Origin: a virus | IMG/VR virus record: IMGVR_UViG_3300049825_000054 | Coordinates: 1 to 49,078 of that record | Direction: 5' to 3' (one strand) | DNA: 49,078 nt | Part shown: positions 1 through 49,078 of the stretch, one piece after another | How positions within the stretch are numbered: position 1 is the stretch's first letter | Layout: every line of letters begins with the position of its first letter | Program-made: the position numbers and the translations under genes | Notes under the pieces: model-generated | Database searches by the model: none | Seen by the model: only the letters and a program-made list of their open reading frames with translations | What the model was told of the DNA's origin: nothing

Positions 1-11
1 GTATACCCCCC

Positions 12-41
12 GGCACCCCCGCTGTACCCCTGCCGGGTGCC
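12..41. repeat. GC-rich inverted repeat at left end
   Basis: The arms ggcaccc (12-18) and gggtgcc (35-41) are perfectly complementary around a 16-nt C-rich loop; ccggca (10-15) and tgccgg (31-36) give an alternative pairing. No U-tract follows, so it is not a standard terminator. It marks a sharp GC-rich boundary in an AT-rich control region. Confidence 0.45.
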
Positions 42-67
42 CTGCTGCGTGGAGGGGGAGGAGAATC

Positions 68-181
68 ATCAGTGCACGGATGAATTTTCATGTGAGTCAC
101 GCCTATGATTCATCAGTACACTGACAACTATTTGATTTCATTCAATACATCCGTATACTGATAGTCTTTACACGGATGAAT
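68..181. repeat. Iteron-like boxes, consensus ATCAGTRYACKGAY
   Basis: Three copies of a 14-bp motif are visible: 68-81 (+), 112-125 (+) and 149-162 (inverted). An 11-bp piece, cacggatgaat, occurs at 75-85 and again at 171-181. Mixed direct and inverted copies within 115 bp look like protein-binding sites for a replication initiator or transcription regulator. Which one is inference. Confidence 0.5.
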
Positions 182-331
182 AACTTACGTACTAACAATC
201 CCCTGAATATAACCCTAGCAATAGCCCAATCATCCTAGACTTATGCCTCGGTAATACCATGATCTTACCTTATTCATGCCTTATTGTGCCTTGCTTTCGC
301 CACACGACCAGGCTAGCTTAGGACCATAGAC

Positions 332-384
332 GATGAGAAGTCAGGGGTTCGGCCCTTCTAGTGATACAGCTAGCGCCTCTCATC
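332..384 (+). ncRNA. Candidate structured RNA, three-way junction
   Basis: A closing stem, gatgaga (332-338) with tctcatc (378-384), encloses two inner hairpins: AGGG/CCCT around a GTTCGG loop, and CTAG/CTAG around a seven- to eight-nucleotide loop. The fold is reminiscent of a truncated cloverleaf, but it lacks an acceptor stem, anticodon arm and CCA-proximal T arm, so I do not call a tRNA. It could be part of an early leader RNA. Confidence 0.25.
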
Positions 385-461
385 AAGTTCTTAGGGAATA
401 TATCCCGCGTCAAAGCTAGTGGCCTATATTTCGTGCCCGTTTCGATACGGCTTGACGTTGC

Positions 462-497
462 CTAGATTATAGTCATCTAGTCTAGTTAACCATGGTT
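462..497. promoter_or_regulatory. Adjacent inverted repeat and palindrome (operator-like)
   Basis: CTAGAT (462-467) and ATCTAG (475-480) form an inverted repeat with a 7-nt spacer. Eight bases further on, AACCATGGTT (488-497) is a perfect 10-bp palindrome that runs into a TTGACA hexamer (496-501). No good -10 element is correctly spaced from that hexamer, so I see a possible operator rather than a promoter. Confidence 0.3.
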
Positions 498-628
498 GAC
501 AGCCATGCACGCTAGAATTGTGCTCTCGTCTAGGCTTGCCTGTTATGAGGTAATAAGCATGTGCTCTGCTACAGCACTGCGGAACCGTGCTCATGACGCC
601 GCAAGCCGGATCAACACTCTGCTACTGC

Positions 629-694
629 CAAGCCAAAGGGCTTGATGGTGCTAGTATGCACGGGAAGCCTAGTAAACCCCAGCGGTAATGCCGC
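629..694 (+). other. Pair of strong short hairpins in leader region
   Basis: CAAGCC (629-634) pairs perfectly with GGCTTG (639-644) around an AAAG loop. GCGG (682-685) pairs with CCGC (691-694) around a 5-nt loop. Together with GTGCT/AGCAC (561-577), they suggest that transcripts across this region would be structured. No U-tract follows either hairpin. Confidence 0.3.
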
Positions 695-834
695 ACTAGG
701 ACGAGAAAGAGAGGCGCGACAAGCCTCAAACATGCTGACAATCTAACAATTCAGGTTGATTAACCTAGCCTTATCTTACAACGGTAACAGAAACGGTTTG
801 ACAGACTAAACCAATCTAACCGGAATTGAGCGGA

Positions 835-863
835 TTAAAGCAGGGTGCAAGCTACACTATAAA
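835..863 (+). promoter_or_regulatory. Candidate sigma70-type early promoter
   Basis: TTAAAG (835-840) and TATAAA (858-863) are separated by exactly 17 bp and lie about 100 bp before the first gene of the rightward operon. This is the best-spaced host-type promoter I found in the left end. No phage RNA polymerase gene is visible in the window, so a host-type promoter is expected here. Confidence 0.4.
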
Positions 864-962
864 CAGCAAATAGGCTAAACCATAACGCCTATAAAGCAAT
901 AGATTAAGCCTCATTAGTAACACCTAGTGAGGCTATTTGTGTTGCTAAATGGAGACAATACA

Positions 963-1163
963 ATGTCAAAAGTTTCTGCTGAAGCTTTGTTAAAAGATGA
1001 TATGTTTCATCTAGACGATGCGTGGAATAGCACGGAATTTGCTGCAAATGCAATTTTTCGGTGTACAGGATTATCAATGAGAGCGCGCGTTAGATTGCTT
1101 AACGCAATCTTTACAGCACAGACCAAGATTGAAAGGGAGATGGGAAATGTCAAAAGCGAGTAG
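963..1163 (+). CDS. Small early protein, 66 aa
   Basis: This is the first gene of the rightward operon. I chose the ATG at 963 because GGAG (954-957 region) lies just upstream in the leader aatggagacaatacaatg; the same leader style recurs before the 1664 gene. The sequence MSKVSAEALLKDDMFHLDD continues with a predicted helical, mildly acidic protein without Cys clusters or membrane segments. I recognise no family. The next gene starts inside its last codons (1147), so translation is probably coupled. By position it may be an early host-takeover protein, which is inference only. Confidence 0.6.
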   Translation: MSKVSAEALLKDDMFHLDDAWNSTEFAANAIFRCTGLSMRARVRLLNAIFTAQTKIEREMGNVKSE

Positions 1164-1362
1164 CGTAGTAGGAAGGGCTTGCAGCGGATTGGCTAGCAGG
1201 TCCTTTCATCCGTACTGGCAGGAAGTTTCACCAGTGCATGTTGGTCCGACAAGGATTGATACTGTAAACAAAACATGGGAGTTCATCAAGGATCAAGCCA
1301 AGGCTAGGCAAAAGACTAGTGGCAAGACAGTGTGGATTAACGGCAAAGCAAAGGTGCTATAA
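1147..1362 (+). CDS. Small basic early protein, 71 aa
   Basis: The ATG at 1147 is preceded by GGGAG at 1135-1139 with a 7-nt gap; a TTG at 1129 in the same frame lacks this spacing. The protein starts MSKASSVVGRACSG, is Ser/Lys/Arg-rich and ends in a basic tail (KTVWINGKAKVL). The family is unknown. It overlaps the preceding gene and ends in TAATG, which starts the next gene, giving a coupled three-gene run. Confidence 0.55.
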   Translation: MSKASSVVGRACSGLASRSFHPYWQEVSPVHVGPTRIDTVNKTWEFIKDQAKARQKTSGKTVWINGKAKVL

Positions 1363-1538
1363 TGCTGCGATTTTTCAAAAGAGGTGAAAGTGTTTTCCTC
1401 AGATTTAGCGATGAGAATGAAGCGAGGTTGTTTCATTTCCTTTGTCTAGAGGATAACCCGGCCTTTCAAGGGTTTGTTTGTCTTGATGGGTATATGAACG
1501 GGATACAGATACAATTCTCTGAATTGCCCGATAGCTAA
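1362..1538 (+). CDS. Small early protein, 58 aa
   Basis: The gene begins within the TAATG overlap with the upstream stop codon (ATG at 1362) and ends with TAA at 1536-1538. The product, MLRFFKRGESVFLRFSDENE onward, alternates hydrophobic and charged residues and ends ELPDS. It resembles a small alpha/beta protein, but I recognise no family. The overlap gives better support for the gene than its length alone would. Confidence 0.5.
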   Translation: MLRFFKRGESVFLRFSDENEARLFHFLCLEDNPAFQGFVCLDGYMNGIQIQFSELPDS

Positions 1539-1588
1539 TCCAATAGCATCCTGTCATGACCTGTCACGGGTTTTTGCAGGGTGCTACT

Positions 1589-1610
1589 AGACTAGCTGTA
1601 ACGTTAGTCT
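1589..1610. promoter_or_regulatory. Inverted repeat AGACTA/TAGTCT before 178-aa gene
   Basis: AGACTA (1589-1594) and TAGTCT (1605-1610) flank a 10-bp spacer in the 125-bp gap between two early genes. The gap also contains gcagggtgc, which occurs as well just before the early promoter candidate (about 840-848). It could be an operator or a leader hairpin; there is no U-tract. Confidence 0.3.
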
Positions 1611-1663
1611 GTAAGGTCTGGCAGCAATCAAGCTGTAGGACTAAACAACAAATGGAGACTATT

Positions 1664-2200
1664 ATGATCGACTATAAAAACACTGAGACACTGGACAAGG
1701 CGATCAGGGCATTTGTCTTGCAGTGCAACAAGTCCACATTGAAAGGCAAGTTGCATGAATTGCTTGTTGCCTGTGCCCTTCATGCAGTCCACGTCAACAG
1801 CGCCGACCGCCTCACCAATCTGTACAACCAGCTTGATGATGCTTGGAACAAGCGCAACGGTGTCCTTGTTTGGATCGAGATGGCGACAGATTACCGCTTC
1901 AAGAAGGACAAGGCTGGGAACCACAAGTTTCTGGCAAACGAGAAGTCGCATGTATTCCGGTCGGAATACGCCGAGAAGCCTTTCTGGACCATCAAGAAGG
2001 TTGTTGAAGCAAACTCGCATCCCCTCGACATCCTGAAATCACTGCAAATCATCCTTCGCCGTGCCGATAAGGCCGTCAAGGAAGGCACTCTTGTCGCAGG
2101 GCAGGAGGTCTACGTCAAGATGTTGCATGACGTTGCCAAGGGTTTTCCTTTGACAGCGGCAAAGCCTGTTGCTGCTAACGACAACGCCACAATGCAGTAA
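1664..2200 (+). CDS. Conserved-looking phage protein, 178 aa, unknown
   Basis: The start is ATG 1664 with GGAG at 1654-1657. Upstream in-frame codons would extend the frame through low-quality sequence and are unlikely. The protein opens MIDYKNTETLDKAIRAFVLQ, is mostly helical and charged, and has a central aromatic segment (KPFWTIKKVVEANSHPLD). There is no signal peptide, membrane segment or metal-binding cluster. A 125-bp upstream gap with an inverted repeat suggests its own regulation. The function is unknown; by position it is an early protein. Confidence 0.7.
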   Translation: MIDYKNTETLDKAIRAFVLQCNKSTLKGKLHELLVACALHAVHVNSADRLTNLYNQLDDAWNKRNGVLVWIEMATDYRFKKDKAGNHKFLANEKSHVFRSEYAEKPFWTIKKVVEANSHPLDILKSLQIILRRADKAVKEGTLVAGQEVYVKMLHDVAKGFPLTAAKPVAANDNATMQ

Positions 2201-2301
2201 GCTACACTAACGCTGCACTGTTTACTAATTCTTTACTAGTGCTCATGAAGGGTGCGTCAAGCCTTTCTCCATTGTAACAGAATAGCCAAAGGAGAACTAC
2301 C

Positions 2302-2565
2302 ATGAAAGTACTTACCACTGTAACTGAAACCGATAATGAAGGCTTCCTGTCATTGCTCGGCCAGCGTATTACCCTTTTCTGTGCAAACCACATCATCACC
2401 GGCGACTTGACCGGCGTCAACGATGTCCAAGTCAAGCTGGACAATCCCGCCGTTGTCTATGAGACTGGTGCGTATACCGACAAGAAGTGGAAAGACGCGC
2501 AGAGTCTGCCCAACAGTGTGTATGTCCGCCTCTCTGCCGTGGAGTTTTACGGCATTATCAAGTAA
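2302..2565 (+). CDS. Small beta-rich phage protein, 87 aa
   Basis: A strong ribosome site (aaaggagaactaccATG) supports the start at 2302. The sequence is rich in beta-strand residues, with the segment LLGQRITLFCANHIITGDLTG followed by KLDNPAVVYETG. This resembles a widespread family of short uncharacterised phage proteins with a small beta-barrel look. I infer a nucleic-acid- or protein-binding barrel but know of no proven function. It sits immediately before the Ser-X repeat genes. Confidence 0.65.
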   Translation: MKVLTTVTETDNEGFLSLLGQRITLFCANHIITGDLTGVNDVQVKLDNPAVVYETGAYTDKKWKDAQSLPNSVYVRLSAVEFYGIIK

Positions 2566-2604
2566 CAGACTGGTCAAGACCAGACCTAGAACAGGAGCGT
2601 AACT

Positions 2605-2817
2605 ATGTTTAGAGGTAAGAAACAGAAATGGCGCGGGTCTAGGTCTGAGTCTGGGTCTGGATCTAAGTCTGGGTCTAGGTCTGGGTCTAGGTCTGGGTCT
2701 GGGTCTTGGTCTGGGTCTGGGTCTTGGTCTTGGTCTGGGTCTGGGTCTGGGTCTTGGTCTATGTCTAGGTCTGGGTCTGGGTTTAGGTCTATGTATTGGT
2801 CTAGGTCTGGAGAATAG
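2605..2817 (+). CDS. Ser-Arg/Ser-Gly repeat protein A, 70 aa
   Basis: This is the first of three tandem paralogs. After a conserved basic head (MFRGKKQKWRGSRS), almost every second residue is Ser, alternating with Gly, Arg, Trp, Glu or Lys, then a conserved segment GFRSMYWS near the end. The DNA is a degenerate 6-bp tandem repeat, ggtctN. The ribosome site caggagcg precedes ATG 2605. The product should be disordered and cationic and could bind nucleic acid or form condensates, which is inference. Its last codons contain the GGAG that serves the next gene. Confidence 0.65.
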   Translation: MFRGKKQKWRGSRSESGSGSKSGSRSGSRSGSGSWSGSGSWSWSGSGSGSWSMSRSGSGFRSMYWSRSGE

Positions 2818-2818
2818 T

Positions 2819-3067
2819 ATGTTTAGAGGTAAGAAACAGAAATGGCGCGGATCTAGGTCTGGGTCTGGGTCTAGGTCTAGGTCTGAGTCTGGGTCTGGGT
2901 CTGGGTCTGAGTTTCGGTCTAGGTCTGGGTCTAGGTCTAGGTCTAGGTCTGGGTCTGGGTCTGGGTCTGGGTCTTGGTCTATGTCTTGGTCTAGGTCTGG
3001 GTTTAGGTCTATGTATTGGTCTGGGTCTGGGTCTGAGTATTGGTCTGGGTCTGGGTCTGGCGAATAG
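2819..3067 (+). CDS. Ser-Arg/Ser-Gly repeat protein B, 82 aa
   Basis: This second tandem paralog starts one base after the previous stop (tagtATG), so translation should be coupled. It has the same MFRGKKQKWRGSRSGSGS head and the same GFRSMYWS segment, but a longer Ser-X tail including SEYWSGSGSGE. The coding strand contains (GGGTCT)x3-GGG at 2951-2971, a canonical G-quadruplex pattern. Length differences from its neighbours look like repeat expansion or contraction rather than point change. Confidence 0.65.
   Translation: MFRGKKQKWRGSRSGSGSRSRSESGSGSGSEFRSRSGSRSRSRSGSGSGSGSWSMSWSRSGFRSMYWSGSGSEYWSGSGSGE
2951..2971 (+). other. G-quadruplex motif in coding strand
   Basis: Four GGG runs are separated by TCT loops at 2951-2953, 2957-2959, 2963-2965 and 2969-2971. 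This fits the canonical G3-N3 quadruplex pattern on the coding strand and therefore in the mRNA. Blocks with three such runs occur near 2737-2752. Whether it folds in the cell is unknown. Confidence 0.55.
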
Positions 3068-3068
3068 T

Positions 3069-3293
3069 ATGTTTAGAGGTAAGAAACAGAAATGGCGCGG
3101 GTCTAGGTCTGGGTCTAGGTCTAGGTCTAGGTCTGGGTCTAGGTCTAGGTCTAGGTCTAGGTCTGGGTCTTGGTCTGAGTTTCGGTCTAGGTCTGGGTCT
3201 GGGTCTGAGTCTGGGTCTTGGTCTATGTCTTGGTCTAGGTCTGGGTTTAGGTCTATGTATTGGTCTAGGTCTGGGTCTAGGTCTGAAAACTGA
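3069..3293 (+). CDS. Ser-Arg/Ser-Gly repeat protein C, 74 aa
   Basis: This third tandem paralog again starts one base after the preceding stop. The head is identical (MFRGKKQKWRGSRSGS), and Arg is denser in its first half than in the other copies. The GFRSMYWS segment is retained and the protein ends RSEN. The ribosome site GGAG seen before copy B is changed to GGCG here, so its translation may depend on termination of copy B. Confidence 0.6.
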   Translation: MFRGKKQKWRGSRSGSRSRSRSGSRSRSRSRSGSWSEFRSRSGSGSESGSWSMSWSRSGFRSMYWSRSGSRSEN

Positions 3294-3330
3294 ATTTTTG
3301 AAGCAACCTGTCATACTTTAGGAGAGCACA

Positions 3331-3480
3331 ATGTCAAAGCAACATCATCACAAGTCACTGAACCGCATGGCCATGCTTGATGGTATTACCCGAGTACAGA
3401 AGCTCGGTGAGATGGCGAAGAAGTCGGGCAAGAGGTGGGTTTCTCTTGCCTCGGTTCAACAGGTCTACCACAACCGCTAG
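3331..3480 (+). CDS. Small basic protein, 49 aa
   Basis: ATG 3331 follows AGGAG (3320-3324). The product begins MSKQHHHKSLNRMAMLDGITR and ends QQVYHNR. It is strongly basic with a His run, has no Cys and no membrane segment. Its stop codon overlaps the ribosome site of the lipoprotein gene that follows (taggag). I recognise no family; small basic DNA- or RNA-binding proteins are common at this position, but that is inference. Confidence 0.55.
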   Translation: MSKQHHHKSLNRMAMLDGITRVQKLGEMAKKSGKRWVSLASVQQVYHNR

Positions 3481-3491
3481 GAGTAATTGAC

Positions 3492-3878
3492 ATGAAAAAA
3501 CTTTTAAAGGCATTTCTTGCTACCGTTACCTTCGCTGGGTTAGCTGCTTGCAGCGATGCTGACATCGCATCACACAACCTATCAAAGGCAGCAGATCAGT
3601 TTGAGATTACACGAAGAATTGTTTTTTACAATGGCATCTCAGGCGAGTATATCCTTACTCTTGAAGGATTGTGCTCACTGGGTAATGACGACGAGAAATC
3701 AACTTTGTCTGTCACTTGCAAGACCGGCCCCTCTGCATACAAAAAGCATTTCTTGGGGTTGTCCGACAACGTGACGTACTTTGCCGAGCAAATAGAACCT
3801 TTTGCTGCTGACGTGTACCATTACCGCGTTATTTTTAAGCCAGCAGCTATTATTCCTGACGTTGATTACAAAGGATAA
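3492..3878 (+). CDS. Predicted lipoprotein, 128 aa
   Basis: The start is ATG 3492 with AGGAG overlapping the previous stop. The N-terminus MKKLLKAFLATVTFAGLAAC is a clear type II signal peptide with lipobox L-A-A-C, so the mature protein should be lipidated at Cys20. The remainder has two further Cys (LCSLG and VTCKTG) that could pair, and a beta-rich tail. Lipoproteins early in phage genomes often block superinfection or DNA entry; applying that role here is inference. Confidence 0.7.
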   Translation: MKKLLKAFLATVTFAGLAACSDADIASHNLSKAADQFEITRRIVFYNGISGEYILTLEGLCSLGNDDEKSTLSVTCKTGPSAYKKHFLGLSDNVTYFAEQIEPFAADVYHYRVIFKPAAIIPDVDYKG

Positions 3879-3882
3879 CGGA

Positions 3883-4038
3883 GTGAACCAAATACTGTTC
3901 AGTCTGGTAGTTGTTTATTCTAGCGGGTTTGTTTCAGTTCCGCAAAAACACCTAACTGCCGAGCAGTGTGTTGGTCAGGCTGTCTGGTTTGGAATGCTTG
4001 ACAAATCAAAGAAGTTTTACTGTAAACAGGAGAAGTAA
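3883..4038 (+). CDS. Small protein with hydrophobic N-terminus, 51 aa
   Basis: I chose GTG 3883 because AAGGA (3871-3875) is spaced 7 nt away; earlier in-frame starts lie inside the lipoprotein gene. The N-terminus MNQILFSLVVVYSSGFVSV is hydrophobic and could be a signal or anchor segment. Two Cys follow (AEQCVGQ and FYCKQ). It may be exported like its lipoprotein neighbour. Family unknown. Confidence 0.5.
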   Translation: MNQILFSLVVVYSSGFVSVPQKHLTAEQCVGQAVWFGMLDKSKKFYCKQEK

Positions 4039-4039
4039 A

Positions 4040-4201
4040 ATGGATAGTAATGTAGAAACAGATGACGCAAAGTGGGCCATGGTCCGCTGGGAGCAGTGGG
4101 ATGAACGCAAGCGCCTTGCTATGCGTAGGCATATCATCAAGCTTGACCGGGAGTTTCATTCCGAGCGCAGCAAGCTGAGGCAGGAGAAGAACCATGGTTA
4201 A
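4040..4201 (+). CDS. Small charged helical protein, 53 aa
   Basis: ATG 4040 is preceded by CAGGAG within the end of the previous gene. The product MDSNVETDDAKWAMVRWEQW onward is highly charged, Arg/Glu-rich and predicted helical (HIIKLDREFHSERSKLRQEK). It overlaps the next gene by 8 bases. Function unknown. Confidence 0.55.
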   Translation: MDSNVETDDAKWAMVRWEQWDERKRLAMRRHIIKLDREFHSERSKLRQEKNHG

Positions 4202-4340
4202 GTGCAATTATCCTATGACTTACAAGAATAGGAAGATTGACCAAGCCTATGAGATGGCAGGTCTTGCCCGAATGGATGGAGACAAAGCTGATGAAAGGCG
4301 TTGGATGGCTGAAGTAGAAAGACTGAAACTGGAGTTGTAG
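4194..4340 (+). CDS. Small protein, 48 aa
   Basis: ATG 4194 overlaps the previous gene's end and has CAGGAG about 8 bases upstream. The product MVKCNYPMTYKNRKIDQAYE continues with a helical segment rich in Met, Asp and Arg (MAGLARMDGDKADERRWMAEVERLKLEL). I recognise no family. The stop at 4338-4340 is one base from the next ATG. Confidence 0.5.
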   Translation: MVKCNYPMTYKNRKIDQAYEMAGLARMDGDKADERRWMAEVERLKLEL

Positions 4341-4341
4341 T

Positions 4342-4653
4342 ATGCGCTACGCAACTCCTAACGGATCGTACCAACTATCTGAGCTGCCGGGATGCTCTCA
4401 GGTTGTTGTATCTCATGGCGCGTGGGTACTGCCACACCTGCGCAACAAAGGTATCGGCAGCAGCGAGCACGAAGCCAGACTGGCAAAGATGCAAGAGATG
4501 AATTTCGATGTTGGTTTGTGTACGGTTGATGCTGCAAACGTACCACAAATCGCTATTCTGAAAAAATATCATTGGCAGTGTGTCTTTGAGTTTCCATCCA
4601 GCAAGACTGGTAACACTGTCCAGATATGGGTAAACTCTGTACAAGCTAGCTAA
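4342..4653 (+). CDS. Short GNAT-like acetyltransferase, 103 aa
   Basis: The segment LPHLRNKGIGSSEHEARLAKM matches the acetyl-CoA pyrophosphate loop of GNAT enzymes (R-x-x-G-x-G), and the later DAANVPQIAILKKYHWQCVFEF resembles motif B. The protein lacks the first strands of a full GNAT fold and is shorter than the usual 140-180 residues, so it may be a minimal or degenerate enzyme. The start has GGAG upstream. The acceptor is unknown: host proteins, antibiotics-like small molecules or a product of the nearby amidoligase cluster are all possible. Confidence 0.55.
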   Translation: MRYATPNGSYQLSELPGCSQVVVSHGAWVLPHLRNKGIGSSEHEARLAKMQEMNFDVGLCTVDAANVPQIAILKKYHWQCVFEFPSSKTGNTVQIWVNSVQAS

Positions 4654-4661
4654 GGATAAAG

Positions 4662-4784
4662 ATGACGCCACAACTATACACTTTACTAAGCCTGTACACA
4701 CAGCAGAAGATTGCTAACTCAAGGAAAGAGGATGACAAGCCTGTTGGGTATAAACCCCTTCCTTCATTCCTCTACGCTTTTTAG
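4662..4784 (+). CDS. Tiny protein, 40 aa
   Basis: ATG 4662 follows AAGGA at 4652-4656, and the stop TAG forms part of the ribosome site of the next gene (ttaggag). The product MTPQLYTLLSLYTQQKIANS onward ends PLPSFLYAF. I see no motif. The well-placed ribosome site and exact packing favour a real gene, but the short length keeps confidence low. Confidence 0.4.
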   Translation: MTPQLYTLLSLYTQQKIANSRKEDDKPVGYKPLPSFLYAF

Positions 4785-4792
4785 GAGAAAAC

Positions 4793-5767
4793 ATGCGAAT
4801 TGTAGACAATATTAATGAAGCACTGACGCTGCCCGGCAACACTATGCAGGAGAGTAGTGTTGCTAATTTTACAAACTTCCTTGACAAGAAGTTTTCAGGA
4901 AGTCCTGTAGAATTCTGCTATAACACGATTAGTGCATCGGCTGATTCCAAGGGGAATGTTAAGTACCACCCTTCATTCTCTCAGATACACTACTTCTGCC
5001 TACGTAGTTTCACACCGAACTGCAAAACACCAACAGATGCCGCCTTGATGAAGGTTACGAACAAGTCCGGCAGGCCCAGTATCGTCAAGCAGTTCTACGA
5101 TTACATCACCGGAGACGCCAGCCCATGGGCTTCCTGTCATGGGGATTTTGTGGCTGTACGCCCGGACAAGAATGGTATACCAGAAGCCTATCTGTGGTTC
5201 AATACGGGTGGGGCTTGCAGTCGTTTGGTTATGTCCATGTTGACTGCTATGCGTCTGCACACTTGTTGGGGATTGGATTACGTTTTTGTTAAGCTAGTAG
5301 ACGCTGGGTTTACTCCAGAAGAAGCTATCCTTCTGTCTACTAACTTTAGCTGGGCCGGTCAAACCTTGACTACTTCAAATGGCCCTCCGGGGATGTTTTC
5401 TGAAGATGTACACAAAATTTTATCTTTGTCTAAACTAGGTGTGTCAAGGACAGACATGCCTTTCCTGACAAATTACAGCCCATCAGGGTTCAAGCCTTTG
5501 TTTGGTAAGAAACCATCTTTCTCAGGCCAGTCACTCAAAGCTGGGCAGTCTCCACAGCCTAACAGCTTCATTTGGAACACTGATGGAGTGGAGGTGAATG
5601 CAGACAATCTGGACAAATCCAGCAAGGAGTATAAATCTGCAAAAATCAAGATCGTTCCTTCTTTGAAGGCCTTTGAATGGCACATCAATGACGTTCAGAG
5701 TATGTCAGCCGCCTATGTCTCAGAGGTCAAGGACAAGCTTCATAACAACCACATACTGGAAATTTAA
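4793..5767 (+). CDS. Uncharacterised protein at head of amidoligase cluster, 324 aa
   Basis: TTAGGAG precedes ATG 4793. I recognise no family. The middle carries a Cys/His-rich stretch (SPWASCHGDFVAVRPDKNG and GACSRLVMSMLTAMRLHTCW). The later part is rich in Ser, Lys and Phe. Its stop overlaps the ATG of the class I amidotransferase (TAATG), so it is co-translated with the ligase cluster. It could be a structural or carrier partner, a regulatory subunit or the substrate; there is no signal peptide or membrane segment. The association is firm, the role unknown. Confidence 0.7.
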   Translation: MRIVDNINEALTLPGNTMQESSVANFTNFLDKKFSGSPVEFCYNTISASADSKGNVKYHPSFSQIHYFCLRSFTPNCKTPTDAALMKVTNKSGRPSIVKQFYDYITGDASPWASCHGDFVAVRPDKNGIPEAYLWFNTGGACSRLVMSMLTAMRLHTCWGLDYVFVKLVDAGFTPEEAILLSTNFSWAGQTLTTSNGPPGMFSEDVHKILSLSKLGVSRTDMPFLTNYSPSGFKPLFGKKPSFSGQSLKAGQSPQPNSFIWNTDGVEVNADNLDKSSKEYKSAKIKIVPSLKAFEWHINDVQSMSAAYVSEVKDKLHNNHILEI

Positions 5768-6396
5768 TGAAAAAGAAGTTTAGCACAGTCGGAGTCATAT
5801 CTCCAACAGATGGAGCTGAAAGAATATTTACCCAAGAAAGGGGTTTTCTTACTATAAAAATCACGCAAAATGTTTTTATCCCTACGAATAAAAACCTGTT
5901 TGATTACCTAGTATTCTGCGGAGGCAGTGATGTATCCCCTGAGTACTATGGCCAGACACAGCACCCACAGACTGCCTGCAACCCTCCAAGGGATAGATGG
6001 GAGGCAGAGCTATTCAAGTTCTATAGGCACGTGCCAAAGGTGGGTATTTGCAGGGGTGCGCAATTCCTTTGCGCCTTGAATGGAGGCAGCCTGTATCAGG
6101 ATATAGGAAAGGGGCATAATTTACCACATTCTGTTACTGATATAGATACTGACAAACAATACAGGGTCACGTCAGACCACCATCAAGCGTGTATTCCACT
6201 TCCTAGATGGAAGATTATCGCAGAAGGTCGTGTTGAAACGGCGGAGACAGACAAAAATAAGTTTAAAAATGTTTCCTTCCCGGAAGCGTTTTATATCCCA
6301 GACGATGGTAGCTTATGTGTCCAGTTCCACCCGGAATGGGGTATGCCATCCTGTGAAGACTATTTCTTTGAACTTTTTGAAAGGTATATGCGCTAA
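5767..6396 (+). CDS. Class I glutamine amidotransferase (peptidase C26-like), 209 aa
   Basis: The nucleophile elbow VGICRGAQF places the catalytic Cys at residue 95, and VQFHPEW near the end supplies His188 and Glu190, completing the triad. An N-terminal LVFCGGSDVSPEYYG segment matches the gamma-glutamyl hydrolase/PuuD-like branch. At 209 residues it is slightly shorter than typical C26 enzymes (about 230-250). It should hydrolyse gamma-glutamyl bonds or release ammonia from glutamine. Its overlaps with both neighbours tie it to the ligase cluster, where it may trim or recycle gamma-glutamyl products; that role is inference. Confidence 0.85.
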   Translation: MKKKFSTVGVISPTDGAERIFTQERGFLTIKITQNVFIPTNKNLFDYLVFCGGSDVSPEYYGQTQHPQTACNPPRDRWEAELFKFYRHVPKVGICRGAQFLCALNGGSLYQDIGKGHNLPHSVTDIDTDKQYRVTSDHHQACIPLPRWKIIAEGRVETAETDKNKFKNVSFPEAFYIPDDGSLCVQFHPEWGMPSCEDYFFELFERYMR

Positions 6397-7829
6397 TGTG
6401 CGGTCAATCCGGCCTTATGATTACTAATACTACGTCAGTTTCGGAGCTTGAAATTGCCAGACGCCTGATGATACTGAACGTCTTGCGGGGAGAGCATAGT
6501 GCGGGCATGTTTGATTATATGCCTCACGCTGAAAAGAATAAACAGTTTAGTTTTACAAAATCCGTAGAACACCCATTTGACTTTATACTCGATGTCTTTG
6601 ATGCCCAATCAAAGGGGCGGTGGAAAACGTCAAGACCTGTCATACTGGCTACGCATTGCCGGTATGCCACAAAAGGTGAGCTGAAAACAGAAAATGCTCA
6701 CCCGTTTCGTCATGGCAAGATTATCGGTATGCACAACGGAACAATAAAAAAGGAATTTTTGTCGTCTGAGAAGTTTAAGACAGATTCCGAGGCGTTCTTC
6801 TTTAACCTAGATAGGTATGGGTTGGAAGAGTCTCTGAAAGAAATTCAGAACAAGGAAGCAGCCTACGCATTTGTTTGGTTGAACACAAAAGAAAGGACAC
6901 TGAATTTTATTCGTAACAGTAAGCGTCCTCTTTCTTACACTATGCTATACAACTCCAAGTTTGGGTTGGTTTGGTCATCTGAGGCAGCGCATCTAAAGGT
7001 CGGCATATCCAGCGTAAACTCTTCTATGGCGTCCTCAAATCCGACTTCTTTTAAAGAGATGGTGCATTATTCTATTTCAGTAGACGCAAAAGAGATAGCG
7101 TTTAATGAAGTAGATTATACTCACTTGAAGGATACTGAATTTACCCATTTACTGGGTGCGGGCTACTATGATTCTGTATGGGATAGTAGTAGTAATTCTT
7201 GGGTGCCCAAGGGGACAGTACAAGCAGTTTCGGATAGTCTAGCTCCAGAGGAGGTCTTAAAGCGTTATGCAAAATCTGCAAGCCCCATTCAAACAGAACT
7301 TTCAAACAAATGGGATATTGCTTTTAGCGGATTTTATAGTGCTGCTGCTCTCCAGCATATTAAATACCTTAGAGAAAGGGTTGCCAATGGGAAAAAGGAA
7401 AAGGAAAAGGAAGCTTACAAGAATGCCGATTCTAAGCCCTATGAAAAGAAAATTGTTACAGCTACCATGGATAGCGCCAGTAACGGAGGAAAAGATGACG
7501 TCATACCTTTCAATGATGCTGTCCGACTTGGAGATAGTGCGGGAGAAGAGGTTTTCATGTTCGGCCCGTATTATGCAAAAGAAGCTTCCAGAGCGCGATA
7601 CGTACAATTGCTGAGAGAGGGTTGTCAGAACTGCATGGCTAAATCAAGGATTAACGAGGCAATAGTATGGCTGAATGATAAAGAGTATGTATGTCATGAG
7701 TGTGCTAAGAGTATTATAGAGGACTCAAACCACTGGTTTTTCAACGGTGGTGGCATTCCAAAATATGTTCAGGCGCGCATCAAGGCTGATTATGAAACTC
7801 TTTTTGTTCAGCCAGCTCAATTGAATTAG
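6396..7829 (+). CDS. Class II glutamine amidotransferase with C-terminal zinc ribbon, 477 aa
   Basis: The protein begins MCGQSGLM, so Met removal would expose the Ntn-type catalytic Cys2. THCRYATKGE (87-95) and GMHNGTI (111-117) are the glutamine-binding and oxyanion segments typical of GATase II. A Cys-x2-Cys pair at 410/413 and a second at 433/436 form a zinc ribbon not usual in simple GATase II proteins. The start is at ATG 6396, overlapping the class I enzyme's stop. It should release ammonia from glutamine for a partner synthetase; the adjacent ATP-grasp and amidoligases are the obvious candidates. Confidence 0.85.
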   Translation: MCGQSGLMITNTTSVSELEIARRLMILNVLRGEHSAGMFDYMPHAEKNKQFSFTKSVEHPFDFILDVFDAQSKGRWKTSRPVILATHCRYATKGELKTENAHPFRHGKIIGMHNGTIKKEFLSSEKFKTDSEAFFFNLDRYGLEESLKEIQNKEAAYAFVWLNTKERTLNFIRNSKRPLSYTMLYNSKFGLVWSSEAAHLKVGISSVNSSMASSNPTSFKEMVHYSISVDAKEIAFNEVDYTHLKDTEFTHLLGAGYYDSVWDSSSNSWVPKGTVQAVSDSLAPEEVLKRYAKSASPIQTELSNKWDIAFSGFYSAAALQHIKYLRERVANGKKEKEKEAYKNADSKPYEKKIVTATMDSASNGGKDDVIPFNDAVRLGDSAGEEVFMFGPYYAKEASRARYVQLLREGCQNCMAKSRINEAIVWLNDKEYVCHECAKSIIEDSNHWFFNGGGIPKYVQARIKADYETLFVQPAQLN

Positions 7830-7838
7830 GACAGTACA

Positions 7839-8687
7839 ATGAAATACAAAGCTTTTATTCTTTGCCGCCCTGACTTTGGCGGTGATTCCGTCTTTACTAT
7901 TTCTGGGTACATGAAAAATAATGTGCCAGTAATATTGAATAAGGAGGACACTCCGCCTCAAGATGCTACACTCTGTATAAGATGGGGCTGCACAGGAAGT
8001 GTACCACAGAAGAGTGTCTTGAACACAGCTAAATCAATTCATCTAGGCTTTAATAAGCCACTGTTTAGGTCTATGCTTTGGGAGCATGGACTGGCTCCTA
8101 AATACTTTCAGCATGGTGAAGCTGTTTATGAGCAGGATTTGCCTGTTCTAGTGAGGCCAGAGCACCACACACAAGGCAAAGATGCCTATCTCTGCAAGAC
8201 GCTTGAGCAAATTGGTCCTGCTGTTGCCCAGTGTGGGCATAACTACTATGTTTCGAAGTATATTGAAAAGATACAAGAGTTCCGTGTCTTTGTTATTCAG
8301 GGGCGCGTAGTATTTATTATGGAGAAATTTCCTAATAGCAAAAATGATATAGCTTGGGATTTTTCTCCAGACTCTGAATGGGGGAATGTGAAATGGAGTA
8401 AGTGGAATAGTAATGTTCTTTCTACGGCTGTGAATTCTATGAAAATTTCTGGCCTAGACTTTGGCGGTGTTGACGTTGTAGTTGACGAGTCTGGTGCTGC
8501 TTATGCTCTGGAAATTAATTCCGCTGCCGGAGTGTACGGAAATTACATGGCTAATTGTGTTGCAAAAGCGTTCGATTGGATTATCGACAGCGGAGATAAA
8601 AGTCATATACCAGTGTGTAACAAAAAGACAAACTACCCTTATTTAAACTTTATTCATCCTGCAATCGAAAGCGGAGCTTACGTATGA
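7839..8687 (+). CDS. ATP-grasp ligase, 282 aa
   Basis: The overall pattern fits an ATP-grasp enzyme: an N-terminal pre-ATP-grasp part (residues about 1-80), LPVLVRPEHHTQGKDAYLCKT as an ATP-binding lysine/loop region, EFRVFVIQGRVVFIMEK and the metal-binding ALEINSAAGVYGNY, with Glu225 and Asn227. Such enzymes make carboxylate-amine bonds through an acyl-phosphate. The ribosome site is weak (aggacagtacaATG), 9 bases after the class II amidotransferase. It overlaps the type 2 amidoligase by ATGA. The substrate is not deducible; an amino acid or peptide carboxylate is likely. Confidence 0.8.
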   Translation: MKYKAFILCRPDFGGDSVFTISGYMKNNVPVILNKEDTPPQDATLCIRWGCTGSVPQKSVLNTAKSIHLGFNKPLFRSMLWEHGLAPKYFQHGEAVYEQDLPVLVRPEHHTQGKDAYLCKTLEQIGPAVAQCGHNYYVSKYIEKIQEFRVFVIQGRVVFIMEKFPNSKNDIAWDFSPDSEWGNVKWSKWNSNVLSTAVNSMKISGLDFGGVDVVVDESGAAYALEINSAAGVYGNYMANCVAKAFDWIIDSGDKSHIPVCNKKTNYPYLNFIHPAIESGAYV

Positions 8688-9481
8688 AAAAGAAAATACT
8701 GATCGGGTGTGATCCAGAGCTGTTTGTATTCAGCGGTGATACACCAGTATCAGCACACGACCTGCTGCCCGGAACTAAGCACAACCCTTGCACAGTCCCA
8801 AAGGGTGCTGTTCAGGTTGATGGTGTTGCCGCTGAGTTCAACATCACTCCTGCCTCTACCGGACGGGAGTTTGTAGCCAGTATCAGGAATGTAGTGCGCA
8901 TTCTTGATAAGATGGTGAAAGTGAAAAATCCTAACTTTGTTCTAAGAGCGGTGCCTAGTGTAACCTTTGACAAAGACTATTTTGCTAACCTTCCTGCGGA
9001 TGCTAAGGCGTTAGGCTGCGAGCCAGACTATAATGCCTATACGTTGGACGTTAATAAGAAGCCAGAGACTACGAAGCCGTTCAGAACTGGTTCCGGGCAT
9101 ATTCACATTGGCTGGGAGGGTTGTAACCAAGACGACCTGTCATACATCGACACTTGCACTGGGCTTGTAAAGGAGTTGGATTTCGGGCTTTACAGGCAAA
9201 GCCTAGCTTGGGACAGCGACGAGACAAGGATGGAGCTGTACGGTCAGCCGGGAGCTTTCAGGTTTAAGCCTTACGGACTTGAATACCGTGTATTGTCCAA
9301 TAGGTGGCTGATAAACGAAGGGCTTACGCGCTTCGTCTATGATGCAACAAAAAACATAACTGCTAGATATTTAGCTGGAGAGAGGTTCTCTGCACTGTTT
9401 GATAAGCAGGAAAAGACTTTGACGGAATTCTTAGCCGCCAAGCGGCTACCTGTTGTGCAGGATTACTATAAGGAGGTTTGA
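8684..9481 (+). CDS. Amidoligase, phiEco32-like COOH-NH2 ligase type 2, 265 aa
   Basis: The N-terminus KILIGCDPELFVF with Glu12, the segment VQVDGVAAEFNIT with Glu51, GSGHIHIGW with His139/His141 and GLEYRVLSNRW are the signature blocks of the phage COOH-NH2 ligase family related to glutamine synthetase. These glutamates and histidines should bind Mg-ATP and the substrate carboxylate. It starts in an ATGA overlap with the ATP-grasp gene and ends in a TGATG overlap with the next. It probably forms an amide or isopeptide bond; the target is unknown. Confidence 0.88.
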   Translation: MKKKILIGCDPELFVFSGDTPVSAHDLLPGTKHNPCTVPKGAVQVDGVAAEFNITPASTGREFVASIRNVVRILDKMVKVKNPNFVLRAVPSVTFDKDYFANLPADAKALGCEPDYNAYTLDVNKKPETTKPFRTGSGHIHIGWEGCNQDDLSYIDTCTGLVKELDFGLYRQSLAWDSDETRMELYGQPGAFRFKPYGLEYRVLSNRWLINEGLTRFVYDATKNITARYLAGERFSALFDKQEKTLTEFLAAKRLPVVQDYYKEV

Positions 9482-10188
9482 TGCCAACCGCGAAAAAGTC
9501 AAAAAAGATGCCCTACAATTACTTCGAGCGCCAGACCAGCCGGGCTAGAAAATTTGTTCTACCCGGTGATCTAGAAAATGGCAGGTACCTTACAGACCAA
9601 GATGTGTGCAACCGACTGAATAATACTATTGCCTTTTGGAAGGGTATCCCTGTTCGCACAATCCCTGTGGGGCAAAATAGAGTAAGAGTGTGTGATTTTA
9701 TTTCCAAAGTGGGTATTGACTATAAAACTTTTGACGTTATAGACGCCAATTCACCAGACTTGTCAACAGAAATGTTAGATGACATTGGCTATATTAACAG
9801 AGGTGATCAGGCGCTGTATATCACAAGAGCGCACTGGAGAAAAACATTTGCTGGCATTTCGCCAGAAAGTTGCTTTTTTACTCCTGCTGGAAGCAGCGAT
9901 AGGATTGGATGTGGTAATTGGCTTCCTTCACAGGAACTCTACAATGCTTTACTAAACATATATCCTACACTTTCCGAGTGTATAGACGCTACGAAAAATC
10001 GGCGCGGCACATCAAAAGCTTTTACAAAATCTTTTGCAGTGTATGAGGGGTATACGCTGTACCATGAAACCTACCTAGTAGGCTACATTAGTAAAGAAGC
10101 AGAAGGTAACGCAAAAGTGGTTTTGTGTGAAGGTTTCAAAGACTCTGTATTCTCGATGTCTTTGAGACAGCTAGGAATTGAGGTTTAA
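9481..10188 (+). CDS. Uncharacterised protein between two amidoligases, 235 aa
   Basis: AGGAGG (9471-9476) sets the start at ATG 9481; a TTG at 9478 is too close. I recognise no family. The protein has a basic N-terminus (MPTAKKSKKMPYNYFERQTS), a central beta-rich part and a C-terminal segment ending VLCEGFKDSVFSMSLRQLGIEV. No membrane segments are visible. Its position between the two amidoligases, with 1-base spacing on each side, suggests a dedicated partner, possibly a specificity factor or a substrate. Confidence 0.7.
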   Translation: MPTAKKSKKMPYNYFERQTSRARKFVLPGDLENGRYLTDQDVCNRLNNTIAFWKGIPVRTIPVGQNRVRVCDFISKVGIDYKTFDVIDANSPDLSTEMLDDIGYINRGDQALYITRAHWRKTFAGISPESCFFTPAGSSDRIGCGNWLPSQELYNALLNIYPTLSECIDATKNRRGTSKAFTKSFAVYEGYTLYHETYLVGYISKEAEGNAKVVLCEGFKDSVFSMSLRQLGIEV

Positions 10189-10189
10189 A

Positions 10190-11539
10190 ATGAATATTAC
10201 AGAACATGAAATATCATTTAATTATAGATTCTACAGCAAGCTGGCGAACTCTACCAGTATCAAAAATAAGAAGAACTATGATTACTATGTGGGTATTGAG
10301 TTTGAGAATGAGTTAAAGCATGAGGTAGATCTTTGTTTACCCAACGGATGGACTGCGCACACTGAAAACTCTTTGAAATACAACGGCTATGAATTCGTAT
10401 CAAGAAAGGGTCTTCGTAAGAGCGCTGTAGAAAAGTCAGTAAAAGAACTTTTTGATAGTGTAACGTTGTCTGCTGGAGGAAAGTTTCAGCCAACGAATTC
10501 AATACGGACCAGTACGCACTTTCATTTTAACCAGTCTGAAAATTCGCTAATAGACACTATTCTATTTTCTACAGTATACTGGATCATGGAACCTTTTATC
10601 CAATATTTTTGTGGTCCACACCGGCAATACAATCACTTTTGCCTCCGACTGAATGACTCAAAAATACAGAAGCTATGGCTAGCTGACTCTATCAGATCCC
10701 GCCAACTCTTCTATGATGGCGTCCTAGGAGATAAGAATATCCGTTACGGAAGCTGGAACCTTCAGAGCATGGCCAAATTTCGTACTCTTGAATCCCGTCT
10801 AATGCGGGGGGTAAGCAACCCAGATGATGCCATTATATGGTTCAATGTTTTGGATAAAATAAAAGCATTTGCAGAATCTTTTCCGAGTACTATTGAGCTT
10901 CAAGATTTCTTTTTGAATTCTGTATCTGCTGAAGAGTTTCCTGTAAAGGTGCTGGGTGAGGAACTTTTTTCCTACCTTGAAGAGTATTTCCCCACCGATC
11001 TTTCCATAAGTAACGAAATAAGAAAAGGCTATTTAAATGTACTTGTAATTTTCAAAGAAATGTCTATCTACACTGTAGACACTCTTGAAAAGATAGAAAA
11101 AACTATGCAAAAAATTACACAGAAAGAAGAAGATAAATCCCTGAAGGAAATTGCGCAAGCTACAAAGACCGCCGGGGTGGTTTCTTCTACGTTAAAAAAG
11201 AAGAAACTTACTTCAAGTAGTCTAAATCCTGCAAATGCAGGTGTTGATTTTGCCACCCTGAACGCTCAACAAGTAATTAACACTACATGGAATCCAGCAA
11301 ACTCTTCTGCAACTGTAGCTACTAAAGCTCCTTCTATAGAGCTTTTTTCAAACTGCCCATGTGGGAAAAATAGCAAATGTAAAAAATTGAATTTTGCTAC
11401 AGCATTCTGCTTTGGCTGTGGAAAATACGTTGATTTAAGCGCGCATTCTAACAAGGCTAGTCAAACCTCACCACATCCAGAAGAGCCTGTTACTTTTCCA
11501 TTCCCTCCAAAACCATGGTCTGAAGAAGAGGAATTCTAA
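10190..11539 (+). CDS. Second amidoligase (Amidoligase_2-like) with zinc ribbon, 449 aa
   Basis: YYVGIEFENEL (33-42) is the glutamine-synthetase-type metal-binding strand. GWTAHTENSLKYNGYEFVS, STHFHFN with His110/His112 and RTLESRLMRG supply the other ligase blocks. The C-terminus holds a Cys cluster (Cys389, 391, 397, 407, 410) consistent with a zinc ribbon, then an acidic tail. GAGG upstream favours ATG 10190 over an in-frame TTG at 10178. It differs from the 8684 ligase, so the cluster has two different amide-forming enzymes. Its zinc ribbon parallels that of the class II amidotransferase. Confidence 0.82.
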   Translation: MNITEHEISFNYRFYSKLANSTSIKNKKNYDYYVGIEFENELKHEVDLCLPNGWTAHTENSLKYNGYEFVSRKGLRKSAVEKSVKELFDSVTLSAGGKFQPTNSIRTSTHFHFNQSENSLIDTILFSTVYWIMEPFIQYFCGPHRQYNHFCLRLNDSKIQKLWLADSIRSRQLFYDGVLGDKNIRYGSWNLQSMAKFRTLESRLMRGVSNPDDAIIWFNVLDKIKAFAESFPSTIELQDFFLNSVSAEEFPVKVLGEELFSYLEEYFPTDLSISNEIRKGYLNVLVIFKEMSIYTVDTLEKIEKTMQKITQKEEDKSLKEIAQATKTAGVVSSTLKKKKLTSSSLNPANAGVDFATLNAQQVINTTWNPANSSATVATKAPSIELFSNCPCGKNSKCKKLNFATAFCFGCGKYVDLSAHSNKASQTSPHPEEPVTFPFPPKPWSEEEEF

Positions 11540-11736
11540 TGCACTGTATTTATTGCGATTATTCTGAAACTACTGGCAGCCACTACAAGAGCGGCGTAAC
11601 CGACAAAATGCCACACACTAAAAGATACGTTCTTTTAGATGCTGACGGTGATCCTGTGTGTTCTGTTTGCCAAAAGAAAGTAGACGAGGCTTTAAACAGT
11701 TTTTTGTATGCTCCAAAAAGTGTTGAAAGTAATTAA
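11539..11736 (+). CDS. Small zinc-ribbon protein, 65 aa
   Basis: The gene starts in a TAATG overlap with the second amidoligase. MHCIYCDYSE and VCSVCQKKVDE supply two Cys-x2-Cys pairs about 38 residues apart, a standard zinc-ribbon arrangement. It resembles the zinc ribbons at the ends of the two neighbouring enzymes, so these proteins might share a binding partner. It also overlaps the primase-helicase gene, so it could instead be a replication accessory factor. Confidence 0.65.
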   Translation: MHCIYCDYSETTGSHYKSGVTDKMPHTKRYVLLDADGDPVCSVCQKKVDEALNSFLYAPKSVESN

Positions 11737-13294
11737 ATCCCACATTCCGTGCCCATGCGGTGAGTCTTCCGATGCCTACACACAGTATACTAACGGAGGG
11801 CACTGTTTTAGCTGTAATAAGAATTTCAAGGAGGATTGCCTAATCGAACAAGGTATTGATACTATTCAAACAACAGTAAAAGAAGAGCCATACACCCTAC
11901 AGTATGTGTCTTACAGAGGACATTCTGTAGACACACTGAAGAAGTATGGTGTAAAGGTAAAGGTTCTGGACTCTACTGGGGAGCCTGTAGAAGTGCATTA
12001 TCCATACCATGCCGGGCAGCAGATTAAGCACAGAAATCTGCAGATAAAGGGGTTTAGTGTAGCTAACTACAAGGGTCCGGGCCTATTTGGCTGGGAAGCT
12101 TTCTCGGCTGGGTCTTCTCTGGCCTGCACTATTACAGAGGGTGAGGAAGATGCTATGTCTGCCTACGAGATGTTGGGCAGCAAGTATCCCGTATACTCTG
12201 TACAAAGTTCCAGCCAAGCCAAAAAGGACTGTGAAGTAAAGTTCAAGGAACTGAGTATGTTTGAAAAGATATACTTGGACTTTGATAACGACGAAAAAGG
12301 ACAAGTTGCTGCTAGGCAAGTAGCTAGTTTATTTCCATACAGCAAGGTGTTTTACGTCCACAAGACGAAGTACAAAGACGCAAATGAGTATCAACTGGCT
12401 GGTGCTCAGAAAGAATATCTTTCTATCTGGCACAATGCAAAGAGGTATGATCCTGAAAATATTGTCTCAAGCTTTGGAGACATCGAGAAGTTCTTCAAGA
12501 AAGCTCAGAAGAAGGCTATTGCAACCTTCCCATTCAAGGGCCTACAGTCGGCTACTTACGGCATAAGGACTGGAGAAACCTACCTTTTCAAAGCACTAGA
12601 AGGTATCGGAAAGACTGAGGTATTAGGCGCTATTGAGAGCCACATAGTCAAAACTACAGACATTCCTATCGGTATTATCCACCTTGAAGAGGATATTTTT
12701 CGTACCTGTAGCAGGTTTGTAAACTATGAAATTCACCAGCCCGTGCATCTTGAAGAGCTGACCGATCTTACAAAGGATCAGATTTTTAATCTTTATAAAC
12801 AGGTCGTGAAGGACGATACTAGGATTAATTACTTCCTAAAGACAAAGAATGACGAGTCACCGGAAGACTTCCTTAACGCTATCAGGTTTATGGTAGCATC
12901 TGCTGGCTGCAAGGTAGTAGCTTTCGATCACATTACACGACTAGCTACAAGCTTCAAGAGTGATGATGAACGACTTATGCTTGATCATGTATCCACAAAA
13001 CTATCCGAGATGGCAGAGGAACTAGATTTTGCTTTGCTGATGATCAGTCATGTAAACGACGAGGGGCAGACAAGGGGTAGTAGAAACATCTCAAAGGAAG
13101 CACACACAGTAATTAATATGTACCGGGACCGTGAAAGTCCTGATCCTGTCACGCGCAATACTACAACACTAAGTATAGAGAAGAACAGGCCAACCAGTAT
13201 TACTGGTCCTATCGACCCTATCTACTTTGACCCACTGACTTTTACTTTGTCAGACCACCCTAGCGGTGTAAGTTTACCTCCGGTAGAATCATGA
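11708..13294 (+). CDS. Primase-helicase, T7 gp4-like, 528 aa
   Basis: The domain order is zinc-binding (Cys15, Cys17, Cys33, Cys36), TOPRIM primase core (ITEGEED with Glu144; YLDFDNDEKG with Asp191/193/195) and a RecA/DnaB-like helicase. The helicase has Walker A GIGKTE (Lys302), Walker B VVAFDH (Asp407) and a C-terminal SHVNDEGQTRGSRNI loop. It should unwind the fork and prime the lagging strand with the downstream polymerase. The ATG at 11708 has no clear ribosome site, and a GTG at 11720 is an alternative. It overlaps the zinc-ribbon gene by 29 bases. Confidence 0.9.
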   Translation: MLQKVLKVIKSHIPCPCGESSDAYTQYTNGGHCFSCNKNFKEDCLIEQGIDTIQTTVKEEPYTLQYVSYRGHSVDTLKKYGVKVKVLDSTGEPVEVHYPYHAGQQIKHRNLQIKGFSVANYKGPGLFGWEAFSAGSSLACTITEGEEDAMSAYEMLGSKYPVYSVQSSSQAKKDCEVKFKELSMFEKIYLDFDNDEKGQVAARQVASLFPYSKVFYVHKTKYKDANEYQLAGAQKEYLSIWHNAKRYDPENIVSSFGDIEKFFKKAQKKAIATFPFKGLQSATYGIRTGETYLFKALEGIGKTEVLGAIESHIVKTTDIPIGIIHLEEDIFRTCSRFVNYEIHQPVHLEELTDLTKDQIFNLYKQVVKDDTRINYFLKTKNDESPEDFLNAIRFMVASAGCKVVAFDHITRLATSFKSDDERLMLDHVSTKLSEMAEELDFALLMISHVNDEGQTRGSRNISKEAHTVINMYRDRESPDPVTRNTTTLSIEKNRPTSITGPIDPIYFDPLTFTLSDHPSGVSLPPVES

Positions 13295-15150
13295 GAGAGT
13301 GGGTTCTTGACCTAGAAACTGATGCTCTGTTTAATTATACAGCTATTTGGGTAGCTGTACTACGCAATGTAAAAACAAATCAAACCAAGATATTCAGGTA
13401 CTGCCACAAGCACCCTGAACCCCTGCGACAATTTATCGCAGATAACGTAGATATTCTAATCGGACATAACATTATCCGATTTGATAATGAGGTACTAAAG
13501 CACTTCAGAATAACCCTGCCTGAAAGTGTACGGTTATACGATACTTTGGTTGTATCTCAATTACTTAACTACAGAATGAAGGGAGGACATAGCCTAGAAA
13601 ACTGGGGTGAATTCTTCAAGTCTCCTAAAGTACTTTTCAACGACTACTCTAAATGGTCCTTGGAGCTTGAGGAGCGGTGTATTCAAGATACCCTCTTGAC
13701 AAGCCGCCTATATAATTACTTTAAGAAATACAGTAGTAAGGAACAGTGGCGTTCTGCTATAGAACTAGAACATTCTGTTTCTTTCCTTTGTGTTTCTTTA
13801 CAAACCAATGGCTTTTGTTATAATCTAGAATATGGAAAAGAATTAGAAAAAGAGCTAGAAAAGAAAGTAGAAGATATTCTAGCAGAGTTACAAGCTGCTT
13901 TTCCACCCAAGAGCGTGCCGCTGCGGGAAATTACCCCAGTCCTGACAAAGCAGGGTACCCTCCATGCTAAGGATTTTAGATGGTTGGCTGATAAGGATTT
14001 AACACCATTCTCGGCTGATGCACCATTTTCCTTATTTGAATACGTCTCATTCAACCCTCGTTCAACCACCCAGCGGATGGACGTATTGAATGCAGCAGGG
14101 TGGAAGCCTATTAACAAAACCAAAGGACATATCAAAGCAGAAAGAGAAGGTGCTCCAGAAGAGGTCTTAGCTAGGTTTAAGCGCTACGGGTGGGTTACAG
14201 ACGATGAAAATCTTGATACCCTGCCCGACGATGCTCCAGAAGCTGCTAGGAAGCTCAAGGAGTTCCTTCTTTTGTCCTCGCGTCTGGAGGACCTCCAAGA
14301 GTGGAACGGGCTTGTAGACCCTGTTTCTGGTCGAATACACGGTACTTTTAACGGTATCGGTAGCTGGACCCACAGAAAGTCCCACACAAAGCCGAATATG
14401 GCTAACATTCCCGCCCTGATAAACAGGCATGGGAAGCCCCAACCTTACGGAAAGGAGATGCGTAGTCTGTGGGTTGCCCCAAAGGGCAGGGTTCTAGTGG
14501 GTTGTGACGCAGAAGGCATCCAGTTACGGGTATTTGCCCACTACTGCAATGATCTGAAACTGATTGAAGCTATTATTAATGGAAAAAAAGAAGAAAAAAC
14601 TGACATTCACTCCTTGAATAAATCAATCCTAGGCACTATATGTAATAGTAGGGAGGTTGCTAAGACATATATCTACGCCCTCCTCCTAGGTGCGGGCTTT
14701 GGGAAGCAAGCTTCTATCTTAGGTTGTTCGATGAGTGAGGCCAAACGGGGACTAGAACGTATCCTAGAGTTCTATCCCGGTTGGAAAAGACTAAAAGAAA
14801 CACAGATCAGGCAAGATGCCGACCGAGGGTATTTTGTTGGTCTGGATGGTAGGCTGGTCATGGTTCCATCAGAGCACCACGTTCTTGCGGGTTATCTCCA
14901 GAATGGTGAAAGTGTAGTGATGAAGCGGGCCAGCCTCCTTTGGCACAGAGTTCTACAGCAGAATAAGATTTCGTTTAAATTTGTTGATGACGTTCACGAT
15001 GAATGGCAAACTGAAACAGACCCAGATGTTGCCGACTTTGTAGGTCAGACACAGACAGAAGCGATTACGAAAGTAGGAATTGAACTAGGTTTGAATTGCC
15101 CACTAGCGGGTAAGTATGCCATCGGTAGCAACTGGGCTGAAACCCATTAA
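13291..15150 (+). CDS. DNA polymerase, family A (T7 gp5-like), 619 aa
   Basis: The exonuclease motifs are VLDLETD (Asp7/Glu9), GHNIIRFDNE (Asp65) and IQDTLLTSRLY (Asp133). The polymerase motifs are A, CDAEGIQLR with Asp406; B, KTYIYALLLGAG with Lys458/Tyr462; and C, VHDE at 569-571. Tyr462 aligns with T7 Tyr526, the residue that lets T7 polymerase accept dideoxynucleotides. At 619 residues it is shorter than T7 gp5 (704). It starts in an ATGA overlap with the helicase gene and should replicate the phage DNA. Confidence 0.95.
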   Translation: MREWVLDLETDALFNYTAIWVAVLRNVKTNQTKIFRYCHKHPEPLRQFIADNVDILIGHNIIRFDNEVLKHFRITLPESVRLYDTLVVSQLLNYRMKGGHSLENWGEFFKSPKVLFNDYSKWSLELEERCIQDTLLTSRLYNYFKKYSSKEQWRSAIELEHSVSFLCVSLQTNGFCYNLEYGKELEKELEKKVEDILAELQAAFPPKSVPLREITPVLTKQGTLHAKDFRWLADKDLTPFSADAPFSLFEYVSFNPRSTTQRMDVLNAAGWKPINKTKGHIKAEREGAPEEVLARFKRYGWVTDDENLDTLPDDAPEAARKLKEFLLLSSRLEDLQEWNGLVDPVSGRIHGTFNGIGSWTHRKSHTKPNMANIPALINRHGKPQPYGKEMRSLWVAPKGRVLVGCDAEGIQLRVFAHYCNDLKLIEAIINGKKEEKTDIHSLNKSILGTICNSREVAKTYIYALLLGAGFGKQASILGCSMSEAKRGLERILEFYPGWKRLKETQIRQDADRGYFVGLDGRLVMVPSEHHVLAGYLQNGESVVMKRASLLWHRVLQQNKISFKFVDDVHDEWQTETDPDVADFVGQTQTEAITKVGIELGLNCPLAGKYAIGSNWAETH

Positions 15151-15382
15151 GGAGTTAAAAACGGAGCAGGACAAAAAGGTATTTCACGCCGTAATCACTT
15201 ATACAGAAATAGTTAGCTTTGACGCTATAGGAACTTCAGAAGAAGAAATCAGGGATAACCTGAATAAGCAGTTTGGCGCTCTAGATGGCTTTGCAATTAC
15301 CGAGATTAAGCAAATCTCTGACTCTGTAGCCACCTACACAGCCACATTGCAGAGCGCCTACGAAAAACCAACACTGAATTGA
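15116..15382 (+). CDS. Small protein, 88 aa, overlapping polymerase end
   Basis: The frame from ATG 15116 overlaps the polymerase by 35 bases. No ribosome site precedes that ATG, while an AAGGAG at 15149-15154 has no in-frame standard start just after it, so the true start is uncertain. The residues from about KVFHAVITYTEIVSFDAIGT onward show an alternating pattern and end SAYEKPTLN. Family unknown; it sits between polymerase and SSB. Confidence 0.5.
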   Translation: MPSVATGLKPIKELKTEQDKKVFHAVITYTEIVSFDAIGTSEEEIRDNLNKQFGALDGFAITEIKQISDSVATYTATLQSAYEKPTLN

Positions 15383-15393
15383 AAGGAAATAAA

Positions 15394-15831
15394 TTGAGCA
15401 CACAAACACTATATCTCGAAGGACTTGCCAAGTGGGCCATGGTATACCCCGGTCAGGAAGATACCAAGTATGGAAAGAAATGCAAGATCGACCTTTACTT
15501 TACAGATGAAAGTTTGCAATCGTTTAAGCTCTCAGGAAGCCGTAAGAAGCTTCGTTCGGACGATCAGGGTATCTATACTACCTTTACACGCAGTATAGAC
15601 GAAATCAATCCGCAGACAGAAGAACCTTATGGCTACCCCAAGGTGGTTTCTGGCGAAGGAGCAGACATCAAGCCCTTTGACAAGATCATTGGTAATGGAA
15701 GTAAGGTTGTTTTGAAGGTAGTTGTCTACGACTCCAAGTTTGGTCGTGGTACTCGTTTGGAAGGTGTTCGAGTACTTGAGCATGTACCATACGAAGCTGC
15801 GCAGGAGGACGACTCTCCCTACGCATTCTAA
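15394..15831 (+). CDS. Single-stranded DNA-binding protein, T7 gp2.5-like, 145 aa
   Basis: AAAGGA (15382-15387) with a 6-nt spacer selects TTG 15394, giving MSTQTLYLEGLAKWAMVYPG. The size, beta-rich body (KCKIDLYFTDESL, SKVVLKVVVYDSKFGRGTRLEGVRVLEHV) and the acidic, aromatic C-terminal tail EDDSPYAF fit the gp2.5 class, whose tail contacts polymerase and helicase. Its position directly after the polymerase supports this. It should coat single-stranded DNA at the replication fork. Confidence 0.8.
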   Translation: MSTQTLYLEGLAKWAMVYPGQEDTKYGKKCKIDLYFTDESLQSFKLSGSRKKLRSDDQGIYTTFTRSIDEINPQTEEPYGYPKVVSGEGADIKPFDKIIGNGSKVVLKVVVYDSKFGRGTRLEGVRVLEHVPYEAAQEDDSPYAF

Positions 15832-15853
15832 TTCACTGTAGCTTAATTAAAGC

Positions 15854-15902
15854 CCTGCTTTGTTAGCAGGATGTCGGCGGGTAATGTGCGATAATCCCGT
15901 CG
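15854..15902 (+). other. Tandem stem-loops upstream of small-gene island
   Basis: CCTGCT (15854-15859) pairs perfectly with AGCAGG (15865-15870). CGGCGGG (15875-15881) pairs with CCCGTCG (15896-15902) with one G-U pair. They lie in the 134-bp gap after the SSB gene. No U-tract follows directly, although an AAAAGGCTTTT element and a T-run appear further on (about 15925-15942). It may be an RNA leader, an attenuator or a relic of insertion. Confidence 0.35.
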
Positions 15903-15965
15903 GTGATAGTCCTGAGCATGACTTTAAAAGGCTTTTCATTTTTAGGAGCACAATAGGAGCACAAA

Positions 15966-16223
15966 ATGACTCAATTCACATGGCCACCGGAAGCGGTGGA
16001 GGCTGCTGCAAATGAACGATGGCGTCGCAGTAGGGGCGGAGATGGTCCATGGCCTGAACTTGCGCCTGAATATGAAATAGCTGATATGCGCGCTGCCCTC
16101 ACAGCCGCAGCCGAGGCGATGATCAAGTCGGGGAAGGCGTGGCACATTTCACCTACGGACACGGTTGAACTGAATATGATCCGAAATACCGGGAGCACTC
16201 TCATCATCGCGCTACCTGAATAG
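15966..16223 (+). CDS. Island protein 1, 85 aa
   Basis: AGGAGcacaaaATG gives a good start. The product MTQFTWPPEAVEAAANERWR onward is Ala/Arg-rich with a central segment DMRAALTAAAEAMIKSG. It resembles short uncharacterised proteins found in alphaproteobacterial genomes and phages. Codon use favours GC-ending codons more than its neighbours, and there is no CTAG nearby. This suggests recent gain from a host-like source. Confidence 0.6.
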   Translation: MTQFTWPPEAVEAAANERWRRSRGGDGPWPELAPEYEIADMRAALTAAAEAMIKSGKAWHISPTDTVELNMIRNTGSTLIIALPE

Positions 16224-16232
16224 GAGGGGTAA

Positions 16233-16364
16233 ATGAAGAATATAATTGATGCAGATTGGTTCCCTGCCTTAGCTGTGCTTGCGGTTGTTATTTTGGCATT
16301 CTTCAGCATTCCACCAGTGATTTGGTTAACGTCAGAATGGGTTTCGTATTGGGTGGTAAAATGA
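16233..16364 (+). CDS. Single-span membrane protein, 43 aa
   Basis: AGGAGG precedes ATG 16233. Residues about 10-32 (FPALAVLAVVILAFFSIPPVIWL) form one hydrophobic span. The gene ends in an ATGA overlap with the next. A tiny inner-membrane protein in a host-like island could act in membrane stress or exclusion, but nothing in the sequence decides this. Confidence 0.5.
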   Translation: MKNIIDADWFPALAVLAVVILAFFSIPPVIWLTSEWVSYWVVK

Positions 16365-16549
16365 CCGACAACATCGCAGCCGAGGCCGAAATGAAGCCGG
16401 TGCCGTGCAAGTCGTGTGGGAAAGTGCCGGAGGCAAATTCGATGTATGGAATTCATTGGGTTGGCCACATTTGCATGGGAGTAAAGAAAAGGACGGAAAA
16501 TGAAGCCATCGCCGCATGGAACACTATCAACGAGAAGGAGCAGACATGA
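16361..16549 (+). CDS. Lar-like zinc-ribbon protein, 62 aa
   Basis: The sequence PVPCKSCGKVPEANSMYGIHW, then HICMGV, then ENEAIAAWNTINEK follows the Lar-family layout (Cys-x2-Cys, a second metal site, an EAI-x-x-WN end). Lar/RalR proteins relieve type I restriction. Here the second site appears to be His-Ile-Cys rather than Cys-x2-Cys, so metal binding may be altered. The start at ATG 16361 overlaps the membrane-protein stop. A role in restriction alleviation is plausible but not proven. Confidence 0.55.
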   Translation: MTDNIAAEAEMKPVPCKSCGKVPEANSMYGIHWVGHICMGVKKRTENEAIAAWNTINEKEQT

Positions 16550-16573
16550 TTCTGACTGTTGAGAGGATGAGTG

Positions 16574-16777
16574 ATGAGTGAGACTGCATTAAACCCCAGC
16601 TGTGATGGTTGTGGAAAACCATTTGTTGCAGGCCAAACATGCTTGAAAGTTCCGTATGGGTTCTACCACGTCGGTTGCCAGCCATATGAAAACCATGCTG
16701 TGGGCCTTGCACCGTTCCATGACTACAAAGCCCGCCTCCCAAGCAAGGGATACAGGCCACAGCAAGTGAGGAAATGA
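16574..16777 (+). CDS. Small Cys/His protein, 67 aa
   Basis: GAGAGG with a 7-nt spacer supports ATG 16574; a GTG at 16571 is also in frame. The product carries SCDGCGKPF, then QTCLKV and YHVGCQPYEN, consistent with one treble-clef-like zinc site. No known family assigned. It ends in an ATGA overlap with the next very short frame. Confidence 0.55.
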   Translation: MSETALNPSCDGCGKPFVAGQTCLKVPYGFYHVGCQPYENHAVGLAPFHDYKARLPSKGYRPQQVRK

Positions 16778-16845
16778 CTAATTTGATGGAGTTCATATCA
16801 GCATGGGGATCTCAGAACGGGGTGCAATTTCATGAGCCACACTAA
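16774..16845 (+). CDS. Possible 23-aa peptide
   Basis: An ATGA overlap at 16774-16777 and the ribosome site AGGAAATG make this 23-residue frame (MTNLMEFISAWGSQNGVQFH then EPH) possible. It overlaps the next gene by 14 bases. It may be a translated leader that couples the neighbouring genes rather than a functional protein. Confidence 0.25.
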   Translation: MTNLMEFISAWGSQNGVQFHEPH

Positions 16846-17002
16846 CATAGACTTATGGAATCGCTGCGATGTATGCGGCAAGTTTATATCTTTCGATGAA
16901 TTCGGACCAAACGGCCCTGCCGCTAGAATTCTAGTCACACCAAGCGCTTATAGAACTGAAGAGACGTGGGAAACCCTTTGCCAAGAGCACGCGAGGAAAT
17001 GA
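16832..17002 (+). CDS. Small zinc-finger-like protein, 56 aa
   Basis: ATG 16832 opens MSHTNIDLWNRCDVCGKFIS. Cys12/Cys15 and the later LCQEHARK (Cys50, His53) form a plausible Cys3-His zinc site, common in short phage moron proteins. It is followed after one base by the next gene. The ribosome site is weak (ggtgcaatttc), so translation may be coupled to the upstream frame. Confidence 0.5.
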   Translation: MSHTNIDLWNRCDVCGKFISFDEFGPNGPAARILVTPSAYRTEETWETLCQEHARK

Positions 17003-17003
17003 A

Positions 17004-17132
17004 ATGATTTTTGTTCTAGCTATACTCATTCCCGTCATCATCATCCGCGATGCAACTCATGTCATGAGCGAGGTTGAGTGCCAGATTTGGGGCTTCTTCT
17101 TAATCCTACCTATTATAGGGACTTTAATTTGA
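17004..17132 (+). CDS. Two-span membrane peptide, 42 aa
   Basis: ATG 17004 follows GAGG at about 16993. MIFVLAILIPVIII and IWGFFLILPIIGTLI form two hydrophobic segments joined by a short polar loop (RDATHVMSEVECQ). Its stop overlaps the TTG start I chose for the nuclease. It is the last member of the small-gene island. Confidence 0.5.
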   Translation: MIFVLAILIPVIIIRDATHVMSEVECQIWGFFLILPIIGTLI

Positions 17133-18001
17133 AAAGTATTAAAACACTAGTCAAAGATATTTATGCACTGTTCGATCCTTCTGTGCATGTAGAGCCAAAG
17201 CAGGAGCACCTAGACCAATTTGGAGAGAACATGAAGAGACTGGTAAAAGAAAAGCTGGCAGAGGTATCAGCTCTACCAGCTTTACGAATGTCTAATCTAG
17301 GTAGCAAGTGTGATCGCCAGCTCTGGCTCAAGATCAATGAGCCGGGAAAAGGCGAGGCAATGCCACCTTATGCCTTTTTGAAGTTCATATACGGTAGCCT
17401 TATAGAAGAGCTTTTGTTGTTACTTGCAAAAGTATCAGGACACGAAGTTACTGACGAGCAGAAAACTGTAAATATTGGTGGTGTTGAAGGCCATATAGAC
17501 GCTAAAATAGACGGGGTGCTGATTGATGTAAAATCAGCTAGCACCTACTCCTTCAAGAAATTTGAGGAGGGCCTAAAGCCAGAGCAGGATAGTTTTGGCT
17601 ATCTTACCCAACTAGGTAGTTATAACTATGCAGAGACTGGTAGTAAAATGCCTGCTGGTTTTCTTGCGATGGACAAACAGAATGGCTTTTTGCATTTAGA
17701 CTTACATACCGACGGAATAAATAATACAGACTATGAGGCTCTGGTTAAACAGAAGCAAGCTATGCTAGCAGGACCAATGCCAGAACGTGGTTTTGATGAT
17801 GTTCCAGATGGTTACAAAAAGAAAGTAGACGGTGCCTACAAACTGTTTCCTAATGGCAACAGAAAGCTAGGTCTGGAATGTAGTTATTGCGACCGTAAGA
17901 ATAGATGCTGGCCCGGCTTGAAGACCTACGCCTATAGTCACGGCCCAGTCTTCTTTACCAAGGTAGTCAAAGAGCCTAAAGTTGAAGAAATCAGTTCGTA
18001 A
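17129..18001 (+). CDS. Cas4/RecB-like PD-(D/E)XK exonuclease with Cys cluster, 290 aa
   Basis: TTG 17129 has AGGGA about 9 bases upstream and overlaps the preceding stop; a GTG at 17078 would add 17 residues. GSLIEELL (Glu93), EGHIDAKIDGVLIDVKSAS with Asp124, Asp133 and Lys135 give the nuclease core. One Cys at residue 61 (GSKCDRQLWL) and three near the end (ECSYCDRKNRCWPG) match the iron-sulfur clamp of Cas4/AddB-type nucleases. It likely resects DNA ends for recombination or degrades host DNA, replacing the T7 gp6 exonuclease. Confidence 0.75.
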   Translation: MKSIKTLVKDIYALFDPSVHVEPKQEHLDQFGENMKRLVKEKLAEVSALPALRMSNLGSKCDRQLWLKINEPGKGEAMPPYAFLKFIYGSLIEELLLLLAKVSGHEVTDEQKTVNIGGVEGHIDAKIDGVLIDVKSASTYSFKKFEEGLKPEQDSFGYLTQLGSYNYAETGSKMPAGFLAMDKQNGFLHLDLHTDGINNTDYEALVKQKQAMLAGPMPERGFDDVPDGYKKKVDGAYKLFPNGNRKLGLECSYCDRKNRCWPGLKTYAYSHGPVFFTKVVKEPKVEEISS

Positions 18002-18323
18002 AAAAAGAAAGGTACTAAATGATACACCCGCTCGTTGGAAGACGATCAAGGAGAAGTATGGACTATCCAGAGAAGATTACCACCAAATACTTCGAGAACA
18101 AAATGGAGCTTGTTTTATTTGTGAGCGACCTCCTACGGCAATACGACGGAAGCAAAACCTTGCAGTTGACCATGATCATAGCACCGGGCGCATACGAGGT
18201 CTCTTATGTTACTCCTGCAACCATAGACTCCTCGGCCATATCATTAAAGATGACCTCAGAAAAGCTCGCCGCCTAGTTAAATATTTATCAAGGAAAACAG
18301 AGTATGGAAAGGTTCCTGAATGA
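17982..18323 (+). CDS. Recombination endonuclease VII, 113 aa
   Basis: CFICERPP (Cys44/47), LAVDHDHSTGRIRGLLC (Asp63-His64-Asp65-His66, Cys76) and CYSCNHRLLGH (Cys79, Asn80) are the zinc site and His-Me finger of the endonuclease VII family, which resolves Holliday junctions and branched DNA before packaging. No ATG exists in frame; TTG 17982 inside the nuclease gene is the only start. The basic N-terminus should bind DNA. Confidence 0.88.
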   Translation: MKKSVRKKRKVLNDTPARWKTIKEKYGLSREDYHQILREQNGACFICERPPTAIRRKQNLAVDHDHSTGRIRGLLCYSCNHRLLGHIIKDDLRKARRLVKYLSRKTEYGKVPE

Positions 18324-18574
18324 CACTTAGAGTAACATTCGATATAGTACCCTTTGGGGAAGAAATAAACAAATACAATATAGGGGGTCTTGAGATATAC
18401 AACACGGGCGGAGGGGCGTTAGGATTTTGTACGTATGATGCAGCACTGTTCTCTGACGGAGGCACTATTCTGAAAGAAGTAAAAAATATAAACCACAGTA
18501 GACAAGATGGATTTCAAGTCTTGACTAGAAAGGTACTAGAAGCGCTTGAGCAAGACACACCTAGTAATTCCTGA
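18320..18574 (+). CDS. Uncharacterised protein, 84 aa
   Basis: ATG 18320 sits in an ATGA overlap with endonuclease VII. MTLRVTFDIVPFGEEINKYN and GGLEIYNTGGGALGFCTYDA suggest a beta-sandwich or barrel. It ends ALEQDTPSNS and overlaps the phosphoesterase gene. No family recognised. Confidence 0.6.
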   Translation: MTLRVTFDIVPFGEEINKYNIGGLEIYNTGGGALGFCTYDAALFSDGGTILKEVKNINHSRQDGFQVLTRKVLEALEQDTPSNS

Positions 18575-19307
18575 CTCACATGCACATCCTAAACACAACA
18601 ACAACAGAGCCGTATGGCTGGGGAGCCTTATAAATGATGTTAAACCTGACGTTGTTATCCATCTTGGCGATAGCGCAGATATGCCTTCTCTTTCTTCTTA
18701 TGATCGAGGCACCAAAGCGTTTCAAGGGCGCAACTACCGCGCTGATGTTGATGCTCATCTTGAGTTTAATGACAAGCTCTGGTCTGTTGTTAAAAATTCT
18801 AAAAGACGGTTGCCAAGGCGTGTCTTTCTAGAAGGAAATCATGAACACCGCATTAAGAAAGCCATCAACCTCCAACCTGAACTTGAAGGAGCTATCTCTT
18901 TCTCTGACCTTGAACTCGATAGGTATTACACTGACATTATCGAATACAATGGGCGGTCTCCCGGTGTGTTCTCACTGGATGGTATTTCTTACGCCCACTT
19001 CTTCATCTCCGGTGTTCTTGGAAAGAGCATTGGCGGGGCACACCCTGCTTATTCAATCTTGGGAAAAGGCCACGGGTCTGCAACTGCAGGAGATTTACAC
19101 CTGCTTAGTTACGAAGTTCAAACAGGAATTGGAGGAAGACGGCTACAAGGAATGGTTGCTGGATGCTATCAGGACTACGACTCAGACTGGGCTGGCGAAG
19201 CCAATAAACTATGGTGGCGAGGCGTAGTAGTCAAGCGTAACGTCTCTGACGGTGTGTACGATCCTGAGTTTATCTCTATCCAGAGGATAAAGAAAGAATA
19301 TGCCTAA
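18546..19307 (+). CDS. Calcineurin-like phosphoesterase 1, 253 aa
   Basis: Metal-binding blocks appear in order: IPDSHAHPK (Asp-x-His), VIHLGDSADMPS (GD), FLEGNHEHR (GNHE) and later GKGHGSA, matching the metallophosphatase fold. The only in-frame starts are TTG 18546 and later codons; the TTG lies inside the preceding gene. In phages such enzymes may act on nucleotides, RNA ends or DNA ends; the substrate is unknown. It overlaps a second phosphoesterase by 8 bases. Confidence 0.8.
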   Translation: MSKTHLVIPDSHAHPKHNNNRAVWLGSLINDVKPDVVIHLGDSADMPSLSSYDRGTKAFQGRNYRADVDAHLEFNDKLWSVVKNSKRRLPRRVFLEGNHEHRIKKAINLQPELEGAISFSDLELDRYYTDIIEYNGRSPGVFSLDGISYAHFFISGVLGKSIGGAHPAYSILGKGHGSATAGDLHLLSYEVQTGIGGRRLQGMVAGCYQDYDSDWAGEANKLWWRGVVVKRNVSDGVYDPEFISIQRIKKEYA

Positions 19308-19782
19308 TATTTTTGTTACCAGTGATACACATTTTCATCATGAAAATATTATCAAATACTGTAATAGACCATTTTCTTGTGTTGAAGAGATGGATGAGGT
19401 TCTCATTAAAAATTGGAATAGTGTTGTAAAGCCCCAAGACAAAGTGTACCATCTGGGTGATGTGTATTTTCCAAAAAAAGAAAAATCTGACTGGTTATTC
19501 TCTAGATTAAATGGTACTAAGCGCCTCATTTTAGGCAACCACGACAACGGGAAGGACCAAACACTACATAAGTATTTTAAAGAGATTTATTTATGGCGTT
19601 TTCTAAAAGAGTTTGGTCTTCTACTTACGCATGTTCCTATTCACCCAGATAGTCTACCTTCCAAGCTGAAATACAATGTACACGGTCACACTCACAACTC
19701 TAAAAGTCCTGCTTTGCCATTTAAATGCGTAAGCGTAGAACTTACTAATTATACACCAAAGCCAATTGAGGAATTAATGTGA
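19300..19782 (+). CDS. Calcineurin-like phosphoesterase 2, 160 aa
   Basis: ATG 19300 starts within the previous gene. The fold blocks are TSDTHFHHENI, KVYHLGDVYF, LILGNHDNG, LLTHVPIHP and VHGHTHN, giving a complete dinuclear metal site in a compact 160-residue protein. This subfamily is common in phages and bacteria and is often annotated simply as metallophosphatase. It differs clearly from the 253-residue enzyme before it, so the pair is not a simple duplication. Confidence 0.85.
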   Translation: MPNIFVTSDTHFHHENIIKYCNRPFSCVEEMDEVLIKNWNSVVKPQDKVYHLGDVYFPKKEKSDWLFSRLNGTKRLILGNHDNGKDQTLHKYFKEIYLWRFLKEFGLLLTHVPIHPDSLPSKLKYNVHGHTHNSKSPALPFKCVSVELTNYTPKPIEELM

Positions 19783-19785
19783 GTT

Positions 19786-19959
19786 ATGACCAGCTACCAA
19801 AAGAAGAAGTTTGATAAAATCAACCAAAGGAATTTCTATGCCAAAGAATTGCTGTCAGATCGAAACAAGTACCGTAAAAGAATAATTGAAGCTAAGTCTA
19901 AAGAAGAGTTTATCAAGCAGAAGGTTTTGAAGGAGTACGACATTGAAGACACCGACTGA
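19786..19959 (+). CDS. Small Lys-rich protein, 57 aa
   Basis: ATG 19786 lies three bases after the phosphoesterase stop. The sequence MTSYQKKKFDKINQRNFYAK then RKRIIEAKSKEEFIKQKVLK is Lys-rich and predicted helical. The ribosome site is weak (GAGGAA is far), so translation is likely coupled. Its tail contains AAGGAG, which serves the next gene. Confidence 0.5.
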   Translation: MTSYQKKKFDKINQRNFYAKELLSDRNKYRKRIIEAKSKEEFIKQKVLKEYDIEDTD

Positions 19960-20113
19960 ACTAGACAACCACAGAAGCCTAATACACGACCTAGCAATGG
20001 CTCTGATGCCCTTTGCGCAGATGTACGCTGACAACCCAGCCCTAAAGCACGATCTAGACTTCAAGAGGGCATTCAAGATGTTTCGTGTTGTATTTCCATA
20101 CAAGGAGCTGTAA
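19943..20113 (+). CDS. Small protein, 56 aa
   Basis: AAGGAG (19930-19935) with a 7-nt spacer selects TTG 19943. The product MKTPTELDNHRSLIHDLAMA continues LMPFAQMYADNPALKHDLDF and ends FPYKEL, a mostly helical protein. It ends in a TAATG overlap with the next gene. Family unknown. Confidence 0.55.
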   Translation: MKTPTELDNHRSLIHDLAMALMPFAQMYADNPALKHDLDFKRAFKMFRVVFPYKEL

Positions 20114-20298
20114 TGAGGAAGATTAAATTCAGTCTGGAACAACTACACGATGTCTTAACCAGTCATCTAGAGGCTGTTGGAGTTATTTCACCGACAGAGT
20201 TTGTAACTATCCCAGAGTTGCTTCTGGATAAGAAAGGACTTGTAAACGTCTGCGTACACAAAGCAGTTAAAGATACAGAGGAGTTGCCATGGCTTTAA
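20113..20298 (+). CDS. Small protein, 61 aa
   Basis: The ATG overlaps the previous stop (TAATG), and AAGGAG lies just before it. MRKIKFSLEQLHDVLTSHLE looks helical, followed by a short beta-rich part (FVTIPELLLDKKGLVNVCVH). No known family. It overlaps the next gene by 10 bases. Confidence 0.55.
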   Translation: MRKIKFSLEQLHDVLTSHLEAVGVISPTEFVTIPELLLDKKGLVNVCVHKAVKDTEELPWL

Positions 20299-20498
20299 AT
20301 AGACGGTATGATACCTATGAAAAACTTGAAGAATACGCGGCTAACCTTGAGGAAATCAATCAACTGCAGTTTGACCTAATAAAGAGTTACGCCTCCTTTC
20401 AGAGGAACTTTCTGATAAAATCCACCTTTGAGGTTCTAAAAGCCCCTGAGGGTTACAGGTTTACAAAAATGGAGGAAGCCAATGGCAGTAAAGGATAA
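20289..20498 (+). CDS. Small coiled protein, 69 aa
   Basis: GAGGAG about 8 bases before ATG 20289 supports the start. Residues 6-40 (YDTYEKLEEYAANLEEINQ and following) have a heptad-like pattern suggesting a short coiled coil. It ends KMEEANGSKG, overlapping the HNH-like gene by 17 bases. Function unknown. Confidence 0.55.
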   Translation: MALNRRYDTYEKLEEYAANLEEINQLQFDLIKSYASFQRNFLIKSTFEVLKAPEGYRFTKMEEANGSKG

Positions 20499-20727
20499 AT
20501 CAAGGAACTACAAGAAAGAGAATGCTTGGGAGAACACCCCAGAGCAGGTCAAGCGCCGGATGGCACGTAACCGGGCTAGGGCTAAGGCTGAGCGAGAAGG
20601 AAAAGTACATAAGGGTGACAATAAAGAGGTAGACCACATTGGCTCACATCGCAAGGGTAGTCTGGATCATGTTCCTACTAGGGTTATCAGTCGCACTGCT
20701 AACCGCAAGAAGCAGCCTAAGCGATGA
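20482..20727 (+). CDS. HNH-like basic phage protein, 81 aa
   Basis: GGAGG precedes ATG 20482. The segment REGKVHKGDNKEVDHIGSHR, then DHVPTRVISRTANRKK, follows the layout of short phage HNH proteins (Asp-His, then a later Asn within TANRKK). It lacks some catalytic positions of a full HNH nuclease and may be a degenerate or structural relative. It is very basic, so DNA or RNA binding is likely. Confidence 0.55.
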   Translation: MAVKDKSRNYKKENAWENTPEQVKRRMARNRARAKAEREGKVHKGDNKEVDHIGSHRKGSLDHVPTRVISRTANRKKQPKR

Positions 20728-21002
20728 AAATACCAGACCAGAACGATGTCTATAATGAATTACTGCGACTGAAAAAAGACTTTCCATTAATCAAAATTGG
20801 CATGGAGTATAATAAAGAAAGGTCTCGCTTCGAGTATGTCGCTGTCCTCTATTTTCTGGAGCGAAATTTATACCGAGCAATTGCAATATTCATTACAACG
20901 CTCCAGTTAGATGACGAATATTATATGAACAAATTGCTCAAATCAGTATATACCAAAACAAAAGCAAAGTTTGATAAGGAGCTACAGCATAACACAGTTT
21001 AA
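20724..21002 (+). CDS. Uncharacterised protein, 92 aa
   Basis: The gene starts in an ATGA overlap. MKIPDQNDVYNELLRLKKDF and EYVAVLYFLERNLYRAIAIF, with a mildly hydrophobic helix but no clear membrane span. It overlaps the ribonucleotide reductase frame and carries the AAGGAG (20976-20981) that probably serves it. Family unknown. Confidence 0.55.
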   Translation: MKIPDQNDVYNELLRLKKDFPLIKIGMEYNKERSRFEYVAVLYFLERNLYRAIAIFITTLQLDDEYYMNKLLKSVYTKTKAKFDKELQHNTV

Positions 21003-22662
21003 ATCAGACGCAAACCCTATGTTCAGGTCCAAGCTTGCTGAGGATATTTTCAATACGAAGTATCGTCACCAAGGCGCTGAGACATGGGGAGAACTTGCCA
21101 AGACCCTTGTTGAGCATGTTGTCCAAGACAAGTTCAGCAAGAGTGTGAAAGATAAGCTTGTAGAGTATATCACCGATATGAAATTCATACCCGGTGGAAG
21201 GTACATCTACTACGCGGGAAGGAGCAAGCCATTCTTTAATAACTGCTTCCTTCTAAAGGCAGAGGAGGATACTCGTGAAGACTGGGCCGAACTCGCAAAA
21301 CGTGTCGAAAGTTGTCTACTTACTGGTGGGGGCATTGGCGTGGATTATTCTGTCTATCGCCCTAGAGGTAGTCTCGTCAAAAGGACTGGGGGTGTTGCTT
21401 CCGGTCCTATTCCAAAGATGAATGGTGTAAATGGCCAAGGGAAATATATTCGTCAGGGTGGTGGGCGTAGGTCTGCTATCTATGCTAGTCTTAATTGGAA
21501 GCACAGGGACATTACCGAATTCCTACTTGCCAAGGATTGGGATAACCAACCAGCGGGTACATCAGGACTATCATATGGTGATCTTAAGAGGCAGGATTTT
21601 AATTTTGCAGCCCCGCTAGACGAAACTAATATCTCTGTCAACTACGACACTGAATGGCTGCTGAACTACTACAAAACAGGTGAAGTTGGAGAGGTCTTTC
21701 TAAAGAACGTCGAAATGGCATTGAAGAACGGGGAGCCGGGCTTTAGCTTTAACTTCTTTGATAAAGAGAAAGAGACACTGCGCAATGCCTGTACAGAAGT
21801 CACCAGTGCAGATGACTCTGACGTGTGTAACCTAGGCAGTATCAACTTCTCACGTATCAAAGACCTAGAAGAACTTAGTCATGTCTGCGAACTAGCTACT
21901 GTATTTCTTTTGTGTGGTACACTTGTAGCAGAACTTCCTTATGACAAAATCTACAAAATCAGAGAAAAGAATAGGCGTCTTGGTCTTGGTCTGATGGGCC
22001 TTCATGAATGGCTTCTACTGCGCGGCAGCCGTTACGAAGTCACACCAGAGCTGCATAACTGGCTGAGCGTATGGAGAGGAGTATCAGACCATAGCAGCAA
22101 ACACTATGCAGACTATCTTGGTATCAGTCGTCCAGTCGCTAATAGGGCTATTGCACCTACTGGCACTATTGGCATTCTGGCTGGTACTACCACTGGCATT
22201 GAGCCTATTTATTCTGTGGCTTATAAACGTCGCTTTATCGTAGATGGTAATAAGTGGAAGTACCAGTTTAAAGTAGAAGATGTCGCTCACCTTATGATAC
22301 AGCAGTATGGCGTTGATCCCGATAAGATCGAGACTAGCGTTGATCTTGCTGATGATCCAGAGAGGAGGATTAAATTTCAAGCCGATGTTCAGGATTATAC
22401 TGATATGTCTATTAGTAGCACTATCAACCTACCTAGATACAATCCTGAGAAGGATACTATCCGATCCTTTGCGCATACTCTGGCTAGTTACGCTAGCCGT
22501 CTTAGGGGTTTTACTTGCTACCCTGATGGGGCACGCGGCGGCCAGCCTCTTGTTAAAGTAGACTATAAAGATGCTGTTCATAGACTAGGAGAGACGTTTG
22601 AAGAAAACATCGAGCACAACAACATCTGTGACATCGCTGGAGGAGGCTATTGTGGAGTTTAA
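20971..22662 (+). CDS. nrdJ: Ribonucleotide reductase, class II (B12-dependent) type, up to 563 aa
   Basis: Signature blocks include NNCFLL (Cys92), GGGIGVDYSVYRPRGSLV, NACTEV (Cys274/Glu276 radical-site cysteine and glutamate), VCNLGSIN (Cys286), RAIAPTGTIGILAG and a C-terminal Cys553/Cys561 redox pair. No small-subunit gene is visible, which favours the adenosylcobalamin-dependent class. It makes deoxynucleotides for phage replication. TTG 20971 lacks a ribosome site; AAGGAG at 20976-20981 points to about 20989, where the codon is ATA, so the start is unsettled. It is shorter than most NrdJ proteins. Confidence 0.85.
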   Translation: MIRSYSITQFKSDANPMFRSKLAEDIFNTKYRHQGAETWGELAKTLVEHVVQDKFSKSVKDKLVEYITDMKFIPGGRYIYYAGRSKPFFNNCFLLKAEEDTREDWAELAKRVESCLLTGGGIGVDYSVYRPRGSLVKRTGGVASGPIPKMNGVNGQGKYIRQGGGRRSAIYASLNWKHRDITEFLLAKDWDNQPAGTSGLSYGDLKRQDFNFAAPLDETNISVNYDTEWLLNYYKTGEVGEVFLKNVEMALKNGEPGFSFNFFDKEKETLRNACTEVTSADDSDVCNLGSINFSRIKDLEELSHVCELATVFLLCGTLVAELPYDKIYKIREKNRRLGLGLMGLHEWLLLRGSRYEVTPELHNWLSVWRGVSDHSSKHYADYLGISRPVANRAIAPTGTIGILAGTTTGIEPIYSVAYKRRFIVDGNKWKYQFKVEDVAHLMIQQYGVDPDKIETSVDLADDPERRIKFQADVQDYTDMSISSTINLPRYNPEKDTIRSFAHTLASYASRLRGFTCYPDGARGGQPLVKVDYKDAVHRLGETFEENIEHNNICDIAGGGYCGV

Positions 22663-22894
22663 ACAGAAGGAGTATCTAGCAGTGCAATACAAGAACCACT
22701 CTAAGTTTCATTGGAGTTTTGTAGGGTTTGAAACTTTGAAGGAAGCTGAAACAGAACGGGACAACATTATTAGCTTTGTAGAAAAGACTCTTGGAAAAGA
22801 CTGGACAATATCCAGCAGTGCTGGCCAGACCCCTGTAGGGTATAAAGCAGAAGTACACGCAGAATTGACTGGTGGGGTTAATGAAAAAGTCTAA
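22652..22894 (+). CDS. Uncharacterised protein, 80 aa
   Basis: AGGAGG (22641-22646) with a 5-nt spacer supports GTG 22652, overlapping the end of the reductase; an upstream TTG at 22598 would overlap further without a ribosome site. The product MEFKQKEYLAVQYKNHSKFH then VGFETLKEAETERDNIISFV looks alpha/beta. Function unknown. Confidence 0.55.
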   Translation: MEFKQKEYLAVQYKNHSKFHWSFVGFETLKEAETERDNIISFVEKTLGKDWTISSSAGQTPVGYKAEVHAELTGGVNEKV

Positions 22895-23054
22895 TCTAGA
22901 GCCCGTATTCTTTGACTCATTGGATGAGTTGCGCTTGGTTGTAGAGGAGGCGGCTGAAAATCTTGCAGAAGTCCAGATGGATTTGCTCTATTTAAAGAGC
23001 GCAATAGCAGAACTTAAAGACCACGCTAAGCAGTCTGCGAGTCAGAGTGGTTAA
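22881..23054 (+). CDS. Small acidic helical protein, 57 aa
   Basis: ATG 22881 follows GGTGGGG. Residues 14-50 (DELRLVVEEAAENLAEVQMD and following) look like one long amphipathic helix or coiled coil. It overlaps both neighbours by a few bases. No family recognised. Confidence 0.5.
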   Translation: MKKSNLEPVFFDSLDELRLVVEEAAENLAEVQMDLLYLKSAIAELKDHAKQSASQSG

Positions 23055-23256
23055 GAAAACTCCAGTATGGGCGCTGGTAGGTACTCAGTCCTTCCCCACC
23101 AAGGGGGAGGCTGAGGCTTACGCAGTCCGTCAAAGAAAGTCAAAGGCTCAGGCAGGGTATACTACTCGGTATGAAATTGATATGAATCCTCAGACCGGGG
23201 CCTTTGTAGTACGAGAGTTCTACTATATAAAAGACAGCAAAGGAAGACTGCTTTGA
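23047..23256 (+). CDS. Small basic protein, 69 aa
   Basis: GTG 23047 overlaps the previous stop and has no strong ribosome site, so translation is probably coupled. MVKKTPVWALVGTQSFPTKG then RQRKSKAQAGYTTRYEIDMN suggests a small alpha/beta fold. Ends in overlap with the DUF3310 gene. Confidence 0.5.
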   Translation: MVKKTPVWALVGTQSFPTKGEAEAYAVRQRKSKAQAGYTTRYEIDMNPQTGAFVVREFYYIKDSKGRLL

Positions 23257-23468
23257 CGGCGTTAAGCGAACAAGTAGGTGGAGAGCACTATAAAGACCTG
23301 CCTATTCAGCCTATAGAGTATATCCTAGCTAATAACCTAGGATGGTGTGAAGGCAACATAGTGAAGTACATCACCAGACACAAAACAAAGGGAGAGCGAA
23401 AGGACGTGGAAAAGGTTATACACTACGCACAGCTTCTTCTGGAGCTAGAGTATAGTGATACTGAATGA
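23253..23468 (+). CDS. DUF3310 protein, T7 gp1.7-related, 71 aa
   Basis: GGEHYKDLPIQPIEYILANN, GNIVKYITRHKTKGERKDVE and KVIHYAQLLLELE are the DUF3310 blocks. The family includes the nucleotide kinase gp1.7 of T7, which phosphorylates dGMP and dTMP; many members are this short. The start is TTG 23253 with AGGAAG upstream. Together with the reductase it may supply nucleotides for replication. Catalysis by this short form is inferred from family membership. Confidence 0.75.
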   Translation: MTALSEQVGGEHYKDLPIQPIEYILANNLGWCEGNIVKYITRHKTKGERKDVEKVIHYAQLLLELEYSDTE

Positions 23469-23749
23469 AGACAATACCTAGGAAGTTTCATAAGAAACTA
23501 GTGCGTGTTGTATGGTACGACATTGTAACGTCTGGAGGCTGGGAGATGAATGTAACGAGAGTACCAGCCAAGATAGAAAGCGTAGGGATGGTTAGCTGCA
23601 TTGGAAACTCTAAAGGTGAGGGTGGGCTAGGAGAGTTCCTGACTATCTCAGCAAGTTGGGGGCACGAAGAAGGAACCCTACCGGAGTACAACCAGCATAT
23701 AACAATCCCGGCAGGGTGTGTTACAGAGATACACCTACTGAACCATTAG
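23465..23749 (+). CDS. Uncharacterised protein, 94 aa, last rightward gene
   Basis: It starts in an ATGA overlap with the DUF3310 gene and ends just before the central terminator. The N-terminus is basic (MKTIPRKFHKKLVRVVWYDI), followed by Gly-rich loops (GNSKGEGGLGEFLTISASWG) and a hydrophobic end (HITIPAGCVTEIHLLNH), suggesting a small beta-barrel. Family unknown. Confidence 0.6.
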   Translation: MKTIPRKFHKKLVRVVWYDIVTSGGWEMNVTRVPAKIESVGMVSCIGNSKGEGGLGEFLTISASWGHEEGTLPEYNQHITIPAGCVTEIHLLNH

Positions 23750-23750
23750 A

Positions 23751-23790
23751 CAAAAAGAAACCCCGGAAGAGAAATCTCCGGGGTTTTTTC
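23751..23790. terminator. Bidirectional intrinsic terminator between convergent operons
   Basis: A 10-bp perfect stem (23758-23767 with 23777-23786, core CCCCGGA) and a 9-nt loop are flanked by TTTTTTC on the right and an A-run (caaaaagaaa) on the left. It therefore gives a U-tract in both directions. It lies exactly between the last rightward stop and the leftward stop at 23795, and should end both long transcripts. Confidence 0.92.
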
Positions 23791-23794
23791 TTGT

Positions 23795-26284
23795 CTAGTA
23801 GTTCCAAGTGAGGGCTTCGCCTCTTCGTAGCTCATCTTTAGTATGCTCGTCTAGGTGCATACCATAGTCACCCATAAAGGTGCCCACAGAGCCGTACCCA
23901 GAGTCCAGCCAAAAGGTTTTTAGTCTGTTAAGCTTCTCTTTATCGCGCACCTTCTTACCGTCGGGGCCTATGATGTATACGTCACCCGCCTTCCCATGGT
24001 TGTGCCTGCGGGTGCCAGTTCTTCGCTCGCCTTCTTGCCCTCCTGAGAAAACTTGCGCCTTATAACCGGCCCCAAAGACAGCAGCTACCGCATGACCCAT
24101 CTTAGCCTCTAGACTAGCAGTTAGTGGGTGATTACGGATAGCCCTTTGGTTGGCGTACACTACAGCATCTTTAGAGCTTCCGTCTAGAGCGCCCTGCGGT
24201 CCCCATAGATAGTCCTGTGTGTCCTTGTCCATAGGTGGGAGTCCCTTGCCCTTTAGGTTCTCTTGGGGAGGGGCATTGCTTTGCAGAAAGTTAAAGAACT
24301 TCTTTGAGATTACTTCTAATGTACTTCCTTGCTTCTGTATATCTTTATAAGGCTGCCCAGTAAATGTTAGTTCAAGAAAAGTCTCTACGGAGATTTTATT
24401 TGCGTCTAGGATAGGCTGAATACGATTAAGATAAGTATTCAAACCATCAACAGCAGTCTTCCCTTTGTAAAGTCCATACTTACTGAATAATGGATTTAGT
24501 AGACTATCAGTTACAGCACCAGCAGCGTTAGGAGTAACTACAAACCTGTGTGTTTTTTCATCATAGGCTATATCCATGCTGCGCAAACCAGACTGTGCAT
24601 CAGCCATCTGATCCCTATAAGGCTTCATAATAGCCCTAGCTTGTGCAAAAGACCAAGCAGAATACTTATCGAATACCTCAGTATCTTTCAGCTTATTGGT
24701 CATTTCAGGAGATACAAGAGTATCAAACAAAGCTTGAGGGTTCTTCTCTCCGAACTTCTCTAGCAGATCATGCTCCGAGGCGCTAAAGACAGAGTTAGCC
24801 AGTTTGGCAGCCTCTTCTTTAGGGACCTGTGGGCTAGTAAGTGTCTGCGCCCAGCTATTGATACCGGCAGATACCCCAGCCTTGTTCTGGCTAAAATCTT
24901 CTTCATACTTTAAAAGAAGGTCATGAAGGCTGGATTTACCGTCAAGGTACATACCAATTTTAGCAGCAGTAGCAGACTCTTCTGGGGACAGCGGCTGGTT
25001 ATTCAGTCGTTTAACCAGAATTTGATTATACGCAGAAGCGGCTTCCGGGAAATTGTCTCGGAATGCTTTTAGATTGTTCAACAGAGTGCCACCATTAGCT
25101 TTTAGAAAAGCATTCTCTCCTGCGTCTTTCCTAGCCTGCTGGTCTATCTTAATAATATTTAAAGTAGACAGATCAGCATTCTTGCCTGCAAAAGACTCTT
25201 TAACAATATTCAGCGGACCAAGAATAGTATCTCGGATTTCGTCAAGCTTCTTAGGGTCCTTAATTTCTGCTCGCAGACTATTTCCATCCTTGTCAACACC
25301 ATCAATCATCTGGTCAGCCACCTGTTTTAGGACAGTCTCAGCCTGATTGATCTGCTGATTGATCGCGGTAATCTCATCTGGAGAGAAGCCATCAGCAGCA
25401 TATTTATTAATAGTCTGGTTAATATCGGAGAACTTGAAGTTAGTTCCCGGCACAGCTTCCTTGCTATTAAAGGTATCTCCAATAATCCTGTCACGAAGAG
25501 TAGCGGCTTGTTTAATACCGGCTACGTAGAAGGCATCAGCACGCTGCTTGCTGCCAGTCTCCGCTAGATTAGCTCTACCTTGCGCAAGCTGGATGTCAGA
25601 CTTCTCTTTTTCAACCCTGCCTTTGACGTACAGCAACCCGTTCATATTAAAGTTGTCTGGATTGAAATCCTGACCAGTAGCGTCTTTATAGCTTTTCTGC
25701 AAGTCAGCACTACCGAGTATATCCGGGAAGGATTTAAGAAGGTCTTGTCTATCTGACTGCTCCTTAGCCCTTACGCGGTCCTCAGAAGCGATACTCTGGA
25801 GCAGCTCCCTGCGCATTGCGTTAGAAGTACTTGTACCTACGGCATTAGCGAACATATCATCTATTTTATCAGTCTGGTCAGGGAATAGCACCCGAAGACG
25901 CTTAGCCTCTGCTGCTACCTTAGTAGCGTATTCCAGATCACTCATAACCCCGGTCTTCTTAGCCTGCGCCAGCCTGCCTAGCCGGTCCTGTGCAGATACC
26001 AGCCCCGGATGGCCCTCAGAAGCCCCAGAAGCGTCCTGCTGCGGGCTAAAGATACTGGCAGGGGTGTCTGGGACTGCCTGCTGGTCAAGGCGGTCTACAG
26101 AGCCTTGTACAGCCGTTGTGAGGGCCTTTGCCTCAGCCTGCTTCTTTTGCTTGCTGTAGTCAGTAACTACACCGGCAAGACCAGAGAATAGCTCTCCAAG
26201 TGCCCTGTTAGGAGTCTGACCTTGACTCCTGTTAACGAAGTCTCCACCAAGATTTACAGAAATAGGGGGATTAAAGACTGCCAT
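23795..26284 (-). CDS. Large internal virion protein with C-terminal M15-like peptidase, 829 aa
   Basis: This is the last leftward gene and starts in a TAATG overlap with the 1655-residue gene. Most of it is long charged helices (EITAINQQINQAETVLKQVA and similar), as in T7-type internal core proteins. The end holds RHNHGKAGDVYIIG (His761, His763, Asp768) and YGMHLDEH (His810), matching zinc ligands of M15 peptidases. I infer a virion protein ejected at infection that cuts peptidoglycan cross-links. The combination differs from T7, where the gp16 transglycosylase lies at the N-terminus. Confidence 0.7.
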   Translation of the reverse strand: MAVFNPPISVNLGGDFVNRSQGQTPNRALGELFSGLAGVVTDYSKQKKQAEAKALTTAVQGSVDRLDQQAVPDTPASIFSPQQDASGASEGHPGLVSAQDRLGRLAQAKKTGVMSDLEYATKVAAEAKRLRVLFPDQTDKIDDMFANAVGTSTSNAMRRELLQSIASEDRVRAKEQSDRQDLLKSFPDILGSADLQKSYKDATGQDFNPDNFNMNGLLYVKGRVEKEKSDIQLAQGRANLAETGSKQRADAFYVAGIKQAATLRDRIIGDTFNSKEAVPGTNFKFSDINQTINKYAADGFSPDEITAINQQINQAETVLKQVADQMIDGVDKDGNSLRAEIKDPKKLDEIRDTILGPLNIVKESFAGKNADLSTLNIIKIDQQARKDAGENAFLKANGGTLLNNLKAFRDNFPEAASAYNQILVKRLNNQPLSPEESATAAKIGMYLDGKSSLHDLLLKYEEDFSQNKAGVSAGINSWAQTLTSPQVPKEEAAKLANSVFSASEHDLLEKFGEKNPQALFDTLVSPEMTNKLKDTEVFDKYSAWSFAQARAIMKPYRDQMADAQSGLRSMDIAYDEKTHRFVVTPNAAGAVTDSLLNPLFSKYGLYKGKTAVDGLNTYLNRIQPILDANKISVETFLELTFTGQPYKDIQKQGSTLEVISKKFFNFLQSNAPPQENLKGKGLPPMDKDTQDYLWGPQGALDGSSKDAVVYANQRAIRNHPLTASLEAKMGHAVAAVFGAGYKAQVFSGGQEGERRTGTRRHNHGKAGDVYIIGPDGKKVRDKEKLNRLKTFWLDSGYGSVGTFMGDYGMHLDEHTKDELRRGEALTWNY

Positions 26285-29200
26285 TATTCTTCTCCGTAAT
26301 TCTTTTGGAATTGGTCAGTTGTCATTGTTTCATAATCTTTCTCTTTTGTAACTGCTTTTATAGCCTTCTTGATCTGATCTGGGGTAAACCCACCAGCCTT
26401 GAACAGGGCGTCTGCTTCTAGTTTGTACTCTGCGGCAGCCTTCCAATCCTGCTGCTTCTGCGAGTTAAGCATTAGCCGAAGATACTTCTTAGCCTCTGTC
26501 GAGATAGCAGACCTTTGGCTGGAGTAGTCCTTATTAAGCTGGTTCTTGATCCAATTAGTGTCTTCTTGCACGGTCTTTAACCCGGTTACTGAGTGAACTA
26601 ACGCCTCCCAACGATCAGGAGTATTGTCTACAGCTCTGCCATTCTTAGCTGTCTTGGTGCCGTATTGGTATATAGCCCAAGCTTTATCAGCGTTATTAAA
26701 CGTAGAAATATTCCCAAGCAGACCACGAAGATGTTCTGTAGTCACGGACTCATTTACATCACCTTGGATAATGTCTACCAGATCACTGATAACTGGAAAA
26801 CTAGACGAAATGATCTGTCCGGTAATAGTCCCACCAGCACCACCGGCAATATCCAGCATCTGACTAAGTCCAGTTTCTCCATAGCGCATATGCGTAAGCT
26901 TCCAAAGCGTATCAATGTTACCGGGACCAAAACGCTTACCAACGTTAAATTCAGTACCAGAGACTGCTTCAATAGCAGTTGACACAAGACCATTAGTAAT
27001 CAAGTCAGCAACACCTTCATCCGGTGCTACGCCATTCTCCAGCATAGTCTTTTTGATCTGATCCTGCCAAGGCCATATAGGCACGAATGGAGTAGCTGCT
27101 ACAGGCACACCATACAAAGTGCTCCACGTCAGCAACAGTCTAGCCTTTTCAGCCTTTGTAGTCTGGGAACCAGTCATCAAGTCGAACATTCTGCCTGTAT
27201 AGCCCCAGAACTGGGTGATACCTGACATATAGCCTTCCTGCCAAAAAGCGTGGCTATCTCTGGTCATGTTGCCAGAAAACATCTGAGCGCGGTTAAGAAT
27301 AGTCTTGGCATCGTCATTGCTGAGTTTTCCAACCAGCTTTGGGAATTTTTCTATATACTCTTTATATGCAGTGTTCCAAGCTGCAAGTCGAATGAACCTT
27401 TCAGTACCGTTAAAGATCATAGCGGCGCTATCTAGGAAATTACCAACAACACCCTGTAGAACTTTAGGATCAGCCAAGTTATTTCTAATTGATAGATCAC
27501 CATCAATCAAATCAAAGCCAGTCCTTTTTAGATGCTTGTAGCTTTCCTTGAACATTTCTGGAGACCAGCCGGGAGTTATTTTGCTGGAATTCTTTGACAT
27601 CCACTCAATAACATCAGCGTCTTCTGGAAGCAAATCAAGGCGACGCATCCACATGCTCACCATAGCTCCTGAGCCTGCGTGGCTAGGAGCAATAGCAACC
27701 ATGTTGCCGTACGTCTGCAACTGCATCAGAAACTGAACAGGATTAAAAAGGAAAAGTTTGGTATGTGCAGCGATAGCACGGAGTTTACTGGGTAGATTGT
27801 TAGCAAACCTAATAGCACCAGTGCTAAGGTCGTCCACAACATCAATATATTTATCACCTGATTTATTGTAGATAGAACTTAGAAGCTTGGCCTGCAACGT
27901 AGACAAAGACTCTGCAACAGGTGAGCTATGACTAATAAGCTCCTGCGTAGCCCTCTGAACAACTCTAGCAGAGTTAGCAGCAGCATCTAGTTTATCTCCA
28001 GAAACTTCTGCCCTATGGAGGAAGTACACAGGATTGCGACGAAGCTCGTTGGCAGTTAACGTCTTACCATTCAAGCTGAGCTTGCCACGGCGTACACCAA
28101 ATTCTTCGACAAATGTTTCTGCTGCCGAGATTTGGTAATCGTTAAAATGTCTAGACCTAATAAGCCTGCTCAAAGCCTGAACCTGAGTAGCAATCGGATC
28201 AACAGTCCTAGCATCAGAGAACTTGAATAGTGGATTGTCCTCCGTACCAGCTTCTGCTGTACTCCAGAGAGCGGAGTTCTTCTCGCCTGTATAGCCTATC
28301 CTGTCACGCTGGGAAAGGTTCCAAGGGGAATTGCTATAATCTTCAAACCTACCAGTGTGCCCCTCAAGGTTTTTTCCATTGCTACCGAACACCTGACCGT
28401 CCGCCGCGCTCTGCCCAGTCTCAGTAAGGAAGAAAGGAGTGTCTTTGTCGTATTGCCCAGTCTTGAACATCTTCTTCAAGTCTTGCAGGCTATGCGGAAG
28501 ACCTTTATCAATAGCTGCCTTCATGGCTGCGTCGTCTTTAGCAAGGTAGGCCTGACGGGCATCCTCAAGAGCACCCATAAGTTTCTTACCCTTGGCTTCG
28601 TTACTAACACCAAACAGACTGGTATCACCACCATAAACCCTGCGCTTAGCAGAGTCCCAGAATATTTTAGGCTGCTTCAAGAACCATTTATCTTTATACT
28701 TGACGTGGAAGCCGGGACGGTAGGGAAGCTGTTCAGAGAGATTGATAGCACCTCTGCTGACATTAGGAGTTACGATAAAATTGATACCTCCAGACGTGCC
28801 AAGTTGTTGCCCAGCAACAGCGGGATCATATGTCTGGATTGCTTTCAGTGAGCCATCTTTCAATCCAGTCTTTACCAAGACTTCGTAATCAGCATCCTTT
28901 AATGTCTTTACTGTGCCTTTACCAGACTTAGGCTCAAACAAATAGAATACAGAGCCGGGATCATCTGCACCGAAAGGAATATTGTCTACTAGTTTTCCTT
29001 CAAAGCTAGCGTCCATCTGACCAATCTTAAAGCCTACTTTCTCTATACCAGACCTTGCCTTAAGGGTATAGAGGCTGGCGGAACGATAGATATAGTCCAA
29101 GTCAGACAACTGAACAAAAGTAAAATAAGCCTCTGCTTCACGTTCGGAGGGCAGACGCTTCAAGTGCTTGACATAAGCGCTTTCAAGCTCTCCAAGGTTG

Positions 29201-31251
29201 TTGTAGAACATACCGCGTGTTTCAGACTTGCCGGGAATTGTTTCAAAGTCACGGTTTATCTTCATAATTTTATTAAGCGACTGAAACTCAGTCTTGTTCA
29301 AATTGCTAATAGCTTCTGCAGAGCCTCTGATAAGTGCCTGAGTAGCTGTCTGTGCGTGTGTAAGAGTTCCTCTTTGCTGTTGCTGAAACTTAGAGAACGT
29401 TTCTTTAACACCTTGCAGAGACTTTGGGATAACACCAAATCCGTTACGATCAAGATTGGTTTCATTGTTCAGTGTTATAAGCTGGTCTCGAACATCACTA
29501 GAAGTTTCGTTTATATCTTTCCTGAACCTGATGACGTAGCCATCACCCTCTTGGTAGATGTCTCCCTTATTTATTTGCATATCATAAAGGACACGGCCAG
29601 TGTTTAGAGCTTCTTCTTTAGACTTGAAGAGACTTCCGTTGGGCTTTCCAAACACAGTTTCGGTGAAAGCTGTATTCGTAAGAGGATTAGCAGAACTAGG
29701 AATAGACTTGACAGCAAGAATAGCGTCCTGAACTTCTTTGAATTGCTCATTTATATCCTTCTTTGCTAGCTCTAGCGCCTTTGCTTCAATATCCGTAGGC
29801 AGACGAGATACAGGCAACACACCTGAAATGCTTTCACGCATTAGTGCAGCGTTCTCCATAAGTCTATCTGCCAGCCTGCCCGCCTGTACCTTAGAGAAGT
29901 CAGTAGCTAGGACAGTCATTTCTTTAGGGTTGAAAAGGCTAGGGGTTCTGGCAACAAGCTGCGCAATACCCTTTTCTGCTGGCTCCCCAGCATCACCAGA
30001 CAAAGGCTTAGACCAGCTAAGGGCCTGCATTTCAGCAGCATCGTCTACAAAACCAGCCCCAGACAAAACCTCTGGAACTTCAAGTCGGTGATCCTTAGCA
30101 AGCAAGGTTGTTCTTTCAATTCTGTTTAGTACTGCCTGTACTTCTGGGGTGCTCTTAGCAGACTCTGCAAGCGCCTTTAGTTGATTGTAGTCAGTAGTAA
30201 CTTTATCAAGCACAGCCTTGTTCATCTGTGTCTTTATAGTATTACCCTTTCTGCCCTGTACAACCATCTCCTCAGTTAGTACTTTTTGCTTACTAGCTAG
30301 GTTTTGAAGGACACGCTCGATACGATCCGGTCCTGCGAAAGCAGGTACGCGACTTGCGTCTGGTATAAACTTCTCGCTCTTGGAAATACCTTTAACAGCT
30401 TTAACGGGAATTAAAAGACTGGCAACGTCTATATAGGCACCAACAGTTTCTTCAAAAGGACTTCCATATTCTACAAGACCATTGATCCAATCCCTAGCCT
30501 CTAGAATATTATCCTTTGCTATCTGGTCGTATATACCACGAGCTGTCTTCAAGGCTTCTTCTGGAGGCAATGCACGAATAGCTTGGTACTGCTCTAGCTT
30601 ACTGTAACCTTCTGCCAGCTTTAAGGCACCTTGATCCTGCGCTACGCTAGTTTGTTTATACCAACTGTAGAACGGATTAGAATATGACTTACCTACAGCC
30701 TTTAGATAGCTGCTATCCATCCAACCCATACTGGCTACAGTAGCATTTGCTTCTTCAGCAATCTTCTGAAAACCTGTATCTTTTGCAATACCGTCAGCAA
30801 ATGTTTTCTGAACAGCAGACACAGGCGCAGTATAGCCAGCGTCTACTTCCGCAGAATGATTAGTCATAGCCAAGCCAGTATCCAGAACCTTGTTACCCCA
30901 CGCCTTCTCAAGGGCTGCGGCTGGGTCTATAGGTTGCTGCATCTGTGCTACTACTTCTTTTACAGGGAAGTTAGGATCAGGAGAACCATCACTAATAGCA
31001 GATACTGCTGCATCATTTCTTTTCTGTGTTTCATCTAAGACAGCTTGCTGGCGCAAAGAGTCCTCTCCACCGGGACTCTGGAGAAGACTTTTGATCTTGT
31101 CTGTACCCGGTGAAGAGTCTCCTAGTGCTAAATTCAGCTTCCAACTATGACTGTTTAGGTAGTCTTCTGGCAAACGTGGAACAGCAGGAAGAGTATCTGT
31201 TAGGTCTAAACTAGCCTTCTTTTGGTTCTCGGTATCAGTAAGATCAAGCAT
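26284..31251 (-). CDS. Giant internal virion protein, T7 gp16-position, 1655 aa
   Basis: This is the longest gene in the window. Its place after tail tubes and a gp14-like gene fits the large ejected core protein of podoviruses (T7 gp16 is 1318 residues). It is rich in Ala, Lys and Gln with many helical stretches. The C-terminal quarter is more hydrophobic (ARLLLTWSTLYGVPVAATPF), which may suit membrane crossing. I see no transglycosylase signature. It likely forms part of the trans-periplasmic DNA channel. ATG 31251 overlaps the preceding gene by 8 bases. Confidence 0.75.
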   Translation of the reverse strand: MLDLTDTENQKKASLDLTDTLPAVPRLPEDYLNSHSWKLNLALGDSSPGTDKIKSLLQSPGGEDSLRQQAVLDETQKRNDAAVSAISDGSPDPNFPVKEVVAQMQQPIDPAAALEKAWGNKVLDTGLAMTNHSAEVDAGYTAPVSAVQKTFADGIAKDTGFQKIAEEANATVASMGWMDSSYLKAVGKSYSNPFYSWYKQTSVAQDQGALKLAEGYSKLEQYQAIRALPPEEALKTARGIYDQIAKDNILEARDWINGLVEYGSPFEETVGAYIDVASLLIPVKAVKGISKSEKFIPDASRVPAFAGPDRIERVLQNLASKQKVLTEEMVVQGRKGNTIKTQMNKAVLDKVTTDYNQLKALAESAKSTPEVQAVLNRIERTTLLAKDHRLEVPEVLSGAGFVDDAAEMQALSWSKPLSGDAGEPAEKGIAQLVARTPSLFNPKEMTVLATDFSKVQAGRLADRLMENAALMRESISGVLPVSRLPTDIEAKALELAKKDINEQFKEVQDAILAVKSIPSSANPLTNTAFTETVFGKPNGSLFKSKEEALNTGRVLYDMQINKGDIYQEGDGYVIRFRKDINETSSDVRDQLITLNNETNLDRNGFGVIPKSLQGVKETFSKFQQQQRGTLTHAQTATQALIRGSAEAISNLNKTEFQSLNKIMKINRDFETIPGKSETRGMFYNNLGELESAYVKHLKRLPSEREAEAYFTFVQLSDLDYIYRSASLYTLKARSGIEKVGFKIGQMDASFEGKLVDNIPFGADDPGSVFYLFEPKSGKGTVKTLKDADYEVLVKTGLKDGSLKAIQTYDPAVAGQQLGTSGGINFIVTPNVSRGAINLSEQLPYRPGFHVKYKDKWFLKQPKIFWDSAKRRVYGGDTSLFGVSNEAKGKKLMGALEDARQAYLAKDDAAMKAAIDKGLPHSLQDLKKMFKTGQYDKDTPFFLTETGQSAADGQVFGSNGKNLEGHTGRFEDYSNSPWNLSQRDRIGYTGEKNSALWSTAEAGTEDNPLFKFSDARTVDPIATQVQALSRLIRSRHFNDYQISAAETFVEEFGVRRGKLSLNGKTLTANELRRNPVYFLHRAEVSGDKLDAAANSARVVQRATQELISHSSPVAESLSTLQAKLLSSIYNKSGDKYIDVVDDLSTGAIRFANNLPSKLRAIAAHTKLFLFNPVQFLMQLQTYGNMVAIAPSHAGSGAMVSMWMRRLDLLPEDADVIEWMSKNSSKITPGWSPEMFKESYKHLKRTGFDLIDGDLSIRNNLADPKVLQGVVGNFLDSAAMIFNGTERFIRLAAWNTAYKEYIEKFPKLVGKLSNDDAKTILNRAQMFSGNMTRDSHAFWQEGYMSGITQFWGYTGRMFDLMTGSQTTKAEKARLLLTWSTLYGVPVAATPFVPIWPWQDQIKKTMLENGVAPDEGVADLITNGLVSTAIEAVSGTEFNVGKRFGPGNIDTLWKLTHMRYGETGLSQMLDIAGGAGGTITGQIISSSFPVISDLVDIIQGDVNESVTTEHLRGLLGNISTFNNADKAWAIYQYGTKTAKNGRAVDNTPDRWEALVHSVTGLKTVQEDTNWIKNQLNKDYSSQRSAISTEAKKYLRLMLNSQKQQDWKAAAEYKLEADALFKAGGFTPDQIKKAIKAVTKEKDYETMTTDQFQKNYGEE

Positions 31252-31645
31252 TATTCATATTACCTATTGCGCTACCAAGGTTTTGTATCCCACCGCCGAA
31301 AGCGCTAAGCATACCACCGCTAGCGTATTGCTGGTTAGCCTTGAAGATACCATTACCGATAGCAACGTCTTGACTGAGCGCCGCCTTGTTTCTAGTCTCC
31401 TGTGAAGTGATCTGACCATAGCCACCCTGCAGACCAGAGCCTTCATTAGCCCCTTGTGCAGTAGCGTTGCTAAGAGCGGTAGCTCTTGCTACAACAGCCT
31501 CTCGTACAATCTCCCTGCGCTTGCGAACAGCTTCTAACTGCATCTGTCGCTGACGCAACTTCTCAGCTTTCTTGCTAGCCGCTGCTTGTTTCATAGCACC
31601 AATAGTGCTAAGAACAGTTCCGACGACACCCATAGCGATAGCCAT
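31244..31645 (-). CDS. Internal virion protein B, T7 gp14-like, 133 aa
   Basis: The N-terminus MAIAMGVVGTVLSTIGAMKQ is a hydrophobic Gly-rich segment followed by a long charged helix (KKAEKLRQRQMQLEAVRKRR) and a Gly/Ser/Ala-rich tail. This matches the gp14 class, which inserts into the outer membrane during ejection. The gene starts in a TAATG overlap with the gp13-like gene. The small size (T7 gp14 is 196) is within the range for such proteins. Confidence 0.7.
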   Translation of the reverse strand: MAIAMGVVGTVLSTIGAMKQAAASKKAEKLRQRQMQLEAVRKRREIVREAVVARATALSNATAQGANEGSGLQGGYGQITSQETRNKAALSQDVAIGNGIFKANQQYASGGMLSAFGGGIQNLGSAIGNMNNA

Positions 31646-32067
31646 TAATGTAGGCTCCTTATTTTATAAATTTCTGGCAGGTCTGGACTAACAATTCTCC
31701 CTTGAAATAAAAGGGAGCAACTAGTAGACTTGGCCCAATAATAGTAAGCATTCATCAACATTCTGATTGTCTTGAAATTTCTATCTTCTGGCAGAATGTA
31801 GAAGCCCAACTCTATAGCTATTTTATCTTCGCTATAAGCAGATGGCTGGCTAGCTATAGTAATAAAGCCAACAGTAGAATTATCACGTTTAAGCAAAACT
31901 GTGGCTACTTCATCCAAAGACATTTCAGAACTTTTAGCGAGCAAATCCTTCACCCTTGTTTCGTTAAACAAAGAATGTTTTGCATAGACAGAGGTATAAA
32001 ATAGTTCTTTCGCCAGACGAGACACATCTTCAAAATCCTCTATAGAAGCTAGTACCAGACTATACAT
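31645..32067 (-). CDS. GNAT-fold protein at T7 gp13 position, 140 aa
   Basis: I chose ATG 32067, which overlaps the tail protein stop; a TTG at 32100 would extend it. DEVATVLLKRDNSTVGFITI, IELGFYILPEDR and LLFQGRIVS follow the strands of an acetyltransferase fold, but the acetyl-CoA loop R-x-x-G-x-G is replaced by PEDRNFKTIRML. DUF2833/gp13 proteins in T7-like phages sit at this same position and share such a fold, so a structural role is more likely than catalysis. Confidence 0.6.
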   Translation of the reverse strand: MYSLVLASIEDFEDVSRLAKELFYTSVYAKHSLFNETRVKDLLAKSSEMSLDEVATVLLKRDNSTVGFITIASQPSAYSEDKIAIELGFYILPEDRNFKTIRMLMNAYYYWAKSTSCSLLFQGRIVSPDLPEIYKIRSLH

Positions 32068-34117
32068 CTTGTGCGCCTGACAAAGAACTGGACCAGCCAA
32101 GTATATTGAATGGCTTTCCTGCTACAGACGCGATATTAAACTGAAGAGCTTTCCCCATCCCGCGTATTTTTACACGCCTATTGCGTACAGCCCTGCTTGT
32201 ACCAGTTAAATAGATACTCTCTATTTTTGTGTTTTCTGCAGAAGGAAAAGTAGTATTAAAGTCCCAGATTACACGGAAGTTAGCAGCAGAGTTTGTTTCA
32301 TCTTCTAAATAAAAGTCAATATAATTACTTTGAAACTTTTTGTTGCCTTCTCCAGCAAGTCTAAAGCCTGTAACAAAGCTGCTTGTATAGTCCAGATTTT
32401 CAGCGTCACTAGTCCAGTCTGTGTACGTTGTGTTACTGGCAATGCTGAACGTTGTATTAAACGTAGTTCCTGAGACAAGCTGCATAGTGCAAAGCCGGAA
32501 CCTGTGTTCAACTCCTACTGTAGGAGCGACGTAAGTAGCAAGAATAATAGGGAATAATCCGTGTATTGTTTTATTGCTACTAGCGACAGTCCAGTTATAA
32601 AACGCGCCTGTTTTAGTATTAAGATTTAAGATAGCGTTGTACGTATACTGCTCTGCAACAGTTGTAGGGGCAGTAGTTCTGTAAACCCATTGAATAATCT
32701 TTTCTAATGGATCGTAAGATCCTTTAATGAACTTTTTGCTAGCATCTGGAATGCTTTTGTAGAACCTAGCAACTGTTGTTTCGGACAGACTTGACACAGC
32801 AAGATTGTCGTTTTCTGCTGTTACAGTCCAGATACCATCATTATTATTCCATACCGGGCTACCCTGAACATCTATAAACCCTATGCTGTTGAATGCGTTG
32901 ACAGATGACAGTTTACGAATAGTGTAGTCATCTGCTTTGAAGCCACCAGTATCAGGTCCTGAGATACTCCAGACACCGTTTCCAGCAAAAACAAGCATAG
33001 CCTTTTGCATAGGGAACAAACGATAGACATACCCAATATCAGGTATTTTGATAATGCCGCCGTCACTTGACAGAAGATCAGATAACTGCTCTGAAGTAGG
33101 ATCGTTAGCTTGGTAGCACATACCAAACTGTTCTTTACGCTCGATGATTTGTGTAAAGTATATTTCACCAGAGTAGTCATTATAAGGTACTCCTGCGTAC
33201 CATACACGTCCTGCAAAAAAGGCACACGAACTTGGTCGAAGGTAGCTTGAGCTTCTTTCGGTCACTGCTCCTGTGCCTGCCGCTGTAGCTCTGGCAGTAT
33301 TAAACCAGTCTAGAATATAGTGCCCTTTAGGAGCAAGACTATTACCTTCCCCAAACTTGTCTACCTCACGAGGATCAAAACGATCCTGCGTATCTTTGTA
33401 GTTAAACCACTGTTCAGAGTTGCTTGGGTATTTTCCAGCCCAAGCTTGGTAGTCTGTAGCAAGGTCTTCTACCGCTGGGGCGCTAGTCTGGGTCTGCTTT
33501 GGGTCTGCCCAACCTTGGTTGAATAGGTTATATTTATGCGAGTCTGTTAGTACAACAGGACGCTCGTTTGGAGATAGGGCGTCATTTACTCCCTCAAAGT
33601 CTCTACACTTAATGTCAATAGCAGTAGCTGCGAGTGTGTTGCCTACAAGATCATAAACAACGTAGAATGGTTTGCAGTATGAGTGTGTTATAAACAAATA
33701 CCCCTTACCAGCAGAAAAGCTAGCAGCAATATTATTTACAGTAGGCGCTCCACCTATTTTATAAGTGTCAAGATTAATAGTTGTAGCGTGTTTGTTAGCA
33801 GACAAAGCAGAAGCGTCTAATACTCTGTAAAAGTGGATAATATTGCCAATTTGCTGAACTGCAAAAACTACAGCACCGTTACCACCAGCACCAGTCCACA
33901 TATACTCTACAACAGCCGCGTTACTCTTGGTTAGAGCGTTTATAGAATAGCCAGACTCAAACTGGTATCCTTTCCTTCTGGTTACGCGACCAGTATCGTC
34001 AAAGACACAATTGCTTTCTGTAGTACAAGAGTTCTCAGGAAAGTTCAATCCAGTAGCCTGTGTATTCAGGCCACCGACAAAACTATTTACTACTGCTGTT
34101 GCTTTGACGCGGGCCAA
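32060..34117 (-). CDS. Tail tubular protein B (T7 gp12-like), 685 aa
   Basis: MARVKATAVVNSFVGGLNTQ, then FPENSCTTESNCVFDDTGRVTRRKGYQFE, is the typical opening of gp12-type nozzle proteins. The rest is beta-rich with repeated propeller-like segments (GVWSISGPDTGGF, SPVWNNNDGIWTVT). It should form the tip of the short tail beneath tail tubular protein A. The start TTG 34117 abuts the stop of the 104-residue gene. Confidence 0.88.
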   Translation of the reverse strand: MARVKATAVVNSFVGGLNTQATGLNFPENSCTTESNCVFDDTGRVTRRKGYQFESGYSINALTKSNAAVVEYMWTGAGGNGAVVFAVQQIGNIIHFYRVLDASALSANKHATTINLDTYKIGGAPTVNNIAASFSAGKGYLFITHSYCKPFYVVYDLVGNTLAATAIDIKCRDFEGVNDALSPNERPVVLTDSHKYNLFNQGWADPKQTQTSAPAVEDLATDYQAWAGKYPSNSEQWFNYKDTQDRFDPREVDKFGEGNSLAPKGHYILDWFNTARATAAGTGAVTERSSSYLRPSSCAFFAGRVWYAGVPYNDYSGEIYFTQIIERKEQFGMCYQANDPTSEQLSDLLSSDGGIIKIPDIGYVYRLFPMQKAMLVFAGNGVWSISGPDTGGFKADDYTIRKLSSVNAFNSIGFIDVQGSPVWNNNDGIWTVTAENDNLAVSSLSETTVARFYKSIPDASKKFIKGSYDPLEKIIQWVYRTTAPTTVAEQYTYNAILNLNTKTGAFYNWTVASSNKTIHGLFPIILATYVAPTVGVEHRFRLCTMQLVSGTTFNTTFSIASNTTYTDWTSDAENLDYTSSFVTGFRLAGEGNKKFQSNYIDFYLEDETNSAANFRVIWDFNTTFPSAENTKIESIYLTGTSRAVRNRRVKIRGMGKALQFNIASVAGKPFNILGWSSSLSGAQDV

Positions 34118-34432
34118 TTACTTATCGCTCTTACGCTTCAGTTCGGGAATTGATACTTTTTCGTCTACTACCTTTGTCGCAAAAGTGTGGTTGCTCGCCC
34201 AAATATTAATAGCCTGTACAGCCTGCTCAGCAGAAGTATAGGCACCAGACAGAATATCCGGCGTAGGGCCTTTGCCCCACACTACATACCAATGGCCGTA
34301 AGGATCACGAGCTTCTGCTCGAACAGTCATGCCGTTATTCAAAAACACCTCTCTAGACTTACCGTCACGGTCGTTATCCCTGCCGGGAATACCGAAGCCA
34401 GCAGTTTGTCCAAAATTAACAAAAGAATTCAT
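34118..34432 (-). CDS. Uncharacterised structural-region protein, 104 aa
   Basis: AAGGAAG with a short spacer selects ATG 34432, giving MNSFVNFGQTAGFGIPGRDN; upstream in-frame starts lie within the tail tubular A gene. The middle (GHWYVVWGKGPTPDILSGAYTSAEQAVQAINIWA) looks alpha/beta and the end is basic. It lies between tail tube genes, so it may be a minor tail or assembly protein. Family unknown. Confidence 0.6.
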   Translation of the reverse strand: MNSFVNFGQTAGFGIPGRDNDRDGKSREVFLNNGMTVRAEARDPYGHWYVVWGKGPTPDILSGAYTSAEQAVQAINIWASNHTFATKVVDEKVSIPELKRKSDK

Positions 34433-34433
34433 A

Positions 34434-35225
34434 TTACTTCCTTCCATAATAGGGTAACTTATCAGGGTTCTGGTAATTAGAACCATTCTGTATGACATCA
34501 TGTTTAGTCTTTGAGAGATTGATCCAAGCCCGTCTAGCCCTAGTCTCGGCTTTTCTGTTTTCTATCTGCTTCATTTCTACAGAAGCAGTAGCCTTTGCTT
34601 CTTGCAGCAAAAGATTAAACAGTCTATGGTCAAGGTCAGGCACAGCAGAGTCAGAATGGTCCCAAGTAATGCTTTTCATGCCCCAAGCTAGACTACGGTT
34701 AGCGTGTAGATACGCTTCTACAGTAATATCATAACTATCAAACAACAGCGTATTGTCGTCAAGTGTTGTATAATAAGTTGGGTATTTGTCCGTCCTGTGG
34801 GGCAATTGCAAAGTGTTGCTGTCTACGGTAAGTGTAAAAGTACCGATTGTAGACTCTGTAGCATCCATACTATGCAGCATTGCTAGGAAGTCTCGCTTAG
34901 GCATGAAGTCTACTTCACGGTAGTTAGTTACACCGCTGGGGCCGGGTATATCTTGATTATCGTATTTGACCCAGTCTAGAGACACAATTCCAGTTGGTTT
35001 ATACATTACTATAGGAGTTGCACTGCTACTTTCTGTAAGATTGTAAAAATCTTCATGCTCAGGCAATTGAGCAGTACTAATAATATCAAAGAAGCATTGT
35101 CGCAGAATAGCTGCAGCGTCAATAGACTCTTGTGTATCGTTGATACTTGTAACAGCATCGCCACCTACAGAGTTCAAAACTTCCTGCGTCAACTGCAGGA
35201 GTGTCTTTCTCATAGTATCAACCAT
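34434..35225 (-). CDS. Tail tubular protein A (T7 gp11-like), 263 aa
   Basis: The opening TLLQLTQEVLNSVGGDAVTS, the mid segment VSLDWVKYDNQ and the tail segment with VPDLDHRLFNLLLQEAKATASVEMKQ follow the gp11/gatekeeper layout. It should form the ring connecting portal to nozzle. ATG 35225 overlaps the previous gene; an alternative ATG exists at 35213. Its position just before the nozzle gene is the usual order. Confidence 0.85.
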   Translation of the reverse strand: MVDTMRKTLLQLTQEVLNSVGGDAVTSINDTQESIDAAAILRQCFFDIISTAQLPEHEDFYNLTESSSATPIVMYKPTGIVSLDWVKYDNQDIPGPSGVTNYREVDFMPKRDFLAMLHSMDATESTIGTFTLTVDSNTLQLPHRTDKYPTYYTTLDDNTLLFDSYDITVEAYLHANRSLAWGMKSITWDHSDSAVPDLDHRLFNLLLQEAKATASVEMKQIENRKAETRARRAWINLSKTKHDVIQNGSNYQNPDKLPYYGRK

Positions 35226-35520
35226 TGTCTTTATACTCTCTATTTAGCTTTTGCAGTTCTTTAAACCTTGCAACATCTTTAGCAGTCCAATCCGATCTGC
35301 GCGTATTCATTAGCCTGCGCCAGTCAGCCCACTCTTTATCTGTCTTTGGCCTATTGGAAAAGTACAGCTTAATAAAAGGCAGGTACTTTTCAGCTACAGA
35401 TACTAGAAACTTGGCAAAGTTAACTAGAGAGACAGCAGCTTCTACGTATCTGCTGGCAAATACTAGAAGTACAAGTACAGCTACTACAAGACCAGCAAAT
35501 ACGTAAAATTCTATCGGCAT
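35218..35520 (-). CDS. Membrane-anchored protein of lysis block, 100 aa
   Basis: MPIEFYVFAGLVVAVLVLLV is a single N-terminal membrane span; the rest is charged (FSNRPKTDKEWADWRRLMNT and FKELQKLNREYKDNG), with a long helical tail. An N-in/anchored helix next to holin and endolysin genes suggests an inner-membrane spanin or a holin modifier. I see no Rz motifs, so the role is inferred from context. It starts in a TAATG overlap with the holin. Confidence 0.55.
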   Translation of the reverse strand: MPIEFYVFAGLVVAVLVLLVFASRYVEAAVSLVNFAKFLVSVAEKYLPFIKLYFSNRPKTDKEWADWRRLMNTRRSDWTAKDVARFKELQKLNREYKDNG

Positions 35521-35723
35521 TACTTAATAGCGCCAGTAGCCTTAAAGCGGCCTACGATTGCACCAAGAGCAGAAACAGCAGCTACAATCGCAGTCATTGC
35601 TTCATTAATGTTACCAGCCTTCCAAGCAGCGTATGCGCCACCGGCACTAGCAAAAAAACCAGTAACACCTGCCCAGACAGTCTGACTAGTATACCAAGGT
35701 TTTGTATCAATTACTTCAGCCAT
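35520..35723 (-). CDS. Holin-like small membrane protein, 67 aa
   Basis: AAAGGAG precedes ATG 35723. The opening MAEVIDTKPWYTSQTVWAGV is the usual start of a small phage holin family, followed by two hydrophobic segments (TGFFASAGGAYAAWKAG and AMTAIVAAVSALGAIVGRF). It probably forms the inner-membrane lesions that release the adjacent endolysin. Confidence 0.75.
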   Translation of the reverse strand: MAEVIDTKPWYTSQTVWAGVTGFFASAGGAYAAWKAGNINEAMTAIVAAVSALGAIVGRFKATGAIK

Positions 35724-35734
35724 ATTATTCTCCT

Positions 35735-36118
35735 TTAATAACCGTATTTGTATTTATTCAATTCAAAGTGCCCCCAATCAGGGAAACCCTTCCAAGTACC
35801 TCCCCATGTAATATCTACTCCCTGCTCCTTAGCGTGCTTTAGCACATTTGCAGCAATAGTTTTGTACAAGGGTACTTCCCAACGTAGTTTACCATTAACA
35901 ATAGCGCCGACATCTACAGCCTTGCCGGAGAGATGCCTAGAGCGCATGGTCTTGCTAGCACCCTTAGCAACAAGCTTTCTTTGTTCTGCTAGGGTTCGCA
36001 GACCGTCTAGGATACGAAAGTCAATTTCTGTATCTGCAATAGCTGCACGCATAACCTTCACTAAAAGTGGGTTAACACCTACAAGTTGCTTCTCAGAGCT
36101 TGCTGAAAATTTAGACAT
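35735..36118 (-). CDS. Endolysin, M15 L-Ala-D-Glu/D-Ala peptidase, 127 aa
   Basis: The zinc site is complete: SRHLSGKAVDV with His62 and Asp69, then WGHFEL with His117. ILDGLRTLAEQRKL and TWGGTWKGFPD complete the VanY/T5-lys-like fold. It cleaves peptidoglycan stem peptides at lysis. ATG 36118 overlaps the previous stop; two extra in-frame codons upstream are unlikely. It has no signal peptide, so it needs the holin. Confidence 0.9.
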   Translation of the reverse strand: MSKFSASSEKQLVGVNPLLVKVMRAAIADTEIDFRILDGLRTLAEQRKLVAKGASKTMRSRHLSGKAVDVGAIVNGKLRWEVPLYKTIAANVLKHAKEQGVDITWGGTWKGFPDWGHFELNKYKYGY

Positions 36119-36497
36119 CTGCACCAATATCCTTCACAATATCCTCCATACCAAAATCACGCATTACTTGTCGGTAGGCTTCAAGGGATACAGCAAGAAC
36201 GCTACCTAGAACTACGCACTCACCCTTAACCCACATAATACCAATGTTACCGTTCTTAAGTTCACCTACTACGAACGTATCAGCGTCTAGCTGATCACCA
36301 CCCTTAGAGACACGGTAATCATTCACCTTTGACAAAAGCTTCTGTGCTACATCATCTTTATAGACATGCAGCTTAGTAATATTGTCTGAGTTGTCTGACA
36401 GAAACTTAACAACAGGGATACTGCAGACTTCTGCGGATACTGCTGGTGTTACCAGCAAACCAAGAGCTACAATAACACCAGCAATAATCTTCTTCAT
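36111..36497 (-). CDS. Secreted protein in lysis block, 128 aa
   Basis: AAGGTAAC before ATG 36497 and MKKIIAGVIVALGLLVTPAV then SAEVCSIP indicate a signal peptide cut after Ala-x-Ala. The mature part has two Cys (EVCSIP and GECVVLG) that may form a disulfide in the periplasm. Its place between a membrane protein and the endolysin is unusual; a spanin-like, exclusion or lysozyme-modulating function are possibilities. Family unknown. Confidence 0.6.
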   Translation of the reverse strand: MKKIIAGVIVALGLLVTPAVSAEVCSIPVVKFLSDNSDNITKLHVYKDDVAQKLLSKVNDYRVSKGGDQLDADTFVVGELKNGNIGIMWVKGECVVLGSVLAVSLEAYRQVMRDFGMEDIVKDIGADV

Positions 36498-36498
36498 A

Positions 36499-36729
36499 TT
36501 AGTTACCTTTCGTAAATAAAGGGAAAAGAGCAATTGCTTTAGTAACCCAGAAGCCTATGAAAGCGCCTAGTACAAGCAAAGTCCCTTTAACTCCCTTAAA
36601 CCTCAACAGAGCATCACGCGACTCTTGCGCCAACGCTTTTACTTCGTTTAAAGTATCTTGTAAGTGTAAAACCTCTGCTTCAAGTTTTGCGATCCTTTCA
36701 AGACCGTCTGTTTTTTCTGATCCGTTCAT
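36499..36729 (-). CDS. XhlA-like coiled-coil membrane protein, 76 aa
   Basis: Residues 9-40 form a coiled coil (GLERIAKLEAEVLHLQDTLN and following), and residues about 48-70 a membrane span (GTLLVLGAFIGFWVTKAIAL). This matches XhlA-type hemolysin/holin partners, which assist lysis. GGGGTGG precedes ATG 36729. It is the first gene after an intrinsic terminator, so it may have its own promoter or depend on readthrough. Confidence 0.65.
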   Translation of the reverse strand: MNGSEKTDGLERIAKLEAEVLHLQDTLNEVKALAQESRDALLRFKGVKGTLLVLGAFIGFWVTKAIALFPLFTKGN

Positions 36730-36740
36730 GCCACCCCTCA

Positions 36741-36770
36741 GAGAAAAGGGAGGGGCTTTTACACCCCTCC
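36741..36770 (-). terminator. Leftward intrinsic terminator after capsid genes
   Basis: Read on the minus strand, GGAGGGG (36770-36764) pairs perfectly with CCCCTCC (36755-36749) over an 8-nt loop, followed by CTTTTCTC. It lies between the capsid-region protein and the lysis block. It may reduce lysis gene expression relative to capsid genes. Confidence 0.75.
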
Positions 36771-36784
36771 AGTTACATTGCTAG

Positions 36785-37342
36785 TTAGGGATAGTACCCA
36801 CGAACCTTGACAATCAGCTTACCTGCTGTGTATGGGTTAGTTGCATGTGCGGAGTTACTGGCGATAATAACGCCCTCCGTAGCAACCGTAGTACCCAAGA
36901 ATGCACCAGCGCCAGTAGAACCGACGATAATGCGAGTAGTCGTGCCTACAGTAGCCAGACCAAGTGCAGTACCAGTAGCAGCAGCCGTAGTAATAGCTGT
37001 TGCAGAAAGCACTGTAGATCGGTCAGACTTGTTTGCAAGACCAATCTGCATAGTCGAAGAAGCAATCGTACCAGACGACGTAAACGCCGTTTCTACGAAA
37101 GTTTCAACGTCCTGAATACGCAGACCCTTGGGGATAATAACACCAAACGCACCGGCAGTCTGGCCTGCAAAGGCTACACTACCAAGCACCGTCTGGGTTG
37201 CAGAAAGAACGTCACGATAGTCAATCGTAAACGCATACTCGTGCAGGTTGTCAAAAGACATACGGTATTCACCGCCCTTTGCAACAGCCTGCTCCTCACT
37301 GCCAAACTTGACATAGAGGCCGTCAACATTCATCCAAGCCAT
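36785..37342 (-). CDS. Capsid-adjacent structural protein, 185 aa
   Basis: AGGAGG gives a strong start at ATG 37342, just 18 bases after the capsid stop. The N-terminus is polar (MAWMNVDGLYVKFGSEEQAV), and the rest is Ala/Gly/Thr/Val-rich and beta-structured (IIVGSTGAGAFLGTTVATEG). Such proteins after the capsid gene usually decorate the capsid or join head and tail; neither is decided here. Confidence 0.65.
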   Translation of the reverse strand: MAWMNVDGLYVKFGSEEQAVAKGGEYRMSFDNLHEYAFTIDYRDVLSATQTVLGSVAFAGQTAGAFGVIIPKGLRIQDVETFVETAFTSSGTIASSTMQIGLANKSDRSTVLSATAITTAAATGTALGLATVGTTTRIIVGSTGAGAFLGTTVATEGVIIASNSAHATNPYTAGKLIVKVRGYYP

Positions 37343-37360
37343 TTTATATCCTCCTATAAA

Positions 37361-38311
37361 TTAGACCTGATCAGTGTCAGTAACAACACAAACCATGTTT
37401 TCAGGACGATAGAGCTTGAACGCATAGCGCGCAGTCGTTACGTATTCCTCGCGCTGAAGGTCCTTGTTATACTCACTATCAACCTTCGGAGCCTGACGGA
37501 TTGCACCAACAATAGGTAGTGCAGTCGAGTCAGCAGAGAAGAACAGGTTGTTCACGCCAACCGTCGAAGTGATCGAGTTAATAGTCTCAGAGCCAGTATT
37601 CAACTTCAAGAACTGGCTAACGTAAACGTCAAAGCCGTAGATGTTTTTGACGAAGCGCATACCAGAGACATGACCACTAGAGATGATGCCTTCCCAGCGC
37701 GGGTTGTTAGAGACGTTAACAAGATTGCTAAGAGTATTCAGATTATACTCTACAGACGGATCAACAACAGCTACGAGGTTCGTCAAGGGTACGTTAGCCT
37801 TTTCAAGAGCGTAGAGAGCCTTTGCGAAATCCTGCGGAGCCATTACTTCGTTAGTACCGCTACCGATAAAGCGGTGGCTTGCACCGTTGATCTGATTGAG
37901 GTTGGACGAAGTCTGGCCATCAGGCCCGACGGAAAGAATTTTGCTTTCCATTGAAGTCTGAATAGCTCGGTTCTGCTTCGGCACAAAGCTGGACACAAGG
38001 CGGGACATATAGAAAGAGTCCTGCTTCATGCGTTCCGTAATATACGTAGCAGAAGACTTGTACTGGTCAATACTGAACGTAAAGTTACCAGTATCCATTG
38101 CAGTGTAGCGAACTGCCTGACCTTCGGCGTAGTCAAGCACTTCAGCCTGACCAATAGAAGGGATGTTCAGCGTATCGCCGTCGGGGAAGTCTGTGATAAT
38201 ATCCACATACTTCATTGCCATGAGGTCTGCCTGAAAGACCTCCTTGAGTTGCGCTGACCAAAGATTCGTGCGAACCAGATGGTCATTGCTAGAATAACTA
38301 AAACCACTCAT
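37361..38311 (-). CDS. Major capsid protein, 316 aa
   Basis: It follows the scaffold gene and has AAGGAATTAACCTATG as start. The opening MSGFSYSSNDHLVRTNLWSA, the segment NIPSIGQAEVLDYAEGQAVRY and the C-terminal EEYVTTARYAFKLYRPENMV are features of HK97-fold capsid proteins of podoviruses. No separate protease is visible, and the scaffold shows none either, so assembly probably resembles the T7/P22 style. Confidence 0.85.
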   Translation of the reverse strand: MSGFSYSSNDHLVRTNLWSAQLKEVFQADLMAMKYVDIITDFPDGDTLNIPSIGQAEVLDYAEGQAVRYTAMDTGNFTFSIDQYKSSATYITERMKQDSFYMSRLVSSFVPKQNRAIQTSMESKILSVGPDGQTSSNLNQINGASHRFIGSGTNEVMAPQDFAKALYALEKANVPLTNLVAVVDPSVEYNLNTLSNLVNVSNNPRWEGIISSGHVSGMRFVKNIYGFDVYVSQFLKLNTGSETINSITSTVGVNNLFFSADSTALPIVGAIRQAPKVDSEYNKDLQREEYVTTARYAFKLYRPENMVCVVTDTDQV

Positions 38312-38322
38312 AGGTTAATTCC

Positions 38323-39102
38323 TTATTTTGAGAGATCGAAGAATTTCTCCCCAAGTTTTAGAGCGTCTGAGTGGAGTTGATTTTGTATAGCAGGAGTCCA
38401 GTACTTCTTTAAATCCTTCTTTCGCAGCTCTTCGTACCAAGACATGGTGCGTTCACCGGAATTGCTGGGACCAGACAAAGCTTGACCTGTAGTATTGATA
38501 CCGCGTTCATTAAACAAACTAGGTATTTTCTGAGGTGGCTCTTTTGGGGCGCCCAGAAGATTGAACAATACCGAAGGTCTTGTCTGCGCGAGTTCTTCAA
38601 AATACTCAAGAGGCTCTCCAAGTTCCTTAGCGCGGCGAATAGCGATAGTCTGCCATTCCGCACCATATAGTTCTTGTAGCTTCTGCTGTGTAGTTTGAAG
38701 GTTTGTCTTGCGGCGTACTTCTTCTTCCTTCTTACTAAGCAACTTCTCAACGTCTTCAACTGTAAGAGAAGGTTGAGCGGAATTTTTGTTCTGTTCACCC
38801 GAGTTGTTTGTATCACTCGGATTACTGGCAACTTCCTTAACAGGTGACTGCTTGGCAAGTCTAGTCACTTGCTCTTCAACAGACAACCTCTTTTCTAGTT
38901 CACTTCGCAGAGCAGCTAGTTCAGCCTCACGACGTTTGATCGTCTTGTCGGCCTCTACTTTGCTCTTAATCAGAATTTTAGTGTCGGCCCATTGTTTGCC
39001 TTCACCAATAAAGTCTTCTGGATTAAGTTCTGCAGGAGCATTAGAATCGACTTCCTCGTTGTCGTCGAGTTCGCCGGTAAACAAAGTGTTCTGATTGGTC
39101 AT
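38323..39102 (-). CDS. Scaffolding protein, 259 aa
   Basis: I chose ATG 39102 over a TTG at 39105. The sequence is acidic at the N-terminus (GELDDNEEVDSNAPAELNPE), then a long charged coiled coil (KTIKRREAELAALRSELEKR) and an Asn/Ser-rich linker. These are hallmarks of phage scaffolds, and the gene lies just before the capsid gene. It would guide prohead assembly and then leave. Confidence 0.85.
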   Translation of the reverse strand: MTNQNTLFTGELDDNEEVDSNAPAELNPEDFIGEGKQWADTKILIKSKVEADKTIKRREAELAALRSELEKRLSVEEQVTRLAKQSPVKEVASNPSDTNNSGEQNKNSAQPSLTVEDVEKLLSKKEEEVRRKTNLQTTQQKLQELYGAEWQTIAIRRAKELGEPLEYFEELAQTRPSVLFNLLGAPKEPPQKIPSLFNERGINTTGQALSGPSNSGERTMSWYEELRKKDLKKYWTPAIQNQLHSDALKLGEKFFDLSK

Positions 39103-39108
39103 CAAGAA

Positions 39109-39366
39109 TTAGTCCTTTTTGTTATCGAAAAGTTCCCTGATAAATAAAAGCTCAGATAACTTTCCATTTTGAAAGGCCTGCAAGTGCGTCCAGTCCGGTG
39201 TCTTGTAGTCCTCTTCGTTAAATCCTTTTCTTTCTATTGACTCATACCTAGCTTGTAGGATTTTTATAAGCTGGGTGATGAATAGACTGTTACCAGTTAG
39301 TGTCTGCTTAACAGCTTCTGCTTGGTCGTTATCGAGACCTTGCAGCCAAATTGTTTTAACCGCCAA
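39109..39366 (-). CDS. Small protein between portal and scaffold, 85 aa
   Basis: AAGGAGG within the portal end and an 8-nt spacer select TTG 39366. The product MAVKTIWLQGLDNDQAEAVK then FIRELFDNKKD is helical and acidic. Small proteins at this place occur in several podoviruses but have no firm function; head assembly is plausible. Confidence 0.65.
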   Translation of the reverse strand: MAVKTIWLQGLDNDQAEAVKQTLTGNSLFITQLIKILQARYESIERKGFNEEDYKTPDWTHLQAFQNGKLSELLFIRELFDNKKD

Positions 39367-41173
39367 AGTTTATACCTCCTTGCGGTGGTGGGGCTGTATC
39401 CCCCGGAGTAATACCAGCAGGTGTACCTGCTTCCATTAGTTGCTGTTCTGTGCCAGCATTATGCAGACTTGCTGCTTTCTGCTGCTCAGTTAGTCTAATG
39501 TATGGCTTCACGATGCCATAGTCATCAAGATCAAGTAGGTTCTCGATAAGGTAGGCAAGTTTCTCAGAAGAGAAGTGAACCTTAATGTCTGGGTCCTGCC
39601 CTACGGCACTGGCGTAGAATTCATTTAAGTTCTGAACCTTTTCAGCACGTTCAGCAAAGTTTCTCGCTGCCATTGGCTTGATGCGGCCACTACCAGAAAT
39701 ATCTTCTTTTGTAATTTCAACAAATACATCGGAGTTAGTCTCTTCATCAAAGACACGGATAGTAGTTACCTTCATCTTGCGACGATACATTTCAAGCATA
39801 TCGTTCAAGAGAGGTTCGAGGATTTGTTCCTCGAATTGCTTGATCTTAGACTGGAAGATACGGGCAGCAGCATTTTCCAACCGCTGGACTTCGTATGCAG
39901 TCTTTTCGCCCGGAGTTCTAAAGCCCGCAGCTTCTTTAGGGCTGCCTGCCATCTCCTCCATCAAGTTCATCAAGTTCTGGATTTCAAGGTTGGCGTTCAA
40001 GACGTTGCCCTCTGGAGCAAGTACCTTTACATCGCCATCATCACCGACATAAATGCGTTCAAATGGACCCCATTTAAAGTCCTCTACCAAACCTTTAATC
40101 AATAGTGGGGGAGCAGCAACAAGATCAAAGATGTCTGCCTTTAGGTTTTCAATATGATCTACACGGTATTGCATACCAACAAGATTATCAAGTGGACCCA
40201 TGGCCCAGAGGCTATCTTGACGAACACGCCAAGGAACAGCATAGAAACCATCGTGACCAAGATCACTAGGATTAGGGATGATATTAACAAGTTTATGACG
40301 ATCTACAATAGTAACAATTACGTTTCTATGAAGCTTCTTGGCATTGATGTCGTAATAGTCACCGTAGAAGGTAAGTACTTCAACGTATCCAGAGCGCAGA
40401 TAGGCTACAAAATCCGTAAAACCAGCAACATTAAGAATAGTATTCTTGACTTGTTCACCAACACCTGTGGTCTGGTGTGCTGAAGTACGAATTTCTGAAA
40501 GATAGTCAAACAACTTCTGGTACGCTTCAGCGTTATCTGGTGAAGTCTGTTGATTGATAACCTTGGCCAGATCACCAAGCGTCATCAGGCTTCGCTCAAA
40601 TTTACCAGTCCTGTAGAAGCTGGGGGCAATTGGGTTAAAAGCAATATCTACTGGGCTTATACGCTTTGGCAGTGGACCGTTATATCCAACTTTTTCCCGG
40701 CTGCCATCTTCTACGATATAACTATCGTCAATCCACTCTGCCCTAACAATGCCCATGCCATAGTCAATGTAATCCAAGACTACTTTAGCAATTTCTGACT
40801 TGAACTCTGGGCGCTCAAGTGTATTCTGCATAAGACTCTCTATAGCCTCTGACTTTTTCTTAGTCTGGTCGTCTAGTGTATCACCATGCCAGTACAGCCA
40901 GCAGTTCTTGGGAAACATGGCTGCCATATAGTTAGCGAACAAGTTATCCCTGATCTGGCAAAGCTTGGGGATAGTTGTTTTATTCTTCCACGGCAACTGC
41001 GCATTAGTAGTCTTAGTAGTATCCGTTGCGTAGATGTACCGCTGTGTTTCAGCTTTTTCAGCAAGCCAGTTACCGCGCTTGGAGTCCCAATCCATGTACA
41101 GATTGACTAACTCCATTGCAATAGAGTCTGGTGTTAGTGTGTCTTCGAGTGTTACTGTGCTTGAGTTTGTCAA
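39356..41173 (-). CDS. Portal (head-tail connector) protein, 605 aa
   Basis: The gene lies directly after the large terminase. Features include AQLPWKNKTTIPKLCQIRDN, then PISPVDIAFNP-like segment (PKRISPVDIAFNPIAPSFYR), a crown/wing region with MGPLDNLVGMQYRVDHIENL, and a Gln/Gly/Pro-rich C-terminus. The size is within the usual range (500-750). Start TTG 41173 overlaps the terminase stop. It should form the dodecameric DNA channel of the head. Confidence 0.88.
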   Translation of the reverse strand: MTNSSTVTLEDTLTPDSIAMELVNLYMDWDSKRGNWLAEKAETQRYIYATDTTKTTNAQLPWKNKTTIPKLCQIRDNLFANYMAAMFPKNCWLYWHGDTLDDQTKKKSEAIESLMQNTLERPEFKSEIAKVVLDYIDYGMGIVRAEWIDDSYIVEDGSREKVGYNGPLPKRISPVDIAFNPIAPSFYRTGKFERSLMTLGDLAKVINQQTSPDNAEAYQKLFDYLSEIRTSAHQTTGVGEQVKNTILNVAGFTDFVAYLRSGYVEVLTFYGDYYDINAKKLHRNVIVTIVDRHKLVNIIPNPSDLGHDGFYAVPWRVRQDSLWAMGPLDNLVGMQYRVDHIENLKADIFDLVAAPPLLIKGLVEDFKWGPFERIYVGDDGDVKVLAPEGNVLNANLEIQNLMNLMEEMAGSPKEAAGFRTPGEKTAYEVQRLENAAARIFQSKIKQFEEQILEPLLNDMLEMYRRKMKVTTIRVFDEETNSDVFVEITKEDISGSGRIKPMAARNFAERAEKVQNLNEFYASAVGQDPDIKVHFSSEKLAYLIENLLDLDDYGIVKPYIRLTEQQKAASLHNAGTEQQLMEAGTPAGITPGDTAPPPQGGINFGG

Positions 41174-42723
41174 TTAAAAGCAATCCCACCAAATCGTTGA
41201 TTAATTAATTTAGAATTATTCCAGCTAGACATCCTGTTAGTACTCATACCCCCAGTAGGAGGAATACAGATTTCTATACAGCTAGCCAAGGCATCCTTGA
41301 TGTCGTCATGAGGAGGGTTCTGGAGATAAAGCTCCTCTTCAAGAGCTTGTGTATTTCCCCCCATATAGTGCCATATTTGCCTATTAGAGTACCTAGGCTG
41401 TAAGATAGCCTCAAGACGCTCTTCCTTAGCTCCGTCGTGTCTAGTAGGTCTATGGTCTACAATACTAAGAGCCAGACCATTCCTACGAATGTAGTTATCT
41501 TTTAGGTCCTGCACGATTACCTGCTGTGCAGCAGTTACTTCGCAACGAAGCTTTCTGAAATCCCATTTTACATGAAGTCTAAGTATCTTCTCAAAATAAT
41601 CAGAAATTAGTGTTGTCTTGAAGCGTTCAATGTCCAAGATGTAGATACTGTTATCAGGGTCAATACCACAAACTACAATACTGCTAAAGTCCGCTCTTTG
41701 TCGAAGACTGTAAGCAAAGTCGATAGCAGCAAATACATTCAGGCGCTTGCCCCCGTAGGACCACTTGCCATCTGTTCTTTTCAGTTTGGCGCGGTCGTAG
41801 TACTGGAAGTATTCCTGTTTGATAGAGGCATTGGAAATATCGTTAGGATCGTTATAGTACTGAGCACGAAACTGGGTTTTGTCGATGTACTGACTGCGCT
41901 TGCGCGCTAGAATAGCTTGGTCAAAGCCAAACCACTTGCCATCCGTCCTTTGCTGCCTAGGCCAGAGGTATTCACCCGTGCCATCACCAACTGACTCAAC
42001 ACGTCGCTCAAAGATTTCGTAGAGTGGCTCATCACTTTCAAGCTCTCCGTCTTCAGCGTACAACTCCACTTTCTTGCTCATAAGCTCGTTGTATAGGTCT
42101 TTAGGATGGTAACGTGTGCCTACGATCCATTCTTTTGCATCAGCACCTTCGATAGAAGCAAGAAGACTGTATTGGCGAGCTACTTTATCTCTTCCTTCTT
42201 CTGTATAAGCTGTATCATTAGTAACTGCGTCATCTAGAATAGCTATATCGCAGTGCATACCAACTACGTTAGTAGTCAGACCTGCAGTAAACACAGTAGG
42301 ATCACGAATAGCTTCTACTTTACGAAGAGGATGATCCACAGAGATTTCAGACAGAGACCACTTCTCGCGCTTACCTTCATCATCATTCACCATCTCTGGC
42401 CAGTATTTCTTGTACTGCGGGCTGGTTAGAATGTGTTTGATAAAGCCTAACTGCTTCTCTGCAAGATTAGCAGTACTGGAAATATACAGAATACGAACTG
42501 CTGGATTGACTGTAATAGCGTGAGCTGCGCGATAAGCAATCAAGGCTGATTTCATGTGATCACGAGGAAGCAAAACCATCTGGTGAGACTTAGCATCGCT
42601 TCTGTTCCACCATGAAATAAGTTCTTTATGAACTGAACCTAGTAGTCTATTTGGTGCGACTAGAGCAATAAAGTGAAGTAAACTACTTTCTGCTATCTGG
42701 CGAATTTCATCTTGTTTTGCCAT
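41170..42723 (-). CDS. terL: Large terminase subunit, 517 aa
   Basis: MVLLPRDHMKSALIAYRAAH (Walker A variant, residues 52-59), CDIAILDDAVTND (Walker B, about 159-166), and a nuclease domain with NVFAAIDFAYSLRQRADFSS and PPHDDIKDALASC give the full ATPase-nuclease layout. It packages DNA into proheads through the portal. ATG 42723 overlaps the tailspike stop (TAATG). It is separated from the small-terminase gene by over 5 kb of tail genes. Confidence 0.92.
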   Translation of the reverse strand: MAKQDEIRQIAESSLLHFIALVAPNRLLGSVHKELISWWNRSDAKSHQMVLLPRDHMKSALIAYRAAHAITVNPAVRILYISSTANLAEKQLGFIKHILTSPQYKKYWPEMVNDDEGKREKWSLSEISVDHPLRKVEAIRDPTVFTAGLTTNVVGMHCDIAILDDAVTNDTAYTEEGRDKVARQYSLLASIEGADAKEWIVGTRYHPKDLYNELMSKKVELYAEDGELESDEPLYEIFERRVESVGDGTGEYLWPRQQRTDGKWFGFDQAILARKRSQYIDKTQFRAQYYNDPNDISNASIKQEYFQYYDRAKLKRTDGKWSYGGKRLNVFAAIDFAYSLRQRADFSSIVVCGIDPDNSIYILDIERFKTTLISDYFEKILRLHVKWDFRKLRCEVTAAQQVIVQDLKDNYIRRNGLALSIVDHRPTRHDGAKEERLEAILQPRYSNRQIWHYMGGNTQALEEELYLQNPPHDDIKDALASCIEICIPPTGGMSTNRMSSWNNSKLINQRFGGIAFN

Positions 42724-45245
42724 TACACACTTCTGCTATTGTCATTCTGTATACCGGCTACATAATTAGACAGTGCGCCAGAAGAGTACTTTGCTAGATT
42801 ATAGTTACTATTATTCAATCGTATCTGATTAGGTGTGGATGTATTTACTAGTCCAATCGGAGAAACACACCTTTTGGTCGAGTTGTCAGCATCACCCATA
42901 AAATAGCAATTAGAGAAAATATCTTGATTATTTAGATCGGAAAATACCGCGTCGTAGTAGGAGGCGTCGGCTAACTGTCCATTATTTTGAAATTTCAAAA
43001 ATCCAAAGTGTCTGCCACCTTTGTATCCTGTAGTGTTAGCAGCAACATTAAGACCCTCTTTCCAGTTATGGTCTAGACTGCCCTGCAGCCAAGTAAGGTC
43101 TGCGCAAGGGCCTAGAATCGTGGCACCTATATTGCAGAAGAAACTAGCGCAATACTCTAGGATGTTCTGACTGCCAGACCTAAAAATAAAACCATTAGGA
43201 GCAGAAGCTGCGGTAGGGTTTCCATTAGCATAGACATTCCGGCAAACTACGTCGAATGTGTCAAAATCGTAAGTATACGCCGAGTTGTTATTACCGCAAA
43301 GATATGCGTTAACATTTGTCAGGTATGACTGTCTTTTAGAGCCAACAACCAAAGCGCCAGATTTACAATCTTGAAAATATACATTGTCTAGAATAATGCC
43401 AACAGGATAACCACCGCCAGAAGTATCTGCTGGTGCAAATATTAAATAGTTCCCAGTAACCCCGGGATTGTTTGCTGTGTTACCTGCAAAACCTATATTC
43501 TCAAATTTTACGTAGTCTAGATTATTACTATCTGTTGCAGTAGCTCCCGGAGAGCAAGTAAATAAATGATTTGAGCCGACCAAGCCGGGCTTCAGCATAA
43601 ATGAAGCTATTTTCTTACCTGTATATGGTGCCTGAGCGTAAAAAAATCCTTTATGGCTAGTATGCTCAGATTTGATAGTCAAACTTCGGCCACCCACTCC
43701 ACCAACAGTCAGAGGCCCGGTTACTACAGGGGCAGGTCCGCCATCATGCCAGAGTGTCTCTCCATACTCGTAAGCCTTTGAGATAGCAGTTTCCATTTTT
43801 GTTGTATTATCGGTAAAGCCGTCAAACGCAACACCAAAATCAGACATATACATTCTATTATCGAGGCGCTGTTTTACAGAAACTTTTACAGACCCAGCTT
43901 CAGAACGCTGGTGTGTAATATCTCCTGATGTCTGTCCAAGACCAAACCCAGACCCTATAACAGAGACAACTCTATACTTGCCTGCGTAGTACGCAATGTT
44001 AATAACAGCTTCTTCATTTGCTGTATTTAGTGAAGAAAATGGAGCTTGTCCTGCCCAGTCCAGCGCAGGTGGCCATACAATGGTTCTAGTAGTGCTAGAG
44101 TTATCCTTTGTAAGGACAATCACAAAGTCTGAATTAGCCCTTGGGTTAGAAAATGTAAATGTAGTGCTAATCCCAACGGCTACGGAGAACAGATTATAGG
44201 TATCCCAATCAAGGTCGGTTGTAGCACTAGCCGTTATAGGTATTTCCCTACGCAATATTACACCGTCTCTTTCACGATCATTACGGAATTCTCTGGCAAG
44301 CCTCTGACCATAGTATACGTGCTCCGTGTCTTTGTTGTACCAGTGTTGCTTGTCATAGAGTCCTGTAAGTCCTGCATCTTTTCCAGTTGAGGTGAGAGCT
44401 ACGCTAAAACCTAGTATGTTTATGCTGCCAGACAAAGCTGACAAAGTTTTAGTCTTGTAGATATTAGCACTTTGCCCAGCTAGAGCAATTGCTCTGGAAT
44501 TAGCAGTAAGTTTGATACCGTGCTTTAACGCTACATCTTGCCCAGCTAGTGTAACTGCGCCAGAACTAGTTGTAAGTTTTCTGGAGCTTTTTATGCTGGC
44601 AGATTGGCCTACTAAAGTAATAGCACTAGAGCTTGAAATAAGACTCCTAGCTACCTTTAGATTAGCCAGTCCACCGGCTAGAATTACTGCACCGTGCGTA
44701 GCAGTAAGAGTGTAAGGCGCTCCTGTTGAGCCAGTAAAAGTTAGTGTAGCATTTTGGCCAGCTAGTGTAACTGTGCCAGAATTAGCAACAAGGCGAATGC
44801 CATGTTTCAGTGTTACAGATTGACCGGCTAGAGCTACGGTGCCCGAATTAGCGGTAAGTCTGATACCGTGGGCTAGATTAGCATTCTGTCCTGCTAGTGC
44901 TATAGCAGCAGAGTTAGCTGTAATTCTTCTGGAAGACTTTACATTAGCACTTTGCCCAGCTAATGTTACTGTGCCAGAGTTGGCAGTAAGACGTATAACA
45001 TGATTTAGTGCAGCATTCTGACCAGTAAGGATAACTGCGCCTGAGTTAGCAGTAATTTTTCTAGAAGACTTTACATTAGCACTTTGCCCTGCTAGTGTAA
45101 TAGCCCCGGAATTAGCTGTTAAAACATAAGCCCCGCTAGTAGCGGTAACCAATAAATCTCTAGTAAACCACCCTTCCGGCCTTGCCTTCTTGTCAAACCA
45201 CGAACGCGGGTCCAGAAGCGGCGAAAATGTGCCGAGCCGTGCCAT
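42723..45245 (-). CDS. Tailspike with 11 repeats and beta-helix, 840 aa
   Basis: After a short head (MARLGTFSPLLDPRSWFDKK), residues about 43-290 hold eleven units of about 22 residues with the core TANSGAVTLAGQSA. From about residue 470, FGVAFDGFTDNTTKMETAIS starts a right-handed beta-helix, as in pectate-lyase-like tailspikes. The spike probably recognises or degrades capsule or LPS; the repeats may act as an extendable stem. I see no obvious catalytic residues. Confidence 0.8.
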   Translation of the reverse strand: MARLGTFSPLLDPRSWFDKKARPEGWFTRDLLVTATSGAYVLTANSGAITLAGQSANVKSSRKITANSGAVILTGQNAALNHVIRLTANSGTVTLAGQSANVKSSRRITANSAAIALAGQNANLAHGIRLTANSGTVALAGQSVTLKHGIRLVANSGTVTLAGQNATLTFTGSTGAPYTLTATHGAVILAGGLANLKVARSLISSSSAITLVGQSASIKSSRKLTTSSGAVTLAGQDVALKHGIKLTANSRAIALAGQSANIYKTKTLSALSGSINILGFSVALTSTGKDAGLTGLYDKQHWYNKDTEHVYYGQRLAREFRNDRERDGVILRREIPITASATTDLDWDTYNLFSVAVGISTTFTFSNPRANSDFVIVLTKDNSSTTRTIVWPPALDWAGQAPFSSLNTANEEAVINIAYYAGKYRVVSVIGSGFGLGQTSGDITHQRSEAGSVKVSVKQRLDNRMYMSDFGVAFDGFTDNTTKMETAISKAYEYGETLWHDGGPAPVVTGPLTVGGVGGRSLTIKSEHTSHKGFFYAQAPYTGKKIASFMLKPGLVGSNHLFTCSPGATATDSNNLDYVKFENIGFAGNTANNPGVTGNYLIFAPADTSGGGYPVGIILDNVYFQDCKSGALVVGSKRQSYLTNVNAYLCGNNNSAYTYDFDTFDVVCRNVYANGNPTAASAPNGFIFRSGSQNILEYCASFFCNIGATILGPCADLTWLQGSLDHNWKEGLNVAANTTGYKGGRHFGFLKFQNNGQLADASYYDAVFSDLNNQDIFSNCYFMGDADNSTKRCVSPIGLVNTSTPNQIRLNNSNYNLAKYSSGALSNYVAGIQNDNSRSV
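44376..45119 (-). repeat. 66-bp tandem repeats in tailspike stem
   Basis: Eleven in-frame units of about 66 bp encode a TANSGAxxLAGQxA core; one unit carries a 6-residue insertion. Two alternating sub-types are visible, ending VKSSRK or LKHGIR. Such arrays can change length by recombination. Confidence 0.75.
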
Positions 45246-45246
45246 G

Positions 45247-46152
45247 TTACGTCACTGCAGCGTAGATGGATACACCTCCGGCTGTGATTGCTGCTGCGGG
45301 GTCTGGCAATGCTGTGGTAAGACCTGTGGTTGACGCGCCATGCAGAATAGGTGTTGTGCCTGCTAGCTGCCCGCCCGTCTTGGACGTGCCACCCTTCGTG
45401 GTGATAATAGTCGTCGCCGTCATCATAAGACCGATGTAGTAAAGTCCAGACGATGGAACGCGGTAAGGCGTCGTCATGTTGAGAGTCTTGAGTGTGTTTG
45501 CAGCCCATGCTGTGGTTGTCTGGTTAGCCGACTGTGCCCGCAAATTTCTATTGGCGTCATACAGCGCAAAGAAATAATTAGTAGGCGTACCGGCTGCCGT
45601 GGTGGCGCTCGAAATGCTGATTGCACTTACAAGCTGCCCGGCCTTCAGGTAGATGGATTGCAGGAATAGCGTGCCGGAAGCAGTAGGAACAACCGTATTC
45701 ACTTCCGGGCATGTCTCTCGCGGCATGGTTTCCGCAATTGTGCCCGTGATGCCAAGATTAGCGACAGGCGGGCCTGCATAGGTGTATTCCGCACCTTGCA
45801 CGTCATGATGTGTCCAGTTGCCATTTTCAGCTAGCACAAGGTTTTCACCCGGAAGTAGCGTGACGCCCATCAGGTCTTCTGATGTCGTTCCGTCAAAATG
45901 CTGCACCGTAACTTGTGTTGCGACAGTAGCATGAGAATTCGTGATGTTGAGATGCTGAACGCTGCGCTGCGTCGAAGCAGCAGGAGAAGCAACGACAGTC
46001 GTGGTTGTGGCTGTAACGATGGCGGCCGTATTCGTGCGGCCCGGAGTAACGGTTGTGCCGTTCAGGTCTACCCACGACGCATGAACGTCAACATCAGCAG
46101 CAGCGCCAGTGACGATACGAAGAATATCTGATGTTGAAGTAAGTAGAAGCAT
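45247..46152 (-). CDS. Tail or fibre accessory protein, 301 aa
   Basis: ATG 46152 overlaps the previous stop. The sequence is Thr/Ala/Val-rich with beta-strand patterning (TVQHFDGTTSEDLMGVTLLP and GTLFLQSIYLKAGQLVSAIS). Its base composition is visibly more GC-rich than its neighbours. It lies immediately before the tailspike and may be an appendage or decoration protein, possibly gained by exchange of tail modules. Confidence 0.65.
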   Translation of the reverse strand: MLLLTSTSDILRIVTGAAADVDVHASWVDLNGTTVTPGRTNTAAIVTATTTTVVASPAASTQRSVQHLNITNSHATVATQVTVQHFDGTTSEDLMGVTLLPGENLVLAENGNWTHHDVQGAEYTYAGPPVANLGITGTIAETMPRETCPEVNTVVPTASGTLFLQSIYLKAGQLVSAISISSATTAAGTPTNYFFALYDANRNLRAQSANQTTTAWAANTLKTLNMTTPYRVPSSGLYYIGLMMTATTIITTKGGTSKTGGQLAGTTPILHGASTTGLTTALPDPAAAITAGGVSIYAAVT

Positions 46153-46592
46153 TAAGACACCGTGATAATCGTTGCACCAAAGTCAAGAGTAAGAGACTCG
46201 GTATCAAGCAAGGTTAGTGCAGAACCATAGTCCCAGTAACCAATCAGCGGGTCTACAATAGGTGTAGTAGGCGTATCGTTATACAACACAGCGTAACGGA
46301 ATGGACCTACAGATGCGCCTGCGGCAGTAAATACTTCGTCGGCACAAGCAAGAGAGCCTGTACCACCAGTCTCAGTATAAGTTACAGAGTCTAGGGTAAG
46401 ACCACCACCGGCACCGCCGGTATAGCCACCACCAGTACCAATCTGAGTGATGTCAGCAAGTGCTACGTGAGTAGCTACGTTAGGCGCTGTATTAGTCAAA
46501 GCAACCTTTAGTACATCCGTACCAAGGACGTGCCTACCTTTTCCTAGCTGCTCCTTGAAATCCTGATAGAATGTAAAAGCTGATGTTGGCAT
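46152..46592 (-). CDS. Small virion-region protein, 146 aa
   Basis: GAGG before ATG 46592 supports the start. The product MPTSAFTFYQDFKEQLGKGR then KVALTNTAPN and GGGYTGGAGGGLTLDSVTYT resembles a short phage structural family with beta-rich segments. It probably belongs to the tail appendage set. Function unknown. Confidence 0.65.
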   Translation of the reverse strand: MPTSAFTFYQDFKEQLGKGRHVLGTDVLKVALTNTAPNVATHVALADITQIGTGGGYTGGAGGGLTLDSVTYTETGGTGSLACADEVFTAAGASVGPFRYAVLYNDTPTTPIVDPLIGYWDYGSALTLLDTESLTLDFGATIITVS

Positions 46593-46607
46593 TAGTTTTC
46601 CTCTTAA

Positions 46608-48071
46608 TTAAGCTGTGCCCGGAACAAGACCCGGTACAAGATACATTTGATCAATACAAAGCGTTCCGCTTTCATTAATAGTTGAGACGTAAAAATAAAT
46701 AACAATAGATGTAGCTGTTTGTGGAACCAGCATAGTCAAAGACTTCCAGTAGAAGTTTGTACCTAGCAAGTCTTCGTTGTTATCAATAGATCCCACTTCG
46801 GTTAAAGAAGGAGGTCCGGGTGTATAGATATTCTGAAGACCGCAACGAAGACTACTGCCAGCAAACCCCCTTTGCCTAGACAGCAGGGTAAGATACCTGC
46901 CCCGGTAGGCTGTAGCATCTGCTAGAATTGTCTTATTGACAAAAGCATTACTGGCCGCTGGTGTAGTTGTTACAAGTTTAAGTGCAGATCCTCCAGTTTC
47001 AAACTCTCCGGCAACAGTAGTATTCGACATAGTGGTATTTGATGCAGCCCAGCCAGTAGGGGTCTTATCAAAGAGGCTGCCAACTAGATCACCACGACTA
47101 ATAAAAATATCGGGGGTAGCTGGAGCAGTGGCAGTAGGTAGATACAGACAGTAGCCCAGCATAATATTTGCAAAATAGTCGCCACCAGCAGAGTTGGTGT
47201 GTACTGAGTCTGTATATAGATTGACTGGTCTTCCTAGTTGCAGCATCTTCTCATAAAGGGGTATGTAAGCTACACCGGATAATGAAGCAGCAATTCTAGC
47301 GCCTTCCTGACGAGGAGCCTGCGACTCACTGGACTGGTTAGGTGGTTGGCTGACTATGATTATAGGTGTTGTTGGACGAAGTTTACGGACTGAACCAATC
47401 CAATCAAAAAATAGGCGGGTGTATGGTGCGCCAGATACAGGAGCAGCATGGTTGGCTCCATAGCTGCATAGAATAAGACTTGACCCTGCATTTGTAATAG
47501 CGGGTCCTAGTTTATCCCCTAAAAGGTAAGATGCTTTTGTACCGGAGACAGAAGCATTATAAAATATTGCAGTGTTAGCACCAAGTCCGGTAGTCAGTGT
47601 AACTGGCGCATCATAGCTTGATAAACCATCATTCCATTTAGCTACTTGGAAAGTATACTGTGGGTATAGTGCTGCCAGTAGCGCCCACCACTTTTCATAG
47701 TGGCTTGTGCTGGTTGTAGCAGTTATACTATCCCCTGCACCGACTACAACCAGATTAACAGCATTTGCCTGCAGGACAGATAGCATTGGTTGCATAGCAC
47801 GGTAGGGAGATACAGTTGTGTCGTAAGCGTACACAGCACCGTTAGGTGCGCTGTTTACTGTTTCAAGACCAGTAGCCTGTACTACTCTGGTTGCGCCTGA
47901 CGGATGGAAGCGGCCTGCTACAGATACATCATTAGCTGTAGTGTAGACTACATTCATGGCTCCGTCGGGAGAGTATGCACCGACATAGGCATTACCGGCA
48001 ACAGGGACTATCCTCCGTTTACCATTAGGGCCATATGCACCAAAAGCGTAGTCTGCTGTAAAGTCGGGCAA
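46608..48071 (-). CDS. SGNH/GDSL-type esterase tail protein, 487 aa
   Basis: Residues 1-85 have four short repeats of the form xAYxPxGxxxVV, which likely anchor it to the virion. The hydrolase core has GAGDSIT (Ser115), YGANH (Asn207/His208) and TDSVHTNS (Asp288, His291), a full SGNH triad. A C-terminal jelly-roll-like part follows. It may deacetylate host surface polysaccharide on the way to the cell wall. The start TTG 48071 overlaps no other gene and lies 3 bases after the previous stop. Confidence 0.8.
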   Translation of the reverse strand: MPDFTADYAFGAYGPNGKRRIVPVAGNAYVGAYSPDGAMNVVYTTANDVSVAGRFHPSGATRVVQATGLETVNSAPNGAVYAYDTTVSPYRAMQPMLSVLQANAVNLVVVGAGDSITATTSTSHYEKWWALLAALYPQYTFQVAKWNDGLSSYDAPVTLTTGLGANTAIFYNASVSGTKASYLLGDKLGPAITNAGSSLILCSYGANHAAPVSGAPYTRLFFDWIGSVRKLRPTTPIIIVSQPPNQSSESQAPRQEGARIAASLSGVAYIPLYEKMLQLGRPVNLYTDSVHTNSAGGDYFANIMLGYCLYLPTATAPATPDIFISRGDLVGSLFDKTPTGWAASNTTMSNTTVAGEFETGGSALKLVTTTPAASNAFVNKTILADATAYRGRYLTLLSRQRGFAGSSLRCGLQNIYTPGPPSLTEVGSIDNNEDLLGTNFYWKSLTMLVPQTATSIVIYFYVSTINESGTLCIDQMYLVPGLVPGTA

Positions 48072-48073
48072 TT

Positions 48074-48367
48074 TTACTTCTTCCGCTTTCTGATGGTTGT
48101 CATCTGAAGGTCCCCTTTACCCGGGTTAACTCTTTTCTGGAATTCTTGTGAAACCGCGTCAATAGCCTCTTTGAAGACTTCTTTTTGGTAGATGTGCTGA
48201 CCTACTTCTTCTTTATTTGTCTTGTTGTCCTGCGGAGACGATTTTTCTCTATCTTGTTTATATTCAGGATTTGCTACTCTCTGCGCACCCTTGCCATAAG
48301 GATTTGACCTTTGCAAGTTTGTGCTGTCTGCTAAACTATTTGAACGGAGTGCTGTAGAGAGTCGCAT
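48074..48367 (-). CDS. Small charged protein, 97 aa
   Basis: ATG 48367 follows 3 bases after the small-terminase stop. It is very polar (KQDREKSSPQDNKTNKEEVG) and basic at the end (TTIRKRKK), likely partly disordered. It may assist DNA packaging or assembly, judging only from its place. No family recognised. Confidence 0.6.
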   Translation of the reverse strand: MRLSTALRSNSLADSTNLQRSNPYGKGAQRVANPEYKQDREKSSPQDNKTNKEEVGQHIYQKEVFKEAIDAVSQEFQKRVNPGKGDLQMTTIRKRKK

Positions 48368-48369
48368 GG

Positions 48370-48882
48370 TTAGTTCAGCTCCTTTAGCCGCAAGAGGTCT
48401 TGGCTGGTTTCTGTCTGGTTGTTGAATAGCTCTTCGGCCTTGGCCTTGATTGCATCCTTGCTTGGACGACCTACATCGCTTTTGCCTTTGCCGGGCTTCC
48501 AGTGCCCCTGTAGCAGGAACTTGTTAGCTTCATAGGCATTCCTACTGGAGGAGTCCTTGGCGGTCTCTACGATGCTTCTGAGAGCGTTTGAGCGCACTTC
48601 CAGTTCAAGCTCTTCCCTCCAGCGGGAGATATAGGGCTTGAACCAGCTTGCATTGGCTACCATTTGCCAGTGTTCCCACCCGTCAAAGTACTTCCTTGCA
48701 AATTGGATTTCGGTTAGATCGGCCTCTTCAAGGTACTTTCGGTACAGCGAGATGTATCCGTCGTAATCGTTATCCTTCAAAGTGTAAAGCACATTTGAAC
48801 GGTCTTCGTAACTTTCCTCCAGAAACAAGGCTTTTGTGTATCTAGAGTTATTTACAGGATTTCGGAAAGGGTTATTCGCCAA
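48370..48882 (-). CDS. Probable small terminase subunit, 170 aa
   Basis: AGGAG with an 8-nt spacer selects TTG 48882. The product is helical, with YEDRSNVLYTLKDNDYDGYI, a central block WFKPYISRWREELELEVRSN then ALRSIVETAK, and GHWKPGKGKSDVGRPSKDA. This resembles short TerS-like proteins, which recognise DNA for packaging. It is the first leftward gene. The assignment rests on layout and weak similarity, not on a decisive motif. Confidence 0.6.
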   Translation of the reverse strand: MANNPFRNPVNNSRYTKALFLEESYEDRSNVLYTLKDNDYDGYISLYRKYLEEADLTEIQFARKYFDGWEHWQMVANASWFKPYISRWREELELEVRSNALRSIVETAKDSSSRNAYEANKFLLQGHWKPGKGKSDVGRPSKDAIKAKAEELFNNQTETSQDLLRLKELN

Positions 48883-49078
48883 TAATAGAACTCCTAGGAA
48901 GGGAAAGGGACACAGAAAAGGAAAGAAGATGTCCTATTACTGTAATATTTCGGGGCGGTAAAGTAATATTACTTTAATATCAAAGAGTTACTAAAGTAAC
49001 TACTAAAGTAATGAAACAGAATAATTATTACTTCTATAGCTCTAGAAGATTACTGTACCTCTCAATAGTATATATAAG
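48883..49078 (-). promoter_or_regulatory. AT-rich leader of leftward operon with TAAAGTAA boxes
   Basis: Motif TAAAGTAA occurs at 48959-48966, 48992-48999 and 49004-49011, with an inverted copy at 48969-48976. The first and inverted copies form an 18-bp perfect palindrome (48959-48976). GTTACT/AGTAAC (48987-49000) is a further inverted repeat. No standard promoter is convincing. It is a good candidate for the binding site of a regulator of late genes. Confidence 0.6.

Follow-up and report, generated by a model that had tools for sequence, protein, structure and literature searches.

A seven-gene cluster of predicted amide-bond enzymes

The window analyzed here, a stretch of viral DNA of 49,078 nucleotides (IMG/VR record IMGVR_UViG_3300049825_000054), carries an amide-bond gene cluster of seven genes, g1 to g7, at positions 4793-11539. 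The first-pass annotation had described seven packed genes across this interval, and all seven ORFs were found in place, each on the + strand and overlapping or almost touching its neighbor, with a primase/helicase just downstream. Judging by their ribosome-binding-site contexts, the likelier start of g6 is ATG 9481 (not TTG 9478) and that of g7 is ATG 10190 (not TTG 10178). None of the seven proteins contains a transmembrane-like stretch, and none of them matched a PADLOC anti-phage defence model (E<=0.01).

g2 (5767..6396, 209 aa) is class I glutaminase-like and scored 65.9 bits against Peptidase_C26 (PF07722; cut-off 20.5, E=5.6e-18). Its triad, Cys95/His188/Glu190, is retained in 77/77 homologues. 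The best solved relatives were Lin1909, 7d4r (a "probable glutamine amidotransferase") and PuuD 6vtv, with GMP synthase and CPSase subunits ranking behind them; g2 is closer to free-standing gamma-glutamyl hydrolases than to ammonia-channelling amidotransferases. Judged by its sequence, g2 thus fits a gamma-glutamyl hydrolase of the Peptidase C26 type better than a class I amidotransferase. Scores against two NCBIfam equivalogs stayed far below their cut-offs (gamma-glutamyl-CDP-amidate hydrolase, 32.6 bits against 250; the gamma-Glu-GABA hydrolase PuuD, 24.7 against 266).

The adjoining gene, g3 (6396..7829, 477 aa), encodes a class II glutamine amidotransferase domain, with matches to GATase_6 (PF13522; 42.3 bits, cut-off 27, E=9e-11) and phrog_4736 (E=3e-49). 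Its Cys2 is present in 66/66 members aligned at that position. GlmS and PurF share the N-terminal Cys glutaminase domain with g3, but their N-terminal domains cover only residues 1 to about 190 of g3, and where these amidotransferases carry a fused synthase domain (SIS or PRT), g3 has a C-terminal zinc ribbon of the form CxxC..CxxC (Cys410, 413, 433 and 436; 7623..7703). All four cysteines are invariant wherever the region could be aligned (45-46 members). The catalytic residues that the first-pass annotation named for g2 and g3 were therefore correct, but of its "two amidotransferases" g3 is a class II glutaminase and g2 reads as a C26-type gamma-glutamyl hydrolase. Given a class II glutaminase that lacks a synthase domain and a C26-type hydrolase, it is more likely that one feeds the pathway and the other trims its product.

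The similarity of g2 to PuuD and related hydrolases raises a possible role in small-amine metabolism. In the bacterial Puu/Spu gamma-glutamyl-polyamine pathway, PuuD is a C26-type hydrolase with the same triad as g2; by analogy with PuuA and PuuD, the phage ligases would gamma-glutamylate a small amine, for instance a polyamine, which C26 or a gamma-glutamyl cyclotransferase (GGCT; described below) would later release, adjusting the supply of polyamines or amino acids while DNA is packaged and replicated. Gamma-glutamyl-amine chemistry would also fit the substitution of GGCT for C26. In a yeast two-hybrid screen, gp9 of LUZ24, a phage bearing a related gene set, gave a hit with the host gamma-glutamylpolyamine synthetase SpuB/PauA2, an unconfirmed interaction (PMC4635203), but gp9 is not a gene of that set. 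Moreover, we found neither a PuuA-type glutamine synthetase domain nor an oxidase in the cluster, and two ligases plus an ATP-grasp enzyme are more than such a route needs. We consider this role unlikely.

Three genes encode predicted ligases. g4 (7839..8687, 282 aa) is a RimK-like ATP-grasp ligase (PF08443; 29.2 bits, cut-off 21, E=8e-7) whose profile matches include alpha-L-glutamate ligases/RimK (E=6e-9 and 2e-7) as well as cyanophycin synthetase; its nearest relatives are ATP-grasp ligases that add glutamate. Glu147, Arg149, Asp212, Glu225 and Asn227 are invariant, and scores against Pfam R2K_2 and R2K_3 fell short of the gathering scores (23.9 vs 26.2 and 23.7 vs 26.3 bits). g5 (8684..9481, 265 aa) belongs to the phiEco32-type COOH-NH2 ligases type 2 (PF14395; 26.6 bits, cut-off 25; phrog_3815, E=3e-71), with DxE, E51, HxH, R182 and ExR present in 90/90 members. 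g7 (10190..11539, about 449 aa) is a second amidoligase with an Amidoligase_2-like core, matched by phrog_7469 "amidoligase" (E=1.4e-32) and by no Pfam family significantly, PF12224 itself included; numbered from TTG 10178, its ExExE, HxH, R149 and ExR occur in 85/85 members. Profile searches with g5 and g7 against solved structures returned no significant match, and family assignment is what points to a glutamine-synthetase-like fold for both. A long C-terminal extension of g7 carries a Cys4 ribbon-like motif and the acidic end ...PWSEEEEF; acidic tails ending in Phe are enriched in g7 (13/85 vs 2/408). We considered such tails as an SSB-like replisome-recruitment signal and rejected the idea, as SSB tails in these phages do not vary in step with them.

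Between the two ligases lies g6 (9481..10188, 235 aa; phrog_11055, E=8e-17). Its AlphaFold model (mean pLDDT 84.7) predicts a small Tudor/KOW-like barrel at residues about 38-127 followed by a C-terminal domain. Fold searches returned small-barrel matches only, none convincing (best Z 5.1, Foldseek E>0.2), and these were too weak to use for an eIF5A/EF-P-like assignment.

The RimK-like character of g4 and the unusually acidic tails of g7 also suit a pathway that tags proteins, in which the ligases would attach an amino acid, glutamate or another, to a protein of the host or the phage, and C26 or GGCT would act as editor. GS-type amidoligases, however, usually act on small molecules, and we found no conserved acceptor protein and no invariant lysine or glutamate tail; the g6 alignment contains no invariant Lys or Glu. 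Related R2K ATP-grasp enzymes have been proposed as protein modifiers in phage-host conflict (PMC4431377). Overall, we regard protein tagging as unlikely too, if anything slightly more so than a role in amine pools.

Conserved families, gene order and neighbors of the cassette

Used as single sequences, g5, g6 and g1 recovered nothing or one locus from viral scans, and alignment-based scans were required. With g5 as the only bait, 80 viral loci were fetched; g7 and g6 were each present in 79, g3 in 78, g4 in 77 and g2 in 72, and the order g5>g6>g7 was kept in 78/78 loci. The clustering of the g2-g7 families is far beyond chance. The reading of the locus as a phiEco32-related amide-bond-forming cluster would have been undermined had catalytic residues been missing on full alignment or had the families occurred mostly in unrelated contexts; instead, the residues are present and nearly invariant across about 85 relatives in the g2-g5 and g7 alignments, and g3-g7 co-occur in 77-80 of the 80 loci. 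Fragments of the set occur in a few relatives, one with a class II GATase and neither g5 nor g7 (G075), and two with GGCT beside the primase and no g5 (G056 and G057).

Relatives of g5 were detected in 315 phage records and in no plasmid, and a search of 84,980 prokaryote genomes recovered only 13 contigs, all from MAGs. Comparison of g5 with members of Zobellviridae gave 39-49% identity.

The two proteins that the first-pass annotation left as unknowns proved to be members of conserved cassette families, an observation new to this study, although neither gave a significant match in profile searches against solved structures. g1 (4793..5767, 324 aa), directly 5' of the C26 gene, matched nothing in Pfam, NCBIfam, PHROG or direct phage tblastn searches. 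It is 42% identical to its homologue in locus L008, and the profile of a family with 55 members, located upstream of C26 in other loci, also detects it (E=1.5e-8; hhalign probability 97%). This family is present in 66/87 loci, with a core of invariant Cys69 and Arg154 and a His207 conserved at 96%. The AlphaFold model of g1 was poor (mean pLDDT 67), and a fold search with it gave nothing usable.

Taken together, these genes form a complete phiEco32-type amidoligase cassette, containing a COOH-NH2 ligase, a second amidoligase, a class II GATase with an ATP-grasp enzyme, and a gamma-glutamyl-removing enzyme. This cassette has already been described from many tailed phages. In phiEco32, LUZ24 and RIO-1, as here, the COOH-NH2 ligase, the small g6-type protein, the amidoligase, the class II GATase and the ATP-grasp gene are adjacent, and the LUZ24 and RIO-1 cassettes likewise adjoin primase/helicase genes. 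The prototypes differ in carrying GGCT and no C26, whereas this phage has C26 and no GGCT (PF06094) in the window; in placing ATP-grasp after the amidoligase, whereas g4 lies between the class II GATase and the COOH-NH2 ligase here and in loci L008 and L010; and, for phiEco32 and LUZ24, in lacking a g1 detectable by profile search. Salinivibrio phage CW02 and other Zobellviridae (PA11, O4, TC6 and CVT22) share C26, the class II GATase, the COOH-NH2 ligase, the g6-position protein, the amidoligase and ATP-grasp, but g4 is placed differently, CW02 has more small insert genes, and CW02 and KZY1 encode GGCT as well. The set had been thought rich for a 49-kb phage; it is in fact standard in Zobellviridae, Bruynoghevirus (45 kb), Kuravirus, Grimontviridae and others.

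Wall stem peptides contain gamma-D-Glu linkages, and wall chemistry employs class II GATase and ATP-grasp enzymes. These facts, and recorded hosts that are mostly Gram-negative bacteria, agree with the leading published acceptor, peptidoglycan precursors, on which the cassette would create unusual peptide linkages so that the altered wall excludes other phages or prepares lysis. Later papers credit the proposal to Iyer 2009 and Hardies 2013, and it recurs in PMC5498523, PMC10580990 and PMC11945000; the phiEco32/LUZ24/RIO-1 set is named a "seven-gene peptidoglycan modification cassette" in this literature (Iyer 2009; Hardies 2013; Duhaime 2017, PMC5498523). Our literature search found no experiment behind it, however. 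The seven proteins look soluble and so could act only on cytosolic precursors, and the neighbors of the cassette are replication genes, not lysis genes. We view a cell-wall precursor as the leading candidate acceptor, though one that is rather more doubtful than probable.

The same adjacency to replication genes, together with the resemblance of some g7 tails to SSB-type acidic tips, would suit an amide-bearing base modification that protects phage DNA against restriction. Gordonclarkvirinae with the cassette are described as "remarkably resistant" to restriction and have no known modification pathway (PMC11990801), but the BASEL authors favour a dCTP deaminase. An amide ligase acting on DNA is known from phage S-B43: CmoY, compared here by description, makes amide bonds as the cassette ligases are predicted to do but, unlike them, is asparagine-synthetase-like and works with CmoA/CmoX (PMC12783734). 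Against this reading, many restriction enzymes cleave the DNA of LUZ24-like, cassette-bearing phages (11/16 for U17; RsaI, HpaI, EcoRV, SmaI and HaeIII for tf), we noticed no carboxylate- or amine-installing base enzyme in the window, and when g7 and SSB tails from one phage are compared, they do not match. DNA modification therefore seems improbable to us. We give similarly little credence to a broader form, in which phage nucleotides or a replication protein receive from the pathway an adduct, gamma-glutamyl or another amide, that C26 or GGCT edits; if true, it would explain both the restriction resistance of kuraviruses and the usual place of the cassette beside replication genes.

C26 and GGCT in cassette-bearing genomes

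We compared the distribution of C26 and GGCT among 69 cassette-bearing genomes and found C26 only in 37, GGCT only in 18, both in 14 and neither in 0. The exchange was significant (Fisher p=2.7e-8) in genomes that are related by descent, and p rose to 0.026 when named phages were collapsed to 15 groups. As a specificity control, one or both enzymes occurred in 73/73 cassette-bearing genomes but in only 2/23 genomes that carry a related primase and lack g5. By this correlational evidence, C26 and GGCT stand in for each other. The constant presence of a gamma-glutamyl-removing enzyme, in one of two unrelated forms, is new here, and its occurrence in every cassette-bearing genome examined suggests that a gamma-glutamyl bond is probably central to the cassette. 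Activity on gamma-glutamyl bonds is not a given for every member of either family.

A proposed amide-bond pathway

Whatever the acceptor, we lean, by a modest measure, toward reading the cassette as a soluble, early-made multi-enzyme pathway that forms amide bonds from glutamine or glutamate and includes an obligatory gamma-glutamyl-removing step. From the conserved families, residues and order we infer one shared pathway, its bond type and its sequence of steps. In this scheme g3 would hydrolyze glutamine to supply ammonia or glutamate; g5 and g7, with g6 tethering or guiding them, would form successive amide or isopeptide bonds with g4 in ATP-driven reactions, at least one of these bonds being gamma-glutamyl; and g2 would hydrolyze a gamma-glutamyl bond, as a finishing step for the product or as a means of recycling or correcting it. 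In phages that lack C26, GGCT would take over the removing step. The gamma-glutamyl or peptide-like product suggested by the first-pass annotation is consistent with this scheme.

In phiEco32-like SU10, ATP-grasp, GATase, YtfP/GGCT and gp86 were identified as early gene products by mass spectrometry (PMC4281155). By GenBank numbering gp86 is the amidoligase; the 23.3-kDa mass given in that report fits the neighboring g6 homologue better.

Sequenced phages bearing the cassette number in the hundreds, among them E. coli phages able to grow on K-12 and therapeutic phages of Pseudomonas, and since 2009 the target of the cassette has been a matter of guesswork. The C26/GGCT regularity narrows the chemistry of the cassette and gives a concrete, testable clue, and g1 and g6 join the list of parts that any reconstitution must include.

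Organization and conservation of the amide-bond cluster

The window represents a 49-kb podovirus-like phage genome in which seven plus-strand genes, g1 to g7 (4793-11539), overlap or nearly abut their neighbors and are followed by the genes for primase/helicase (11708) and for DNA polymerase (13291). Ribosome-binding-site context favored ATG 9481 as the start of g6 and ATG 10190 as that of g7, and no transmembrane-like stretch was detected in the g1-g7 products (19-residue hydropathy maximum, 1.24). Family searches identified g2 as a Peptidase C26 member (PF07722; 65.9 bits, cut-off 20.5), g3 as a class II glutaminase domain protein (PF13522), g4 as a RimK-like ATP-grasp ligase (PF08443), and g5 as a phiEco32-type COOH-NH2 ligase type 2 (PF14395; phrog_3815, E=3e-71). 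PHROG identified g7 as an amidoligase (phrog_7469, E=1.4e-32), while the Pfam search gave it no such assignment; g5 and g7 share a putative glutamine synthetase-like fold. Just 5′ of the cluster lies a small GNAT-like ORF (4342-4653; Pfam Acetyltransf_1, E=0.01, below the cut-off). The ORF at 3435-3878 matches phrog_478 (E=1e-50), whose label, recombination directionality factor, may be wrong here; an integrase was not noticed in the genome. At 2605-3293 lie three tandem ORFs, each starting MFRGKKQKWRGSRS and running on into Ser-Arg/Ser-Gly repeats; they resemble either a tandem repeat region or low-complexity genes that have been duplicated.

Catalytic residues were checked by alignment with six phage relatives and by auditing about 85 relatives per family. 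Those named in the first-pass annotation are intact, with the g2 triad (Cys95, His188, Glu190) kept in 77/77 and g3 Cys2 in 66/66. Likewise kept are R89, HNG and D130 of g3 (85/85), the acidic and HxH ligands of g5 (90/90) and g7 (85/85), and Glu147, Arg149, Asp212, Glu225 and Asn227 of g4 (all aligned members); g4 Lys144 occurs in 76/88 and g5 Asn53 in 87/90. Of the two amidotransferases originally proposed, the g3 glutaminase stands, but g2 is better described as a gamma-glutamyl hydrolase, since the free-standing hydrolases Lin1909, 7d4r and PuuD are its nearer relatives and the GMP synthase and CPSase subunits that donate ammonia are more distant; g2 passed none of the specific NCBIfam equivalogs. 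Since g3 lacks a synthase domain and ends instead in a conserved zinc ribbon (Cys410, 413, 433, 436), it probably works with separate partner ligases.

Gene-neighborhood comparison covered 80 viral loci gathered by a g5 profile (metagenome-derived, some fragments): g6 and g7 were present in 79, g3 in 78, g4 in 77, and g2 in 72. The commonest layout is g2>g3>g5>g6>g7>g4 (56 loci); in the window, g4 lies between g3 and g5, as in loci L008 and L010. The amide-bond cluster first recognized from sequence is real, complete and conserved. Two other loci, L009 and L011, carry two g5-like ligases and many interspersed paralogous small ORFs (90-130 aa).

The extension of g7 (10190-11539) contains a CPCG..CFGC motif. 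The C-terminus of g7 proteins is often acidic with Phe as its last residue (strict count 13/85 versus 2/408 background ORFs), resembling SSB tips; these g7 tails do not vary in step with the SSB tails of their own phages. What we read as an SSB-like protein (15379-15831; acidic tail ...EDDSPYAF) had no PHROG match and has relatives in 17/50 cassette-bearing genomes.

The phiEco32-type cassette and its two uncharacterized members

The cluster is a further instance of the known phiEco32-type cassette, which is found complete or in most parts in CW02, T2S1, KZY1, DL54, IME271, O4, phiEco32, SU10, LUZ24, RIO-1, Vp_R1, LAh_8, RHph_I3_11 and others. By tblastn, g5 matched 315 phage records and no plasmid, and among 84,980 prokaryote species genomes it occurred in only 13 contigs, all from metagenome-assembled bins. 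Possibly reduced or ancestral versions were seen in G075, which keeps the class II GATase without g5 or g7, and in G056 and G057, where GGCT (gamma-glutamyl cyclotransferase) adjoins the primase without g5. The cassette is expressed, as the SU10 ATP-grasp, GATase, YtfP/GGCT and gp86 were detected as early products by mass spectrometry (PMC4281155). The SU10 GenBank record numbers the amidoligase gp86; the published gp86 mass, 23.3 kDa (PMC4281155), better fits the adjoining g6 homologue (205 aa), and the numberings may be shifted by one.

Two proteins had been left as unknowns; their co-occurrence and position across loci make both cassette components. The sole match of g6 is a PHROG of unknown function, yet g5>g6>g7 order holds in 78/78 loci with all three (median summed gap, -22 bases). 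Its model (pLDDT 84.7) comprises a small Tudor/KOW-like barrel and a second domain, a fold search with the model gave no convincing match, and we infer a scaffold or substrate-binding role. g1 had no direct match in Pfam, PHROG or NCBIfam and its structure model was poor; it belongs to a family, within which it is divergent, that is sited just upstream of g2 and present in 66/87 loci. Cys69 and Arg154 are invariant in this family and His207 nearly so. The family profile finds members in several named phages and none in phiEco32 or LUZ24.

Putative alternative gamma-glutamyl-removing enzymes

Among 51 cassette-bearing genomes, C26 was present in 47 and GGCT (scored as PF06094) in 17, and all four genomes without C26 have GGCT (p=0.0095). 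Eighteen diverse named phages formed a second set, mostly chosen from g5 matches for taxon spread after this pattern was seen and with some annotations (GGCT in LUZ24 and RIO-1) visible beforehand; GGCT occurred in 15/18 and C26 in 4/18, with GGCT in 14/14 lacking C26 and C26 in 3/3 lacking GGCT (p=0.0049). None of the 69 genomes lacked both (p=2.7e-8, a value inflated by relatedness); 15 collapsed groups, by our own grouping, gave a fairer p=0.026. In a control of 26 contigs, many of them fragments, fetched by a related primase, C26 occurred in 3/3 with g5, while the 23 without g5 had no C26 above cut-off and two GGCT (count for those of at least 40 kb, 1/7). Both families are known to act on gamma-glutamyl bonds, C26 by hydrolysis and GGCT by removal as 5-oxoproline. 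The simplest reading is thus of a cassette forming a gamma-glutamyl bond, which must then be undone, trimmed or corrected. C26 and GGCT may be two interchangeable erasers, a regularity new here.

Proposed pathway and candidate acceptors

Families, residues, linkage and the eraser rule were computed here; for pathway order and chemistry, we infer that g3 would free ammonia or glutamate from glutamine, that g5, g7 and g4 would each form an ATP-driven amide or isopeptide bond while g6 holds or guides the ligases, and that g2 would take off the gamma-glutamyl group. As acceptor we rank a cell-wall precursor first, a published hypothesis. A "peptidoglycan modification cassette" has been described in RIO-1-like, phiEco32, 7-11, PA11, tf, LUZ24, PaP3 and CW02 phages (PMC5498523), and the idea of superinfection exclusion is traced to Iyer 2009, as cited in a later paper (PMC10580990); the literature searched yielded no experiment on cassette function. 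Small amines rank second, in keeping with the resemblance of g2 to PuuD and an unconfirmed yeast two-hybrid match of LUZ24 gp9 to the host gamma-glutamylpolyamine synthetase (PMC4635203), and proteins third, given the likeness of g4 to RimK. DNA ranks last: phage DNA amide ligases exist (PMC12783734) and cassette-bearing kuraviruses resist restriction without explanation, the Gordonclarkvirinae (phiEco32, SU10, Bas92) being reported as "remarkably resistant" with no known modification pathway (PMC11990801), but DNA of the LUZ24-like phages U17 and tf is cut by many enzymes. With two conserved unknowns, g1 and g6, and the C26/GGCT rule added to the known cassette, an old question becomes testable.
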